A DNA stretch of 64,000 nt from Actinomycetes bacterium (lineage in GTDB: Bacteria; Actinomycetota; Acidimicrobiia; Acidimicrobiales; RAAP-2), in assembly GCA_021831035.1 (NCBI GenBank), contig JAKBNL010000009.1:1-64000 (forward strand). Reading direction: 5' to 3'. A model generated the notes under the pieces. That model made no database searches. It was not told the DNA's origin and saw nothing but the letters and a program-made list of their open reading frames with translations. Position numbers and translations under genes: made by a program. Positions 1 to 64,000 of the stretch are shown here, piece by piece (within the stretch, counting starts at the first letter, position 1; each line of letters opens with the position of its first letter).

Positions 1-390
1 GCCGGAACCCTCAGCCCGTCCCAGCTCGCGACCACCAAGACCTACATCGCCGAGGACGAGGTGCCGTGCTCTTTCGCCGGCGAGCCCGTCTACGACCTGA
101 CCAACAACGTCCAGATCACCCTCACGGCGGCCGGTCACCACGTCGACGCCGCCCACACCGCCCTCGACCACTGGATCAGCGGCACCGCCCTCAAGGCCAT
201 CGAGGACATCCGCCAGTTGATCGACGGGCCCGCGAGCGCCGGCGTCAGGGCCAACCTCGCCTACCAGGCCCACGAACTCGACCGCGAACGCCTCCACGTC
301 CTAGGCGACATCGCCCAGGCCGAGCGCCTCCTCGGCACGACCCTCGTCACCCCGAGCCTGCCGGTCGTGAACCCCCCGGCCGCCGGCTGA
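1..390 (+). CDS. hypothetical protein, 5'-truncated by the window edge
   Basis: Frame +1 is open from base 1 to TGA at 388-390; the track ORF starts at 61 but the frame continues upstream. No family recognised. Confidence 0.6.
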   Translation, partial: AGTLSPSQLATTKTYIAEDEVPCSFAGEPVYDLTNNVQITLTAAGHHVDAAHTALDHWISGTALKAIEDIRQLIDGPASAGVRANLAYQAHELDRERLHVLGDIAQAERLLGTTLVTPSLPVVNPPAAG

Positions 391-1158
391 TCAGCGCGGC
401 GGCCCGAAGAAACCCCTCGTCCGGTCCTCGCGCAACAGGTCGTACATCTCCTCGTCGGGTGTCGACTCCGACTGGAGCCAGTGGATCAAATTCCAAAAGA
501 CGATCGGGATGAACGTCGCGGCCGAGGTCACCCAGAGCACCCCGGTGCTCAACTCCTTGTCCGCGATGACCGACACGCCCCGCCCGGCCACGTGGTGAAA
601 GACGTGGTACCACCCCGCCCCGGTCATGCCGTCCATGTAGCCGATGATCCAGATCGCCCACATCGCCACCGCGGCCATGAAGATCCGCGGGACCCTCTTG
701 GTCCCCGGCGAGTGCGGGGGCGACTCGACGAGCGCGAGGAAGAGCGCCCCACCCGAGACGAGGAACGACAGGCCCTCGAGCAGCCGTCCCCACGGGTGCG
801 CCGCGACGTCGTCGACGACCGGGGTGACCCGCCAGAAGATCTCGAGCGCCACGAAGGCGACGGTGACCACGACCGCCCGCCGCTCGCGCCCGTCCGCCTC
901 GCGCCTGGTCCACCAGCGGCAGAACCAGGTCGGGCTCCGATCGCCCTCGAGGAAGGCCCGACCGGCCCGGGTCCGGCGCCAGGGGGCACCGACGACGAGC
1001 AGGGCCGGCGCCCAGTAGGCGAACACCCCGTACTGCAGGGAACTCACGTACTCGAAGCGACCGGCCCAACCCTCGAGAGGCGGCACCGCGAAGGCGACCC
1101 ATAGGACCACTCCCGCGGCCAACGCGGCGTCACGGACGAGCCTCTCCCGCGCCGCCAT
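391..1158 (-). CDS. CtaG-like cytochrome c oxidase assembly membrane protein
   Basis: 255 aa, multiple hydrophobic segments, His-rich GWYHVFHHVAGRG and DKELSTGVLW resembling the CtaG (caa3) C-terminal region; directly downstream of the oxidase genes. Confidence 0.6.
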   Translation of the reverse strand: MAARERLVRDAALAAGVVLWVAFAVPPLEGWAGRFEYVSSLQYGVFAYWAPALLVVGAPWRRTRAGRAFLEGDRSPTWFCRWWTRREADGRERRAVVVTVAFVALEIFWRVTPVVDDVAAHPWGRLLEGLSFLVSGGALFLALVESPPHSPGTKRVPRIFMAAVAMWAIWIIGYMDGMTGAGWYHVFHHVAGRGVSVIADKELSTGVLWVTSAATFIPIVFWNLIHWLQSESTPDEEMYDLLREDRTRGFFGPPR

Positions 1159-1173
1159 CGCGCTCGCCGACGA

Positions 1174-1287
1174 CTAGTTCTCGGTGTTGTGGTGGTGGGT
1201 CTGGAAGTAGCCCCAGATGCACACCCCGAAGAGAACCCCGAGGAGCACGACCATCGTCTGGACCTCGGGGCCGATGTAGTTGTCCAC
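1174..1287 (-). CDS. 37-aa single-TM peptide, candidate small oxidase subunit
   Basis: Not in ORF track. GTG start at 1285-1287, stop CTA at 1174-1176: (V/M)DNYIGPEVQTMVVLLGVLFGVCIWGYFQTHHHNTEN. Strong upstream RBS (TAAGGAGA). Fills the coxIII-ctaG gap. Confidence 0.7.
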   Translation of the reverse strand: MDNYIGPEVQTMVVLLGVLFGVCIWGYFQTHHHNTEN

Positions 1288-1316
1288 AGCCAACTCTCCT
1301 TAGCTCTTCGGATCCC

Positions 1317-1976
1317 TTACGCCACGTAGAACATCAAGAAGAACATGATGCTCACGATGGCGATGAATCCCATGTAGTACGACATCGAGGACACGTTCGC
1401 TCGGAACGAGCGAGCCGGGTAGGCCGAGGAGAGCTCGGGGTTGGCCCCCCCGAGCTCCTTGCGCAGGCGCAGCGCCCGCACGACGGTCGTCTCCATCCAG
1501 TAGGTGGCGAAGACGATCGTCATGATGTTCATGACCACGAAGCCCATGAACGTCGAGGCGTAGCCGCTCGAGCCGGGATAGAACGGCAGGACCACGAGCT
1601 CCCAGATCTGGAAGAATAGCGCGATCAGTCCGGCCGCGACGCCCGTCCATCCCGCCACCTGGAAGTCGTTGGTGAAGCCCTTCTTCAGCCGGCGGTGACC
1701 GTAGTTCGCCAGACCCGCCATCAGCAGCAGGCAGATCAGCACCGTCCAGCCGTAGTAGAGCGGCGCCAACTGGCCCGGGAGCCGCCACAGGTGGGAGTTG
1801 TTGCTCGTCCTCAGGTAGAAGTACGCGAACGCCTCCGACGCGTAGAGGAACGTCGACATCCCGATCGCCAGTCGGCCGCCGGTCCAGATCGACCCGATGT
1901 GGGCACGAAACTCGTACTCGCGCTCCTCGGGCGTCTCGTTCGGCGCCGTGAGCGAGTCCTTGTAGGTGTCTGTCAT
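1317..1976 (-). CDS. ctaE: cytochrome c oxidase subunit III
   Basis: FLYASEAFAYFYLRT, FQIWELVVLPF; RBS GGAGAG upstream of ATG at 1976 (track start 1991 is upstream). Confidence 0.88.
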   Translation of the reverse strand: MTDTYKDSLTAPNETPEEREYEFRAHIGSIWTGGRLAIGMSTFLYASEAFAYFYLRTSNNSHLWRLPGQLAPLYYGWTVLICLLLMAGLANYGHRRLKKGFTNDFQVAGWTGVAAGLIALFFQIWELVVLPFYPGSSGYASTFMGFVVMNIMTIVFATYWMETTVVRALRLRKELGGANPELSSAYPARSFRANVSSMSYYMGFIAIVSIMFFLMFYVA

Positions 1977-1991
1977 GTCCGTGCTCTCCAC

Positions 1992-3956
1992 TTACTCTTG
2001 GACCGAACTGCCGACCGTGCCCGCACCCGCGCCCGTCCCGCCGCCGAAGTCGGCGTAGGCGGGGGCCCCGGGCTCGCTGTAGCGGTAGGGCTCCGTGACG
2101 ATCACCGGGATCCGCTCGAAGTTGTAGAGCGGGACCGGGTTCGCGGTCTGCCACTCGAGGCCGAGCGACTCCCACGGGTTCGCCGGGGCCTTCTTCGGGT
2201 TGATGATCATCGAGTACATCAGGTTCCAGAAGAAGAGCAGGAACGACGCTCCCAGGCAGAAGGCGCTGATCGACGAGAAGTCGTTAAGCCCCTGCAGGTT
2301 GTGCGCGTACTCGAAGACTCGACGGGGCTGACCGAGCAGCCCGATGATGAACATGGGGAAGAAGGTCAGGTTGAAGAAGACGAACATCGTCCAGAAGTGC
2401 CAGAGGCCCAGCTTCTTGTTCATCATGCGTCCGGTCATCTTGGGCAGCCAGTAGTACAGGCCCGCCATGAAGGCGAACACCAGGCCACCCATGATCGTGT
2501 AGTGGAAGTGCGAGAGCACGAAGAAGCTGCCGTGAACCGTCACGTTCACCGGCACGTCCGAGAGGAAGACGCCCGTGATGCCCCCGATGAGGAAGTTGAA
2601 GTAGAGGGCGAGGCAAAAGAGCATCGGCACCTCGAGGCGCATCTTGCCCCGATAGAGCGATCCCATGCCCACCAGGTAGATGAAGCCCGTCGGGATGGAG
2701 ATGAGCTCGGTCGTGAGCATGAAGAGCGGCCGCATGTCCGGGTTGATGCCGCTCTGGAACAGGTGGTGCTGCCAGACGAAGAACGACAGCAGTGCGACGC
2801 CCATCATCCCCGCGGCCGCCACCTTGTAGGCGAAGAGCGGCTTTCGGGTGAAGACCGGCACGATCTCGGCCACGATGCCGAATCCCGGGAGCGCCATGAT
2901 GTACACCTCGGGGTGGCCGAAGAACCAGAAGAGGTTCTCCCACAGGTACGAGCTGCCGCCGTGCTCGTTCACGTAGAGCGAGGTCAGCACCAGGTGGTCG
3001 AGGAGGCCGAAGAGGCCCGCCGTGAACAGGACCGGCGTCGCCAGGGTGAGCAGTGACGCCGTCGCGAGGATCGACCACACGAACATCGGCACCCGGCTCC
3101 AGGTCATCCCCGGGGCCCGGTAGTTCACGATGGTCACCGCGATGTTGAAGCCCGCCGACATCATGCCGATGCCGATCACGGCGAAGCCGAACAGGTACGA
3201 GATCATCCCCGGTCCGGCCTGGTTCTGCAGCGGTGCGTAGCCCGTCCAGCCCGTCGGGAAGCCGCCGTAGAAGAGCGCGGAGAAGATGACCATGTAGCCG
3301 GCGCTGAAGATCCAGAAGCTGAAGGCCTCGACCCGGGGGAAGGCCATCCGGCGCGACCCGATCATGAGCGGCACCAGGTAGTTACCGAGGGGGCCCACCA
3401 CGATCGAGGTCGCCATCATCATCATGATCGTGCCGTGCTCCGACACGATCTCGATGTAGGTCCCCGGGTTGAAGATGTGCACCGTCGGGTTCAGCAGCTC
3501 GGTGCGGATCGCCATGGCGAGCAGGCCGCCCGTGAAGAGGAACAGCAGCACGCCCACCACGTACTGCATGCCCACGACCTTGTGGTCCAGGGTGTAGCGG
3601 AAGTACCGGCTCAGTCCGGGCGCCGGGGTCTCCTCGCCCGGCTCGCGCCCGAAGAGCTTCAGGATCGGGTAGTTGAGCGCCCCGATCCCGAGCAGCCAGC
3701 CGATCACCATGAACAGCAGGCCGAGGAAGTCGGCGACGCCGTTCTGGCCGTTGTTGGCGATGTAGGTGTAGCCGCTCGCCAGGTAGTTGCCCCACCAGTG
3801 ACCGAAGACGTAGCCCAGGAAGCCCAGCACGATCGCCGTGCCGAGGTGCTGGCTCATCCAGCCGGGCCGGTTCGTCCACGAGGACCCCGATCGGGGCCCC
3901 GCGGGCGACGCCGTGCCGGCCGTCGCCTCGGTGGGTCGCTCGGCGCTAATTGTCAT
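1992..3956 (-). CDS. ctaD: cytochrome c oxidase subunit I with N-terminal extension
   Basis: GHPEVYIMALPGFG, WQHHLF, HGTIMMM, HFHYTIMGG haem-copper oxidase motifs; 654 aa. Confidence 0.95.
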   Translation of the reverse strand: MTISAERPTEATAGTASPAGPRSGSSWTNRPGWMSQHLGTAIVLGFLGYVFGHWWGNYLASGYTYIANNGQNGVADFLGLLFMVIGWLLGIGALNYPILKLFGREPGEETPAPGLSRYFRYTLDHKVVGMQYVVGVLLFLFTGGLLAMAIRTELLNPTVHIFNPGTYIEIVSEHGTIMMMMATSIVVGPLGNYLVPLMIGSRRMAFPRVEAFSFWIFSAGYMVIFSALFYGGFPTGWTGYAPLQNQAGPGMISYLFGFAVIGIGMMSAGFNIAVTIVNYRAPGMTWSRVPMFVWSILATASLLTLATPVLFTAGLFGLLDHLVLTSLYVNEHGGSSYLWENLFWFFGHPEVYIMALPGFGIVAEIVPVFTRKPLFAYKVAAAGMMGVALLSFFVWQHHLFQSGINPDMRPLFMLTTELISIPTGFIYLVGMGSLYRGKMRLEVPMLFCLALYFNFLIGGITGVFLSDVPVNVTVHGSFFVLSHFHYTIMGGLVFAFMAGLYYWLPKMTGRMMNKKLGLWHFWTMFVFFNLTFFPMFIIGLLGQPRRVFEYAHNLQGLNDFSSISAFCLGASFLLFFWNLMYSMIINPKKAPANPWESLGLEWQTANPVPLYNFERIPVIVTEPYRYSEPGAPAYADFGGGTGAGAGTVGSSVQE

Positions 3957-4014
3957 CGCACCATCTCCATTTCTTGACAGTGATCACGCACTAGGGGAAC
4001 TTCTCGGACCCGGC

Positions 4015-4983
4015 TCACGCGGCCGGCTGCTTGGCGCCGTACACGTCGTACGGGCTGTAGGGGGTGACGTTGCCGTCGGGGTAGAGGCCACCGGACGCGC
4101 CGTTGGCGTCGGGGGTGTAGGTCCAGGCGAAGGGCGGCAGGTACTTCGTGTTCTGCGCGTTCTGCGCCTCGGTCTTGGTGGCCCAGGCCATGAAGGCCGT
4201 CTTGGAGAGGATCCGGCCGCTGTTGTACATCGCCCCGTGCCAGATGCCGCAGAGCTCGTCGCAGCGCACCATGAACTGACCCTGTTGCTTGGTGTCGGCG
4301 AAGGCCACGTTGTTGACCCCGGGGTTGGCGTCGGCCTTGACGCTCAGCTGGTAGGCCCAGAAGTCGTGGATGACGTCGAGCGACGTGACGTCGAAGACGA
4401 CCTCGGTGTTGACGGGCAGCAGGAGCCGGTCCGTCTCCATGCCGCCGAAGGCCGGGTAGCGATAGGTGAACTTCCACTGCTGGGCGATCACCTGGACGAC
4501 GAGGGGCTGGCTGCCGGCGGGCGACCAGGTCGCCTTGCCCGCCAGGGCCGCGTTGTTGGCGGCGATTGCACCTTCGGGCGCCCACACGGGGTTCGGGCCC
4601 TCGCCGCCACCCGAGCCGTGGTCGCCGATGAGGGCGATGGTGCCGTAGATCGCGGCCGACACCACGACGATCGAGGTGATCGTGATCCAGCCGGCCTGCA
4701 CGCCGCGGCTGGCCTTGGCGGCCTCGCCTCCCACCGGGTCCGGCACGCCGGGCTTGTCGCGCCACTTCACCACCGCGTAGCCCAGCCAGATCCACACCAT
4801 GAACACGACCGGCAGGGCCGTGACGGCGAGGATGTTGAAGTCGAACTGGTTCCAGTGGGCCGATTCGGTCATGTTCCCGGGGGGGATGTGCGGACCGACC
4901 AGGAACCACCACAGCAGGTCACCGATCACCGACACGATGACCCAGGCGGTCACGATGCGGCGCATCTCACTTCCGTTGTTCAT
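4015..4983 (-). CDS. ctaC: cytochrome c oxidase subunit II
   Basis: CuA motif RCDELCGIWHGAM; VIHDFWAYQL; two N-terminal TM segments. Confidence 0.93.
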   Translation of the reverse strand: MNNGSEMRRIVTAWVIVSVIGDLLWWFLVGPHIPPGNMTESAHWNQFDFNILAVTALPVVFMVWIWLGYAVVKWRDKPGVPDPVGGEAAKASRGVQAGWITITSIVVVSAAIYGTIALIGDHGSGGGEGPNPVWAPEGAIAANNAALAGKATWSPAGSQPLVVQVIAQQWKFTYRYPAFGGMETDRLLLPVNTEVVFDVTSLDVIHDFWAYQLSVKADANPGVNNVAFADTKQQGQFMVRCDELCGIWHGAMYNSGRILSKTAFMAWATKTEAQNAQNTKYLPPFAWTYTPDANGASGGLYPDGNVTPYSPYDVYGAKQPAA

Positions 4984-5016
4984 TGGGATCTCTCCGTCGT
5001 CGTCGCTCGTTACCGG

Positions 5017-5703
5017 TTACTGCTGGACCACGTCCAAGAAGCCGCCCATGTAGCCATAGGTAGACATCGGACCGCCGTTGCCGTAGAGGTAGCCCAATCC
5101 GCAGGGCACGAAGCACTGCCAGTGGTACTCCCCCGTCTTCGCCGGCGTCTTGAAGCTGAAGGTGATCGTGTTGTGCGGCTGCTTCAGGGTGCACGGGGCC
5201 ACCCCGCACAGCGAGAGGTTGCCGTTCACCCCGACCAGCGGGACGCTGAGCCCGAGGGAGGGGACGGTGAAGGTGTGGCCGACGCCGTTGCCCGCGTAGG
5301 AGTTGTAGGTGCTGTAGGAGGTGCCGTTCAGGCTCGCGACGTTGCCCGTGGTGCCGGTGACCTGGCCCCACTGCTGGTTGCGCAGCGGGCTACCCGAGTC
5401 GTACTGCAGGACCGTCACGTTGACCTGGGTGTTGGCGGGCAGCTGCCAGGTGGTGTTGTGGACCCACTTGCCCTGGGGCGTCTTCACCAGGTAGGAGACC
5501 CAGGTCGGGTGGTCCCCGAAGCCGATCGAGCCGACCGTCTGGATCGTCATGTTCACCGGCTGGCCGGCGGCGGAACTCCCGACGAAGTTCACGACCCCCT
5601 CGGGGGTCCCGGGGGTCAGCAGTCCCATCAGGACCCAGATGATCAGCCCGACGGCGACCACGAAGAGTCCGAGGACGGTCCCCAATCTTCCACTCATCGT
5701 CAT
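5017..5703 (-). CDS. membrane-anchored cupredoxin-like protein
   Basis: N-terminal TM, then GVGHTFTVPSLGLSVPL and YHWQCFVPCGLGYLYGNGGPM, resembling cupredoxin/CuA ligand regions; first gene of the oxidase operon. Confidence 0.65.
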   Translation of the reverse strand: MTMSGRLGTVLGLFVVAVGLIIWVLMGLLTPGTPEGVVNFVGSSAAGQPVNMTIQTVGSIGFGDHPTWVSYLVKTPQGKWVHNTTWQLPANTQVNVTVLQYDSGSPLRNQQWGQVTGTTGNVASLNGTSYSTYNSYAGNGVGHTFTVPSLGLSVPLVGVNGNLSLCGVAPCTLKQPHNTITFSFKTPAKTGEYHWQCFVPCGLGYLYGNGGPMSTYGYMGGFLDVVQQ

Positions 5704-5777
5704 ACCAAGCTCCTTAGCGAAGGGTGCTCACGGCTCCCGATGAAGAGTAGCCAGGACGGCGAATAAATTAAGGACCG

Positions 5778-6083
5778 TTGTCCGCCAAAAATAAGAACGT
5801 TCTTCTGATATACGTCGGCCTCGCGGTCGCCGAGGCCCTCTGCTGGACGGCGTTCGGCTTCGAGCTGGATCGGGCGCTAACGGGCAATCACCTGTCGTGG
5901 GCCTACGTCTTCGAGTGGCCCCTCTTCTCGCTCTACGCGCTGTATATGGCGCGCAAAATGCTGAGAGAAGAGCGCACGCCCCCCACCGCGCCGGCCGGCG
6001 ACCCGACCGAGGACGCCGCCCTCGCGGCCTACAACGAGTACTTGCGCCGCGTCCACCGCGACGGGGGGCCCCCGACGCCCTAG
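5778..6083 (+). CDS. small membrane protein, hypothetical
   Basis: TTG start with upstream TAAGGA; two hydrophobic helices; divergent from the oxidase operon. Confidence 0.6.
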   Translation: MSAKNKNVLLIYVGLAVAEALCWTAFGFELDRALTGNHLSWAYVFEWPLFSLYALYMARKMLREERTPPTAPAGDPTEDAALAAYNEYLRRVHRDGGPPTP

Positions 6084-7816
6084 TGCAGCCCGATCTGGCC
6101 GAGCAGCCCGAGCAGCTCGGTCACCGTCGAGGTCGTCTGGGCGCCGCCGCGGCCCGGGTCGTCCGGGACGATCCAGCGCACGTAGCCGTGGGGGTCGATC
6201 ACGTAGAGGTAGTCGGCGTGGACGCTCATGGCGAAGCCCCTCTCGTTCGAGACCCCGATGCCGTAGGCGTTCCACACCGCCCGGGTCTGAGCGACCGGAC
6301 CGGTCACGAAGTAGAAGTTCGGCATCGCGGCGAGGTGGTGGATGGAGATGAAGTGGCGCACGTCGGCGAGCGACTGGTGTTCGGGGTTGGCCGCGACCGC
6401 CACCACGTCGACCGGCGCCGTCGGGCCGAGCGCCGCGCGTACCTGCTCGAGCTGGTTGGCGATGATCGGGCAGTCGGTCCAACAGACCGGGTCGAGGAAC
6501 GCCAGGATCGTGTAGCGGCCCCGGTGCGAACCGAGCGTGAAGGGCCGTCCGTGCTGGTCGGTGAGGGTGAAGGTCGTCTCGCGCACGTGCTCGGAGCCGA
6601 CCGAGCCGTTGGCCGCGAGAAAGAGGGTCGACTCGGCCGGCGAGAACGCGGCCACGGCCATCGACCCGGCGGAGAAGAGCACCATCGCCGCGGCGAAGGC
6701 GGCCACCACCGAGCCCGAGTTCGAGCGCAGCTCGCGCGGCCAGCGCCGCGCGAGGGGCTCGCGCGCCGCGAGGGCCGGACGGGCGCACCAGGCGAGGAAG
6801 GCCATCGGGATCATCGAGTTGACGTCGGTCCCCACGCCCCCGAAGACCGCCAGGTCCTCGCTGCTGACCCAGAAGAACACCGCGCCCACGAGGAGGGTGA
6901 CGTAGGGCCAGGTCACCGGGCGACGCGTCGCCCACCACAGCCCGGCGGCCGTCGTGAGCAGCCAGAGCAGGACGACCACGTTGAAGCCCCCGCCCATCGT
7001 GCCGGCGAGCACGCCGACGTGGCGCACCACCCACGCGAGGGGATGCGGCTGGGCCATCGCGATCATCGTCCGGCTCATCCTGGTGAGGGCGTTGGCATCG
7101 CCCCCACGCCAAAAGCCCGCCGCGGGCAGGACCTGGAGCAGCGCGCCGACGGCGAGGACGACCGCCACCAGTCGGGTCGTCACGACCGCGAAGCGCCAGG
7201 CGAAGAGCTCCGGGCTGAGAGCCAGCCAGACCCCCGCGACGAGGTAGAAGAAGGCCGCACTGGGCCAGCCGAAGAGGATGGAGGCGCCCGGGGCGAAGAC
7301 CCCGCCGAGTCCGTTGCCCACGGCGAAGACGCCCAGCGCCCATCCGGCCGACACGGCCCCGGCCACCCGGCCCAGGCGCCCGTTCGAGCTGAGCAGGGCG
7401 AGGGCGATCCCCACCTGCAACCAGGCGACGCCCGTGGCGAGGGCGATCGGGTGCAGGTTCCACAGGGTGATCGCGTGGCGCAGGACCGGTCGGAAGAACG
7501 CCGGCGTCCCGGCCAGCGCCGGCTGGACCACGTCGTTGGCGAGCCCCAGGGGCATCCCGGGCTGGAACTGCAAGAGCCCATCCATGAGCCAGAGCGCGCC
7601 GAAGCCCACCCGCAGCACGGTGCGCGCGCGCGGCTCGGCCAGGCCCGCCGGGGAGAGGTTGAAGGTGCCGACGCGACCGGTCAGGGTCGCCACGACGAGC
7701 AACACCACGGCCAGGGCGACGATCCAGTAGAGGGCGACCTGGTACGCGCTGTGGTGGAAGGCCGCGACGGTGAGGGCGTTCGTGATCGAGACGCCCTTTT
7801 GTCCCATCCCCGGCAC
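6080..7816 (-). CDS. polytopic membrane (DoxX-like) domain fused to SCO1/SenC copper-chaperone domain
   Basis: About 9 hydrophobic segments, then TFTLTDQHGRPFTLGSHRGRYTILAFLDPVCWTDCPI...SVHADYLYVIDPHGYVRW (CxxxC plus His of the SCO family). Confidence 0.8.
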   Translation of the reverse strand: MPGMGQKGVSITNALTVAAFHHSAYQVALYWIVALAVVLLVVATLTGRVGTFNLSPAGLAEPRARTVLRVGFGALWLMDGLLQFQPGMPLGLANDVVQPALAGTPAFFRPVLRHAITLWNLHPIALATGVAWLQVGIALALLSSNGRLGRVAGAVSAGWALGVFAVGNGLGGVFAPGASILFGWPSAAFFYLVAGVWLALSPELFAWRFAVVTTRLVAVVLAVGALLQVLPAAGFWRGGDANALTRMSRTMIAMAQPHPLAWVVRHVGVLAGTMGGGFNVVVLLWLLTTAAGLWWATRRPVTWPYVTLLVGAVFFWVSSEDLAVFGGVGTDVNSMIPMAFLAWCARPALAAREPLARRWPRELRSNSGSVVAAFAAAMVLFSAGSMAVAAFSPAESTLFLAANGSVGSEHVRETTFTLTDQHGRPFTLGSHRGRYTILAFLDPVCWTDCPIIANQLEQVRAALGPTAPVDVVAVAANPEHQSLADVRHFISIHHLAAMPNFYFVTGPVAQTRAVWNAYGIGVSNERGFAMSVHADYLYVIDPHGYVRWIVPDDPGRGGAQTTSTVTELLGLLGQIGLH

Positions 7817-7832
7817 GCGAAGACCCCTCTCG

Positions 7833-8231
7833 TCAGTCGCTGAGGCGCCGCGCGAGCGTGGCCAGCACGCCGTTCACGAACGACGCCGACCCCTCGGTCG
7901 AGAACACCTTGGCCAGCTCCACGGCCTCGTCCAGGATAACGGCGAGGGGTGGCGGGTCGGCGAGCAGCATCTCGCCCACGGCCAGGGTCATCACGAGCCG
8001 GTCGACCAGGGCGATGCGCTCGAGGGGCCAGCCGATCGCGCAGTCGGTGATGAGGCCCTCGGCGCGTTCGCGGTGGTCCTCGGCCGAGGTCACGAGGACC
8101 GACGCATACGGGTCGGGCGCCACCGGCAGCGCCGCGAGGACCTCGCGCGCGTCGCGCCCTTTTATGTGCGCCTCGTAGAGGATCTCGAGGGCCCGCTCGC
8201 GCGTGCGGTGGCGCTCGGGGCCCGGGCGCAC
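7833..8231 (-). CDS. nusB: transcription antitermination factor NusB
   Basis: RERALEILYEAH; ILDEAVELAKVFSTEGSASFVNGVLATL; adjacent to efp. Confidence 0.9.
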   Translation of the reverse strand: MRPGPERHRTRERALEILYEAHIKGRDAREVLAALPVAPDPYASVLVTSAEDHRERAEGLITDCAIGWPLERIALVDRLVMTLAVGEMLLADPPPLAVILDEAVELAKVFSTEGSASFVNGVLATLARRLSD

Positions 8232-8232
8232 C

Positions 8233-8796
8233 CTAGGCCCGGGTCATGTACTCGCCGGTGCGGGTGTCGACCTTGATGGTCTCGCCCGGCCCGACGAAGA
8301 GCGGCACCTGGACGACGAAGCCGGTCTGGAGGGTGGCCGGCTTGCGGGCCCCCGACACCCGGTCACCCTGGACCCCGGGCTCGGTGTCGGTCACGGTGAG
8401 CTCGACCGACGCCGGCAGCTCGACTCCGATGACCTCGTCCTCGTAGGAGACGAGCATCGCCCGGCCCGTCTCGACGAGGAAGTTCGCGGCCTCCCCGAGG
8501 GTCGCCGAGCGTACCGGCACCTGATCGAACGTCGTCTGGTCCATGAAGATGTAGTCCTCGCCGTCGCGGTAGAGGAACTGGGTGTCGCGCTTGTCGATGA
8601 TCGCCTGCTCGAGCCGCTCCTCGGCTCGGAAGGTCCGCTCGATGACGGCCCCGGTGCGCAGGTTGCGCAACTTCGTGCGCACGAAGGCCCCGCCCTTGCC
8701 CGGCTTGACGTGCTGGAACTCGATGATCGTGTAGAGGCCCTCGTCGAGTTTGATCGTGATGCCGTTCTTGATGTCAGAGGTCGTGATGGCGGCCAT
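8233..8796 (-). CDS. efp: elongation factor P
   Basis: Full-length EF-P: DIKNGITIKLDEGLYTIIEFQHVKPGKGGAFVRTKLRN. Confidence 0.97.
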   Translation of the reverse strand: MAAITTSDIKNGITIKLDEGLYTIIEFQHVKPGKGGAFVRTKLRNLRTGAVIERTFRAEERLEQAIIDKRDTQFLYRDGEDYIFMDQTTFDQVPVRSATLGEAANFLVETGRAMLVSYEDEVIGVELPASVELTVTDTEPGVQGDRVSGARKPATLQTGFVVQVPLFVGPGETIKVDTRTGEYMTRA

Positions 8797-8835
8797 GGGC
8801 CGGTGTCCCTTTCGCGAAAGCGTGCGGGGACGAGT

Positions 8836-9294
8836 CTAGGAGCCGGCGGCGCCGGGCCCGTCCCCGAGCAGCCGCCCGACCGCCTCGAGGGCGAGGTCGT
8901 AGCTCAGGGCGCCGAAGCCGGCGATCGAGCCCTCCACGACGCCGGCCAGGGTCGTGACGTGGCGGAACGGCTCGCGCGCCGCCGGGTTGGACAGGTGGAC
9001 CTCCACCCGTGGTCCGGGGAAGGTCGCTAGGGCGTCGGCGAGGGCCCAGGACGTGTGGGTGAGCGCCCCGGCGTTCACGATCAGCGCGGCGCAGTCGGTG
9101 GCGTCGCGCACCGCCTCGATGAGCTCGCCCTCGAAGTTCGACTGCACGTGGCGCAGCGTGTAGCCGCGGGACCGGGCCGCCGCGCTGAGGCGCGCGACGT
9201 GCTCGTCCAACGTGGCCGTGCCGTAGAGCGCCGGGTCCCGTCGGCCCAGCTGGTCGAGGTTGGGTCCCGACAGCACCAGAATCACACCGCTCAT
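8836..9294 (-). CDS. aroQ: type II 3-dehydroquinate dehydratase
   Basis: VLSGPNLDQLGRRDPALYG...QSNFEGELIEAV...IVNAGALTHTSWALADAL; ATG at 9292-9294, inside the longer track ORF. Confidence 0.95.
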   Translation of the reverse strand: MSGVILVLSGPNLDQLGRRDPALYGTATLDEHVARLSAAARSRGYTLRHVQSNFEGELIEAVRDATDCAALIVNAGALTHTSWALADALATFPGPRVEVHLSNPAAREPFRHVTTLAGVVEGSIAGFGALSYDLALEAVGRLLGDGPGAAGS

Positions 9295-10337
9295 CGCTCC
9301 TCCTCGAAACGCTCTAGCACGCCGTGGACGAGCCCCGCGTCGACCCCGGCCACCGTCTCGATCCCGTCGGGGCCGTCGAGGACGAAGGTGAGATCGTGGT
9401 GGGCCTTCTTGTCCCTCGCCATCACCTCGATCAGCGCCCCGGGCTCGTAGGCCGGCGTCGACCAGGGGCTGAGACCGAAGGCGGCGAGCACCGCGTCGTG
9501 GTAGGCGACGCGCCCGTCGTCGATCCGACCCAGCGCCCGCGCCAGCCGGGCCGCCACGCACAGGCCGGTGGCCACGGCCTCGCCGTGGCGCACGTCGTCG
9601 CCGCGGGCCCGGGCCAGCGCCTCGAGGGCGTGGGCCAGGGTGTGGCCGTAGTTGAGCACGGCCCGCGGACCGCCCTCGCGCTCGTCGCTCGCGACGACCC
9701 GGGCCTTCAGCCCGACGGCCATCTCCACCAGCCCGGCCCGCGGCGTCACGGCGACGGCCTCGGCGGACCGGCCCTCGATCAGCCAGCACTTGGCGACCTC
9801 GGCCAGGCCGTTGCGGATCTCGCGCTCGGGCAACGTCGTGAGCACCTCGGTGTCGCACAAGACGCCCCAGGGCTGGTGGAAGGTCCCGGCGAGGTTCTTG
9901 CCGGCGCGCAGGTTCACCCCGGTCTTGCCCCCGACGGCGGCGTCGACCTGGGCCACGAGCGAGGTCGCCACGTGCACCACGCCCACGCCGCGCCGGTAGA
10001 CCGACGCGGCGAAGCCCGCCAGGTCGCACACCGCCCCGCCGCCGACCGCGACCACCACGTCGTCACGCGACAGGTTGGCCAGCGCCAGGCGCTCCAGCAG
10101 GTCCTCGAGCTGGGCGAGTGACTTCGCCGCCTCGCCGTCGGGGACGGTGAGCACGACCGCCTCGAGGCCGGTCACGAGGTCGAACCAGGGCTCCGCGCGC
10201 AGCGGCTCGGTCGTCACCAGGGCCGCCACGCGGGCCCGCGGGGCGCGCGCGGCGAGCAGCGCGGCGAGTTCGTGACGGGCCCCGTCGGCCACGACGACGT
10301 CGTAGGCGCGCTCGCCGAGCGCGACGGGGACCCTCAC
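9291..10337 (-). CDS. aroB: 3-dehydroquinate synthase
   Basis: VAVGGGAVCDLAGFAASVYRRGV; NYGHTLAHALE; HGEAVATGL. Confidence 0.96.
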   Translation of the reverse strand: MRVPVALGERAYDVVVADGARHELAALLAARAPRARVAALVTTEPLRAEPWFDLVTGLEAVVLTVPDGEAAKSLAQLEDLLERLALANLSRDDVVVAVGGGAVCDLAGFAASVYRRGVGVVHVATSLVAQVDAAVGGKTGVNLRAGKNLAGTFHQPWGVLCDTEVLTTLPEREIRNGLAEVAKCWLIEGRSAEAVAVTPRAGLVEMAVGLKARVVASDEREGGPRAVLNYGHTLAHALEALARARGDDVRHGEAVATGLCVAARLARALGRIDDGRVAYHDAVLAAFGLSPWSTPAYEPGALIEVMARDKKAHHDLTFVLDGPDGIETVAGVDAGLVHGVLERFEEER

Positions 10338-10822
10338 GAGACGGCCCTGGTGAGTCGCTCGAGCGCCTCCTCGAGGGTCCCCGAGGTGTCCACGACCGCC
10401 GAGGCGACCGCCTCGTAGAGGGCGTGGCGCTCGGCGCGCAGGCGCGCCAGGGCCTCGGCCGGGTACTCGCCCAGGAGGGGGCGGTCACCGTCACCGACCC
10501 GCTCGAGCAGCGTCGCGTCGGGGGCGTCGAGCCAGAGCGTGCGCTCGGCGCGTAGCCGCTCGCGCGCGTCGGCGCGCGTGACGACCCCCGCTCCGGTCGC
10601 GACCACCGCGTCGGCCCCGAGCGCCTCGACCAGGGCCTCGACCTCGGCCGCGCGGAACCGCTCCTCCCCCGCGTCGCGCAGGTACGCGGCCGTCGGGACC
10701 GCGACGCGACGAGCCAGCACCTCGTCGGTGTCCAGCGCGGCGCAGCCCAGGCGCCGGGCCAGGGCCCGGGCCAGCGTCGACTTGCCCGCGCCGGGCAGGC
10801 CCACCAGGACCACCCGCGCCAC
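10334..10822 (-). CDS. aroK: shikimate kinase
   Basis: Walker A GLPGAGKSTLARALARRLG; DTDEVL; GTG start at 10822 inside a longer track ORF. Confidence 0.92.
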   Translation of the reverse strand: MARVVLVGLPGAGKSTLARALARRLGCAALDTDEVLARRVAVPTAAYLRDAGEERFRAAEVEALVEALGADAVVATGAGVVTRADARERLRAERTLWLDAPDATLLERVGDGDRPLLGEYPAEALARLRAERHALYEAVASAVVDTSGTLEEALERLTRAVS

Positions 10823-10824
10823 GG

Positions 10825-12012
10825 CTAGGCCGGCCGCGCGGCCGACGCGTGCGAGCCGAGCCCCGCGAGGTAGCCCTCGAGGTTGCGGGTGAACTCCTCG
10901 ACGGTGTCGCCGCCGAACTTGCGCTGGGCCTCGCGCGCCAGCACCAGCGCCACCATCGCCTCGGCGACCACGCCCAGGGCCGGCACCGCGGTGACGTCGG
11001 TGCGCTCCTTGAACGACACGGTGGACTCGCCGGTGGCGAGGTCGACCGTCTCGAGCACGGGTCGGTTCAACGTGGCGAGGGGCTTCATCGAGACGCGCGC
11101 CACGATCGGCGCACCCGAGCTCACCCCGCCCTCGAGTCCCCCCGCGTGGTCGCTGCGTCGCTCGAACCCGCCCCCGCGCGCGTGGTCCGGCGCCGCGGCG
11201 ATCGCGTCGTGGGCGACGCTCCCGCGCTGGGCCGCCTGGGCCGCGCCGTCGCCGATCTCGACGGCCTTGACGGCCTGGATGCTCATCAGCGCCCCGGCCA
11301 GCAGGCCGTCGAGCTTGCGGTCCCAGTGGACGTAGCTGCCGAGTCCGACGGGCACCCCGTAGGCGATGACCTCGGCCACGCCCCCGAGCGAGTCGCCCAC
11401 CTTGGCCGCGGCCCGGATCTCGGCGACCATGGCCTCGGCCGCCGCGGCGTCGAGGCAGCGCACCTCGCTCGCGTCCACCGCGGCGAGGTCGGCCGGACCC
11501 GGGCGCACGCCGGAGGACGCGGCGTCGCCGATGCGCACGACGTGGCTCACGACCTCGACCCCAAGGGTCGCGAGGAGGGCCTTGGCGAGGTAGCCCGCGG
11601 CCACCCGGGCCGCCGTCTCGCGGGCGCTGGCGCGCTCGAGGACGTCGCGCGCGTCGTCGAAGGAGTACTTGAGCATCCCGGCGAGGTCGGCGTGCCCCGG
11701 CCGCGGTGCGGTGAGCCGCTGGCTCGGCACGCCGGGGGCGGCGGCCATCTCCCCCTCCCACTTGGGCCACTCGGTGTTGGCGATTTCGACGGCCACCGGC
11801 GAGCCGAGGGTGCGCCCGTGGCGCACCCCACCGAGGAGTCGGACCTGGTCGCGCTCGAAGCGCATGCGCGGGCCCCGCCCGAAGCCGAGGCGGCGACGGG
11901 CCAGTTCGGCGCCGAGCTCGTCGGCGTCGACGGCGAGTCCCGACGGCAGGCCCTCGACCACGACGACGAGGGACGGGCCGTGGCTCTCGCCCGCGGTCAA
12001 GAAGCGCAGCAT
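10825..12012 (-). CDS. aroC: chorismate synthase
   Basis: [37 protein letters not shown]. Confidence 0.97.
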
Positions 12013-12039
12013 CGCCTCAGTCTACGGAGGCGCCCGTCG

Positions 12040-12690
12040 CTACTCGTGGGTGTAGAAGGGGTTGGCCCCCGACGCGTGGTCGGTCACGTCGACCACGCCG
12101 GTCAGCTCGGGGATGGCCTCGCGCAGCATCGACTCGATCCCCTGGCTGAGCGTCATGCGGCTGAGCGCGCAGCCCTGGCAGCCGCCCCCAAGGCGCACGT
12201 AGGCCACCCGGGCCGCCTCGTCGAGCGCCACGAGGTCACAGCGCCCGCCGTGGCTGGCGATGGCCGGGTTCACCTGCTCGTCGAGGACGCGGGCCGCGAC
12301 CTGGGCGAGCGGGCCCTCGACGCCGTAGGCGAGGATCTCCTCGGGCATCCCCGGGTTCATCTCCTCGCGGGTGGGCGCGTTGGGGTTGACGAGCACCAGC
12401 CCACCGCCACCCTCGTCGGAGAACTCCAGTCGGCTGCCGCGCAGGCGCTCGACGCTCGCCGCGGGCACCACGATGGTGAGGTCGCCGTCGCGCCCCACGG
12501 CCGCGTCGCCGGGCGCGAGCGAGAGTTCCGAGAAGTAGAGGTCGTAGGCGTAGCCCGGGCCCCGGGTGCCCGTGACCTCGACCCAGAGGGCGAGACCCTC
12601 GTGGTTGGCCTCGGCGGCGAGGGCCTCGCGCACCACCGAGCGGGCCTCGTCGGTGACCGAGAGGACGTCGAAAGTCTCCAGCGTGCTCAC
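12040..12690 (-). CDS. NfuA-like Fe-S biogenesis protein
   Basis: N-terminal A-type/HesB-like domain plus C-terminal NifU-like domain with GGGCQGCALSRMTL. Confidence 0.85.
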   Translation of the reverse strand: MSTLETFDVLSVTDEARSVVREALAAEANHEGLALWVEVTGTRGPGYAYDLYFSELSLAPGDAAVGRDGDLTIVVPAASVERLRGSRLEFSDEGGGGLVLVNPNAPTREEMNPGMPEEILAYGVEGPLAQVAARVLDEQVNPAIASHGGRCDLVALDEAARVAYVRLGGGCQGCALSRMTLSQGIESMLREAIPELTGVVDVTDHASGANPFYTHE

Positions 12691-12744
12691 GTCGCGAGTT
12701 TACGGGTGGTCGGGGCCCGAGCGGACGGAGGCTAGTTTCGTGCG

Positions 12745-13485
12745 GTGACCCGACTGCCCCCCGACGCCCACGAGTGGGTGAGCTTCGAGGACCCCGAGCT
12801 CGCGCGGACCTGGATGTTCGACGTGACGTTCCTCGAGAGCAACTGGACCTGCATCTTCGGCCACGGCTGCCAGGGCGTGCTCACGGGCCCGGCCCCCGAG
12901 CTCGTCCAGGGGTGCTGCAGTTACGGCGCGCACCTCTCGGACGAGGCGGACCGCGACCGGGTCGAGCGCGCGGCCACGCGCCTCAGCGCCGACCAGTGGC
13001 AGTTCAAGGCCAAGGGGGCCAAGGGCACCACGAAGGTGTCGCGCTCGGGTGAGATGACGACCCGCCTCGTCCAGGACGCGTGCATCTTCTTGAACCGGCC
13101 GGACTTCCACCGCGGGGCCGGCTGCGCCCTGCACGTCATGGCGCTCGACAACGGGGAGAGCTACGTCGGGCTGAAGCCCGAGGTCTGCTGGCAGCTGCCG
13201 CTGCGCCGCGAGGACGAGGTCCTCGACGACGGCCACGTGATCACCCGGATCGCCCAGTGGAACCGACGGCACTGGGGCGGCGGCGGCGACGACTTCCACT
13301 GGTGGTGCACCGAGGCGCGCGAGGCCTTCGTCGGCAAGACCCGGGTGGCGGACTCGATGCGCGACGAACTCGTCGCCATGGTCGGCGACGAGGTGTACGC
13401 GATGCTGATGGCCCACCTCGACCGTCGCGCGACCCAGCCCCGGGGGACCCGATTGGCGCACCCCGTGGTGCGCCGGCGTCGCTAG
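12745..13485 (+). CDS. Cys-rich conserved hypothetical, possibly metal-cluster binding
   Basis: WTCIFGHGCQGVL...GCCSYGAHLSDEAD, plus GAGCALH, PEVCWQLPL, HWWCTEA. Confidence 0.6.
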   Translation: MTRLPPDAHEWVSFEDPELARTWMFDVTFLESNWTCIFGHGCQGVLTGPAPELVQGCCSYGAHLSDEADRDRVERAATRLSADQWQFKAKGAKGTTKVSRSGEMTTRLVQDACIFLNRPDFHRGAGCALHVMALDNGESYVGLKPEVCWQLPLRREDEVLDDGHVITRIAQWNRRHWGGGGDDFHWWCTEAREAFVGKTRVADSMRDELVAMVGDEVYAMLMAHLDRRATQPRGTRLAHPVVRRRR

Positions 13486-13694
13486 TTCTCGGCCGCGAGC
13501 GGGTCCTCGTCCGCGTGGGTCGCCGTCGGCAGCGAGCCGAGGATCTCGTCGAAGCGGTCCTCCTCGGCCCGACACCACTCGGCGTGGACGTCGTCGGGGG
13601 CGGCACCGCACTCGGCGCAGGTGGTGGCCCGCGGCCCGGTGGAGCGCTTGAGCTCGCGAGCCTCGACAAAGCGACGGTGGCGACCTTTTTTCAC
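13482..13694 (-). CDS. small zinc-knuckle-like protein (70 aa)
   Basis: ATTCAECGAAPDDVHAEWCRAEEDRF; convergent with the previous gene via CTAG. Confidence 0.5.
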   Translation of the reverse strand: MKKGRHRRFVEARELKRSTGPRATTCAECGAAPDDVHAEWCRAEEDRFDEILGSLPTATHADEDPLAAEN

Positions 13695-13814
13695 GTCAAC
13701 TCCTCACTGACCGCGGGTCCTCACGGGGCGGCGGCCGCGACTCTCGCTCGGCGAGTCGATACCCGATACTACCCGTCCCCTCCCCGAGACCGGCCCGGCC
13801 CCTAGCATCGATCC

Positions 13815-14051
13815 GTGGACGGATTCGACCCCCAGGACATGATCCAGCGCTTCCGGGACCGGGCCGAGGCGGTGCGTCGACGCGGCCTGCCCCCCGTGGA
13901 GGGACCCGAGCGCCAGCGCTTCCTCGACCAGGCCCGCATCGACTTCCAGGACTTCGCCATGGTCGGTGACGCCACGGCCCGCCTCGAGGACGGGATCTTG
14001 CACCTCGAGATCGACCTCCGCCCACCCGAGGCGCGCGAGTCCGCGTCCTAG
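13815..14051 (+). CDS. hypothetical protein (78 aa)
   Basis: GTG-start ORF; stop shared with the convergent lipoprotein gene (CTAG). Confidence 0.5.
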   Translation: MDGFDPQDMIQRFRDRAEAVRRRGLPPVEGPERQRFLDQARIDFQDFAMVGDATARLEDGILHLEIDLRPPEARESAS

Positions 14052-14488
14052 GGGACGAGGGCGCTGGCCACCCGCGCGGCCCCCTCGGCGAGGTCGGCGG
14101 CGCCGGTGGAGAGCTCGGCGAGCGCTCGGGCTCGGGCGTCGGGCGAGGCGCCCGCGTCGTAGCAGCGGCTGGCGCCGGTGCCGAGCTGGTTGTAGGCGCG
14201 GTTCAAGAGGCGGGTCGCGGCGCCGTCGGGCGTGGGCAGGCTGTTGTAGGCGGCCTCGTCGTCGGTCTGGAGCACCCCGCAGACGGTGTGCAGGTCGTTG
14301 GCCGTGCTCGAGGGGTCCGCGAGGGCCGTCACGGCGTGGCGCGCGTCGTCGAGCAGCGTTCTGGTGTTGGCGCTGAAGTTGGCGTCCTTCGCCCAATTGG
14401 CCACCGCCGTGGCGCCCGACAGCGACCCCCCGCAGGCCGCCAGGGCCAGTCCGCTCGCCGCCACCGCGAGCGCGACGCGCACCCTCAC
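14048..14488 (-). CDS. predicted lipoprotein
   Basis: GTGA overlap with the tyrS stop; lipobox ALAACGG after a hydrophobic signal. Confidence 0.7.
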   Translation of the reverse strand: MRVRVALAVAASGLALAACGGSLSGATAVANWAKDANFSANTRTLLDDARHAVTALADPSSTANDLHTVCGVLQTDDEAAYNSLPTPDGAATRLLNRAYNQLGTGASRCYDAGASPDARARALAELSTGAADLAEGAARVASALVP

Positions 14489-15765
14489 CCGAGGACCACG
14501 AGGTGGAGCTGGCGCCGGCCCCGGCGCACCACGAGGTAGCGGTCGTGCAGCGCGCGGCCGACCCCGACGAGTTCGGTGGGTCCCACGCGCACGTTGTTGA
14601 GATAGACGCCACCCTGGTCGAGGAAGCGGCGCGCCTCCCCCTTGGAGCCGGCCAGCCCGGTGCGCACGAGCAGCTCGACCGGGTCGACGCCGGCCTCGAC
14701 CTCGGCGCGCGACCAGTGCGACGAGGGCGCGTCGGCGACCGCCTCGAGCAGGGTCGCCTCGTCGAGCTCGGCGATCGCCTCGGAGAAGAGCGCCTCGCCG
14801 GCGCGACGGGCCCGGGTGGCCGCGTCGGCACCGTGGACGAGGGTGACGACCTCGTCGGCCAGGCGGCGCTGGGCCGCGCGCCGCTCCGGGTGGCTCTCGG
14901 TGGCCTCGTCGAGCTCGGCCAGCGTGTCGTGGTCCACGAAGGTCACGAAGCGCAGCAGCGTCCCGGTCACCACGTCGTCGCAGTTGAGGAAGAACTGGTG
15001 CATCGCGAAGGGTGACGTGCGCGCCGCGTCGAGCCAGACGTTGTCCCCGGCGGCGGTCTTGCCGAACTTGGTGCCGTCGGCGCGCACGATGAGCGGCGAG
15101 GTGAGACCGTAGGCCGCGTGGCCGGTCATCTTGCGCACGATCTCGGCCCCGAGGGTGATGTTGCCCCACTGGTCCGAACCCCCGAGCTGGAGGGTGCAGC
15201 CGTGGTCGAGGTTGAGCCGCACGAAGTCGTAGCCCTGCAAGAGCATGTAGGAGAACTCCGTGAACGACAGACCCACGTCCTCGCGCTCGAGGCGCACGCG
15301 CACCGACTCCTTGGCCACCATCTGATTGACCGTCACGTGCTTGCCCACCTCGCGCAAGAAGTCGGTGAGCGGGATACGGGTGAGCCACTCGGCGTTGTCG
15401 ACGAGCCGCGCGCGCGCCGGCCCGGCCTCGGCGGTGAAGTCGAGGAAGCGGGCCAGCTGGAGCCCGATCGCCTCGACGTTGGCCCCGATCGTGTCGGCGT
15501 CGAGCAGGGGTCGCTCGACGTCTTTGAAGCTGGGGTCTCCGATCAGTCCGGTGCCGCCCCCGGCCAGCGCGATGGGGGCGTTGCCGGCCAGCTGGAGCCG
15601 ACGCAGCGTGCAGATCTGCAACAGGCTGCCGAGGTGGAGCGAGGACGCCGACGGGTCGAAGCCGATGTAGGCGGTGACGGACCCGGCGTCGAGCTGGTCG
15701 AGCACCGCCTCGTCGGTGACCTGGTAGATCAGGCCCCGGCGGCGCCAGTCCTCGCTCAGTTTCAT
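14485..15765 (-). CDS. tyrS: tyrosyl-tRNA synthetase
   Basis: YIGFDPSASSLHLGSLLQI; KFGKTAAGDNVWLD; C-terminal S4-like region. Confidence 0.96.
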   Translation of the reverse strand: MKLSEDWRRRGLIYQVTDEAVLDQLDAGSVTAYIGFDPSASSLHLGSLLQICTLRRLQLAGNAPIALAGGGTGLIGDPSFKDVERPLLDADTIGANVEAIGLQLARFLDFTAEAGPARARLVDNAEWLTRIPLTDFLREVGKHVTVNQMVAKESVRVRLEREDVGLSFTEFSYMLLQGYDFVRLNLDHGCTLQLGGSDQWGNITLGAEIVRKMTGHAAYGLTSPLIVRADGTKFGKTAAGDNVWLDAARTSPFAMHQFFLNCDDVVTGTLLRFVTFVDHDTLAELDEATESHPERRAAQRRLADEVVTLVHGADAATRARRAGEALFSEAIAELDEATLLEAVADAPSSHWSRAEVEAGVDPVELLVRTGLAGSKGEARRFLDQGGVYLNNVRVGPTELVGVGRALHDRYLVVRRGRRQLHLVVLG

Positions 15766-15789
15766 GCCCTCAGTCTACGAGGGCGCCTT

Positions 15790-16536
15790 TCACAGGGCCG
15801 TCGAGGTGCTCGGCACGTGAACCTGCAGCCACACCACGAACGCGTGCCAGAGGCCGGTCACCTCGCAGACCCCGATGGCGATGAGCAGCAGTCCGCCCGC
15901 GGTCCCGATCGGACGGGCGTGACGGCGCAGCCACGACGACGCCGTGGCCACCCACTCGGTCGCGAGCGCCGCCACGACGAAGGGGATGCCCAGTCCCAGG
16001 CAGTAGACGAAGGCGAGCACCGAGCCGCGCAGCGCCGTCGCCCCCGACGAGGACGCCGCCAGCCCGAGGATCGCCGCGAGCGTGGGGCCGATGCAGGGGG
16101 TCCACCCCAGCCCGAAGGTGAAGCCGAGGGCCCCCGCGCCGAGCACCGAGGCCCGGGGCACCTTGTGGATGCGCCGCTCGCGCTGGAGCCACCGTGACGG
16201 CCACCACCCCGCGAAGAAGAAGCCGAGTGCGATCGTGACCAGACCGAAGACCTCCTCGAGGCCGCGCTGGTGCAGGCGGACCTCACGACCCACCTGGCCG
16301 AAGATCGCCCCGAGGCTCACGAAGACCAGGGCGAAGCCGACGATGAAGGCGATCGAGCCCACGACGGCCCGCCCGCGACCCCGAGAGCCCTCGAGGCTCC
16401 CGGCGGAGCCCGAGAGGAAGGCGAGGTAGCCGGGCAGCAGCGGCAGAACGCAGGGCGAGACGAACGAGACGAGCCCGGCCGCCAGGGCGAGGGGGAAGGC
16501 CGCGAGGAGTGACGACGTGGTCACCGAGGCGATCAT
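15790..16536 (-). CDS. ccdA: CcdA-family cytochrome c biogenesis protein
   Basis: FVSPCVLPLLPGYLAFLSG; GLGWTPCIGPTLAAIL; ATG at 16534-16536 inside a longer track ORF. Confidence 0.88.
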   Translation of the reverse strand: MIASVTTSSLLAAFPLALAAGLVSFVSPCVLPLLPGYLAFLSGSAGSLEGSRGRGRAVVGSIAFIVGFALVFVSLGAIFGQVGREVRLHQRGLEEVFGLVTIALGFFFAGWWPSRWLQRERRIHKVPRASVLGAGALGFTFGLGWTPCIGPTLAAILGLAASSSGATALRGSVLAFVYCLGLGIPFVVAALATEWVATASSWLRRHARPIGTAGGLLLIAIGVCEVTGLWHAFVVWLQVHVPSTSTAL

Positions 16537-18161
16537 CGCAGCGCCTCCGCCACGCGCAGGGCGCCCTCGACGAGGCGCTCGTGACGCTCCACGTTCTCGT
16601 CGCGCTCGGGCACGGTCGCCACCACCACGTGCAGGCCCCCGGCGGCCAGGCCGCTCGTGACCTCGCTCGCCAGAGCCGCGGCGTCGCCGACCCGCGTGGC
16701 GCACGCCCCGAAGGCGCGCGCCACGGTGACCAGGTCGTGGTCGTGGGGCGTGCCGAAGAGCGCCTCGAACGTCTCGGGGGCGAGCAGCGCGCGCTGGGCG
16801 AGGAAGGAGAAGATCCCCCCGCCCCGGTTGTCGACGACGACCAGGACCAGCGACCCGCCCGCTGAGCCGAGGCCGCTCACCAGGCCCGAGACGTCGTGGA
16901 GGAACGTGAGGTCGCCCACGAGGGCCACGGCCCGCGAGCCCGCGGCGACCCCGAGCGCCGTCGAGACGACCCCGTCGATGCCGTTGGCGCCCCGGTTCGA
17001 GAAGACCCGGACCCGGCGGGCGGGCGCCCACCACTCCACGTCGCGCACGGGCATCGACGAGCCGACCACCAGGTCGACCCCGGCCTCGTTGGCCACCGCG
17101 ACGACGCCGCGGGCGACGGCCGGCTCGTCGAGCACCTCGTCGGGCCGTTCGGCCAGGTAGGACTCGACGGCCTCGCTCACCGCGGCCCAGCGCGCGACGT
17201 AGCGGGGGTCGCCCCGGTGGGTCGGCTCGGACGGGTCGGGCCGGCCGGCCAGCCGACGGGTCACCACGCCGTCGGGGTCGGCGACCGGGCCGTCCCCGTC
17301 GAGGGCGACGACCGGCGCGCCCCAATGACCCAGACGGGCGGCCAGCGACTTCGAGGCGGGCGCCCCGCCGAGGCGCACGACCACCTCGGGCGCCAGCCAA
17401 GCGGCCAGGGCGTCGTCGCGCAGGACGACGTCGGCGTGGGCCAGCGTGCTCGCCACCGTGGCGTCGCCCACCACGGCCCAGTCGGCCGCGCGGGCCCGGG
17501 CGACGGTCTCGGGCGAGACCCCGAGGCCCACCACGCACAAGACGGCCCGGCCCGCCAGGTCCACGGGGGCGGCCGGAGCGGCCTCGCGGCTCGGCCCGTC
17601 GGGCTCGGCGCGGGCGGCGGGCAGTTCGTAGGGCGCGCCCACGAGCGGTTCGACGAAGGCCGCGTTGAGGTGCACCGGGCCGGGCTCGCCTCGGTGCCCG
17701 CACGCGGCCGCGTAGAGGCGCGCCGCGAGCGGCCGCCACGTCGGCGCCGCCTCGGCCCGGGCGACGCCGGGCTCCTCGAAGCGCCGCACCATCGGTCCGT
17801 AGAGGTGGCTCTGGAGGATCGTCTGGGGGGCGCCGACCCCGCGCAGCTCCGGCGGGCGGTCGGCGGTGACCACGAGCAGCGGCACCCGAGCGAGGTCGGC
17901 CTCGGCGACCGCGGCGTGCAGCTCGGCCGCCGCCGTGCCCGAGGTCACGACCACCGCGACCGGCCGAGCGCTCGCCAGGGCCCGGCCGACGGCGAAGAAC
18001 GCGGCCGAACGCTCGTCGAGGCGCACGTGGAGCGTCACCCCCTCGGTGGCGGCCGCCGCGAGGGCGAGCGGCGTCGAGCGCGACCCCGGCGCGAGGACGA
18101 CGTCGGTGAGACCGGCCCGGCGCCACTCGTCGAAGAGGGTCGCGGCGAAGGTGGCCTGCAC
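16533..18161 (-). CDS. menD: 2-succinyl-5-enolpyruvyl-6-hydroxy-3-cyclohexene-1-carboxylate synthase
   Basis: ThDP-enzyme motifs VVLAPGSRSTPLALAA and SSMPVRDVEWW. Start placed at GTG 18161; the track start (TTG 18191) would abut the menH ATG. Confidence 0.92.
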   Translation of the reverse strand: MQATFAATLFDEWRRAGLTDVVLAPGSRSTPLALAAAATEGVTLHVRLDERSAAFFAVGRALASARPVAVVVTSGTAAAELHAAVAEADLARVPLLVVTADRPPELRGVGAPQTILQSHLYGPMVRRFEEPGVARAEAAPTWRPLAARLYAAACGHRGEPGPVHLNAAFVEPLVGAPYELPAARAEPDGPSREAAPAAPVDLAGRAVLCVVGLGVSPETVARARAADWAVVGDATVASTLAHADVVLRDDALAAWLAPEVVVRLGGAPASKSLAARLGHWGAPVVALDGDGPVADPDGVVTRRLAGRPDPSEPTHRGDPRYVARWAAVSEAVESYLAERPDEVLDEPAVARGVVAVANEAGVDLVVGSSMPVRDVEWWAPARRVRVFSNRGANGIDGVVSTALGVAAGSRAVALVGDLTFLHDVSGLVSGLGSAGGSLVLVVVDNRGGGIFSFLAQRALLAPETFEALFGTPHDHDLVTVARAFGACATRVGDAAALASEVTSGLAAGGLHVVVATVPERDENVERHERLVEGALRVAEALR

Positions 18162-18190
18162 CTCGCTGGGGCTCGGTACGCTACGGGTCA

Positions 18191-18937
18191 ATGGGGCTCC
18201 TCGGGGTGGCGCGCGAGGGCTCGGGCCCGGTCCTGGTGTGGCTCCACGGCTTCACCCAGACCCGGGACTCGGCCCGTCGCTACCGGTCCATTCTGGCCAC
18301 ACACTACGAGGTCCTCAGCCCCGACCTGCCCGGCCACGGTTCGAGCGCTGCACTCAGCGCATCGTTGGAGGAGGCGGCCGACCTCGTGGCGGCCGCCGCC
18401 GGCCCCGGACCGGTCGCCCTCGGGGGCTACTCGATGGGCGCGCGCGTGGCGCTGCACGTGGCCCTGCGCCACCCCGGGATCGTCACGCGCCTCGTGGTCC
18501 TGAGCGCCACCGCCGGCATCGAGGACGAGTCCGAGCGGGCCGCACGCCGGGCGCGCGACGAGGCCCTGGCGAAGCGGATCGAGCGCGTCGGCGCCTCGGC
18601 CTTCCTCGAGGAGTGGCTGGCCCAGCCCCTCTTCGCCACCCTCCCGCGCGAGGCGGCCGAGCGCGCGGCGCGCAGCACCGACGCGGCCGGGCTCGCCGAC
18701 TCGCTGCGTCGCGCCGGGACCGGGACCCAGGCGTGGCTGCTCGACGACCTGGCCCGCCTGGAGGTGCCCACCCTGGTGCTGGCCGGCGCGCGCGACCCCA
18801 AGTTCGTCGAGGCCGGGCGTCGCCTCGCCGGCGCCCTGGTCGACGCCCGCCTCGTCGTGCTCGAGGGGCTCGGTCACGCGGCCCACCTCGAGGACCCCGC
18901 GGCCGTGGCGGGCGTGGTGCGCGACTTCCTCGACTAG
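18191..18937 (+). CDS. menH: alpha/beta hydrolase, SHCHC-synthase-like
   Basis: VLVWLHGFTQTRDS, ALGGYSMGARVALHVAL, GLGHAAHLEDP; lies between menD and menA. Confidence 0.82.
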   Translation: MGLLGVAREGSGPVLVWLHGFTQTRDSARRYRSILATHYEVLSPDLPGHGSSAALSASLEEAADLVAAAAGPGPVALGGYSMGARVALHVALRHPGIVTRLVVLSATAGIEDESERAARRARDEALAKRIERVGASAFLEEWLAQPLFATLPREAAERAARSTDAAGLADSLRRAGTGTQAWLLDDLARLEVPTLVLAGARDPKFVEAGRRLAGALVDARLVVLEGLGHAAHLEDPAAVAGVVRDFLD

Positions 18938-19812
18938 CCCCAGTAGGTGGCGGTGGCGAGGAGCACCGCGACCACCCCCCCGAGGGCCAGCTGGGCACGC
19001 GCCGAGTCGCGCAGCAGCGCCACCAGCTCCCGACCCCGACGATCCGAGAAGGCCAGGCGCAGCGCCGGGGCGTAGACCACGAGGGCGACCAGCGCCGCCG
19101 CCAGCTCGCCCGCCCCCGCGAGGGCGCCGGCGACGACCGCCACCCAGAGCCCGTAGAGCCACGCGGCGCGCTCTCGCCCCAGGCGCGCGGCCAGCGTGTG
19201 CTTGCGGGCGGCGCGGTCGCCCTCGACGTCGCGCAGGTTGTTCGCCTCGAGCAGCGCGCAGGCCATCGCCCCGGCGGCCGCGCCGAGCCACCACGCGCGC
19301 GCCGGGATCGCCTCGTGCTGGGCGTAGGCCGTGCCCACCGTGGCGACGAGGCCGAAGTAGACAAAGACGAACAGCTCGCCCAGGCCCAGGTAGCCGTAGG
19401 GCCGCGGGCCGCCCGTGTAGAGCCACCCGGCCGCGACCGCACTCGCCCCGATCGCCACGAGCCACCACGACGTGCGCGAGGCCAGCACCAGCCCCGACGC
19501 GCCGGCCACGGCGAAGGTGAGCCAGGCCGCGTCGCGTACCCGCGCCGCGGCCACCAGACCCGACGCGGTGAGTCGGAACGGCCCCACGCGCGCGGCGTCG
19601 GTGCCGCGCACCCCGTCGGAGTAGTCGTTGGCGTAGTTGGTCCCGACCTGCAGGGCGAGGGCCACCACCACACAGAGCGCGCCGTTGAGCCACTCGACGG
19701 GCGCGGGGCGCACCAGGGCGACCCCCAGCACCACCGGCACCGCCGCGGCGGGCAGCGTGCGCGGGCGCGCCGCCAGCACCCAGCGACGGACCGGCCCGGG
19801 GGCCGGGGTCAT
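18934..19812 (-). CDS. menA: 1,4-dihydroxy-2-naphthoate polyprenyltransferase
   Basis: UbiA motifs [14 protein letters not shown] and [25 protein letters not shown] at 19812. Confidence 0.93.
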
Positions 19813-20708
19813 GGGCGCTTGGGGTACTTCGAGAAGTCCGGTCGGCGACGCTCGACGTAGGCGTTGCGTCCCTCTTGGCCCTCCTCGGACATGTAGAAGA
19901 GCATCGTCGCGTCCCCGGCCAGCTGCTGGATGCCGGCCAGACCGTCGTCGGCCGCGTTGAAGCCGCCCTTGAGCATGCGCAACGCGATCGGCGACAGCGT
20001 GAGGATCTGGCGGCACCAGGCCACCGTCTCGCGCTCGAGGTCGGCCAGCGGCACGACCGTGTTGACGAGGCCCCAGGCGCGCGCCGTCTCGGCGTCGTAC
20101 TGGCGACAGAGGAACCAGACCTCCTTGGCCCGCTTGAGCCCGATGGTGCGCGCGAGGAGCGAGGCGCCGTAGCCACCGTCGAAGGAGCCCACGCGGGGGC
20201 CGGTCTGGCCGAAACGCGCGTTGTCCGCGGCGATGGTGAGGTCGCACACCAGGTGCAAGACGTGTCCCCCGCCGATGGCGTACCCCGCGACCTGGGCCAG
20301 GACCGGCTTGGGCAGGCGGCGGATCTGGACCTGGAGGTCGAGGACGTTGAGACGGCCCACCCCGTGCTGGGCGACCGCGTCGTCACCCAGGTAGCCGTCG
20401 GTCCCGCGGATCCGCTGGTCGCCACCGGAGCAGAAGGCGTCCGGCCCCGCCCCGGTGAGGATCACCACGCCCACCGCGACGTCGTCGCGGGCGCGCTCGA
20501 AGGCGTCCTCGAGCTCGAAGAGGGTCTGGGGGCGGAAGGCGTTGCGCACCTCGGGCCGGTTGATGGTGACGCGCGCGATACCCTCGGCCGTCTCGTAGAC
20601 GATGTCGCCGTAGTCACCCGAGCGCTCCCAGTCGGGCAGCGGCTGGGCGCGGAAGGGGTCGAGCGGGTCGGTCGGGGGTCCCTGGATCACGGTCGTCATG
20701 ACGTCCAC
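19809..20708 (-). CDS. menB: 1,4-dihydroxy-2-naphthoyl-CoA synthase
   Basis: Crotonase fold: [48 protein letters not shown]. Confidence 0.95.
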
Positions 20709-20720
20709 GCTACCGAAGAG

Positions 20721-22289
20721 CTAGACCGGCGCGACCAGCCGACCCGGGGTCGCCCGCTCCCCGGGGCGCGCCTCGTGCGCGGCGAGACGCTCGCGGAGCT
20801 CGTCGCGCACGGCCCGGGTCCCCCGGTCGTCGGCCCGGTTCTCGCGCTGCAGCGGGTCCTCGGCGAGGTCGTAGAGCTCGGCCTCGGTGCCGTCGTGCAT
20901 CGCGCCCCGGCCGTACTCGCTGTAGAGGTGCGAGCGGGTCAGGATCGTGCGCACGTGCACGTCGACCCCGAACAGGTCCGAGTCCCACTCGGTCACGGTG
21001 GCCGCGTCGCTGGGCGCCGCCGCGTCGTCGAGGGGCAGCGGGTCGCCCTCGGCCCACGAGGGCCGTTGGCCCCCGGCGATCTCGAGGAAGGTCGCCGCGA
21101 GCGAGACGAGGCTCACCGGGGCGGTGACGACCGCGGGCGCCACCCCCGCCGAGCGGGCCGGCCGCCACACGAGGGGCAGGCGCAAGAGCCCGTCGACGTG
21201 GTAGGGGCCCTTGAAGAGCAGCCCGAAGTCGCCCTGGAGCTCACCGTGGTCGGAGGTGAAGACCACGTCGGTCTCCTCCCCCCAGCCGCGGGCCTCCACG
21301 ACCGCGAGCACGCGGCCGATCGCCTCGTCGATGAGCTCGACCTCGACGGCGTTGAGGGCGTTGACCTCGCGGACCTGGTCGGCCGTGAGCGTGGCCGGGA
21401 CCCAGTGGGCCGGGGCCTCGTAGTTCGACACGACGCGCCCGTCGTACCAGAGTCGCCAGTGGCGGGCCTTGGCGTCGAGCAGGCGCTCACGCTCCTCGCG
21501 CCGCTCGGGGTAGTTCTCGGGCAGGGGGACCTCGCGCCAGTCGACGCGCCGGGCGGCCTCGGCCGGCGGGTCCCACGGGTGGTGGGGGTCGGGGAAGCTC
21601 ATCCAGCAGAACCAGTCCCGGGCCGGGTCGAGCCCCTCGAGCCACGCGATCGTGCGGTCGGCGACCCACTCGGTGTGGTACCACTCGCGCGCCACGTCGT
21701 TGTAGTGCACCTGGGGCGCGCCGGTGTCGCCGCCGCCGGCGGCGTTCACGTTGAGGTCGGCGTCGAGCACCGGGTAGAAACCCTCGACGGCCTCGGGGTG
21801 GGTGCGTCGGAACCAGCGGGCGTAGTGGAGCGGACCCAGCACGCCGTGGGTGGCCAGCTCCATCACGTCGAAGCCGCGGTGCACCCCGAGACGACCGTCG
21901 AACCAGGGCTGCTCCACCGTCGGCACGCCCAGGTTCGAGAGCGCGTTCTCGACGAAGCGCCCGAAGGGGTCGAGGAACGGCTCGAAGTGGGCCTTGCCGA
22001 CCAGGGCCGTGGCGTAGCCCACGTCGTGCAGGGCCGCCGCCACCGAGGGCGCGTCGACGCGCAGGGCCACCCCGTTCATCCAGGCCCCGTGGGTCGAGGG
22101 GTACTGTCCGGTCAGCATCGAGGCGCGCGAGGGCATGCAGACCACCGACGTTGGCTGACAGCGCGTGTAGCGCACCCCCTCGCGCGCGAGCCCGTCGACC
22201 ACCGGGGTCGAGGCGACCTGGCCACCGTTGACCCCGAGGGTGTCGTAGCGCTGCTGGTCGGTGGTGATGAAGAGGATCTTGCGGCCCAC
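20721..22289 (-). CDS. sulfatase (Cys-type formylglycine)
   Basis: ILFITTDQQRYDTLG; VVCMPSRASMLTGQYPSTHG (CxPSR); FTSDHGELQGDFGL. Confidence 0.85.
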   Translation of the reverse strand: MGRKILFITTDQQRYDTLGVNGGQVASTPVVDGLAREGVRYTRCQPTSVVCMPSRASMLTGQYPSTHGAWMNGVALRVDAPSVAAALHDVGYATALVGKAHFEPFLDPFGRFVENALSNLGVPTVEQPWFDGRLGVHRGFDVMELATHGVLGPLHYARWFRRTHPEAVEGFYPVLDADLNVNAAGGGDTGAPQVHYNDVAREWYHTEWVADRTIAWLEGLDPARDWFCWMSFPDPHHPWDPPAEAARRVDWREVPLPENYPERREERERLLDAKARHWRLWYDGRVVSNYEAPAHWVPATLTADQVREVNALNAVEVELIDEAIGRVLAVVEARGWGEETDVVFTSDHGELQGDFGLLFKGPYHVDGLLRLPLVWRPARSAGVAPAVVTAPVSLVSLAATFLEIAGGQRPSWAEGDPLPLDDAAAPSDAATVTEWDSDLFGVDVHVRTILTRSHLYSEYGRGAMHDGTEAELYDLAEDPLQRENRADDRGTRAVRDELRERLAAHEARPGERATPGRLVAPV

Positions 22290-22291
22290 GC

Positions 22292-22687
22292 CTACCCCTC
22301 GGTCCCCTCGCTCAGGCGCACGATCGCGTCGAGGGCCTCGTCGGTGGCGCCGCCGATCACCAGCGCCATGGTGTCGGGCTCGGCGGTCGTGGCGTAGGCC
22401 ACCACGGTGTCACTCGGGCCGAGCTCGAACACGTCGATCGTCCCGAGGTGGAAGCGCACGAGTCTCGTCTCGAGGCGGTAGGCGAAGTGGCGCGTACGCG
22501 CGTCGGCGGCGAGGATCCGCTCGGGCATCTCGACGCCCGTGGCGAGCCGCAGCGTGCGCCGGTCCCCCTCGACCCGAGCCTCGAGGACCCCGGGGAACCA
22601 CTCGACGATCCGCGCCGGGTCGCCCACGAGCGCCCACACTCGGTCGGCCGGGGCGCCGATCCGGCGCTCGAAGCGGACCGAGGCCAT
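22292..22687 (-). CDS. SRPBCC-family protein
   Basis: ASVRFERRIGAPADRVWALVGDPARIVEWFPG. Confidence 0.75.
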   Translation of the reverse strand: MASVRFERRIGAPADRVWALVGDPARIVEWFPGVLEARVEGDRRTLRLATGVEMPERILAADARTRHFAYRLETRLVRFHLGTIDVFELGPSDTVVAYATTAEPDTMALVIGGATDEALDAIVRLSEGTEG

Positions 22688-22722
22688 GCGACTTCCTAGC
22701 ACGCGCCCCGTAGGCTCGCGGG

Positions 22723-23832
22723 GTGCGTGACCTCGTCGCCCTCGACCTCGCGCTCGGACCCGACCTCGAGCGCGCCGTGTCCGCGGTGGCCGCGTCGGGC
22801 GACGCGTTCTGCGTCCTCGACCGACGGCTCTCGCCCCGCGCGCGCGCCACCGAGCTCGAGCGACTCGCCCCGACCCACGTGCTCGACGCGTCGGGCCGCC
22901 ACGCGCGCCCCGAAGGGCGCGGGGTCGACGACGGGGTGGGTCTCGTGATGCTCACCTCGGGTTCGAGCGGGACGCCCAAGGCCGCCGAGCTGACCTGGGC
23001 GGCGCTCGCGGCGAGCGCAACGATCACCCAGGCGACGCTGCGCGACGACGCGCCCCCGGCCTGGTTCCCCTGCCTGACGGCCTGCCATATCGGGGGGCTC
23101 GCCGTGGTGCTGCGCGGCGTGCTCTCGGACGCGGCCCTCGTCTGGGGTGACCCCGAGCGGCCCGACACCGGACCCGGTGCAGGGGCGACCCACGTCGCGG
23201 TCGTGCGCGCCCAGCTCGCCCGCTTCGACCTCTCGGGCTACCGCACCGTGCTGCTCGGTGGCGCCCGGCCGCCCCACGCCCTCGCCGACAACGTGGTGAC
23301 CACCTGGGGCATGACCGAGACCGGCTCGGGCGTCGTCTACGACCGCGTGGCCCTGCCCGGCGTCGAGCTCGCCGTCGTCGACGGGGAGCTCTGCGTGCGC
23401 GGCCCGACCCTCTTCTCCCGCTACCGGGACCGGGACCGGCCCCGGGTCGTCGGGCCCGACGGCCTCGACGACTGGTTCCCCACCGGCGACGGGGGACGGC
23501 TCGACGACGGGCGGCTCACGGTCTTCGGCCGACTGCGCTACGTCATCAATACCGGCGGTGAGAAGGTCTGGCCCGAGGACCTCGAGGCGGTCCTCGCGCG
23601 GGTCGCCGGCGTCTCCGACGTCGCCGTGACGGGACGGGCCGACGACGAGTGGGGCGAGCGGGTGGTGGCCCTCGTCGTGGCCGACCGGCGCGACCTCGAC
23701 GGCGCCCTGCGCGCGGCCGCCGAGGAGGCGATCGGCCCGTGGGCCAAGCCCAAGGAGGTCCGCTACGTGACGGCCATCCCGCGCACCGCGAGCGGCAAGG
23801 TGCGCCGGGGCGACCTCGCCCACGTGTTCTGA
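22723..23832 (+). CDS. menE: o-succinylbenzoate-CoA ligase (AMP-binding)
   Basis: MLTSGSSGTPKAAELTW; TWGMTETGSGVVYD; YVINTGGEKVWPEDLE; GKVRRGDL. Confidence 0.9.
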   Translation: MRDLVALDLALGPDLERAVSAVAASGDAFCVLDRRLSPRARATELERLAPTHVLDASGRHARPEGRGVDDGVGLVMLTSGSSGTPKAAELTWAALAASATITQATLRDDAPPAWFPCLTACHIGGLAVVLRGVLSDAALVWGDPERPDTGPGAGATHVAVVRAQLARFDLSGYRTVLLGGARPPHALADNVVTTWGMTETGSGVVYDRVALPGVELAVVDGELCVRGPTLFSRYRDRDRPRVVGPDGLDDWFPTGDGGRLDDGRLTVFGRLRYVINTGGEKVWPEDLEAVLARVAGVSDVAVTGRADDEWGERVVALVVADRRDLDGALRAAAEEAIGPWAKPKEVRYVTAIPRTASGKVRRGDLAHVF

Positions 23833-23833
23833 G

Positions 23834-25066
23834 CTATTTGAGCAGGGTCTGGCTCCGCCGGGCCAACGAGTCGACCGTCACGGCCGCCAGCAGGACGACG
23901 CCGGTGACGACGAACTCCATCGTCGCCGAGACCTGGATCAAGACGAGGCCGTTGATGATGACCGCGAGGATGATGCCGCCCACCACCGGGTAGGTCATCT
24001 TGCCCCGGCCGCCGTAGAGGCTCGTCCCGCCGATGACCGCGGCGGCCACCGCGTACAGGACGACCGTCGAGTCCGTCGAGCTCGACGAGTAGCCCCCCAG
24101 GCGCGAGACGTAGAAGAGTCCGCCGATACCGGCCGTGAGCCCGCCGAGGAGGAAGGCGTAGACCCGGTAGCGGTCCACCGGGATGCCGGCTCGGCGGGCC
24201 GCCTCGGGGTTGCCGCCGATGGCGTAGAGATACCGCCCGAACCGGGTGCGCGCGAGCACGAACGAGTAGAGCACCATCACCCCGAAGACGAGCGGCACGG
24301 CGAAGGGCATCCCCTGGATCGGGATGAACGAACCCCGGTTGGCGTTGAAGACGAGGGCGAGCAGCACCCCGAAGACCGCGAGGGCCACGAGCTTCACGAC
24401 GAGGCGGTAGAGCGGCGCGTTGGCCAGGCCGGCGCGCCGGCGGGCCCGCTCGCGCGACAGGGCGACCACGGCCGACACCACCACGGTGGCGACCACGAAG
24501 ACCCACGTCCAGGTCGGGGTGAGGTTGCCGTTCGTGAGGTCGCTCAGGACCTTCTCCTGGACCGGGGCCCCGCCCCCCTGGAAGACGTGGTCGAGGATGT
24601 AGAGCAGGACGCCCTCGACGATGAAGTTGCCGGCCAGGGTGACGATGAACGAGGGCAGCCGCAGGCGCACCACGAACAGTCCCCACAGCGCACCGATGCC
24701 GGCCGAGACCGCGAGCGCGACGATGAACGCCGCCCACCACGGCCACGCGTACTGGACGTTCGTGACGATGGCGGCGATCGACCCGGCCATCCCCGCGACC
24801 CAGCCCAGCGAGAGGTCGATCTCACCCAGGAGCAGGAGCCAGACCTCGGCCATGCCGAGGAAGACGTAGATCACGGCCTGGATGAACAGGTTGGTGACGT
24901 TGGCCGCCGAGAGGAAGACCGAGTTGCGCACCTGGAAGTAGATGACCAGGGCGACGAGGGCGACGAGGACCGGGACGAGGCCGAGGTCCCCGCCGACGAG
25001 GGCGCGCAGCCGTTGGCGGGAGGAGGGAGCGGCCTCGGTCTCGAGGGCGCTGGTGTCGAGGGACAT
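23834..25066 (-). CDS. sugar ABC transporter permease (XylH-like)
   Basis: Polytopic; YAIGGNPEAARRAGIPV, VIGGTSLYGGRGKMTYPVVGGIILAVIINGL. Confidence 0.88.
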   Translation of the reverse strand: MSLDTSALETEAAPSSRQRLRALVGGDLGLVPVLVALVALVIYFQVRNSVFLSAANVTNLFIQAVIYVFLGMAEVWLLLLGEIDLSLGWVAGMAGSIAAIVTNVQYAWPWWAAFIVALAVSAGIGALWGLFVVRLRLPSFIVTLAGNFIVEGVLLYILDHVFQGGGAPVQEKVLSDLTNGNLTPTWTWVFVVATVVVSAVVALSRERARRRAGLANAPLYRLVVKLVALAVFGVLLALVFNANRGSFIPIQGMPFAVPLVFGVMVLYSFVLARTRFGRYLYAIGGNPEAARRAGIPVDRYRVYAFLLGGLTAGIGGLFYVSRLGGYSSSSTDSTVVLYAVAAAVIGGTSLYGGRGKMTYPVVGGIILAVIINGLVLIQVSATMEFVVTGVVLLAAVTVDSLARRSQTLLK

Positions 25067-25084
25067 AGGGGTCCTTCGCCGCGA

Positions 25085-25894
25085 CTAGGCGGCGCGGGTG
25101 GTCGTGCCCGTCGTGATCAGTTCGACGGCGCTGGCGGTGTCGTAGTTCGCGGCGGGCCCGCTGCTCACCAGGGTGCCCAGGTGCATGACCGCGATCCGGT
25201 CGGCCACGGCGAACACGTCGTTCAGGTTGTGCGAGATGACCAGCACCGCGATGCCGCGCGAGGCGAGCGTCGTGATGAGGTCGAGGACGTTCTTGGTCTG
25301 GGTGACGCCCAGGGCGGCCGTGGGCTCGTCCATGATGACGAGCTTCGCGTCGCGCATCACCGCGCGCGCTACGGCGATGGCCTGGCGCTGGCCACCCGAC
25401 AGGGAGCCCACCAGCTGGCGCACCGACTGGATCGTCGAGACCGAGAGGTCCGCGAGCGTCTGGCGGGTGTGCACCTCCATCGCCACCTCGTTGAGGACCG
25501 CGCGCCGGGTCTCCTCGTAGCCCAGGTACATGTTGGCCACGATGTCGAGGTTGTCGCAGAGGGCGAGGTCCTGGTACACCGTCGCGATGCCGAGCTCGGC
25601 GGCCGCGCGCGGCGTGTGGGCGTCGACCCGCCGGCCGAGCCAGTACTGCTCACCCGAGGTGGGCTCGTGGATCCCCGCGATCACCTTGATCAGCGTCGAC
25701 TTGCCCGCGCCGTTGTCGCCGATGAGGGCGGTCACCTGGCCGGCCGGGATGTCGAGGTCCACGTGGCGCAGGGCCTGGACGGCGCCGAAGCTCTTGGAGA
25801 TCGCGTGCAGTCGCAGCAGCGGGGCCGGGTCGCCCGACGCGGCCGAGCCCGTGACGGACGGAGCAGCGCTCTCGCTCGTCACGGGCTCGGACAC
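25085..25894 (-). CDS. sugar ABC transporter ATP-binding protein
   Basis: Walker A GDNGAGKSTLIK; SGGQRQAIAVARAV; VIMDEPTAAL. Confidence 0.92.
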   Translation of the reverse strand: MSEPVTSESAAPSVTGSAASGDPAPLLRLHAISKSFGAVQALRHVDLDIPAGQVTALIGDNGAGKSTLIKVIAGIHEPTSGEQYWLGRRVDAHTPRAAAELGIATVYQDLALCDNLDIVANMYLGYEETRRAVLNEVAMEVHTRQTLADLSVSTIQSVRQLVGSLSGGQRQAIAVARAVMRDAKLVIMDEPTAALGVTQTKNVLDLITTLASRGIAVLVISHNLNDVFAVADRIAVMHLGTLVSSGPAANYDTASAVELITTGTTTRAA

Positions 25895-25912
25895 GGTCGT
25901 AGCTAGCGGGGC

Positions 25913-27145
25913 CTAGTGGATGCCGTACTTCTTGCAGTCCTGGGCGTACGTCGGGATCTTCTTGTCACCCGTGACCGCCGGACGCACCGAGGTGCACAGC
26001 GCCACCGGGTTGATCACCCCGTCGTGGATCACCGTGGACTCGACGAGCTTGGGGGTGACCCACGTGGCCGTCAGGAGGACCGAAGGGACCGCGCGACCCG
26101 TGGTCGGGTCCTTGGTCGTGCCGTTCACCAGCGAGCTCGGCGGGGTCTTGCCCGCGCGCAGGTACAGCGCGATGGCGGCGGCCGCCTGGGCCTCCTTCCA
26201 GATCGGCTTGTACACGGTGCCGCACTGGTAGCCCGAGATGATGTTCTGGAACCCGGTGAGCGTCGCGTCCTGGCCGGTGAAGGGCATCGTGTACGGCTTG
26301 AGGCCCTTCTTCTGCAAGAAGGCGATGATCGGCGCGGCGTTCTCGTCGTTCGGAGTGACGACCGCGTTGATCTTCGGATTCTGCGAGTAGGCGCCCTGGA
26401 AGTCGGTCAACGCCTGCGACGGCGTCCAGGTGCCGGTACCGGTCTCGTTGATCGTCTTGGCGTTGCCCGAACCACCCACGCTGGCCTTGAAGCCGGCCTT
26501 GTTCAGCACCGAGTCGTAGCCCTGGGCGAAGAGCACCGCGTTGTTGTCGGTCGTGGTGCTGCCGTTCATGACGTAGACGAGGGGCTTCTTGATCTTGTAG
26601 GCCTTGATGCACGCGAGCTCGCCGCGCCCGATGAGCTGGCCCACCGCGACGTTGTTGAAGCTGACGTAGTACGGGGCCGACCCGCCGACCGTGAGGCGGT
26701 CGTAGTCGATGACCTGTACCCCGGCCTTGGCCGCGTCCTTCTCGATGGTGACGCCGGTCGTCGAGTCCAGCGGGTCCATGATGAGCACCTTGTCACCCGC
26801 GGCGATGTCACCCTGGGCGATGCTGATCTCGTTGGCGTCGACGCCCAGCGCGTTCTGCACGTTGAGGTCGCTCGCCGGCAGCCCCGCGTCGGTCAGGGCC
26901 GTCGTCAGGTTTGGTGCGTCGAAGTCGACGTACCGGTTCGACGAGACCTCGTCCGGCAGGATGACGCCGATGCCGCCCGAACCCGCGGCGGCGATCGCCT
27001 TGAGGCTCGCCATCGTCGTGTAGTTCGAGTTGAACGACGAGGCGGACACGGTCCCCCCGGCCGACCCCACGCTCGGGATGGCCAGGGCAACGAACGTGCC
27101 CGCCAGAGTGACGGCCGCAAGGGCCCTACCCTTTGTGAATTTCAT
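25913..27145 (-). CDS. sugar ABC transporter substrate-binding protein
   Basis: Signal peptide; periplasmic-binding-protein-like sequence (GVILPDEVSSNRYVDFD, YVMNGSTTTDNNAVLFAQGYDSVL). Confidence 0.85.
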   Translation of the reverse strand: MKFTKGRALAAVTLAGTFVALAIPSVGSAGGTVSASSFNSNYTTMASLKAIAAAGSGGIGVILPDEVSSNRYVDFDAPNLTTALTDAGLPASDLNVQNALGVDANEISIAQGDIAAGDKVLIMDPLDSTTGVTIEKDAAKAGVQVIDYDRLTVGGSAPYYVSFNNVAVGQLIGRGELACIKAYKIKKPLVYVMNGSTTTDNNAVLFAQGYDSVLNKAGFKASVGGSGNAKTINETGTGTWTPSQALTDFQGAYSQNPKINAVVTPNDENAAPIIAFLQKKGLKPYTMPFTGQDATLTGFQNIISGYQCGTVYKPIWKEAQAAAAIALYLRAGKTPPSSLVNGTTKDPTTGRAVPSVLLTATWVTPKLVESTVIHDGVINPVALCTSVRPAVTGDKKIPTYAQDCKKYGIH

Positions 27146-27184
27146 AATCTCCCCAACCCTTTGGTTGGCACCTCCGTTGGTGCC
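27143..27184 (-). promoter_or_regulatory. two adjacent perfect inverted repeats upstream of the SBP gene, next to its RBS
   Basis: CCAACC-CTTT-GGTTGG (27153-27168) and GGCACC-TCCGTT-GGTGCC (27167-27184), sharing GG; GGGGAG RBS follows in the mRNA. Confidence 0.5.
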
Positions 27185-27244
27185 GTAACTGTGACTACTG
27201 CGTGAACGCCCAGAGGCGGTCGGTCGTGAACCGTAGCAGATGAC

Positions 27245-27261
27245 CCACCCCGCGGGGGTGG
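27245..27261 (-). terminator. GC hairpin downstream of the Gfo/Idh/MocA gene, no U-tract
   Basis: CCACCCC-GCG-GGGGTGG, perfect 7-bp arms, about 12 nt past the stop at 27273. Confidence 0.35.
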
Positions 27262-27272
27262 TCGGGGCGGGC

Positions 27273-28247
27273 TCACCCGCTCGACGCGCCCCCGAGGGCT
27301 CGCTCCATGGTCGCCATGATCGAGACCGTCTCGTCGAGGGGCATGACGGGGCTCTCGGTGAGGCCGGCCTCGAGGCAGCGGGCGACCTCGAGCGCCTGGA
27401 ACTGCAGGCCCCGACCGACCACGGGGCCCTCGACGCGCTCGAGCAGCGTGCCGTCGCGCGCCACGATTGAAAAGGCGCTCGGGGCGTAGAAGTCCCCCTC
27501 GACCTCGAGGCGGGTCTCGGTGCCGACCACGCTCGCGCGCGTCGCGCTGCGCGCCGAGGAGGTGCACGTGAGCACGGCCTGGGCCCCTGAGGGGTGACCG
27601 AGCAGGATAGAGGTCGTCGCGTCGACGCCGGTGAAGGCCGTGGTCACCATCGAGCGCACGCTCGAGGGCGGCCCCAGGAGCATCGAGGCGAACGAGACGG
27701 GGTAGACCCCGAGGTCGAGCAGCGCTCCCCCGCCGAGCTCGGGCGCGAAGAGGCGCGAGGTCGCGTCCCGGGCGAACCACTTGCCGTGGTCGGCGACGAG
27801 CAGGACGACCTCGCCGAGGACCCCCGCCGCGACGCGCTCGCGCAGCGTCCTCACGTGGGGCAGGAACCTCGTCCACATCGCCTCCATCGCGAACAGGCCG
27901 GACCGGCGCGCGGCCGCGACGACGTCGCGGGCCTCGTCGGCGGTCATGGTGAAGGCCTTCTCGACGAGGACGGGCTTGCCCCGCGAGAGGGCGAGCAGGG
28001 CGTGGTCGCGGTGGAAGGGGTGGGGCGTGGCCACGTACACGCAGTCCACCCCGGGGTCCTCACAGAGCGCCTCGTAGCCGGCGTAGTGGCGGGCCACCCC
28101 GAAACGGCGGGCGAAGGCCTCGGCCGCCTCGGCCGTGCGCGAGCCCACCGCGACGACCTCGCCCTCGGCGAGGGGGGCGAGGTCGCTCGCGAAGGTCTGG
28201 GCGATGCGCCCGGTGCCCACGACGCCCCAGCGAACGGCTTTGGTCAT
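27273..28247 (-). CDS. Gfo/Idh/MocA-family oxidoreductase
   Basis: RWGVVGTGRIAQTFASDL; CVYVATPHPFHRDHALLALSRGKPVLVEKAFT. Confidence 0.93.
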   Translation of the reverse strand: MTKAVRWGVVGTGRIAQTFASDLAPLAEGEVVAVGSRTAEAAEAFARRFGVARHYAGYEALCEDPGVDCVYVATPHPFHRDHALLALSRGKPVLVEKAFTMTADEARDVVAAARRSGLFAMEAMWTRFLPHVRTLRERVAAGVLGEVVLLVADHGKWFARDATSRLFAPELGGGALLDLGVYPVSFASMLLGPPSSVRSMVTTAFTGVDATTSILLGHPSGAQAVLTCTSSARSATRASVVGTETRLEVEGDFYAPSAFSIVARDGTLLERVEGPVVGRGLQFQALEVARCLEAGLTESPVMPLDETVSIMATMERALGGASSG

Positions 28248-28305
28248 CCGACCTCCTGGTCGCGCCCACGCTATTGCGTCGACGCCCCGGCGCTAGAACG
28301 GTGCG

Positions 28306-28854
28306 GTGGCCCGCCTCGACCCCGCGCGCGAGACCGGGCGGCTGCGCCTGCGCCCCTTCGCCGAGCGCGACCTCGACCGGCTCAGTGCACTCGTGGCCGA
28401 CCCGTCGGTGAATCGGTACCTCTACAGCGAGCCCCGCACGGCCGAGGCGGCCCGCACCCTCCTCGACGAACGGCTCGCGCGCGACCCCGACGCGCCGCGG
28501 ATAAACGTATGCGTCGCCCTGCGCGCCAGCGACGAGATGGTCGGCGACTTCGTCCTGTGGTGGGACCCGACGCACCGCCAGGGCGAGATGGGCGGCAGCC
28601 TGCTGCCCGCGCACCAGGGTCGCGGGTACGCCACCGAGGTGTACGGCATCCTGCTCGGGGTCGCCTTCGACGAGCTCGACTTGCACCGGGTGGTCGGGCG
28701 CTGCGACGCGCGCAACGAGGCCTCGATCCGCTCCCTCGAGCGCGCCGGGCTGCGCCGCGAGGCCCACTTCGTCGAGAACGAGTTCGTCAAGGGCGAGTGG
28801 ACGAGCGAAGTCGTCCTCGCCCAGCGCGCCGAGACCTGGCGGGCCGACCGGTGA
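28306..28854 (+). CDS. GNAT-family N-acetyltransferase
   Basis: LRLRPFAERDLDRL; GGSLLPAHQGRGYATEV; LHRVVGRCDARNEASIRSLERAGLRREA. Confidence 0.9.
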   Translation: MARLDPARETGRLRLRPFAERDLDRLSALVADPSVNRYLYSEPRTAEAARTLLDERLARDPDAPRINVCVALRASDEMVGDFVLWWDPTHRQGEMGGSLLPAHQGRGYATEVYGILLGVAFDELDLHRVVGRCDARNEASIRSLERAGLRREAHFVENEFVKGEWTSEVVLAQRAETWRADR

Positions 28855-30854
28855 GCCCGCGGCTGCGCAACGACCCGGCCGCCCTGGGTTCGCTCTACCT
28901 GCGCCAGCACCTCGACAACCCGGTCGCGTGGTGGGCCTGGGGTGAGGACGCCCTGGCCGAGGCCCGGCGCCTCGACCGGCCCGTCTTCCTCTCGGTGGGC
29001 TACGCGGCCTGCCACTGGTGCCACGTGATGGCCCACGAGTCCTTCGAGGATCCCGAGGTGGCGCGCGTCCTCAACGAGCGCTTCGTCCCGATCAAGGTCG
29101 ACCGCGAGGAGAGACCCGACGTCGACGCCCTCTACATGGCCGCCGTCCAGCTCTCGAGCGGCCACGGGGGTTGGCCCATGTCGGTCTTCACCCTGCCCGA
29201 CGGGCGTCCGTTCCTCGCCGGCACCTACTATCCGCCGCGCGACCGCGCGGGTCTGGTCGGCTTCCCCCGACTCCTCGCGGCCGTCGCCGACGCGTGGGGC
29301 GAGCAGCGCCCCCTCGTCGAGGCCCAGGCCGCCGAGCTCGCCGACGCCCTCGCGCGCGAGGTGCGCCTGACCGACCACCTCGCGCCCGCGCTGCGCCCGC
29401 TCGACCTCGCCGGGGTGCGCCGGAACCTGCGCGACGCCCTCGTCGAGCGCGCCGACGCCGACGGGGGCTTCGGGCCGGCGCCGCGCTTCCCGAGACCCAG
29501 CTACCTGCGCGCCCTCTTCGAGTTCGACGACGGGCCCTCACGCGAAGCCCTCAGCGGCGCGCTCGAGGCGATGGCCCGCCGCGGACTCTACGACCACCTC
29601 GACGGGGGCTTCGCGCGCTACAGCGTGGACGCCACCTGGCACGTGCCCCACTTCGAGAAGATGCTGAGCGATCAGGCGCTGCTCGCGCGCTGCTACCTCG
29701 AGGCCGCCCGCGTCGGGGGGGGCGCGTCCTGGCGAGAGGTGGGGCTCGCGACCCTTGACTTCGTCGAGCGGGCCCTGCGCACGCCCTCGGGCTACGCCGC
29801 CGCGCTCGACGCCGACGCCGGCGGCGTGGAGGGGGGCCACGTGACCTGGACCCCCGAGGAGGTGCGCGACGCCCTGGCGGGGGAGCCCGGCGCCCTCGTC
29901 GAGACGGTGCTGCGGCGCTACACGATCACCGCCGCCGGCGACCTCGAGGGGCGCAGCGTGCCCCGCCTGGCCGACGGGGAGCCCTTCGCGACCCCGCCCC
30001 ACCTCCACGGGGCGCTCGTGCGCCTCGCCGAGGTTCGAGGGCGTCGGGTCCAGCCCGCGCGCGACGACAAGGTCGTGCTCGAGTGGAACGCCTACCTCGC
30101 CCAGGCCCTCCTCGCGGCCGGGGCCGAGCCGTACCTCTCGCGCGCCCTCGACCTCCTCGAGGGCCTCGCGGCGACCCACCGCGAGGGGGCTCGGTGGTGG
30201 CGGACCCAGCACCGGCGCGTCGCGGCGACGGCCGGGGACCTGGCGGCGCTCGCCGACGCCCACCTCGACGCCTTCGTCGCGACCGGGAACGACCGGTGGC
30301 GCGACGGGGCGCGCGCGCTGTGCGAGACGCTTCTCGATCGTCACTGGGAGGGGCCGCGGCCGAGCGCGCTCGCGCCCGACGTGGGCGCGGGCGTCGCCAC
30401 CCCCGACCGCGAGACCCTCGACCTGGTGACCCGGCCAAAGGACGTCCTCGACGGGTCCACCCCCTCGGCCCACGCGCTGGCCACGAGGGCCCTGGCGCGA
30501 CTGGCCCTCGTCGACGCCGACCCCGACCGTCTCGCCGTCGCCCAGCGCCTGGTGGCGCTGGGCGCGGCGCTCTTCGAGCATCCCCTGGCCGTGCCCGACC
30601 TCATCGAGGCGGCCGGCTTCGCCCTCCAGGGCGTCGAGGTGGCCCTGCCCGGCGCCGAGGGACCCCTCGCCCGTCACCTACGATCGAGGGTCGTGCCGCG
30701 AACCGTCGTCATCACCGGCGAGGGCGGATCGCCCCTGCTCGCCGGGCGTCGCGCCGGTCGGGCGTACGTCTGTCGCGCCGGTGTGTGCACCGCCCCCGTC
30801 GACGACCCGGCCGCCCTGGACGCCGCCCTGGCCGAGGCGCTGGCGTGGCGCTGA
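28851..30854 (+). CDS. DUF255/YyaL-type thioredoxin-domain protein
   Basis: GTGA overlap start; LYLRQHLDNPVAWWAWG; VGYAACHWCHVMAHESFEDPEVA; GGWPMSVFTLPDGRPFLAGTYYPP. Confidence 0.93.
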   Translation: MSPRLRNDPAALGSLYLRQHLDNPVAWWAWGEDALAEARRLDRPVFLSVGYAACHWCHVMAHESFEDPEVARVLNERFVPIKVDREERPDVDALYMAAVQLSSGHGGWPMSVFTLPDGRPFLAGTYYPPRDRAGLVGFPRLLAAVADAWGEQRPLVEAQAAELADALAREVRLTDHLAPALRPLDLAGVRRNLRDALVERADADGGFGPAPRFPRPSYLRALFEFDDGPSREALSGALEAMARRGLYDHLDGGFARYSVDATWHVPHFEKMLSDQALLARCYLEAARVGGGASWREVGLATLDFVERALRTPSGYAAALDADAGGVEGGHVTWTPEEVRDALAGEPGALVETVLRRYTITAAGDLEGRSVPRLADGEPFATPPHLHGALVRLAEVRGRRVQPARDDKVVLEWNAYLAQALLAAGAEPYLSRALDLLEGLAATHREGARWWRTQHRRVAATAGDLAALADAHLDAFVATGNDRWRDGARALCETLLDRHWEGPRPSALAPDVGAGVATPDRETLDLVTRPKDVLDGSTPSAHALATRALARLALVDADPDRLAVAQRLVALGAALFEHPLAVPDLIEAAGFALQGVEVALPGAEGPLARHLRSRVVPRTVVITGEGGSPLLAGRRAGRAYVCRAGVCTAPVDDPAALDAALAEALAWR

Positions 30855-31564
30855 TCACCCGGGACCCGGCGGTGCGCGCCACGCGCCACCTCATCACCCA
30901 CCTGCCCCAGCGCGACGCGGTGACCCTCGTGGGGGGCTCGACGGTCTACGGCCTCGTGCTGGGCTCGACCAACGAGTCGACCACCGTCATCGACCTCTCG
31001 AGCCAGGCCCTGGTGCGCTGGCGCGTCCCCTGGCCCGCGGGCGAGGAGACCGACCTCGCCCTGTTCGACGTGGTCGAAGCGGTCCTCGCCGAGGACCTCG
31101 AGCGCGACGACCTCGCCCAGCCCGAGTGCGTCACGCTCGCCGAACTCCCCCGACGTCTGGGCACGTACCGGGGCCGTCGGGTACGCGTGTGGCTCGAGCG
31201 GCTGGTCACCCCCGCCGACGGACCGCTGTTCGGCTTCCGCGGACCGAGCGCGCCCTACTGGGAGTTCCGCGGCGAGCGGCCGAGCGTCGCCCTGGTCGCC
31301 CCCGACCGCGGCCCCCAGCTGCTGCGCCGCCCCGACGACGGCTCGACCTGGGTGCGCTTCGGCTGGTTCGGCGACGACATCTGGCTGCTGTGCGAGGACG
31401 CCCACGCGATCCGCACCATCGAGTCCACCCGGCGCACCACGCTCTCGGGCAAGGAGCTCGCAACGGCCCTGGGCTTTCGCCCGACCTACGTGCTCACGAC
31501 GTTGTCGGCCCCGGTCGAGGGCCACTGCTACAAGAGCTGCACGGGGCTCTTGCCCCGGGGGTGA
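30845..31564 (+). CDS. hypothetical protein
   Basis: GTG start overlapping the preceding stop; C-terminal GHCYKSCTGLLP; no family recognised. Confidence 0.6.
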   Translation: MALITRDPAVRATRHLITHLPQRDAVTLVGGSTVYGLVLGSTNESTTVIDLSSQALVRWRVPWPAGEETDLALFDVVEAVLAEDLERDDLAQPECVTLAELPRRLGTYRGRRVRVWLERLVTPADGPLFGFRGPSAPYWEFRGERPSVALVAPDRGPQLLRRPDDGSTWVRFGWFGDDIWLLCEDAHAIRTIESTRRTTLSGKELATALGFRPTYVLTTLSAPVEGHCYKSCTGLLPRG

Positions 31565-31565
31565 G

Positions 31566-32237
31566 CTAGCGGGGCAGCTTGCCCGAGGCGAGCGCCTCGG
31601 CCATGGCCCAGCCGAAGACCACCAGTCGCTGGCCCGAGGCCGGGTCGACCCCCGAGAACAGGGCGTCCACACCGTCGGGCACCGGCCCCTTGGCCGCCAC
31701 GTAGTCGAGCCCACCGACGGGCCCGGGGGCCGTGGTCATCACGAAGGTCTTGTCGTCGATCGCCTTCTCCGCGCCGAAGCGCTTGGCCAGACGGCGCCCC
31801 CACGCCCGATCCTCGCCGGTCGGGCGGTACCCGACCCGCGGTACGACGTCCTCGAGGCCCAAGAAGGCGCGGTACCCGTCGGGGGAGGTCAGCCGGGTCC
31901 CGAGCAACACGTCCTCGTCGGGGAAGGCCAGCAGCGCCCGGCGGAACTGGTCGTGCAGGATGGCCCGCAGGGTCTGGTCGGACTTGGCGTTGCGATCGAC
32001 GAGCAGCAGTCCCACCAGGAGTGACGGCGTGCCGCCGATGCGCTCGAGTGAGCAGAAGGAGTAGCCCCGCAGCCGCGAGCCCTCTTTGGCGTAGGTCACG
32101 AGCACCCACTCCTCGCGTTGCTTGGAGAGGAACCCGATGTCGAAGTTGGGCTCCCGATCGACGCAGAGGTCGGCCATCTCGGCCAGCTCGGCGTCGCTCA
32201 GGGCCGTGGTGTCCTTGGTCGTCACCGTCATCGCCAT
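31566..32237 (-). CDS. hypothetical protein
   Basis: ATG near 32237; SDAELAEMADLCVDREPNFDIGFLSKQREEWVLVTYAKEGSRLRGYSF; no family recognised. Confidence 0.6.
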   Translation of the reverse strand: MAMTVTTKDTTALSDAELAEMADLCVDREPNFDIGFLSKQREEWVLVTYAKEGSRLRGYSFCSLERIGGTPSLLVGLLLVDRNAKSDQTLRAILHDQFRRALLAFPDEDVLLGTRLTSPDGYRAFLGLEDVVPRVGYRPTGEDRAWGRRLAKRFGAEKAIDDKTFVMTTAPGPVGGLDYVAAKGPVPDGVDALFSGVDPASGQRLVVFGWAMAEALASGKLPR

Positions 32238-32376
32238 GACCCCCATTCTACGGGAGGGCGGTGACCCGGGCCCCGAGAGGTCCCCCGGCCGGGCGTCCGC
32301 TGGCGATTCACCGGACCGCGCCCGATCGGCGCCGTCGTTGGGTACGCTCGGCCGACGGGGCGAGTGGGGGTGGGAC

Positions 32377-33207
32377 GTGCGCGGACGCCTAAGGACGACG
32401 TCGCTGGCCGCGGCCCTCGTCGTGGCGCTCGGCGCCCTCGGTGCCACGGGGGCCGCCGGCGCGGGCCTGGTGCCGCCGCGCAACCCGGCCCGCGACGTGC
32501 CCGCCGATCCGGCGTACTCGGTCGCCTCGGGCGTGTCCTACACCGTGGGCGGAGCCCTGCCGCCGTGCTGGACCTGGCGGGGCTCGACCCTCGCCCTCGC
32601 CACCACGGCGAGCGCCTGCGAGAGCGCCGAGGTCGCCGCGACCGACCACGCCCACGCCCTCGAGCACCTCGCGCCGCTGCGCCTGCCGCGCAACTGGACC
32701 ACCCTCAGCGTCGCCGAGCAGCTCTTCGTGCTGGCCGATGTCGAGCGCGTGAGTCGCGGCGAGGCGCCGATCCTCGGGCTCTCGGGCTCGCTCGACGCCC
32801 AGGCGCAGGCCGGAGCCGCCCACGACGCCGACCCGACGCTGATGGCCCCGGTCGCCGGCGCCACCGGCGCCTACGTGTCGAACTGGGCCGGTGGGGACAA
32901 CGCGCTCGACGCCAACTACAGCTGGATGTACCTCGACGGCTGGGCGGGGGCGGCCACGACGAACGCCGACTGCACCGCGACGGGCGCCCCGGGGTGCTGG
33001 GGCCACCGCGACAACATCCTCGTCGATGCGGCGCGCGAGCCCTGCCTCCAGGGGGGCTGCGCCTACGTGATGGGCGCGGGCTACGTCGCGGGCGGTGCGG
33101 GCGGCGGCTACGGCTCGTTCAGCGAGCTGATCGTCCAGGTCGCCGGCGCCCGACCCGCCCTGCTCTACACGTGGCGCCAGGCCCTGGCGGCCGGCGCGCG
33201 GCCCTGA
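32377..33207 (+). CDS. secreted CAP/SCP-like protein
   Basis: Signal peptide; EQLFVLADVERVSRGEAPILGLSGSL; CWGHRDNILVD. Confidence 0.65.
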   Translation: MRGRLRTTSLAAALVVALGALGATGAAGAGLVPPRNPARDVPADPAYSVASGVSYTVGGALPPCWTWRGSTLALATTASACESAEVAATDHAHALEHLAPLRLPRNWTTLSVAEQLFVLADVERVSRGEAPILGLSGSLDAQAQAGAAHDADPTLMAPVAGATGAYVSNWAGGDNALDANYSWMYLDGWAGAATTNADCTATGAPGCWGHRDNILVDAAREPCLQGGCAYVMGAGYVAGGAGGGYGSFSELIVQVAGARPALLYTWRQALAAGARP

Positions 33208-36200
33208 CTAGGCCGAGATGACCCGCCGACCGAACTCGCTGCGCAGTTCGGCCACCACCCCGGGGATGTCGACGGTGAAGTCGGGTCCGAGGCGGAACAC
33301 CTTCCCGGCGGCGCCGGTGTCGACCACGACGGGGCTCGGGCCCGGGTAGCGCGCGAGGATCTCGCGCAGGGTGGCGATCGAGCGGGCCGTGAGGTCCTCG
33401 GGCCGCAGCGACAGGCGCAGCTCGTCCGCCCCCGACGGCCGGGCGAAGGCCTCCACGTCGACGGCGCTGAAGCGCAGGTCCTCGTCGCCCTCGTTGGGTC
33501 GCACCCTCACCAGCACCACGTTGTCCTTCACGAGGAAGCCGCTGAAGCGCTCGAACGTCGCCGCCGAGAAGTTCACCTCGAGCGAGCCCCCGAGGTCCTC
33601 GACCACCACCCGCGCGTAGGTGCGCCCCGCCTTGGTCTGGCGGAGCTGGACCTCGCTCAGCAGCCCGCCCACGGTGACGGGCCGCCCGGTGCGGGCGATC
33701 TCCTCGGCCCGTTCACGGATCTCGCTCAACGAACCGTCGGTGCGCTGGGTCAGCACGGCCTGGATCCCGTAGAGCGGATGGTCCGAGACGTAGGTGCCGA
33801 GCATCTCCCGCTCGAAGTCGAGCTTGACGGCCGTGTCGAACTCCTCGGTCGGGATCGGCACCTCGGTCCCCTCCCAGTCGTCGCCGCTCTCGCCCCCGAG
33901 CGCGGCGAACAAGGTGGAGATCCCGAGCGACAGGTCCTTGCGCCGCGCGAGGGTCAGGTCCACGATCTCGTCGATGGCGAGCAGCAGACCCCGGCGGCTC
34001 ACCCCGAAGGAGTCGAACGCCCCGGCCTTGACGAGGGACTCGAGGGTGCGCCGGTTCAACACCACCGGGTCGACCCGGCGCACGAAGTCGTAGACCGAGG
34101 TGAAGGGCCCGCGGGCCTCGCGCTCCTGGACGATCCGCTCCACGAGGGCATCGCCGACGTTGCGCACCGCGGCCATCCCGAACAGGATCGTCCGGTCCTC
34201 GCTCGGTGAGGGCGTGTAGTCGGCGAAGGAGGCGTTGACGTCGGGCACGCCGACCGTGATCCCCATCTGGCGGGCCTCGTTGAGGTACAGCGCGGACTTG
34301 TCCTTGTCCTCGCGGAACGAGGTCAACAGCGCGGCCATGTACTCGACCGGGTAGTGGGCCTTCAGCCAGGCGTTCTGGTAGCCCACCAGTGCGTAGCCGT
34401 AGGCGTGGCTCTTGTTGAAGGCGTAGTCGGCGAAGGGCTCGATCTTGTCGAAGATGGCCTTGCCCAACGCCTCGCCGTACCCCTGGCGCTCGGCGCCCGC
34501 TTCGAACTTGGCCCGCTGGGCCTGGATCATCTCCTTGATCTTCTTCGAGCAGGCCTTGCGCAGGTCGTCGGCCTCGGTCATGGAGAAGCCGGCCACCATC
34601 GTGGCGACGCGCATGATGTCCTCTTGGTAGATCATGAGCCCGAAGGTCTCGCCGAGGATCGCCTCGAGGTCCGGGTGGTCGTAGGTGACCGGCTGACGAC
34701 CGTTCTTGCGGTCGGCGTAGTCGTTGTGGACGTTCTCACTCAAGGGGCCGGGCCGGTAGAGCGCGTTCAGGGCGGCGATGTCGTCGAAGGACGTCGGCGC
34801 GAGCCGGCGCATGAGCTGACGCATCTTGTCGCCCTCGAGCTGGAAGATGCCGATCGAGTTCCCCTGGCGCAGCATCTCGAAGACGGCCGGGTCGTCCAGC
34901 GCCACCCGGTCGATGTCGACCCGCTCGCCGTGGCGACGCTCGATGTGGTCGAGCGTGCGCTCGATGATCGCCAGGTTGCGCAGCCCGAGGAAGTCCATCT
35001 TCAACAGACCGAGCTTCTCGATGGCGGTCGCCTCGTACTGCGTGACGATGGGCGCGTCGTCGCCGGTGCCGTTGGGGCCGCTCTTGCGCTGAACCGGCAC
35101 GTAGGCGAGAACCGGCTCCTTCGTGATGACGACCGCCGCCGCGTGGATCCCGTCCTGGCGTCGCTTGTCGACGAAGCCCTTGGCCACGTCGACCACGTGG
35201 CGGACCTCGGGGTCGCTCCCGTAGAGGGCGCGCAGCTCGGACGCCTCGGCGAACCGGCCCTCGTAGCCCGTGGTGGGGGTGAAGCACGCCTCGAGGGGCA
35301 GGTCCTGGCCCATGACGAGCGGGGGCATGGCCTTGGCGATCTTGTCCCCGAGCTGGGGCGGGTAGCCGAGCACCCGCGCGGCGTCGCGCACCGCGGCGCG
35401 CGCCTTGATCGTCGAGAAGGTGATGATCTGGGCGACGTGGTCGGTGCCGTAGCGCTCGGCGGCGTAGCGGATCATGTCCCCGCGGAAGCGCTCGTCGAAG
35501 TCCATGTCGATGTCGGGCATCTGCTTGCGCCCGGGGTTCAAGAACCGCTCGAAGATCAGCCCGTTGGCGATGGGGTCGATGTCGACGATGCGCAGGCAGT
35601 ACGCGACGCAGCACCCCGCCGCCGAGCCCCGGCCCGGGCCGACGCGGATCCGGCTCTCGCGGGCGTGGCGGATCAGGTCCCAGACGACGAGGAAGTAGTC
35701 GGCGAATCCCATCTCACCGATCACCGAGAGCTCGTAGTCCAGGCGTTCGCGCACCGCGTCGGAGAGGTCGTGGCCGTAGCGCTCGCGGGCTCCCTCGTAG
35801 GTGAGATCGCGCAGGTAGCGCGCGGCGCCCTCTTTGTGCGAGAGGTCGAGATAGCCCGCGGGCAGCGAGAACTCCGGCAGCGCGTCGTTGTCGAAGTCGA
35901 TCGTGACCTCGGCTCGCTCGGCGACGAGCAGGGTGTTGTCGCAGGCCTCGGGCAGGTCGCGGAAGAGGTGGCGCATCTCGGCCGCGGTCTTGAGGTAGTG
36001 CTGGTCGCTCTGGAATCGGAAGCGATCCGGGTCCGAGACCCGCGCGCCCGTGCCGATGCACAACAGCGCGTCGTGCATCTCGGCGTCGCCCGGGCGGACG
36101 TAGTGGAGGTCGTTCGTGGCGAGCAGCGGCGCCCCCAGGTCGCGCGCGAGCGCGACGAGCCGCGGGTTGGTGCGGCGCTGCTCGGGCTGTCCGTGGTCCT

Positions 36201-36768
36201 GGAGCTCGATGAAGAAGTTCTCCCGGCCGAAGATCTCCTGGAGCCGCCCCCCGAGCTCGCGGGCCCGCTCGTCGTCGTCGCGCAGCAGGGCCTGCAGGAC
36301 CACGCCGCCCAGACAGCCCGAGGTCGCCACCAGCCCCCCGGCGTGGCGCTCGAGCAGCTCCCAGTCGACGCGGGGCTTGTAGTAGTAGCCCTCGAGGAAG
36401 GCCAGCGACGAGAGCTCGCGCATGTTGGCGTAGCCCTCGTTGGTCACGGCGAGGAGCGTCAGGTGGTGGTAGAGCTTCTGGCCGCCCTCGGTTTCGCCGC
36501 CGGTGTCGTCGATGCGCCCGCGTCGCGCCGGCCGGTCGAAGCGGCTCGTGGCCGACATGTACGCCTCGAGCCCGAGCACCGGCGTGATCCCGTGCTTGCG
36601 GCACGTCTGGTAGAAGTCGATGACGCCGTAGAGGTTGCCGTGGTCGGTGATCGCGAGCGCGCGCTGGCCGTCGGCCTTGGCCGCGAGCACGAGGTCCTCG
36701 ATGCGCGCCGCACCGTCGAGCATCGAGTACTCGGTGTGGTTGTGCAGGTGGACGAACCCGTCGGACAC
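33208..36768 (-). CDS. dnaE: DNA polymerase III subunit alpha
   Basis: PHP N-terminus FVHLHNHTEYSMLDGAAR; GRGSAAGCCVAYCLRI; PDIDMDFDERFRGDMIRY. Confidence 0.97.
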   Translation of the reverse strand: MSDGFVHLHNHTEYSMLDGAARIEDLVLAAKADGQRALAITDHGNLYGVIDFYQTCRKHGITPVLGLEAYMSATSRFDRPARRGRIDDTGGETEGGQKLYHHLTLLAVTNEGYANMRELSSLAFLEGYYYKPRVDWELLERHAGGLVATSGCLGGVVLQALLRDDDERARELGGRLQEIFGRENFFIELQDHGQPEQRRTNPRLVALARDLGAPLLATNDLHYVRPGDAEMHDALLCIGTGARVSDPDRFRFQSDQHYLKTAAEMRHLFRDLPEACDNTLLVAERAEVTIDFDNDALPEFSLPAGYLDLSHKEGAARYLRDLTYEGARERYGHDLSDAVRERLDYELSVIGEMGFADYFLVVWDLIRHARESRIRVGPGRGSAAGCCVAYCLRIVDIDPIANGLIFERFLNPGRKQMPDIDMDFDERFRGDMIRYAAERYGTDHVAQIITFSTIKARAAVRDAARVLGYPPQLGDKIAKAMPPLVMGQDLPLEACFTPTTGYEGRFAEASELRALYGSDPEVRHVVDVAKGFVDKRRQDGIHAAAVVITKEPVLAYVPVQRKSGPNGTGDDAPIVTQYEATAIEKLGLLKMDFLGLRNLAIIERTLDHIERRHGERVDIDRVALDDPAVFEMLRQGNSIGIFQLEGDKMRQLMRRLAPTSFDDIAALNALYRPGPLSENVHNDYADRKNGRQPVTYDHPDLEAILGETFGLMIYQEDIMRVATMVAGFSMTEADDLRKACSKKIKEMIQAQRAKFEAGAERQGYGEALGKAIFDKIEPFADYAFNKSHAYGYALVGYQNAWLKAHYPVEYMAALLTSFREDKDKSALYLNEARQMGITVGVPDVNASFADYTPSPSEDRTILFGMAAVRNVGDALVERIVQEREARGPFTSVYDFVRRVDPVVLNRRTLESLVKAGAFDSFGVSRRGLLLAIDEIVDLTLARRKDLSLGISTLFAALGGESGDDWEGTEVPIPTEEFDTAVKLDFEREMLGTYVSDHPLYGIQAVLTQRTDGSLSEIRERAEEIARTGRPVTVGGLLSEVQLRQTKAGRTYARVVVEDLGGSLEVNFSAATFERFSGFLVKDNVVLVRVRPNEGDEDLRFSAVDVEAFARPSGADELRLSLRPEDLTARSIATLREILARYPGPSPVVVDTGAAGKVFRLGPDFTVDIPGVVAELRSEFGRRVISA

Positions 36769-36823
36769 CGGCGACCTCCTCTCCTGCGCAAACTACACCG
36801 ATGAGATTTCGAAGGTTAGCCCC

Positions 36824-37321
36824 CTAGAGGTAGGTCCCCGCGCGGGCGTCGGAGCCCGGCGGGAGGGAGCGGTCGCGCATCTTCTCCAACTGGGCCGCGG
36901 CGGCCGCCTGCTGGGCGAAGAGGGAGGCCTGGATCCCGTGGAAGAGACCCTCGAGCCACCCCACCAGCTGGGCCTGGGCCACGCGCAGCTCGGACTCCGA
37001 GGGGACGGCGGCGGCGAAGGGCAGGGTCATGCGCGCGAGCTCGCTGCGCAGGTCGGGCGAGAGCGCCTCGGAGAGCTCGTCGACCGAGGTCTGGTAGATC
37101 TCGCGCAGCCGGGTCCGTCCGGCCTCGTCGAGGGGGGCGGCGCGGGCCTCGTCGAGGAGGGTCTTGACCATCGAACCGATGCGCATCACCTTGGCGGGCT
37201 GGCTGATGTAGTCGGTGGCCTCCCCCTCCTCGGGGGTCCCGGGCTCCTCGCCGGGGGCCAGGACCGCGTCGGGTCCGACCGGCTCGCTCGTGGTGGTCTG
37301 GGGGGTTGGGGCGTCGCTCAC
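36824..37321 (-). CDS. bacterial proteasome activator-like protein (Bpa/PafE, DUF2587)
   Basis: QPAKVMRIGSMVKTLLDEARAAPLDEAGRTRLREI...AQAQLVGWLEGLFHGIQASLFAQQ; C-terminus ...AGTYL. Confidence 0.88.
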   Translation of the reverse strand: MSDAPTPQTTTSEPVGPDAVLAPGEEPGTPEEGEATDYISQPAKVMRIGSMVKTLLDEARAAPLDEAGRTRLREIYQTSVDELSEALSPDLRSELARMTLPFAAAVPSESELRVAQAQLVGWLEGLFHGIQASLFAQQAAAAAQLEKMRDRSLPPGSDARAGTYL

Positions 37322-37392
37322 CGGGCCAGTGTGCCAGAGTTCGGGACCTTCGGACACCCCCGGTCCCGTGGGGGCCCCGGTAGCATGGGGCC

Positions 37393-37839
37393 GTGAGGGT
37401 CTCCACCCGCGGCGACTACGCCAGTCGGGCCCTATTGAGCCTGGCCCTGCGCGACGACGGCTCGCCCACCTCGGTCCGGGACCTCGCCGAGCGCACCGGG
37501 CTGCCCCAGCCCTACCTCGAGCAGATCCTGCTCAGCCTGAAGGGCGCCGGACTGGTGCGCTCCAAGCGCGGCGTGGGCGGGGGCTACGTGCTCGCGCGCC
37601 CGGCGCACGCGGTCACCCTGGCCGAGATCGTCGCGGCCGTCGACGGGCCGATCAACGCCGGCGACTTCGGCGAGCCCCACCGCAACGGGGCCTGCGACCA
37701 CGAGGGCCAGTGCGTCCTGCTCGAGGTCTGGGCCGACGTCGGCAGCCACATGCGCGAGCACCTCGCGAGCTACACCCTGGCCGACATGGTTGACCAGGCC
37801 CGGGGCGCCCGGCCCGTGGCGCGCACCCACAGCGCCTGA
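37393..37839 (+). CDS. Rrf2-family transcriptional regulator
   Basis: MRVSTRGDYASRALLSLAL...LPQPYLEQILLSLKGAGLVRSKRGVGGGYVLARP; CDHEGQC. Confidence 0.92.
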   Translation: MRVSTRGDYASRALLSLALRDDGSPTSVRDLAERTGLPQPYLEQILLSLKGAGLVRSKRGVGGGYVLARPAHAVTLAEIVAAVDGPINAGDFGEPHRNGACDHEGQCVLLEVWADVGSHMREHLASYTLADMVDQARGARPVARTHSA

Positions 37840-37842
37840 TCC

Positions 37843-37872
37843 TTGCGGCCGGGCCCGGGCCCGTGGTACATT
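37843..37872 (+). promoter_or_regulatory. candidate sigma-70 promoter for the downstream sigma factor
   Basis: TTGCGG (37843-37848), 18-bp spacer, TACATT (37867-37872); AT-rich leader. Confidence 0.45.
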
Positions 37873-37943
37873 ATTAATGCGCTCATAGGAGAAATATATC
37901 CGTGAGACGCGAGACTATTGGCCCCCTTAGACAAGGAGTCGCC

Positions 37944-38795
37944 GTGACCACCACCCCCCGCCGGTCGGCCGTGAACACCACCGACATGCTCGGCCTACTG
38001 ATGCGCGACCTCGATCGCTACCCCATGCCCAACTACGACGAGCAGGTCGAGCTGGCCAAGCGGGTCACCGCCGGCGACGAGGAGGCCAAGAAGCAGATGG
38101 TGGCGGCCAACCTGCGCCTCGTCCTGCACTGGGCCCGCCGCTACCAGGACCGGGGCGTCGAGATGGTCGACCTCGTCCAAGAGGGCGTCTTCGGGCTGCT
38201 GCGCGCGGTCGAGAAGTTTGACTGGGAGCGCGGCTTCAAGTTCTCCACCTACGCGACCTGGTGGATCCGCCAGGCCCTCCAGCGCGCGGTCCAACAGCAC
38301 GGGCGCACCATCCGCATCCCCCTCGAGGTCGGCGAGCAGCTCCAGCGGCTCGAGGCGACCACGGCCGAGCTCACCTCGACCTTCGGGCGCCCGCCCACCG
38401 ACGACGAGCTCACCGAGGCCACCGGCATGGCCAAGGCCGAGCGTGACAACCTAAAGGGCCTGGCCGGCGTCACCGCCAGCCTCGACCAGCCGGCCTCGGC
38501 CGACTCGGCCACGACCCTCGGCGACCTCGTCGCCCCGAGCCAGGACGACTGGGTCGGCGGCATCGAGACCGCGATGATCAACGACCAGATCCACGGGGCC
38601 CTCGACCAGCTGAGCGACCTGCAGCGCGAGGTGCTCACGCTGCGCTTCGGCCTCAACGGCGCCACGCCGCTCTCGCTGCAGGCGACGGCCGCCAAGATGG
38701 ACATCGGGGTCCGCCGGGTGCGCCGCGCCGAGGACGAGGCCCTGGCCCTCCTGCGCCAGGACGCCTCGGTCGTGGCGGCCCACGAGGTCGCCTAG
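37944..38795 (+). CDS. sigma-70 family RNA polymerase sigma factor
   Basis: KFDWERGFKFSTYATWWIRQALQRAV; GTG 37944 with AAGGAG; alternative in-frame GTG 37902 with AGGAGA. Confidence 0.93.
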   Translation: MTTTPRRSAVNTTDMLGLLMRDLDRYPMPNYDEQVELAKRVTAGDEEAKKQMVAANLRLVLHWARRYQDRGVEMVDLVQEGVFGLLRAVEKFDWERGFKFSTYATWWIRQALQRAVQQHGRTIRIPLEVGEQLQRLEATTAELTSTFGRPPTDDELTEATGMAKAERDNLKGLAGVTASLDQPASADSATTLGDLVAPSQDDWVGGIETAMINDQIHGALDQLSDLQREVLTLRFGLNGATPLSLQATAAKMDIGVRRVRRAEDEALALLRQDASVVAAHEVA

Positions 38796-39727
38796 CCCCG
38801 ATCCGCGTCGCGCAGTGCCGCGAGGTCGTCCGGGAGCTCCCGGGCGACGCGCACCGACTCGCCCGTGCGCGGGTGGGTGAAGGCCAGCGCGCTCGCGTGC
38901 AGCGCGACGCGCCCCTCGGCGAGACGCTCGTCCCGTCGGTGGCCGTAGCGTGCGTCGTTCACGACCGGGTGTCCGATCGAGGCCAGGTGGACCCGGATCT
39001 GATGGGTCCGTCCCGTCTCGAGCTCCACCTCGAGCTCGCTCACGGCGTAGGGGGCGTCCAAGCGCTCGCGCACCCGATAACGCGTGCGCGCGGGCCGGCC
39101 ATCCCCGCGCACCGCCATCGCCGTCGGCTGGCGAGCCGAACGACCGATCGGCGCGTCCACCACGCCGCGGTCCTCCCTGAGGTGCCCCTGGACGAAGGCG
39201 GTGTAGGTCCGCGAGACCTCGCGCCCGGCCATCTGGGCGCGCAGCGACGCCAGCCCCGTGGCGCTGCGGGCGACGACCAGCAGTCCCGAGGTGCCCTTGT
39301 CGAGGCGGTGGACGATGCCCGGACGCCCCGGCTCGCCCAGGGGGGCCAACGCGGCGATCTCGGGGTAGCGCGCGAGCAGTCCGGCGACCAGGGTGCCCTC
39401 GCGCTGGCCGGCGCCGGGATGGACGACGAGTTCGGGGGCCTTGTCCACCACGACGAAGTCGGCGTCCTCCAGCACGACCGTGACGGCGACGGCGGGTTCG
39501 GCGACGACCGTCCCGTCGTCACGCGCCGGCAGGTCGACCTCCAGCCGCTGACCGGGGGCCACCGGGGTCGCGCCACGGGTCACCGTCACGCCGTCCAGGC
39601 GCACGCCCCCCGCCTCGAGCACGACGCGCACCTCGGCCCGGGAGCGCCCGGCCAGGGTCGCCAGGACCCGGTCGACCCGCTCGCCGGCCAGACCGTCGGG
39701 GACGCGCAGGTCGAGCCGCTCGCTCAT
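38792..39727 (-). CDS. rluD: RluA/RluD-family pseudouridine synthase
   Basis: GRPGIVHRLDKGTSGLLVVARS; LETGRTHQIRVHLASIGHPVVND; S4-like N-terminus. Confidence 0.95.
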   Translation of the reverse strand: MSERLDLRVPDGLAGERVDRVLATLAGRSRAEVRVVLEAGGVRLDGVTVTRGATPVAPGQRLEVDLPARDDGTVVAEPAVAVTVVLEDADFVVVDKAPELVVHPGAGQREGTLVAGLLARYPEIAALAPLGEPGRPGIVHRLDKGTSGLLVVARSATGLASLRAQMAGREVSRTYTAFVQGHLREDRGVVDAPIGRSARQPTAMAVRGDGRPARTRYRVRERLDAPYAVSELEVELETGRTHQIRVHLASIGHPVVNDARYGHRRDERLAEGRVALHASALAFTHPRTGESVRVARELPDDLAALRDADRG

Positions 39728-40203
39728 CGCGCCGCCAGGGTCCCGCCGCGCAGCGCCACCACCGCCAGCACGACGAAGCCGATCGTTATCGCGGCGTCGG
39801 CCAGGTTGAAGACCGGGAAGCTCGCGACGGCGACGAAGTCGGTCACGGCGTGCGGGGTGGCGCCCAGCCGGTCGAGGAGGTTGGCCACCCCGCCGCCGAT
39901 GAGCAGGCCGAAGCCCACGGTGGGCCACCCGCGCCGCGCACGAAGCCCGACCGCCACCACGGCCACCGCCACGACCGCGGTGGCCACGCTCACGAGGAGG
40001 GGCCCCGAGCTCGCCACCGAGAACGAGACCCCCGTGTTGTAGTGCAGGCGGAACCAGAGCGGTCCGACCACGTGCACGGCGTGGTGGGCCAGTGCGTGAC
40101 GGGCCCACGCCTTGGTGAGCGCGTCGAGCGCGGTCACGCCGAGCGCCACCGCCACGACCCCGAGGTTGAGCGTGCCGAGGGCCCCTAGACGGCGGCGCGG
40201 CAC
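39724..40203 (-). CDS. lspA: lipoprotein signal peptidase
   Basis: FGLLIGGGVANLLDRLG; DFVAVASFPVFNLADAAITIG. Confidence 0.92.
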   Translation of the reverse strand: MPRRRLGALGTLNLGVVAVALGVTALDALTKAWARHALAHHAVHVVGPLWFRLHYNTGVSFSVASSGPLLVSVATAVVAVAVVAVGLRARRGWPTVGFGLLIGGGVANLLDRLGATPHAVTDFVAVASFPVFNLADAAITIGFVVLAVVALRGGTLAAR

Positions 40204-41222
40204 GAGACGCAGGTGAACACCGGCAGCTGCGCCCGCAGGCGGGCCTGGCTGATCGGCTCGTAGCAGCCGTCACAGCGCCCGTAGCTGCCGTCGGCCACGC
40301 GAGCGAGGGCCACGTCGATCTCGTCGACCTTCGTGCGCAGCGTCGTCGCGAACTCCTTGAGCTGGTCGCGCTGGATGTCCGACGCCGCCCCGGTGCCGTC
40401 CTCGTCGTCGTACTCGAGACGCTCTCGATCGACGAGCATCTCGTTCGCCTCGCTCTCGGCGATGTCGATCTGGTGCATGGTCGAGGCCCGGGTCTCTTCG
40501 AGCAGCGCGCGCAATTCCGCTAAGAAGGCGACGTCCTCGGCGTAGGGCTTGGAGTGCATCTTGCGCTCGAGGGCCTCTTGGCGCTTGCGCTCCTCGGCCT
40601 CGCGGCGTTCCTGACGCTTGCGCTCTTCGCTCTCGCGCCGCTCGATCTCGCGCAACTTCCGCAGGCGCTCGGCCTCCACGGCCCTCTTCTTCGCCTCGAG
40701 CTCCCGTTGACGCTTGGCCTCGACGGCCGCCTTCTCGCGGGCCTTGCGGGCCACCTCACGGGCCCGGGCCGCGGCCTTGGCCTTCGCCTCACGCTCCCGC
40801 TGAGCGGCCCGCGCCCTGGCCTCGCGCTCCTTGGCGGCCTTGGCCCGGGCGGCGGCGGCGGCCTTGGCCTTGGCCTCGCGCTCCTTTTCAACGGCCCGCG
40901 CCCTGGCCTCGCGCTCCTTGGCGGCCTTGGCCTTGGCGGCGGCGGCGACCTTGGCCTTGGCCTCGCGCTCCTTGGCGGCCTTGGCCCGGGCGGCGGCGGC
41001 GGCCTTGGCCCTGGTCTCGCGCTCCTTTTCGGCCGGCGACTTCGACGTCGGGGCCTTGGCGGGGGCCTTGGCCGCCTTCTTCGCCGGGGCCCTCTTCGCC
41101 GGGACCGTCTTCGACGCACCCTTGGCGGGGGCCTTGGCCGCCTTCTTCGCCGGGACCTTCTTCGCCGGGACCTTCTTCGACGCTGCCTTGGACGTGGTCT
41201 TCGAACTGGCGGCCATCTCCAC
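40185..41222 (-). CDS. TraR/DksA-type zinc-finger protein with long Lys/Ala/Glu repeat N-terminus
   Basis: C-terminal YGRCDGCYEPISQARLRAQLPVFTCVSC; N-terminal PAKKAAKAPAK and KEREAKAKAAAAARAKAA repeats. Confidence 0.85.
   Translation of the reverse strand: MEMAASSKTTSKAASKKVPAKKVPAKKAAKAPAKGASKTVPAKRAPAKKAAKAPAKAPTSKSPAEKERETRAKAAAAARAKAAKEREAKAKVAAAAKAKAAKEREARARAVEKEREAKAKAAAAARAKAAKEREARARAAQREREAKAKAAARAREVARKAREKAAVEAKRQRELEAKKRAVEAERLRKLREIERRESEERKRQERREAEERKRQEALERKMHSKPYAEDVAFLAELRALLEETRASTMHQIDIAESEANEMLVDRERLEYDDEDGTGAASDIQRDQLKEFATTLRTKVDEIDVALARVADGSYGRCDGCYEPISQARLRAQLPVFTCVSCRAAV
40821..41030 (-). repeat. in-frame 54-bp (18-aa) tandem repeat within the DksA-like gene
   Basis: CTCGCGCTCCTT recurs at 40821, 40875, 40908, 40962, 41016 (54/33/54/54-bp steps). 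Confidence 0.8.
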
Positions 41223-41271
41223 TCCTCTGCCGTGACGGGTGAGCGAAGACCCTACCAGCCGGCGGCGAGGG

Positions 41272-42072
41272 CTACGCCTCGTCGCGCCCGTGGTCCATGC
41301 GCAGCATCTGGCCGATGGTCGGGGTGTGGCCCGACGGCGCGGGGGCCGGCGGCGGCGTCTGACTGGGGCGTGGCGGCACCGCGCGACTGGGCACCGACGG
41401 GACGACCTCGGTCACCGGCGCGACGGCCGGTTCGCGCGCCGGGGCCGGGGCGGGCGCCGGGGCACCGCGTGGGGGCAGGGGGGTGGGCGACGGGGCCGCG
41501 TCGTCGCTGAAGGTCGCCTCGACCCAGTGGGTGAACTCACTCAGCACACCCGAGATGCGCGTGCGCTGCTCGTCGAGCTGACGGCGCAGCCGCTCGACGT
41601 CCTCACCCAGACGCTGCTTGAGCCCGTTGAGCCGGTTGACCTCGTCCTCGGCCCGGCTGCGCGCCTCGCCGACGATCTCGCGGGCGCGCTCTTGGGCCTG
41701 GGCCGTGAGCTCGCGCGCCTTCTCCTCGGCCTCGGCCTGGGCCTGCTCGATGAAGCGCTGGGCCAGCGCGATCATGGAGGCCACCTCCTCGGGGGCGACC
41801 GCGGCCGCCTGGCGCACGGGGGCGGGCGCCGGGGCCGGGGCCGGGGCCGCCGCCGGGGCCGGACGGGCACCCTCGAGCTGGGCGATGCGCTCGGCCGCCT
41901 GGCGCAGCTGCTGGCGCTGCTGGTGGACGAGGTCCTTCATCTGGCGGACCTCGCCCGAGAGCCGCTCGAGGAACTCGTCGACCTCGTCGACGCTGTAGCC
42001 CTTCAGGCCGACCTTGAAGGTCACCGTGTCGATGGCCTCGAGGGCCGAGGGGGCGTTGTCGGTGGTGTCCAT
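41272..42072 (-). CDS. DivIVA-domain (Wag31-like) protein
   Basis: DTVTFKVGLKGYSVDEVDEFLERLSGEV; coiled coil. Confidence 0.88.
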   Translation of the reverse strand: MDTTDNAPSALEAIDTVTFKVGLKGYSVDEVDEFLERLSGEVRQMKDLVHQQRQQLRQAAERIAQLEGARPAPAAAPAPAPAPAPVRQAAAVAPEEVASMIALAQRFIEQAQAEAEEKARELTAQAQERAREIVGEARSRAEDEVNRLNGLKQRLGEDVERLRRQLDEQRTRISGVLSEFTHWVEATFSDDAAPSPTPLPPRGAPAPAPAPAREPAVAPVTEVVPSVPSRAVPPRPSQTPPPAPAPSGHTPTIGQMLRMDHGRDEA

Positions 42073-42113
42073 CTCGCCACCCTACCGCCGGGCCCGCGCC
42101 CCGGCGGGACGAG

Positions 42114-42524
42114 TCAGCGCCGCTGGTTGATCCGTACGAGGTTGCCCGCCGGGTCGCGCACCGCGCCGTCGCGGATCCCGTAGGGCTGGTCGGTCGGCTC
42201 CTGGACGACCTCGACGCCCGCGGTGGCGAGGGCCGCGAAGGTGGCCTCGAGGTCGTCGCTCTCGAGCACCACGTGGCCGAACGTGCCCTTGGCCATCATC
42301 TCGGCCACGGTGTGCCGCTCGTCGTCGGTGAGGTTCGGCGTGGCCTCGGGCGGGTACAGGACGATCGCGGTCGAGGGCTGGGACGGCGGGCCGACGGTGA
42401 TCCAGTGCAGGTCGCCGTAGCCGACGTCGAGGCGCACCTCGAAGCCGAGCACGTCACGGTAGAAAGCGATCGCCGCCGCGGGGTCGGTCTGGGGCAGGAA
42501 GCTGGAGTGAATGGTGAGGTCCAT
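42114..42524 (-). CDS. VOC/glyoxalase-family protein
   Basis: AIAFYRDVLGFEVRLDVGYGDLHWITVG; IRDGAVRDPAGNLVRI. Confidence 0.88.
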   Translation of the reverse strand: MDLTIHSSFLPQTDPAAAIAFYRDVLGFEVRLDVGYGDLHWITVGPPSQPSTAIVLYPPEATPNLTDDERHTVAEMMAKGTFGHVVLESDDLEATFAALATAGVEVVQEPTDQPYGIRDGAVRDPAGNLVRINQRR

Positions 42525-42533
42525 GGCCCGAGG

Positions 42534-42986
42534 CTAGGCACGAGCGCCGGCGCGCGCCTCTCGATTCCTGACCGGTCGGGTCACCAGCCGCGCCACGCAC
42601 GGGTCGAGGTCGAGGGTGGCGTCGCGCCAGCGCCGCGCGTAGGCGCCCGGGGGCTCGCCGACCAGCTCGGTGAAGCGCGTGGCGAAGGTGCCGAGCGACG
42701 CGTAGCCGACCGCGCCGGCCGCCGCCGTGACCGACGCCCCGCCGCGCAGCAGCGCCATCGCCCGCTCGACGCGGCGGGTCATGAGGTACCGGTAGGGCGA
42801 CTCGGCGTAGGCGCGGGTGAACGAGCGGGTGAAGTGACCCGTCGACATCGCCGCGTCGCGCGCGAGGTCGTCGACCGTGAGCGGCCGGGCGAACTCGCGG
42901 TCCATCCGGTCGCGCGCCCGACGCAGCCGCGCGAGGTCCGCGAGGCGCGCCGCGCTCCGCCGCCTCGACGTGGTCGGTGCCGCCAC
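42534..42986 (-). CDS. AraC-family regulator
   Basis: LARDAAMSTGHFTRSFTRAYAESPYRYLMTRRVERAMALL...VGYASLGTFATRFTELVGEPPGAYARR. Confidence 0.88.
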   Translation of the reverse strand: MAAPTTSRRRSAARLADLARLRRARDRMDREFARPLTVDDLARDAAMSTGHFTRSFTRAYAESPYRYLMTRRVERAMALLRGGASVTAAAGAVGYASLGTFATRFTELVGEPPGAYARRWRDATLDLDPCVARLVTRPVRNREARAGARA

Positions 42987-42988
42987 CG

Positions 42989-43240
42989 CTAGATGAGGAC
43001 GTTGATGATCTCGAGCGCGACCATCGCGACCAGCACCGAGACGTCGATGCCGACCCCCCCGAGGCGCGGTCGGGGTAGCACGGCGCGCAGGGGCCGTAGC
43101 ACCGGCTCGGTGAGTCGGGTGAGGAGCCGCTTCAACCCGGCGATGAAGCCGTCGGCGGAGTGGGTCGGGACCCAGCTGAGCAGGGCCGTCAGGAAGAGGA
43201 CCCAGATGTAGAGGTAGATCAGTTCGTGGACGAGGGCCAC
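42989..43240 (-). CDS. YggT-family membrane protein
   Basis: GTG start; YIWVLFLTALLSWVP...LTEPVLRPLRAVLPR. Confidence 0.85.
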   Translation of the reverse strand: MALVHELIYLYIWVLFLTALLSWVPTHSADGFIAGLKRLLTRLTEPVLRPLRAVLPRPRLGGVGIDVSVLVAMVALEIINVLI

Positions 43241-43809
43241 GGCGTCCCGCTTCGGAAGTTCGTCGTGCGCAGGCGCTCCTTGGTCTCGGCCGCCACGTGG
43301 ACCCCGTTGGGCACCACGAGGTAGAGCCCGCGCGCCAGGATCTCGATCCGCGCCCCCAGCGCGTAGGCCGTCCCGGCGGCGAAGTCCACGAGCCGACGCG
43401 CGAGGGACGGGTCGTTGTCGGGGGTGGCGAGCACGACGGGACGACCGGTACGCAACTGGTCGGTGATGCGCCGGGAGTCGTCGTAGGTCTCGGGGGCGAC
43501 GACCGCGACGTCGCTCTCGGCGGCCGCCACTCGTCGGGGCGGGTTGGGGTTCGGGATCGGGCGCACCCGGGGCGTCCCGTGACCGCCGTCGATCACCGAC
43601 ACGGCCCCGCCCGAGCGCGGCCGCACCACCCGCTCGGGCGCGGCCGGGCGCGGACCCGGCGCGGGCCGGCTCGGGCGCGGGGCGGGCTCGGGCTCCCACT
43701 CGGGCTCGTAGGGCTCGGAGAAGGGTCGGGGCGCCGGGCTCGGGAGGTCGCCGTAGTCGTCCTCGACCAGGCCGAGGAAGCCCAGGAACCCCCGCAGTCT
43801 CTCGTTCAT
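43219..43809 (-). CDS. sepF: cell division protein SepF
   Basis: ETYDDSRRITDQLRTGRPVVLATPDNDPSLARRLVDFAAGTAYALGARIEILARGLYLVVP. Confidence 0.9.
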   Translation of the reverse strand: MNERLRGFLGFLGLVEDDYGDLPSPAPRPFSEPYEPEWEPEPAPRPSRPAPGPRPAAPERVVRPRSGGAVSVIDGGHGTPRVRPIPNPNPPRRVAAAESDVAVVAPETYDDSRRITDQLRTGRPVVLATPDNDPSLARRLVDFAAGTAYALGARIEILARGLYLVVPNGVHVAAETKERLRTTNFRSGTPWPSSTN

Positions 43810-43849
43810 CTTCCCCTCCTTGGGCCCCGTGGGCCTCGGTAGGTCAATG

Positions 43850-44545
43850 TTAGGCGAGCCCGCCGTCGCCGCCCCGGGGCCCGAAGAGGGCCCGCCCCAG
43901 GCGGACCTCGGTGGTGCCGGCCCGACAGGCCCACTCCAGGTCCTCGCTCATGCCCATCGAGCGCTCCGCGAGCCCCAGGGCGTCGGCCAGGCGCGTCGTG
44001 GTGGCGAAGGCCGCCCGGGCGCCCGGCGGGTCGGGCGGGGCCACCACCATCAGCCCGCGCACCTCCAGCCCGGCGTCGCGGGCCCGGGCGACGAGGCCGG
44101 GCACCGCGGCCTCGGGCGCCCCGTGGCGCTCGGGCCGCCCCGTCACGTCGAGCTGGACGTAGACCGGCGCACCGGGCCGGACCCGGGCGAGCCGCTCGAC
44201 CTCGCGATCGCGCGAGAGCGAGGCGATCAGGTCGGCGCACGTCGCGACGCGAGCGATCTTGTTGGTCTGAAGCGCCCCGAGGTAGTGCCAGGTGAGAGCG
44301 AGGTCGGACGTGGCCGCGCGCGTCGCGCACAGCTCCTCGACGTAGTTCTCACCGCAGTGGGCGAGCCCGGCCGCGACGGCGGCGCGCGCGGCCGCCGGCC
44401 CGAAGGTCTTGGTCACCGCGACGACCCTCACCCGCTCGGGGTCGCTCCCCCACTCGACCATGCGCGCGCGCACCGTCTCGAGGCGCGCGCGCACCCGCGC
44501 GCTCAGCTCCTCAGCGGAGGAAGCTGGGGATGTCGTCATCGCCAC
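43850..44545 (-). CDS. YggS-family PLP-binding protein
   Basis: [57 protein letters not shown]. The 5' end overlaps ftsZ, so the start is uncertain. Confidence 0.92.
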
Positions 44546-45593
44546 CCACGTCGAAGAAGTCGTCGTCGGAGGTGGAGGTGAAGATGTCGCTGCGCGGCCC
44601 CTCGGTCATGACGGGCTGGGCGACGGTGGTGGGGGCCTTGGGCGAGACCTGGTCGAACCCGGCCGCGATGACGGTGACCCGCACGGCGTCGCCCACCGAC
44701 TCGTCGATCACGCTGCCGAAGATGATGTTGGCCTCAGGGTGGGCCACCGAGTGGACGATCTCGGCCGCCTGGGTCACCTCGTTGAGGGTGATGTCGGGGC
44801 CGCCGACGATGTTCATGAGGATCCCGCGCGCCCCGTCGATCGAGGCCTCGAGCAGCGGCGAGGTGATCGCCGCACGCGCCGCGTTGACGGCGCGGCCCTC
44901 CCCCGTCGACGAGCCGACGCCCATGATGGCGGTGCCCGCGTTGCGCATGACCGTGTTGACGTCGGCGAAGTCGGTGTTGATGAGCCCGGGCACCGTGATG
45001 AGGTCGGTCACGCCGCGCACCGCCGACAAGAGGACGTCGTCGGCGATCTTGAAGGCGTCGAGCATCGAGGTGTCCGGCGCGGTCACCGAGAGCAGCCGGT
45101 CGTTGGGGATGACGATGAGGGTGTCGACCTTGTCGCGCAGGTTCTGGATGCCCTTCTCGGCCTGGGTGGCGCGACGCTTGCCCTCGAAGGAGAAGGGCCG
45201 GGTGACCACGCCGATGGTCAAGATCCCCAGGGAGCGCGCGATCTCGGCGACCACCGGGGCCGCCCCGGTCCCGGTGCCCCCGCCCTCGCCCGCGGTGATG
45301 AACACCATGTCGGTGTCCTTCAGGGCGTCCTCGATCTCGGCCCGGTGGTCCTCGGCGGCCTGTCGCCCGACGTCGGGGTCGCTACCGGCCCCCAGGCCCC
45401 GCGTGAGCTGGCGACCGATGTCGATCTTGAGGTCGGCCTCGCTGAGCAACAGGGCCTGGGCGTCGGTGTTGGCCGCGATGAACTCGATGTTCTTGAGTCC
45501 CGCCGAGATCATCCGGTTGACCGCGTTGGCGCCCCCGCCCCCCACGCCGATGACCTTGATCACGGCGTTGTAGTTGCTCTGGGTCAGGCTCAT
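44511..45593 (-). CDS. ftsZ: cell division protein FtsZ
   Basis: [34 protein letters not shown]-terminal IPSFLR. Confidence 0.97.
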
Positions 45594-45648
45594 CGGATCC
45601 CCTTGTCTGTGCGTTCGGTCAGCCCCCAGGGCGAGGGGCAGTCCCCGA

Positions 45649-45677
45649 AGGCTACTCAGCCCCCCCAAAGGGGTCAA
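45649..45677 (-). promoter_or_regulatory. candidate ftsZ promoter
   Basis: Minus strand TTGACC (45672-45677), 17-bp spacer, TAGCCT (45649-45654); CCCCTTTGGGG inverted repeat inside the element. Confidence 0.5.
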
Positions 45678-45681
45678 ATGC

Positions 45682-46500
45682 CTACCCCGCCGGAGGCGTC
45701 ACGGCGAGCTCCCCCGGGACGGTCACGTCGATGACGTCGCCCGGCACCAGCGTACTGTGCGCGATGACCGACGCCACGGCGACGAACTTCGCGTGGAGGT
45801 CGGTCGCCCGGCCCAACTCGAAACGCACCGGCGTGGTGAGGATCAGCGCCACGTGGCCCAACCGGTCCTCGGTGATCGTGCGCACCTGGTAGGCGAAGGC
45901 CCGTGGGAGACGACCCGCGACGTAGGCGGCGGCCCGCCCCCGGGTCGAGAAGGGCCAGGACCCCCGCGCGCCGGTGACCGACAGGGTGGGCAGGTTGGCC
46001 CGCAGCGGAGCGGGCCCGAGGTCGCGGCCGGTGGCGCTCACGTAGTCGAGGTGGTGGCCGGGGCCGTAGGCCACGGCCACCGCGGTGGCCTCGGTGACGT
46101 TCACCACGACCGTGTCGGGCCAGCGGCGCACCACGCGCGCCCGGGCGACCCAGGGGAAGCGCTGTAGGTCGCGTTCGATGGCCCCGGCGTTGACGTCGAT
46201 CATCGCGGGGTGCGCGCCGAGGCCCGTCGCGGCGAGGACCTGAGCCGTCGTCTCGTGGTGCAGCCCGGTGACCGTCACGTGGCGGACCTCGAAGATCGAT
46301 CGGTGGAGGAGCCACCGGCCGCCCAGCACGGCGCCGGTCACCACCAGCGCGAGCACCAGCACCACGAGGGTCGAGCGGCGCACCCGCGGACCCCGGCGCC
46401 GGGCGCGCGCGCCGGGGGGCGCGGGCGGAGGGGACGGCGGAGGGGACGGCGCCGGGGTCCCCCGGCGCCCGCGGGTCGCGACCGGGGCGCGCCGGCTCAC
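45682..46500 (-). CDS. ftsQ: cell division protein FtsQ
   Basis: TM, then POTRA-like [49 protein letters not shown] start at 46500. Confidence 0.9.
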
Positions 46501-47408
46501 GCGGGGACCTCGAAGCCGAGGAATCGGTTCTCGCACACCAGGGCGACTCCGGTGGCCTCGAGGACTCGGGCGCGCACCTCGACGATCAGCCCGTAGACGT
46601 CCTCGGCGCGCCCACCCTCGTCGGCCTGGATGAAGTTGGCGTGCTTCTCGCTGACCCGCGCGCTCCCCCGGCGCCACCCCTTGAGCCCGGCCGCCTCGAT
46701 GAGCCGCGCCGCGTGGTCGCCGGGCGGGTTGCGAAAGACCGACCCGGCGTTGGCCCCGCCGGGCTGGTGCTCGCGGCGCCAGCGCACCACCGCGCGCACC
46801 CCCTCCTCGGCGACGGCCGGGTCGCCGCGACCCAGGCGCAGGGTCGCCCCGAGCACGAGCTCGCCGGGGGCGAGCGCGCTGTGGCGATAGCCGAGCCCGA
46901 GGGCGGCCGCGTCGCGTCGCGCCGTCGACCCGTCGCGCCATAGCGTCGCCGAGACGAGCGACGCGGCGAGGTCCGACCCGTGGCCCCCGGCGTTCATGGC
47001 AACGGCGCCACCCACGGTGCCGGGTACCCCGACCGCCCACTCGAAGCCGGTCACCCCGGCGCGGGCGAGGCGACGGGCCGCCACGGGCAGGTCGAGCCCC
47101 GCGCCGAGCTCGACCAGCACCCCGTCGCCGTCGTCGCGCCAGTCGAGCTCGGCGAACTCGCCCTCCAGGCGCACGGCGCACACGTCGAGCTCGCCGTCGG
47201 CGACGAGCAGGTTCGAACCGTTGCCGAGGGCGACGAGGTCGAGACCGACCCCTCCGAGCAGTGGGCCGAGCTCGTCGAGGTCGTCGCGACGCGCGAGGGT
47301 GACGAGCAGCCGCGCCGTCCCGCCGACCCGGTAGGTGGTGCGCGCGCCGAGGGGAGCGTGCTCGCGCACCCGGGCGCCGCCCACCTCGACCAGGCGCGCG
47401 ATGCTCAC
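46497..47408 (-). CDS. murB: UDP-N-acetylenolpyruvoylglucosamine reductase
   Basis: TTYRVGGTARLLV; LGNGSNLLVAD; AVGVPGTVGGAVAMNAGGHG; GSVFRNPPGD. Confidence 0.93.
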   Translation of the reverse strand: MSIARLVEVGGARVREHAPLGARTTYRVGGTARLLVTLARRDDLDELGPLLGGVGLDLVALGNGSNLLVADGELDVCAVRLEGEFAELDWRDDGDGVLVELGAGLDLPVAARRLARAGVTGFEWAVGVPGTVGGAVAMNAGGHGSDLAASLVSATLWRDGSTARRDAAALGLGYRHSALAPGELVLGATLRLGRGDPAVAEEGVRAVVRWRREHQPGGANAGSVFRNPPGDHAARLIEAAGLKGWRRGSARVSEKHANFIQADEGGRAEDVYGLIVEVRARVLEATGVALVCENRFLGFEVPA

Positions 47409-48772
47409 GCGAGGCCCCCCGGGAGCTCGACGATCACGCGGCCCACGTCGCCCGCGCCCAGCACGAGCACCAGGTCCAGGTCCAGGTCGTCGAGGGCCCC
47501 CGCGAGCGTCTCGGGCACCCGGTCGAGGTCGGCGACGTAGTGGACCGACCCGACCACGCCGCGCTCGGCCAGCGCCGTCGCGACGCGCTCGCCGGTCACC
47601 CCCTCGGGGTTGGGCTCGCCGGCCCGGTAGAGGTCGGTGACCACGACCACGGCGGCGCCGTCGAAGGCCGGCGGGAAGCTGCCCAGCAGGGCGAGCGTCC
47701 GGGTGACGCGGTGGGGCTGGAAGACGACGCCGACGCGGTCGTAGCCGAGCTCGCGGGCCGCGGCCAGGGTCGCGGCGATCTCCCCGGGCAGGTGGGCGTA
47801 GTCCTCGACCACGTCGACGCCGCGCCACGCGCCGCGGCGCTGGAAGCGCCGCGGCGCGCCGAGGAAGTTCGAGAGCCCGCGCTCGACGGCCCGCGCCTCG
47901 ACGCCCAGGGTCCGGGCGAGCGCGGCGACGACCGCGGCGTTGGCCACGTTGTGGCGCCCCGTCACCCGAAGGTCGACCTCGAGCCGCTCGTCCGGGCCCC
48001 GCAGCTCGAAGCGCGACCCGTCGCGGCGCAGCGTCACCTCCACCACGCGCCACGGCGCCCCCGGCGCGGTCCCGACGCCGGTGGGGCGGGTGGCGTGCGC
48101 GAGCGCGCGAGCGGCGCCCGGGTCGTCGGTCCAGGCGACGACCGGGCCGGCCGTGCGCGCGACGAGCTCGGCGAAGGCCGCCTCGAGCCGCTCGAGCGTG
48201 CCGTAGTGGTCGAGGTGGTCCGGCTCGACGTTGGTCAGCGCCAGCGCTTCGGGCACCACCCCGGACATCGTGCCGTAGCTCTCGTCGACCTCGAGCACGA
48301 GGCCCTCGGTGCCGTAGTGGCCGTTCGCGCCGACCCCGAGCACCGGGGCCCCGAGGAGCCAGCCCGCGTCGCGCCCGGCCGCGAGGGCCACCTGGACGAG
48401 CATCGAGGTGGCCGTTGTCTTGCCGTGGGTGCCCGCCACGCCCCAGGTCGGGGTGGCCGCGGTCACCTGGGCGAGGGCCGCGGGCCGGTCGACCCGCTCC
48501 AGGCCGAGCGTCGCGGCCGCGACGAGCTCGGGGTTGTCGGGGCCGACCGCGGGCGACCACACCACCGCGTCCACGCCGCTCAGGTGGGAGGGGTCGTGCC
48601 CGAGCGCGACGGCGACGCGCCGCGCGACGAGCTCGTCGAGCACCGGCGACGCCGCCGCGTCGCACCCGCTCACCACCGCACCCCGCTCAGCCAGCCACAG
48701 AGCGAGCCCGCTCATGCCCGCCCCGCCGGCCCCCATCACGTGCACGCGCCGTCCCGGCGTGAGCAGGCTCAC
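47405..48772 (-). CDS. murC: UDP-N-acetylmuramate-L-alanine ligase
   Basis: VHVMGAGGAGMSGLALWLAERG; GVAGTHGKTTATSMLV; VEDYAHLPGEI. Confidence 0.95.
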   Translation of the reverse strand: MSLLTPGRRVHVMGAGGAGMSGLALWLAERGAVVSGCDAAASPVLDELVARRVAVALGHDPSHLSGVDAVVWSPAVGPDNPELVAAATLGLERVDRPAALAQVTAATPTWGVAGTHGKTTATSMLVQVALAAGRDAGWLLGAPVLGVGANGHYGTEGLVLEVDESYGTMSGVVPEALALTNVEPDHLDHYGTLERLEAAFAELVARTAGPVVAWTDDPGAARALAHATRPTGVGTAPGAPWRVVEVTLRRDGSRFELRGPDERLEVDLRVTGRHNVANAAVVAALARTLGVEARAVERGLSNFLGAPRRFQRRGAWRGVDVVEDYAHLPGEIAATLAAARELGYDRVGVVFQPHRVTRTLALLGSFPPAFDGAAVVVVTDLYRAGEPNPEGVTGERVATALAERGVVGSVHYVADLDRVPETLAGALDDLDLDLVLVLGAGDVGRVIVELPGGLA

Positions 48773-49881
48773 CGTGACGCCCCCTCGACCACCGCGGCGA
48801 TCGCCGACGCCGCGTCACGACGCCCGAGGGCGGCGAGCGCGCTCGACATCACCGCGCGGGTCGGCGCCGCCTCGAGCGCCCCGAGCGCCTCGGCCAACGT
48901 CGACGCGTCGCACGACGCGTCTTCGACGACCCGCGCGCCGCCGACGGCGGCCAGGGCCTCGGCGTTGCGACGCTGGTGGTCGCCCGGGGCGCCGGGCAGC
49001 GGCACGAGGACGGCGGGAATGGCGAGGCGGGTGAGCTCGGCGACCGTCACGGCCCCGGCGCGGCAGACCGCGACGTCGGCGACCGCCCACAGCTCCGCCA
49101 TGTCGGCGAAGGCCACCACCCGGTAGTCCAGATCGCCGGGAACGCGACGCGCGAGCACGCGGTGGTAGTCACGCTCGCCGGTGACGTGCACGATCGCCAC
49201 GTCGCGTCGCGACGCCCAGCGAGCGGCGAGGTCGACGACCGCGTCGTTCACCCGGCGCGAACCGAGGGACCCGGTCATCACGACCACCACCAGCCGTTCC
49301 GGCTCGAACGGGGGGTTGGCCGCCGCGCGGGCCCGGGCGCGCGCGTCGTCGCCACGCTCGACGGCCTCGACGGCCGCGCGCAGGGGGGTACCGGTGACGA
49401 CCGCGTCGTCCGCGGGGAAGCCGAAGGCCACGCAGCGGCGCACGGCCGCCCGTCGAAAGAGGCGGTGGACGGCGCCCGGCACGGCGTCGAAGTCGACGAG
49501 CACCAGCGGCACCCGCCACACCACCGCCGCCGCGCACGTGGCGAAGGAGGCGTAACCGCCCACCGAGACGACGCACCGGGGTCGCCACCGACCCACCAAC
49601 ACGACGGCCGTCACCAGGGCGGCGACGAGCCCGAGGGCCGCGACGGCGCTCACGGCGAGGTCGGAGGGCCGCAGCGAGCGGCGCAGGCCCCGCCCGGGCA
49701 ACAGGGTCAGGGCCACCGGCCCCCCACCGAGCAGCCGGGCCTCCTGGCCCCGGCGGCTACCGACGTAGCGGATCTCCTCGGGCGCGAGTCCACGGGCGCG
49801 CAGCGCCTCGGCGATGGCCTCCATGGGAAAGACGTGGCCCCCGGTCCCGCCGCCCGTGACGATGACGGGACCGCGCATCAC
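48769..49881 (-). CDS. murG: MurG glycosyltransferase
   Basis: VTGGGTGGHVFPMEAIAEALR; CRAGAVTVAELTRLAIPAVLVPLPGAPGDHQRRNAEAL. Confidence 0.94.
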   Translation of the reverse strand: MMRGPVIVTGGGTGGHVFPMEAIAEALRARGLAPEEIRYVGSRRGQEARLLGGGPVALTLLPGRGLRRSLRPSDLAVSAVAALGLVAALVTAVVLVGRWRPRCVVSVGGYASFATCAAAVVWRVPLVLVDFDAVPGAVHRLFRRAAVRRCVAFGFPADDAVVTGTPLRAAVEAVERGDDARARARAAANPPFEPERLVVVVMTGSLGSRRVNDAVVDLAARWASRRDVAIVHVTGERDYHRVLARRVPGDLDYRVVAFADMAELWAVADVAVCRAGAVTVAELTRLAIPAVLVPLPGAPGDHQRRNAEALAAVGGARVVEDASCDASTLAEALGALEAAPTRAVMSSALAALGRRDAASAIAAVVEGASR

Positions 49882-51182
49882 CCCTCCGGTCTATAGCGGC
49901 GCGGCGCCGGGGCGTGCGGCCGCCGGGACCGCGCGGTCGGCGCCCGGCGCGAAGGGGTCGTGCGCCGCGGGGCCGGAGCCACCCGCGCTCGGGGCGGGGG
50001 GCCCATCGGTCGGGACGGCCGGTGGGCGCGGCCCCGGGCGGACGAGTCGACCACGACCAGGTCGGGCGCGCGCGAGCGGTCGTGGGCCACGTTGTACAAC
50101 AGGCCCACCGCGAACAGCTCGGCGATGAGTGCCGTCCCGCCGTAGGAGAAGAACGGGAGGGGGACCCCGGTGACCGCCCACCACCCGACCACCGAGGCGA
50201 CGTTGATGATCGCCTCGACCATGATCCAGGCGGTGATGCCCACGACGATGAGCCGGTGGGTCCCGTGCGCGCTGCGCTGGGCGATGCGCACCGCGGTCAC
50301 GAGGAAGGCCACGAACAGGGCGAGGACGCACAGCGTGCCGACCAGGCCGAGCTCCTCGCCGATGACGGTGAAGATGAAGTCGGTGTGGGCGTTGGGCAAG
50401 AGCCCGTACTTCTCGCGACTGTGTCCGAGGCCCAGGCCGGTGAGACCACCGGCCCCGAGGCCGATCTTCGACTGGAAGAGTTGGTAGCCGCTGGTGAGGA
50501 GGTTCGCGTTGGGGTGCAAGAACGCGGTCAGGCGTTGGGCCGAGTAGGGCTTGATCTTCATGAACGCGACGAAGCCCGCGATCCCGGCCACGCCCACGGT
50601 GACGAAGAACCGCCGCGGCAGCCCGACCGTCCAGAGCATCACCAGCGCGAGGCAGAACACCACCGACGCCGTCCCGAGGTCCGGCTCGGCAGCCACGAGG
50701 AGGCCCCCGACCAGGATCGGCCAGCCGAGCGCGAGCAGCCGTCGCCCGTCGCCCAGCTCGTGGTGGTGCCGCTCGATCAGCCAGGCGACGAAGAGGATCG
50801 TAAAGAGCTTGAACAGCTCGGAGGGCTGGAGCTGGATCACCTTGAGATTGAGCCACCGGGTGCCACCGTTGGACGACGTGCCGACCAGGCGCACGGCCAC
50901 GAGCAGTCCCACCCCGACGTAGATGAGGGCCGGCGCGCTCTTGACCAGTCGGTCGAGGCGCACCCGCGCCGCGAGGTAGAACGCGACCACGCCGAGCGCG
51001 AGGTAGGCGACGTCACGCACCATGATGGCGAACACCGACGTCCCCGCGGCGGCGGCCTCGCCCTCGCTGGCCGAGGCGACGAAGATCGTGCCGAGGGTGA
51101 CCATGGCCGCCGTGATCCCGAGCAGCGTGCGCCCGAGCGCCCCGCCACGCTCCAGGGGCTTCAGGATACGGCCCTCGGACAT
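49878..51182 (-). CDS. ftsW: SEDS-family FtsW
   Basis: QPSELFKLFTILFVAWL; LGHSREKYGLLPNAHTDFIFTVIGEELGLVG; PFFSYGGTALI; ATG at 51180-51182. Confidence 0.95.
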   Translation of the reverse strand: MSEGRILKPLERGGALGRTLLGITAAMVTLGTIFVASASEGEAAAAGTSVFAIMVRDVAYLALGVVAFYLAARVRLDRLVKSAPALIYVGVGLLVAVRLVGTSSNGGTRWLNLKVIQLQPSELFKLFTILFVAWLIERHHHELGDGRRLLALGWPILVGGLLVAAEPDLGTASVVFCLALVMLWTVGLPRRFFVTVGVAGIAGFVAFMKIKPYSAQRLTAFLHPNANLLTSGYQLFQSKIGLGAGGLTGLGLGHSREKYGLLPNAHTDFIFTVIGEELGLVGTLCVLALFVAFLVTAVRIAQRSAHGTHRLIVVGITAWIMVEAIINVASVVGWWAVTGVPLPFFSYGGTALIAELFAVGLLYNVAHDRSRAPDLVVVDSSARGRAHRPSRPMGPPPRARVAPAPRRTTPSRRAPTARSRRPHAPAPRRYRPEG

Positions 51183-52213
51183 CAGACCACCTTGGCGATC
51201 TTGAGGAAGTCGCCGTAGAACATCCCGAGACCGAGCATGGCGAGCAGGCCGGCGAGGATCCAGAAGCGGATGATGACGGTCGTCTCGGGCCAGCCCTTCA
51301 TCTCGAAGTGGTGGTGGAAGGGGGCGATCTTGAAGATGCGCCGGCCAAAGACGCGGAAGCTCACCACCTGGAGGATCACCGAAAGGGTCTCGGCGACGAA
51401 GAGTCCCCCGATGACGATGAGCAACAGGTCGAGGTTCATGAGCAGACAGAGCGCGCCGAGCCCGGTCCCGATGGCCAGCGACCCGGTGTCGCCCATGATG
51501 ATCCGGGCCGGCGCCGCGTTCCACCACAGGAAGCCCAGGCAGGCGCCCACCAGGGCCACCGCCACCAGGCCGAGGTCGAGGGCGGCGTGGAGCCGGTAGA
51601 TGCTGTAGTGGCGGAACTGCCAGTAGCCGATGATCGCGAGGACGCCGAAGCAGAACGTCGCCGACCCGGCCGCGAGGCCGTCCAGCCCGTCGGTGAGGTT
51701 CACGGCGTTGGAGGTCCCCACCACGACAAAGACCGCGAGAACGAACCACCCCACGGCGCTGAGCCCCCAACCGGGCAGGGAGAAGCGCGTGAACGAGAGG
51801 TCGGTCGAGGTGTGCACCCAGGTCAGCGCCAGCACGGCGAACACCCCGGCGATCACGAGTTGGCCGGCGAACTTGCCGCGCTTGTTGAGCCCCAGGTTGC
51901 GCGCGTTGCGCACCCCGATGAGGTCGTCGAGGAACCCCAGCGCGCCCGAGGCCACGATGACCGCGAGGGCCAGGACGCCCGCTCGCGTGAAGGTGATAGC
52001 CGTGCCCACGTGGCCCATGGCGTAGCCGACGGCCGTCGCGCCGACGATCACGACGCCCCCCATGGTGGGCGTGCCCGCCTTGTGCTGGTGGGTGGCCAGG
52101 TCCTCCAGGATTCTCTGGCCGATGGAGCGCGCGCGCAGAGAGCGGATCCACAGGGGCGTCACGAACAGGGCGAGGAGGAAACCCACACCCCCCGCCTCCA
52201 TCAGGCTCAGCAT
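51182..52213 (-). CDS. mraY: phospho-N-acetylmuramoyl-pentapeptide transferase
   Basis: AGTPTMGGVVIV; NLTDGLDGLAAGS; MGDTGSLAIG. Confidence 0.96.
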   Translation of the reverse strand: MLSLMEAGGVGFLLALFVTPLWIRSLRARSIGQRILEDLATHQHKAGTPTMGGVVIVGATAVGYAMGHVGTAITFTRAGVLALAVIVASGALGFLDDLIGVRNARNLGLNKRGKFAGQLVIAGVFAVLALTWVHTSTDLSFTRFSLPGWGLSAVGWFVLAVFVVVGTSNAVNLTDGLDGLAAGSATFCFGVLAIIGYWQFRHYSIYRLHAALDLGLVAVALVGACLGFLWWNAAPARIIMGDTGSLAIGTGLGALCLLMNLDLLLIVIGGLFVAETLSVILQVVSFRVFGRRIFKIAPFHHHFEMKGWPETTVIIRFWILAGLLAMLGLGMFYGDFLKIAKVV

Positions 52214-52217
52214 CCGC

Positions 52218-53615
52218 TCACCTCACGTACTCCCGGGCGACCTCGCGGTCGTCAAAGGGCACCACCGCGTCGCCCACGGTCTGGGTCGTCTCGTGCCCCT
52301 TGCCGGCCACGACGACGACGTCGCCCGCACCGGCGGCCCCGATCGCCGCCGCGATGGCCCGTCGTCGATCCACCTCGCGCACGAGTGCGGCACCGGCTCC
52401 GATTCCCGCCGCCACCTCGTCCATGATGGCATCCGGGGACTCCGAGCGAGGGTTGTCCGAGGTCAGGACGACCACGTCGGAGCGGGCGGCCACCGCGGCG
52501 CCCATCTCGGGCCGCTTGGTGCGGTCGCGGTCGCCCCCGGCGCCGAAGACCGTGACGACCCTCGCCGTCGGCTCGAGCGCCCTCACGTCGTCGAGCAACC
52601 GAGCCAGCCCCTCGGGCGTGTGGGCGTAGTCGACGACGACGGTCACCTCGCGACCGTGGACGACCTCGAAGCGCCCGGGCACCGGCGCCACGTCGGTCAC
52701 CGCGCGCGCGAGGTCGGCCTCGTCGAGACCGAGCCCCGCCCCGATCGCCAGGGCGACGAGCACGTTGTCGACGTTGTAGTCACCCACGAGCGGCGAGTTC
52801 ACGAGGTGGCCCCGCCAGAAGAACGTGGAGCCCGACAGAGAGCTGACCACCTCCTCGGCGTCCGCGCGCCCGACCGGGGTCACCGGCAGTTCCGTCCGCT
52901 CGGCCAGGCGGGCCCCGTAGGGGTCGTCGGTCCAGATGACGGCCCGGCGCGCCCGCTCCGCGGTAAAGAGGGAGGCCTTGGCCTCGAAGTACGCCTCCAT
53001 CGTCCCGTGGTAGTCGAGGTGCTCGTGACCGAGGTTGGTGAAGGCGGCCACGCAGAAGAACAGTCCCTCGACCCGGCCCTGGTCGAGCGCGTGGCTCGAC
53101 ACTTCGAGCGCCACCACCCCGTCGGCGACGTCGCGGTCGAAGGCGTCGACCTCGCGGGCGAGGGCTCGGTAGAGCTCGGGGGCCGCCGGCGTGGTCCGCG
53201 CCCCGGTGAGCGTTCCGATCGCGCCCGCGTTCCACCCCAGGCGCCGGGCCAGGTCGGCCACGAGCGTCGTGACGGTCGTCTTGCCGTTGGTGCCGGTGAC
53301 CGCGACCAGCTTCGTGCGGCTCTGGGGCTCCCCGACGACCACGGCGCTGGCGTGAGCGACCAGGGCACCGATCTGGCTCGTCGGCACCACGAGCACCGGG
53401 ACCGCCACCGTCACCGGCCGATCGCTCACCACCGCGACCGCACCGCGGGCGACGGCGTCGGCCGCGTGCTCGACCCCGTGGGCCCGCGTGCCCGCCAGGG
53501 CGAAGAAGAGCGTGCCGGGCTCGCACGCCCGCGAGTCGATCTCGACCCGGGTCACCTCGAGGGCCGCGGTCGCCACGTCGAGGGTGAGGTCGTCGAGGAC
53601 GTCGCCGAGCTGCAT
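52218..53615 (-). CDS. murE: UDP-MurNAc-tripeptide synthetase (probably meso-DAP-adding)
   Basis: AVTGTNGKTTVTTLV; GHEHLDYHGTMEAYFEAKASLF; VLTSDNPRSESP (DNPR). Confidence 0.95.
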   Translation of the reverse strand: MQLGDVLDDLTLDVATAALEVTRVEIDSRACEPGTLFFALAGTRAHGVEHAADAVARGAVAVVSDRPVTVAVPVLVVPTSQIGALVAHASAVVVGEPQSRTKLVAVTGTNGKTTVTTLVADLARRLGWNAGAIGTLTGARTTPAAPELYRALAREVDAFDRDVADGVVALEVSSHALDQGRVEGLFFCVAAFTNLGHEHLDYHGTMEAYFEAKASLFTAERARRAVIWTDDPYGARLAERTELPVTPVGRADAEEVVSSLSGSTFFWRGHLVNSPLVGDYNVDNVLVALAIGAGLGLDEADLARAVTDVAPVPGRFEVVHGREVTVVVDYAHTPEGLARLLDDVRALEPTARVVTVFGAGGDRDRTKRPEMGAAVAARSDVVVLTSDNPRSESPDAIMDEVAAGIGAGAALVREVDRRRAIAAAIGAAGAGDVVVVAGKGHETTQTVGDAVVPFDDREVAREYVR

Positions 53616-55444
53616 CAGGTCACGTCCGAAGACATCGTGGCCGCCGTGGCCGGCAACGGGTGCTGGAAGACCCCGCTCGAGGGGATCCCGTAGTGGTGCA
53701 GGGCGTACGACATGACCTGCTGGAAGACGGGGGCGGCGACGGTGCCGCCGTAGATGTTGGTCAGGGGTCGCTCCACGACCACGATCATCGACAGCACCGG
53801 GTTGTTCGCGGGGGCGAAGCCCACGAAGCTCGCGTAGAAGTCGTTGGTGAGGGTGTCCTTGCCCGGGGTGGGGATGGTCGCGGTGCCGGTCTTGCCCGCG
53901 ACCTCGTAGCCCGGGATGACCGCGTAGGTGCCGGTGCCGGCGAGCACCACCTGCTTGAGCATGTTCACGAGCGTCTGGTCGACTCCCGGCGTGAGGACCT
54001 GGTGGGTCGCGCTCGGGGCCGTCGGACGGACGGTGCCGTTGGGCTCGACGAAGCCCCGCACGAGCTTGGGCTCGACGAAGACGCCGTCGTTGGCCACCGT
54101 GTTGAAGGCGTCGAGCACCTGGATCGCCGGCACCGCGTCGACCTGGCCGATGGGTAGGGCGACCTCGTCGCTCGTGTACCAGTGGGCGGCGTCGACCAGG
54201 AGCCCGGGCGTCTCGCCCGGGAAGCCGACGGCGGTCGTCTGGCCGAAGCCGAGCCGCTGGACCTGGGCGAGCAGGCCGGCCTCACCGACGCGCAGTCCGA
54301 TCTTGTAGGTGCCGATGTTCGACGACTGCGCGAGCACCTCGGTCGCCGTGAGGTGGATGAGGCCGTGGTTCTCCGCGTCGTGGAAGACCCGGCCGCCGAC
54401 GACCACCGAGTTGGGGATGGTGAAGACGGTCCTCGGGGTGATCTTGCCCTCGGACAGGGCGGCCGAGAAGGTCACCACCTTGAACATCGAGCCGGGCTCG
54501 TAGGCCTGGGTGAAGGGGAGGTTGTTGAGGGTCTGCTCGATTCCCGGGACGCCCACGCTCCGGCCCCAGGCCGGTATCGGTCCCAGGATCCCCGCACGGG
54601 TCTTGGTGTTGACCAGTGAGACGTCGGCCAGGATCTGGCCGGTGTGCACGTCCATGACGACCGCCTCGCCCGCGAGGCCGTCGAACTTCTTCAGGTCCAG
54701 GGCCATGTCGCGCTCGGCCACGTACTGCAGCGACGAGTCGAGCGTCAACTCCAAGCCCACCCCGGGCGTCGAGCGCTTGATCACCGTCGCGGTCGTCGCC
54801 GGCAGGGCCACCCCCGAGGCCGACATGAACTCGCGCGTGATGCCGGTCTGGCCGGCCAGGAGGGACTGGTACTTGTACTCCAGCCCCGCCGTACCCCCGC
54901 CGCTGGCGTTGACTCCGCCGATGACCGCGGTGGCCAGCGTCGGGTCGGGGTAGGCGCGAACCGAGGAGTCCTGCACGACGATCCCCGGGAACGCCAGGGC
55001 GGCGATACGGTGCCCGTCGGCGAGGTCCAGGGCGTTGCTCAAGACGACGTAGCCGTTCTTCTCCGACAGCTTGGCGGTCAGTTTGGCGAGGGGGACGTGG
55101 ACGAGGGGGCTCAGTGCGGCGGCCTCCTTCGCTGGGTGCGCGATCTGGAAGTCGTCGGCGATCACCAGCGAGGTCGGCTTGGAGATGGCCAGCGTCTGAC
55201 CGTTGCGATCGAAGATGCCCCCGCGCAGCGCCGGCGTCGTGACGTCCACGCGCACCTGGGCGAGCGAGAGGCGGGCGTAGTGGGCGTGGTCGACGACCTG
55301 GAGGAAGAACAGTCGCACGCCGAGGGCGACGAACGCGCCGGCCAGCACTGTGCGCAGCACGACGAGGCGACGCCCCCCGGGCGGGGTCGGCGACGCCCCC
55401 CGGGCGCGGGGTCGGGAGTGGGTGGAGGGGTAGTAGGCGGTCAC
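53615..55444 (-). CDS. ftsI: class B penicillin-binding protein, FtsI-like
   Basis: EPGSMFKVVT (SxxK), SSN, GKTGTA; single N-terminal TM; between murE and ftsL-like gene. Confidence 0.93.
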   Translation of the reverse strand: MTAYYPSTHSRPRARGASPTPPGGRRLVVLRTVLAGAFVALGVRLFFLQVVDHAHYARLSLAQVRVDVTTPALRGGIFDRNGQTLAISKPTSLVIADDFQIAHPAKEAAALSPLVHVPLAKLTAKLSEKNGYVVLSNALDLADGHRIAALAFPGIVVQDSSVRAYPDPTLATAVIGGVNASGGGTAGLEYKYQSLLAGQTGITREFMSASGVALPATTATVIKRSTPGVGLELTLDSSLQYVAERDMALDLKKFDGLAGEAVVMDVHTGQILADVSLVNTKTRAGILGPIPAWGRSVGVPGIEQTLNNLPFTQAYEPGSMFKVVTFSAALSEGKITPRTVFTIPNSVVVGGRVFHDAENHGLIHLTATEVLAQSSNIGTYKIGLRVGEAGLLAQVQRLGFGQTTAVGFPGETPGLLVDAAHWYTSDEVALPIGQVDAVPAIQVLDAFNTVANDGVFVEPKLVRGFVEPNGTVRPTAPSATHQVLTPGVDQTLVNMLKQVVLAGTGTYAVIPGYEVAGKTGTATIPTPGKDTLTNDFYASFVGFAPANNPVLSMIVVVERPLTNIYGGTVAAPVFQQVMSYALHHYGIPSSGVFQHPLPATAATMSSDVT

Positions 55445-55887
55445 CGCTGCGTCCGAGATGTGACCGGTGCGTATCCGGAGAACTTCGGCGGAGGCAGTGG
55501 CGCATCAAGAGACGTAGAGGAGACCTGGGTGATCGTGGTCGGGTAGACGAGGTGAAGCGCCCCCGCGTGGGCGAGCACCTGTCCGGGGCCGGACTGGTTG
55601 GTGAGCGAGCCGACCTGCTCGGCGTAGGTCGACTGGGCCTGGAGCAACTCACTCTGCAGGGTGTGGATCTCCACCTGCCGGTTCGCCTCGAGCATCGTGC
55701 CGACGATGGAGATCGACAGCCCCAACAGGACGATCACGGCCGAGCGCGTGACGGACGAGCCCCGGCCCACCCGCTCGACGAGCGCGCGACGGCGGGGCGC
55801 GATGGTGGCCCGGGCCGGCGCGCGCCGGGGCGAGCGCACGGTCGCGCGCCGCCTCTCGGAGCGACGGGGAAGGGTGATGACGCTCAC
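55441..55887 (-). CDS. FtsL-like septum protein
   Basis: GTG start; Arg-rich N-terminus, one TM, short coiled coil; position between rsmH and ftsI. Confidence 0.65.
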   Translation of the reverse strand: MSVITLPRRSERRRATVRSPRRAPARATIAPRRRALVERVGRGSSVTRSAVIVLLGLSISIVGTMLEANRQVEIHTLQSELLQAQSTYAEQVGSLTNQSGPGQVLAHAGALHLVYPTTITQVSSTSLDAPLPPPKFSGYAPVTSRTQR

Positions 55888-56825
55888 GGCGCCACCTTGC
55901 GCGCGGAGCGCAGTCGGGCCGAGCGGGCTCGGGGGTTGCGCGCCACCTCCTCGGGCGTCGCGAGGCGAGCGCCACGACTGGCGACCTCGACCCGGGCGAC
56001 CGCCCCGCACACGCAGGGCAGCCCGGGGGGGCACGTGCACCCGCCGGTTCGCGCGTCGTCGAAGAAGGCCTTGACCGCCCGGTCCTCTCCCGAGTGGTAC
56101 GCGATCACGATCAGGGTCCCGCCGACGGCGAGGGCCTCGAGCGCCGCGACGAGGCCCCGAGCGAGCTGACCCGGCTCGTCGTTCACCTCGACCCGCAGCG
56201 CCTGGAAGACCCGCGTGGCCACGTGGCCCCGACGGCGGGCGGCGGGCGGGACCGCTCGCTCCACGGCCGCCACGAGCTCGAAGGTGGTCGCCGGATGGGA
56301 GGCCGCCACCGAGCGCGCGATCGCCCCGGCGAAGCGGGTCTCCCCGTGCTCGCGCAGCAGCCGCGCCAAGTCGTGGACCTCGACGCTCGCGAGGTACTGA
56401 GCGGCCGTCACCCCGCGCGTCGGGTCCATCCGCATGTCCAGGGGAGCGTCGGAACGGAAGGAGAACCCCCGACTCCCCTCGTCGAACTGGTGCGACGAGA
56501 CCCCCAGGTCCATGAGGATCCCGACGATCGGGGCGCCGTCGAGGAAGTCCCGGTTGGCCCCCAGGACGTCCTCGAGGTCGCCGAAGGTCGCCCCGACGAT
56601 GCGGACCCGGTCGGCGACGCCGGCCAGGCGGCGCGTGGCGGCGGCGCGAGCGTCCGGATCGCGGTCGATGCCCAGGACGCGCAGGTCCCCCCGCCGCTCG
56701 AGGATCGCCTCGGCGTGGCCGCCCCCGCCGAGGGTGGCGTCGACCACCACCCCGGCGGGCGCGCCCGCCAGCAGTTCGACGACCTCGCGCACGAGGACGG
56801 GTTCGTGATAGTTGACCTGGGCCAT
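55884..56825 (-). CDS. rsmH: 16S rRNA m4C1402 methyltransferase
   Basis: HEPVLVREVVELL; VVDATLGGGGHAEAIL; DLGVSSHQFDEGSRGFSFRSDAPLDMRMD. Confidence 0.96.
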   Translation of the reverse strand: MAQVNYHEPVLVREVVELLAGAPAGVVVDATLGGGGHAEAILERRGDLRVLGIDRDPDARAAATRRLAGVADRVRIVGATFGDLEDVLGANRDFLDGAPIVGILMDLGVSSHQFDEGSRGFSFRSDAPLDMRMDPTRGVTAAQYLASVEVHDLARLLREHGETRFAGAIARSVAASHPATTFELVAAVERAVPPAARRRGHVATRVFQALRVEVNDEPGQLARGLVAALEALAVGGTLIVIAYHSGEDRAVKAFFDDARTGGCTCPPGLPCVCGAVARVEVASRGARLATPEEVARNPRARSARLRSARKVAP

Positions 56826-56941
56826 CCGCAGCCTTTCAGTCGCGGCGAGAGACGAGAGGGCGGAGGAGGGTTCCCGCCTCGTCGCCGCGACTGCCAGGCT
56901 GCGCGTGGTCCGCGGCCGGTACTGAACTGCCACGCCTCCTC

Positions 56942-57361
56942 TCACTCGAGTCCCCGCTTGAACGTCGCCTCGGCGGCGTCGACCATCTCGGCGTAGGTCG
57001 GCGGGTTCCACAGCTCGATGTGATCGATCGCCCCCACGACGAGCACCTCGCCCGATAGCTCGGCGTAGTCGCGGATCGCGGGGGGCAGGGCGAAGCGGCC
57101 CTGCTTGTCGAACTCGACCTCGGAGGAGTTGGCCGACCAGAACCTCATCACGCGGCGCTCTTGGGGACCGCCCTCGCGCGCGCGGGTGAGTCGCTCCTCC
57201 ATCTGGCGCGCGAACTCGCTCGGGGTCCACAGGGCGACGCACCCTTCGGTGTTCGGGCTGAGGCTCCCGCCGCGCTCGAACGCCGCGCGAAACCTCGCGG
57301 GCAGGATGAGACGGCCCTTGGCGTCCAGCGAGTGCTGGAACTGGCCCACGAAGCCGAGCAT
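56942..57361 (-). CDS. mraZ: transcriptional regulator MraZ
   Basis: GQFQHSLDAKGRLILPARFR; DKQGRFALPPAIRDYAELSGEVLVVGAIDHIELW. Confidence 0.95.
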   Translation of the reverse strand: MLGFVGQFQHSLDAKGRLILPARFRAAFERGGSLSPNTEGCVALWTPSEFARQMEERLTRAREGGPQERRVMRFWSANSSEVEFDKQGRFALPPAIRDYAELSGEVLVVGAIDHIELWNPPTYAEMVDAAEATFKRGLE

Positions 57362-57371
57362 CGCTCTCCTC

Positions 57372-57426
57372 CCACGGGCCCTCCACTGGCCCCCACTTCG
57401 TGACACCATACACCACTTCCCTCCAC
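57372..57426 (-). promoter_or_regulatory. 10-bp-phased GTGG array, candidate MraZ-binding operator
   Basis: Plus-strand CCAC at 57372, 57383, 57393, (ACAC 57403), 57413, 57423; minus-strand units include GAAGTGGTGT and GAAGTGGGGG. Confidence 0.7.
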
Positions 57427-57523
57427 CAACCCCCAATTTGTGGGCGTGTTGGGACCGCGATCGGGTGGGTGGAGACCCCGAGCCGGTCGGACGAACCGGG
57501 GCGGTGGGGCGCGGTGGGTGGGG

Positions 57524-58186
57524 TCAGTCGAGCGCGGAGCGACGCTCGACGCGCCAGGGGCCCTCGCGGCGCGTCAGCTCCTCGAGGACCGCGCCAGCGT
57601 CGGGCGCGAGGCCCAGCGACCCGACCGTGGCGTGCTCGAGGGAGTCGAGCGCCCCCGGGGCGCCCGAGAGCGCCGGGGCGAGGCGGGCCTGGGGGGTGGC
57701 CGGCAGCACCGTCGAGACGAAGGCACCCTCACGGACCCGCCACTGGGTGACCCCCACGGCCTTGAGGCCGCCGACGAACACCTCCCCGGGCCCCCGACCG
57801 GCGAAGCAGACGCCGGGACGGGTGGGATCGTCCACGAGCCGGCCGCGGTGGACCTCGACCGGCTGGCGGAGTCGCGACCCGAGGACCTCGGCCCACCGGT
57901 CCCCCGCGGCCGCGGCCGTCTCGTGGACGTCGGGTGTCCAGCGGGGATCGCCCGACGGCACCCACCAGTCGACCCAGAGGTCGCCGCGGTCGAGTAGGAC
58001 CATCCCCCCGCCCCCGCGTCGGCGACGCAGCGCGGCACCACCCAGCGCGGCGAGGTCGAGGGCGTCGGTCGCCTGGGCGCTCCCCAGCACGACCAGGGGG
58101 GCCAACGTCGTGCGCACGAAGACCGTGGCCTCGTCCGTCGCGCGCAGCCGGTCGTAGTCGAGCAGCTCGTCGGCGATGAGGCTCAC
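57524..58186 (-). CDS. lipoate-protein ligase A-like protein
   Basis: RRRRGGGGMVLLDRGDLWVDWWVP; GGLKAVGVTQWRVREGAFV. Confidence 0.75.
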   Translation of the reverse strand: MSLIADELLDYDRLRATDEATVFVRTTLAPLVVLGSAQATDALDLAALGGAALRRRRGGGGMVLLDRGDLWVDWWVPSGDPRWTPDVHETAAAAGDRWAEVLGSRLRQPVEVHRGRLVDDPTRPGVCFAGRGPGEVFVGGLKAVGVTQWRVREGAFVSTVLPATPQARLAPALSGAPGALDSLEHATVGSLGLAPDAGAVLEELTRREGPWRVERRSALD

Positions 58187-58689
58187 GACGCCTTGGGCAG
58201 GTACGGCGCCCAGAGCGGATCGGGGTCGGGCACGTGACGCCAGCGCCACCACGGCCCCTCGGGGACCCTCGGCTCGAAGTGCATGCGCCAGCCGATCTCC
58301 TCGAGCAGCCGGTCGCCCTTGAGCAGGTTGTGGTGCTTACAGGCGGCCACGACGTTGAGCCAGTCGTGGCGCCCGCCACGCGAACGCGGCACGACGTGGT
58401 CGACCGTGTCGGCGTGCTCGAGGCAGTACGCGCAGCGGTAGCTGTCGCGCAGCAGCAGGGCCCGTCGGGTGAGCGGCGGGGTCCGCACCCGTGAGGGCAG
58501 CCGGACCATCTCGCACAGGCGCACGATCGCCGGGATCTCCACGCTCACCGAGGCCGAGCGCCACACCTGTGGGGCCTCGGGCACGGCCACCGGTTCGGCC
58601 CGTCCCCCGAGCACGAGAACGACCGCCCGACGGTCCGACACCAGCTGCAGGGGCTCGTAGGTCGCGTTGAGCAGCAGGACCCGGCCCAT
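58183..58689 (-). CDS. HNH endonuclease-domain protein
   Basis: LLRDSYRCAYCLEHADTVDHVVPRSRGGRHDWLNVVAACKHHNLLKGDRLLEE. Confidence 0.9.
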   Translation of the reverse strand: MGRVLLLNATYEPLQLVSDRRAVVLVLGGRAEPVAVPEAPQVWRSASVSVEIPAIVRLCEMVRLPSRVRTPPLTRRALLLRDSYRCAYCLEHADTVDHVVPRSRGGRHDWLNVVAACKHHNLLKGDRLLEEIGWRMHFEPRVPEGPWWRWRHVPDPDPLWAPYLPKAS

Positions 58690-58698
58690 GGGTAGAAC

Positions 58699-58953
58699 TT
58701 ACCGTCGCCCCTTCTGGCTCACGGACCACCGTGCCGCGCGCACGACCTCCTCGACGCCGAGGCGCCCGTCCTCGCGCCCCGTGGCCGTGGCGACGCGGAA
58801 GCGCCAGTAGGCGCGGTCGGGGACCGGCAGGAAGGGCCAGCGCCGCCACCACCCCCGACGGCGTAGTCGCCACCCGGCGCGCGCCAGGACCACCGTGTCG
58901 AGGGGGTGTCGCCGGAGGTGCTCGACGAGCCCGCGCACGGGCACACCCCTCAC
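58699..58953 (-). CDS. small hypothetical protein
   Basis: 84 aa, Trp/Arg-rich (RRRGWWRRWPFLPVPDRAYWRFRVATATG). Confidence 0.65.
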   Translation of the reverse strand: MRGVPVRGLVEHLRRHPLDTVVLARAGWRLRRRGWWRRWPFLPVPDRAYWRFRVATATGREDGRLGVEEVVRAARWSVSQKGRR

Positions 58954-59825
58954 GGACGACCGCGCCAGGCGACGGCCGCCGCGCCGAGCAGCGGACCCGC
59001 GGCGCCGAGAGGCGTCGGCTCGAGCACGACGTCACTCGCGTAGCTGAGTCGCGCGACCTCGCGAGCGCTGGCGGTGGCGCGCTCGAAGAACGCCGCGCCG
59101 TAGCCCAACGCGACCGAGCCCGCGACGAAGCAGCGCACGAAGTCCAGGGTCGACGCGAGGACGCCCACGGCCCGCCCGACGAGGTCGGCGGCCCGCCCTC
59201 GCTCGGCGTCGTCGGCCTCGCGGGCCGGCCGACCGGTGCGCCGCTCGATCGCCCCCCCGGAGGCCTCCGCCTCCAGACATCCCCGCCCTCCGCAGCGACA
59301 CGGCGCGCCGTCGGGCACCACGACGAGGTGCCCCACGTGTCCGGCGTTGCCCGTGCGCCCGTCCACGAGGCGTCCGTCGAGGACGAGGCCCCCACCGACG
59401 CCGGTCGAGACGACCATCGACAGGTAGTCGCTCACGCCCCGGGCGGCGCCGAAACGGCCCTCGCCGAGGGCGAGGGCGCGCGCGTCGCCCTCCACCACGA
59501 CCGGCAGGCCGAGCTCGCGCGCCAGCGCGTCGCGCAGGGGGAAGTCCCGCCAGGCCGGGATGTTGAGCGGGGACACCGTCTCACCGCCGGCCGTCATCGG
59601 CCCCGCGCAGCCCACCCCCACCCGGTCGACGCGCGAACGGTCGAGGTGCGTCGTGGCCAGGTCGCACACGGCCGAAAAGAGGTCGACGGGGTGCGCGGCG
59701 ACCTCGAGGCGCCCGACCTCCTCGACCCCGCCCTGGACCGTGACGACCGCGACCGCGACCTTCGAGGCTCCGATGTCGATAGCGAGGCACGCGGACCGCT
59801 CGCCCGCCCCCTCGCCGGGGCTCAC
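58950..59825 (-). CDS. ROK-family sugar kinase
   Basis: LAIDIGASKVAVAVV; STGVGGGLVLDGRLVDGRTGNAGHVGHL; CRCGGRGCLEAEASG. GTG at 59825 gives a GTGA overlap with the upstream gene (track start 59852). Confidence 0.9.
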   Translation of the reverse strand: MSPGEGAGERSACLAIDIGASKVAVAVVTVQGGVEEVGRLEVAAHPVDLFSAVCDLATTHLDRSRVDRVGVGCAGPMTAGGETVSPLNIPAWRDFPLRDALARELGLPVVVEGDARALALGEGRFGAARGVSDYLSMVVSTGVGGGLVLDGRLVDGRTGNAGHVGHLVVVPDGAPCRCGGRGCLEAEASGGAIERRTGRPAREADDAERGRAADLVGRAVGVLASTLDFVRCFVAGSVALGYGAAFFERATASAREVARLSYASDVVLEPTPLGAAGPLLGAAAVAWRGRP

Positions 59826-60178
59826 TCGGTGCGCCGACGGCGCGAGAGCCACTCGCGCCAGGCGCGCGCGCCCGGATCGGCGCCGGCGACGGGCTCGCCC
59901 CAGGGCGAGCGCCCTAGACGCCGGGCGTTGCGCTCGACCACGACGGCCGACACGAACATGAGGGCAACCCCGAGCAGGCCCACCACCACCGAGTGGGAGA
60001 AGAACAGCACCAGGATCAACAGGCCGGCGAGGAAGCCCGCCACGCCCCAGCGGATCCGCCGACCGGCGTGGGTGACGACGGAGGTCTCTCGCACGCTCTT
60101 GACGAACGAGGGGTCGTGCTTGGTGAGGGACTCCTCCAACTCAGCCAAGATGCGCTGCTCGTGCTCCGAGAGTGGCAT
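59822..60178 (-). CDS. DUF3040-like membrane protein
   Basis: MPLSEHEQRILAELEESL followed by paired TMs. Confidence 0.88.
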   Translation of the reverse strand: MPLSEHEQRILAELEESLTKHDPSFVKSVRETSVVTHAGRRIRWGVAGFLAGLLILVLFFSHSVVVGLLGVALMFVSAVVVERNARRLGRSPWGEPVAGADPGARAWREWLSRRRRTE

Positions 60179-60220
60179 CAGGACTCCTCTTCCCTCCCCT
60201 TCGTGGGTACTCTACCGCCG

Positions 60221-60280
60221 CCCTGTTCTCAGCCGCACGTCGCAGCGACGCCCCGTTCTCAGGCGTCCGTCGCCGCGCCG
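60221..60280. repeat. two tandem 30-bp imperfect repeats in a divergent promoter region
   Basis: ccctgttctcagccgcacgtcgcagcgacg (60221-60250) and ccccgttctcaggcgtccgtcgccgcgccg (60251-60280), 24/30 identical. Confidence 0.75.
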
Positions 60281-60305
60281 GCCCGACGGCGCCACCGGGT
60301 AAAGA

Positions 60306-60836
60306 TTGTCCATCGCCTCGCCCCCCCGCCCCCTGCGCGTCGCCGCCGTGTGCACCGGCAACATCTGCCGCTCGCCGATGGCCGAGGTGCTGCTGCGCCA
60401 CTGGGTCGGCGCCGACCCACTCCTGGTGGGGGCGGTCGAGGTGTCGAGCGCCGGGACGGCGCGCTGGCACGTGGGCGCGGCGATGGACCCCCGCGCCCGT
60501 CGGGCGCTGGACCGGGCCGGCCTCACCGGTCCGGCCAGCCCGGCCGCGTACGCGAGCGTCGAGTACCTCCGGGCCCAGGACCTCGTCGTGGTGATGACAC
60601 GCGAGCACCTTCACGAGGTGCGCGCGCGCCTCGGCGGCGCCGCCACCGACGTCGCCCTGTGGCGCGAGGTCGACGCGCCGGGCTCGGGACTCGAGGTCCC
60701 CGACCCCTACTACGGGAACGACGGGGACTTCGCGGCGTGCCTCGCGCTGCTCAGCTCATCGGGTCGGGCAATGCCAGCGGAACTTCGTCGGCGACGGGGT
60801 GCAGCGTCGCCCGCAGGGCGACCTCGGGGAGAGTGA
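60306..60836 (+). CDS. low-molecular-weight protein-tyrosine phosphatase
   Basis: VCTGNICRSPMAEVLLRHW; VPDPYYGNDGDF; TTG start; 3' end overlaps the MFS gene. Confidence 0.9.
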   Translation: MSIASPPRPLRVAAVCTGNICRSPMAEVLLRHWVGADPLLVGAVEVSSAGTARWHVGAAMDPRARRALDRAGLTGPASPAAYASVEYLRAQDLVVVMTREHLHEVRARLGGAATDVALWREVDAPGSGLEVPDPYYGNDGDFAACLALLSSSGRAMPAELRRRRGAASPAGRPRGE

Positions 60837-62313
60837 ACGACAGGACCATGGCCAGCACGCCGATGGGGGCCGACCACCGGTAGACGTCCGAGATGGTCTG
60901 GGCGATCGCGTGGACCACCTCGTTGCGCACCAGCGCGGGCAGCCGGCCGATCACGGCCGGGGTCCACGACGAGGCCTTGGCCGGGAGCTGGGCGAGGCCG
61001 CTCGGGCCGAGGTCGGCCGCGACGTGGCGGGGCAGCTCGTTGGCGTAGAGCGCGCCGAACACGGCCGTCCCGAAGGAGCCGCCCATCGAGCGGAAGAAGT
61101 TGGCCCCCGCCGTCGCCGCGCCGATGTCCGAGGGGTGCACCGCGTTCTGGACGACGGTGACGAGCAGCTGCATCACCAGACCGAGCCCGATACCGAGGAT
61201 GACCATGTAGACGCTGAGCAACAGGTTGGAGGTCGACGCGGAGACGACGCCGAGCAGGCCGAGCCCGACGGTCATGACCGCCGTGCCCACGATGGGGAAC
61301 GGGCGGTAGCGCCAGCCCTTCGAGACGAGCGCACCCGAGGTGATCGAGGCGCCGAAGAGCCCGACCATGAGCGGCAGCAGTCGAACGCCCGAGGCCGTCG
61401 GCGAGACGCCCCGCACGAGCTGGAGGAAGACCGGGAGGTACGTCAGCGCCCCGAACATCGAGAAGCCGACGACGAAGCCGATCGCCGAGGACGAGGAGAA
61501 GACGCGGTTCGCGAAGAGCTTGAGCGGCAGGATCGGCTCGGCCGCCCGGCGCTCGAGCCCCACGAAGGCCACCGCCGCGACGACGCCCACGGCCACCAGG
61601 GCCACCGACGGGGCGCTGAGCCACGCCAGCGACGTGCCCCCGAGCGAGGTGAACAGGATCAGTGCCGAACTGGACACGGCCAGGGCGAGGAAACCGCGGT
61701 AGTCGATGTCGTGGCTGACCCGCGTCGTCGTCTGGGGCAGCACCGCGGCGGTCACCACGAGGGCGAGGATGCCCACGGGCAGGTTGACGAAGAAGATCCA
61801 CCGCCACGACCAGTACTCCACGATGACCCCGCCGAGCAGCGGTCCGAAGACCGTCGCGGCCCCGAAGACGGCCCCGAAGAAGCCCGCGTAGCGACCCCGC
61901 TCGCGCGGCGACACCACGTCGGCGATGATCGCCTGGGCCTCGATCATGAGCCCTCCGCCGCCGATCCCCTGCAGCGAGCGGAAGATGATCAGCTCGACCA
62001 TCGAGTGGGCGAGCCCGCAGAGCATCGAGCCGACGACGAAGATGACGATCGAGTACTGGAAGAAGTTCTTGCGGCCGTAGAGGTCGCCGAGCTTGCCCCA
62101 CAGCGGCGTGCTCACCGTCGAGGCGAGCAGGTAGCCCGTCACGACCCAGCTGATCCGACTGGCTCCGTGCAGGTCGCCCACGATCGTGGGCAGCGCCGTC
62201 GAGACGATCGTCGAGTCGAGCGCCGAGAGCAGCATCCCTAGCATCAGCGCACCGAAGATCACGTACAGCTCACGCTTGCTCACCGCTCGGCTGGCGGTCG
62301 GCCCGCTGGACAT
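60751..62313 (-). CDS. MFS drug transporter, DHA2-like (14 TM)
   Basis: LDSTIVSTALPTIVGDLHGASRISWVVTGYLLASTVSTPLWGKLGDLYGRK; ATG at 62313. Confidence 0.92.
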   Translation of the reverse strand: MSSGPTASRAVSKRELYVIFGALMLGMLLSALDSTIVSTALPTIVGDLHGASRISWVVTGYLLASTVSTPLWGKLGDLYGRKNFFQYSIVIFVVGSMLCGLAHSMVELIIFRSLQGIGGGGLMIEAQAIIADVVSPRERGRYAGFFGAVFGAATVFGPLLGGVIVEYWSWRWIFFVNLPVGILALVVTAAVLPQTTTRVSHDIDYRGFLALAVSSSALILFTSLGGTSLAWLSAPSVALVAVGVVAAVAFVGLERRAAEPILPLKLFANRVFSSSSAIGFVVGFSMFGALTYLPVFLQLVRGVSPTASGVRLLPLMVGLFGASITSGALVSKGWRYRPFPIVGTAVMTVGLGLLGVVSASTSNLLLSVYMVILGIGLGLVMQLLVTVVQNAVHPSDIGAATAGANFFRSMGGSFGTAVFGALYANELPRHVAADLGPSGLAQLPAKASSWTPAVIGRLPALVRNEVVHAIAQTISDVYRWSAPIGVLAMVLSFTLPEVALRATLHPVADEVPLALPDPMS

Positions 62314-62401
62314 GGTCACCTCGTCGTGTCGGCCCCGGGGGGCGGGTGGGCCAACGCTACCGGGCCGACGCGCGGGCCGACGCCTCGGTAGCCTCGAGGC
62401 C

Positions 62402-63556
62402 GTGGCCCCGCTCGCGCGCCGTCTGTCGCGCGCGGCGCGACGCGAGTACGCCTCCGCCGTCACCCTGAGCGCGGGCGTCGCGGCGGCCCTCGTGTGGTCG
62501 GCCGTCTCACCCTCGTCCTACTTCGCCCTCGACACCCGCCACGTCGCCGGGCGACTCTTCGCCTTCTGGGGCGTCGGCACGGTGCACGACCTCGTCGTCA
62601 ACGGCCTGATGGTCGTGTTCTTCGCCGCGGTGGGGCTCGAGCTATCCCGGGAGCGGGGCCGCGGCGTGCTGACCGAGCGAGCCCACGCCGTGGCGCCGGT
62701 CGCCGGTGCCCTCGGCGGGATGGCCGCGACCGCCCTCGGCTCGCTCGCGCTAGGTCACCTCCTCGGGAGCGCGGCGCTGGTACGCGGTTGGGGCGTGCCC
62801 ATGGCGACCGACGTCGCCTTCTCCCTCGGCGTTCTGGCCCTCGTCGGCCGGCGGCTCCCGCCGGCCCTGCGGACCTTCCTGCTCACCCTGGCCATCGCCG
62901 ACGACGTGGCGAGCGTCGTGGTGCTCGCCCTGACCGGCACCACCCACCCGCGACCGGTCGGACTCGCGGTGCTCACCCTCGTCGTCGTCGTCGGCGCACC
63001 CCTCGTGCGCCGCCTCGACCGTGCGGGGCCGGCGCTCGCCTTCGTCGGCGCGACCTGGCTCGGCTTCGCCTGGGCCAACGTCGACCCCGCCCTGGCCGGG
63101 GTGCTCGCGGGGGGCCTCGTCAACACCGGCGCCGCCTGGTGCGACCGGCTCGAGCGGCGCGCCACCCTCCTCGCGGCGACCGTCGTCCTGCCCCTGTTCG
63201 CCCTCCTCGCCGGCGGGCTCGCCTGGCGCGCCCTCGCCGGGCCGACGACGCTCTCGCTCGTGCTCGCCACCGTCGCGATCCGCCTGGTGGGCAAGGTCGT
63301 GGGCATCACCGGCGGCGTGGGCCTCGCCCGCCTGGCCGGCTACCGGACCCACCCCACCCTCTCGGCAGGCCTCGTCGTGGAGGTCGCGGTGCTCTGCGCG
63401 ATCGGCTTCACCGTGCCGCTGCTCTTCGCGGGCACCCTCTTCGGCGCGACGAGCCCGACCTACGCCGCGCTGGACCTCGGCTTGCTGGCGAGCTCGGTGG
63501 TCGCGGCCGCGCTCGGGTCGTGGCTCCTGGGCCGGTCCGCCCGGTCGCTAGGTTGA
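62402..63556 (+). CDS. nhaA: Na+/H+ antiporter NhaA
   Basis: GWGVPMATDVAFSLGVLALVGRRLPPALRTFLLTLAIADDVASVVVLAL. Confidence 0.9.
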   Translation: MAPLARRLSRAARREYASAVTLSAGVAAALVWSAVSPSSYFALDTRHVAGRLFAFWGVGTVHDLVVNGLMVVFFAAVGLELSRERGRGVLTERAHAVAPVAGALGGMAATALGSLALGHLLGSAALVRGWGVPMATDVAFSLGVLALVGRRLPPALRTFLLTLAIADDVASVVVLALTGTTHPRPVGLAVLTLVVVVGAPLVRRLDRAGPALAFVGATWLGFAWANVDPALAGVLAGGLVNTGAAWCDRLERRATLLAATVVLPLFALLAGGLAWRALAGPTTLSLVLATVAIRLVGKVVGITGGVGLARLAGYRTHPTLSAGLVVEVAVLCAIGFTVPLLFAGTLFGATSPTYAALDLGLLASSVVAAALGSWLLGRSARSLG

Positions 63557-63560
63557 GTTC

Positions 63561-64000
63561 GTGCGCACGCGACTGACCGACCTGCTCGGCGTGGAGCACC
63601 CGGTGATGCTCGCCGGCATGGGCGGGGTCGCCTACAGCGCCCTCACGGCCGCGGTCTGCGAGGCCGGGGGGTTCGGCTGCCTCGGGGCCTCGACGATGTC
63701 GACGGGTCAACTCCGCGACGAGATCGCCCTGACGCGCTCGGCGACGGCCCGGCCCTTCGGGGTGGACCTGCTCACCGCCTTCGCCGACACCCTCGTCGCC
63801 CAGACCGAGATCGCCCTCGAGGGCGGGGCCCGCGCCCTCGTCGCCGGTCTCGGCGTGCCCTCGCGAGTGGTCGACCTCTGTCACCGCCACGACGTGCTGG
63901 TCGTCTCGCTCTGCGGAAAGGTCGAGCACGCCCGTCGGGCGATCGACGCGGGCTGTGACCTGGTCGTGGCCCAGGGAACCGAGGCCGGGGGCCACACCGG
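63561..64000 (+). CDS. nitronate monooxygenase-like protein, 3'-truncated
   Basis: LLGVEHPVMLAGMGGVAYSALTAAVCEAGGFGCLGAST; DLVVAQGTEAGGHTG. Confidence 0.88.
   Translation, partial: MRTRLTDLLGVEHPVMLAGMGGVAYSALTAAVCEAGGFGCLGASTMSTGQLRDEIALTRSATARPFGVDLLTAFADTLVAQTEIALEGGARALVAGLGVPSRVVDLCHRHDVLVVSLCGKVEHARRAIDAGCDLVVAQGTEAGGHT

Follow-up and report, generated by a model that had tools for sequence, protein, structure and literature searches.

A cytochrome oxidase operon in an actinobacterial genome begins with a cupredoxin-like protein, here termed cup, that appears to carry only part of a CuA ligand set, although the CoxII subunit encoded directly behind it has a CuA set that is complete. 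The locus raises the question of whether cup is a damaged copy of CuA, a copper-delivery protein or a second redox partner of the oxidase. The window analyzed here is a stretch of 64,000 nucleotides, and its source genome has a size of 1.9 Mb and is 94% complete.

Gene organization of the cup locus

The genes and sites of the locus are arranged as follows.

391..1158 (-): CtaG-like oxidase assembly protein (PF09678, 1e-16)
1317..1991 (-): CoxIII-like subunit, named by position and conservation, without a Pfam match of its own
1992..3956 (-): CoxI, haem-copper oxidase subunit I, subtype VWQHH/IGSRRMAFPR (PF00115, 6.3e-127; channel motifs)
4015..4983 (-): CoxII with a complete CuA set, H206, C241, C245, H249 and M252 (PF00116, 9.8e-16; alignments)
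5017..5703 (-): cup, membrane-anchored cupredoxin-like protein of 228 aa (open reading frame; 73-member alignment; PDB profile matches)
5041..5115 (-): ligand loop of cup, codons 197-221, C197-x3-C201 ... M213 ... M219-x-G221 (alignments)
5275..5277 (-): codon of the invariant His143 of cup (HTF), equivalent to CuA His1 (profile alignment with CoxII)
5587..5682 (-): N-terminal transmembrane anchor of cup, residues about 8-39 (sequence GTVLGLFVVAVGLIIWVLMGLLTPGTPEGVVN)
5778..6083 (+): small membrane protein, conserved in this slot (synteny)
6080..7816 (-): membrane protein-SCO1/SenC domain fusion, conserved upstream neighbour (PF02630, 2.2e-11; synteny)

The cup gene is the first of a leftward run, cup-CoxII-CoxI-CoxIII, and the gene upstream of it (5778-6083) lies on the opposite strand, in agreement with the earlier note, which had placed it at the head of a cytochrome oxidase operon. 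The single N-terminal transmembrane segment, the candidate His and the C-terminal C-x3-C that the same note had recognized are all confirmed in the sequence. H143 is located within GVGHTFTVPSLG (GHTF), while C197, C201, Y205 and M213 are located within YHWQCFVPCGLGYLYGNGGPM. In the sequence, a hydrophobic N-terminal helix covers residues about 8-29, and a low-confidence AlphaFold model places a helix at residues 3-28. The CuA motif of the adjacent CoxII, CDELCGIWHGAM, is complete as described, and its five residues are invariant in 12 relatives.

In the genomes of the same genus, cup occupies the identical slot in the order efp-nusB-SCO fusion-cup-CoxII-CoxI, with two sequence grades, and the orthologues in this place share 61-93% identity. 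The SCO fusion (6080-7816, minus strand) has 578 aa, comprising a polytopic membrane domain and a C-terminal SCO1/SenC domain, and is kept between nusB and the oxidase operon. Those relatives that bear a name, such as Actinobacteria bacterium 21-73-9, are MAGs, and several of them seem to come from acid mine drainage studies. The same gene order at 69% identity occurs in a record labelled 'Acidobacteriota bacterium isolate REEB101' (L038), probably a mislabelled actinobacterial MAG.

Distribution and invariant residues of the cup family

An HMM search, one of the checks proposed in the earlier note, gives no match for cup in Pfam (E <= 1) or NCBIfam; a single-sequence PDB search gives nothing of note, and a scan of viral contigs finds no relatives. 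A literature search, in which subscription journals were thinly covered, returns AcoP, sulfocyanin and the 'membrane-bound cupredoxin' as concepts and no description of the cup family. The family is nevertheless widespread. When a 30-member cup profile is searched in a sample of the order comprising 299 genomes from 172 genera, members are found in 70 of the genomes and 42 of the genera. Outside the order, cup is present in three further lineages of the phylum, again directly before CoxII.

The 73 aligned members, which represent many families of the order, share seven invariant residues, D102, H143, C197, C201, M213, M219 and G221, and the five candidate ligands remain unchanged down to about 25% identity. 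Together with the syntenic orthologues, the conservation of these key residues in 73 relatives puts the observation far beyond chance. The spacing is C-x3-C-x11-M-x5-M, with Met invariant twice. Like the Met of CuA, M219 stands before the last strand (M-x-G-x-L-x-V), and M213 consequently sits in an inserted loop; the Met that had been regarded as displaced is rather duplicated, with one copy at the CuA place and one extra. At the position of CuA His2, 44 aligned members carry Tyr (14), Phe (7) and then Ser, Ala, Pro, Thr or other residues, and never His. The absence of the usual His thus stands, whereas the Tyr noted in its place is not a conserved feature. Tyr as a replacement ligand is ruled out by the variability of this position.

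CuA centres use two His, two Cys and a Met, and type 1 centres use two His, a Cys and a Met. The conserved H/C/C/M/M residue set of cup fits no described metal site. The initial reading of an incomplete CuA-type set is therefore correct in that the set is non-canonical; with 73 members it is better read as a putatively complete but different set, conserved for its own sake, and not as damaged CuA. The invariant residues are also in line with the proposal of a second, non-standard metal set apart from the CuA of CoxII.

Stand-alone cup paralogues also form tandem arrays away from oxidase genes (L021:5256-7177, L022:4677-6718 and L126:6624-9373). They possess the same five invariant residues, and some have a secretion-type signal peptide.

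Evidence for a cupredoxin fold

The PDB profile matches of cup are nearly all cupredoxins among the matches listed, individual matches being weak, with E values of 0.00088 for auracyanin A, 0.0014 for CuNIR, 0.074 for AcoP and 0.13 for ba3 CuA; across PDB profile searches, AcoP lies between 0.037 and 0.15. In the profile-profile alignment with the neighbouring CoxII, H143, C197 and C201 fall on CuA His1, Cys1 and Cys2, respectively. In Pfam, the cup of the window has no match to COX2 (PF00116), PF06525, SCO or PCuAC, while one paralogue reaches 18.1 bits against the PF00116 cut-off of 22 and some paralogues match COX2 weakly (0.0026). Structure prediction, also proposed earlier as a check, is of low confidence: AlphaFold models of the full length and the soluble part, computed from 9 close sequences, have a mean pLDDT of 44 and a pTM of 0.46, and Foldseek with the low-confidence domain model lists CuNIR, CuA subunits, nitrosocyanin and N2OR among its first matches at E >= 0.03, to which little weight is given. 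The profile evidence supports a probable membership of cup in the cupredoxin fold superfamily, as the original cupredoxin-like description had it.

Pairing of cup with one oxidase class

A CoxII profile was searched in the same 299 genomes and the positions were matched to those of cup. Each of the 45 CoxII at E <= 1e-62 is preceded by cup on the same strand, with no more than 100 bases separating the matched parts in 44 cases. The profile had been built from cup-linked genes, so that the class definition is not independent. The next nine CoxII in these genomes (E 6e-51 to 1e-38) have cup upstream in no case. A class without a single cup-less member is informative despite the origin of the profile, and the co-occurrence with an oxidase type that the earlier note had put forward for examination is thereby found. 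Conversely, 52 of the 97 full-length cup members in the order have no CoxII beside them, some lying in tandem arrays and others at contig ends, which indicates that the role of the cup domain extends beyond that of an oxidase subunit.

The CoxI linked to cup falls into two subtypes, VWQHH and VWAHH. An extra C166-x4-C171 pair is present in all 44 VWQHH-paired cups (L152 counted by eye) and in none of the 14 VWAHH-paired cups. Furthermore, the nearest neighbour of a cup never belongs to the other CoxI subtype, the distances of cup and CoxI correlate at 0.96, and in genomes possessing both operons (e.g. G150 and G162) each oxidase subtype retains its own matched cup. A second metal site formed by C166 and C171 is disfavoured by their confinement to one subtype, and the pair more likely forms a disulfide. 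Taken together, cup is a real, widespread and unnamed cupredoxin-like family with invariant H/C/C/M/M residues, tied tightly to one actinobacterial oxidase class.

The CoxI of the window (1992-3956, minus strand) has several further features. Its D-channel Asp region reads IGSRRMAFPRVE, compared with IGAPDMAFPRLN in control aa3 oxidases of the same genomes, and its K-channel Lys is missing, with TTELISIPTGFIY compared with LIAVPTGIK in the controls. The K-channel Lys is absent from all cup-linked CoxI that cover the site, and the D-channel Asp is kept in the VWAHH subtype. Proton uptake in this class must differ. About 120 residues with extra hydrophobic stretches precede the COX1 domain, whose match begins at residue 128; an extra N-terminal transmembrane segment has been discussed for early-branching oxidases (PMC8239418). 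The CoxIII-like protein (1317-1991, minus strand) has no Pfam COX3 match, and at most loci of the other subtype in the genus no CoxIII-like gene is recognized beside CoxI.

Comparison of cup with known copper proteins

The closest parallel in organization is AcoP of Acidithiobacillus ferrooxidans (PDB 7z3b), a single-domain cupredoxin with a transmembrane anchor, encoded in an oxidase gene cluster, which is isolated together with the oxidase and accepts electrons from cytochrome c4 in vitro (PMC4059628, PMC5982212). Its copper site is of the green type. Both AcoP and cup have a single cupredoxin domain, an N-terminal transmembrane anchor, a place in the cytochrome oxidase cluster of an acidophile and a long loop between Cys and Met, and AcoP is among the best PDB profile matches. 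However, the ligands of AcoP are H85 and C159-x6-H166-x4-M171 (PMC4059628), whereas cup lacks the second His and has a second Cys and a second Met. The pattern H, C-x6-H-x4-M is absent from cup, which is therefore not classed as AcoP, and pairwise the two show no significant sequence similarity, their profile matches lying at E 0.037-0.15.

In the case of the CuA domain of oxidase subunit II and N2O reductase, cup shares a presumed cupredoxin fold, His1 in HxF, the bridging-type C-x3-C and the Met before the last strand. The ba3 CuA loop, CNQYCGLGHQNMFG, has 6 residues between Cys2 and Met. In cup, 17 residues lie between Cys2 and the last Met, M219, and the additional invariant M213 falls inside the insert relative to the ba3 loop. 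The canonical CuA motif is H-x34-C-x3-C-x3-H-x2-M (PMC6189053); cup has no His2 and is a protein of its own, whose gene neighbours that of a normal CuA subunit.

Sulfocyanin and rusticyanin (PF06525, SoxE) are high-potential cupredoxins of acidophilic iron oxidisers, from which cup differs by its ligand set and by the lack of a PF06525 match, the genome having a separate sulfocyanin-like gene. PmoD, a cupredoxin encoded beside a copper oxidoreductase, forms a CuA-type centre from non-canonical ligands (PMC6189053); unlike cup, it builds this centre where two monomers meet and in another part of the fold, it carries a C-terminal transmembrane segment, and the two proteins have no motif in common. 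SCO resembles cup in having C-x3-C plus His, and SCO and PCuAC chaperones occur in oxidase clusters, but SCO has a thioredoxin fold and cup has neither an SCO nor a PCuAC Pfam match.

Proposed role of cup and alternative explanations

We propose, with a probability of roughly 60%, that cup is a copper-binding partner of the oxidase that works like AcoP with a different ligand set and hands electrons on to CuA. As a membrane-anchored cupredoxin, it would serve the oxidase of the following genes as a dedicated partner subunit. It would probably hold copper at the place that CuA takes in the fold, through one His, a C-x3-C pair of Cys and two Met. Electrons would pass from a high-potential donor outside the membrane to cup and then to the CuA of CoxII, the donor being Fe(II) where the host is an acidophilic iron oxidiser, or else a different carrier. 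AcoP in Acidithiobacillus and sulfocyanin in Ferroplasma have been proposed to do the same job. We infer copper binding, nuclearity, electron transfer and the donor; engineered loop swaps on a CuA scaffold produce mononuclear type 1 sites (PMC7480511), and the nuclearity of cup is consequently not readable from sequence. A more specific version, that cup is a natural CuA-like centre with Met in place of His2 (H/C/C/M/M) on a separate protein, carrying electrons from Fe(II) or a first acceptor to the ordinary oxidase CuA, is put forward tentatively; if true, it would supply the step that is missing from iron respiration in acidophilic actinobacteria.

The chief alternative to an electron-transfer partner is copper delivery, which we regard as rather doubtful. 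As a membrane-anchored metallochaperone, cup would hold Cu(I) by its two Cys, His and Met and load CuA (or CuB). The SCO metal set is C-x3-C plus His, which cup also has; soft dithiolate/Met and Met/Cys-rich sites favour Cu(I); and cup sits among SCO-domain and CtaG-like assembly genes, directly before CoxII. These same neighbours weaken the proposal, since an SCO-domain protein and CtaG already adjoin cup in the genus of the window, and the VWAHH loci of the genus keep cup though CtaG is not recognized next door. In addition, the cup residues fall on redox-site positions of the cupredoxin fold, and the nearest functional parallels in acidophiles, AcoP and sulfocyanin, are assigned to the electron path.

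A structural or protective subunit without a redox role, which would stabilize the oxidase at low pH with the Cys pair as a disulfide, is improbable. For AcoP, the initial proposal was that it keeps the oxidase active at acid pH (PMC4059628), and the metal of cup is itself deduced from residues. However, all 73 sequences, those of members away from the oxidase included, share five invariant metal-type residues, two of them Met, and a pure disulfide would need neither H143, M213 nor M219. A decaying, CoxII-derived copy of CuA that has lost one His is scarcely credible. The cup-CoxII profile alignment over the His/C-x3-C region and the weak COX2 match of some paralogues would fit such an origin, but the cup of the window has no such match, and strict conservation of the altered ligand set throughout the order and in further lineages of the phylum is the opposite of decay and leads us to reject this explanation.

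Under the electron-transfer reading, the family offers a specific candidate, open to testing in a cultured host, for the path from Fe(II) to oxygen in iron-oxidising actinobacteria. For copper-protein chemistry, cup would provide a naturally conserved site of two Cys, one His and two Met at the CuA position, in which one could ask directly whether it is mono- or binuclear and how the potential shifts when Met replaces His.

Candidate electron donors

The genome of the window has two COX1 genes and only one PF00034 match, a diheme, QcrC-like protein of about 390 aa. Acidimicrobium ferrooxidans DSM 10331 has a separate cup operon and a normal oxidase near its diheme cytochrome c, a QcrC-like protein that is likewise the only PF00034 match. 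With only a QcrC-like cytochrome c matched in both genomes, no soluble cytochrome c is evident for the second oxidase, and cup would thus be a natural candidate donor for it. That the oxidase path of iron oxidisers may include membrane-bound cupredoxins has been suggested before (PMC8239418). In live cells of the iron oxidiser Acidimicrobium ferrooxidans, Fe(II) reduces an a-type cytochrome, and a-type cytochromes dominate the live-cell spectra of Acidimicrobium and Ferrimicrobium (PMC5143472). Meanwhile, the genome of the window encodes a sulfocyanin-like protein (G000:C20:16644-16973, L147; PF06525, 35 bits; C-x-x-P-G-H-x4-M), which could itself be the donor or could act before cup.
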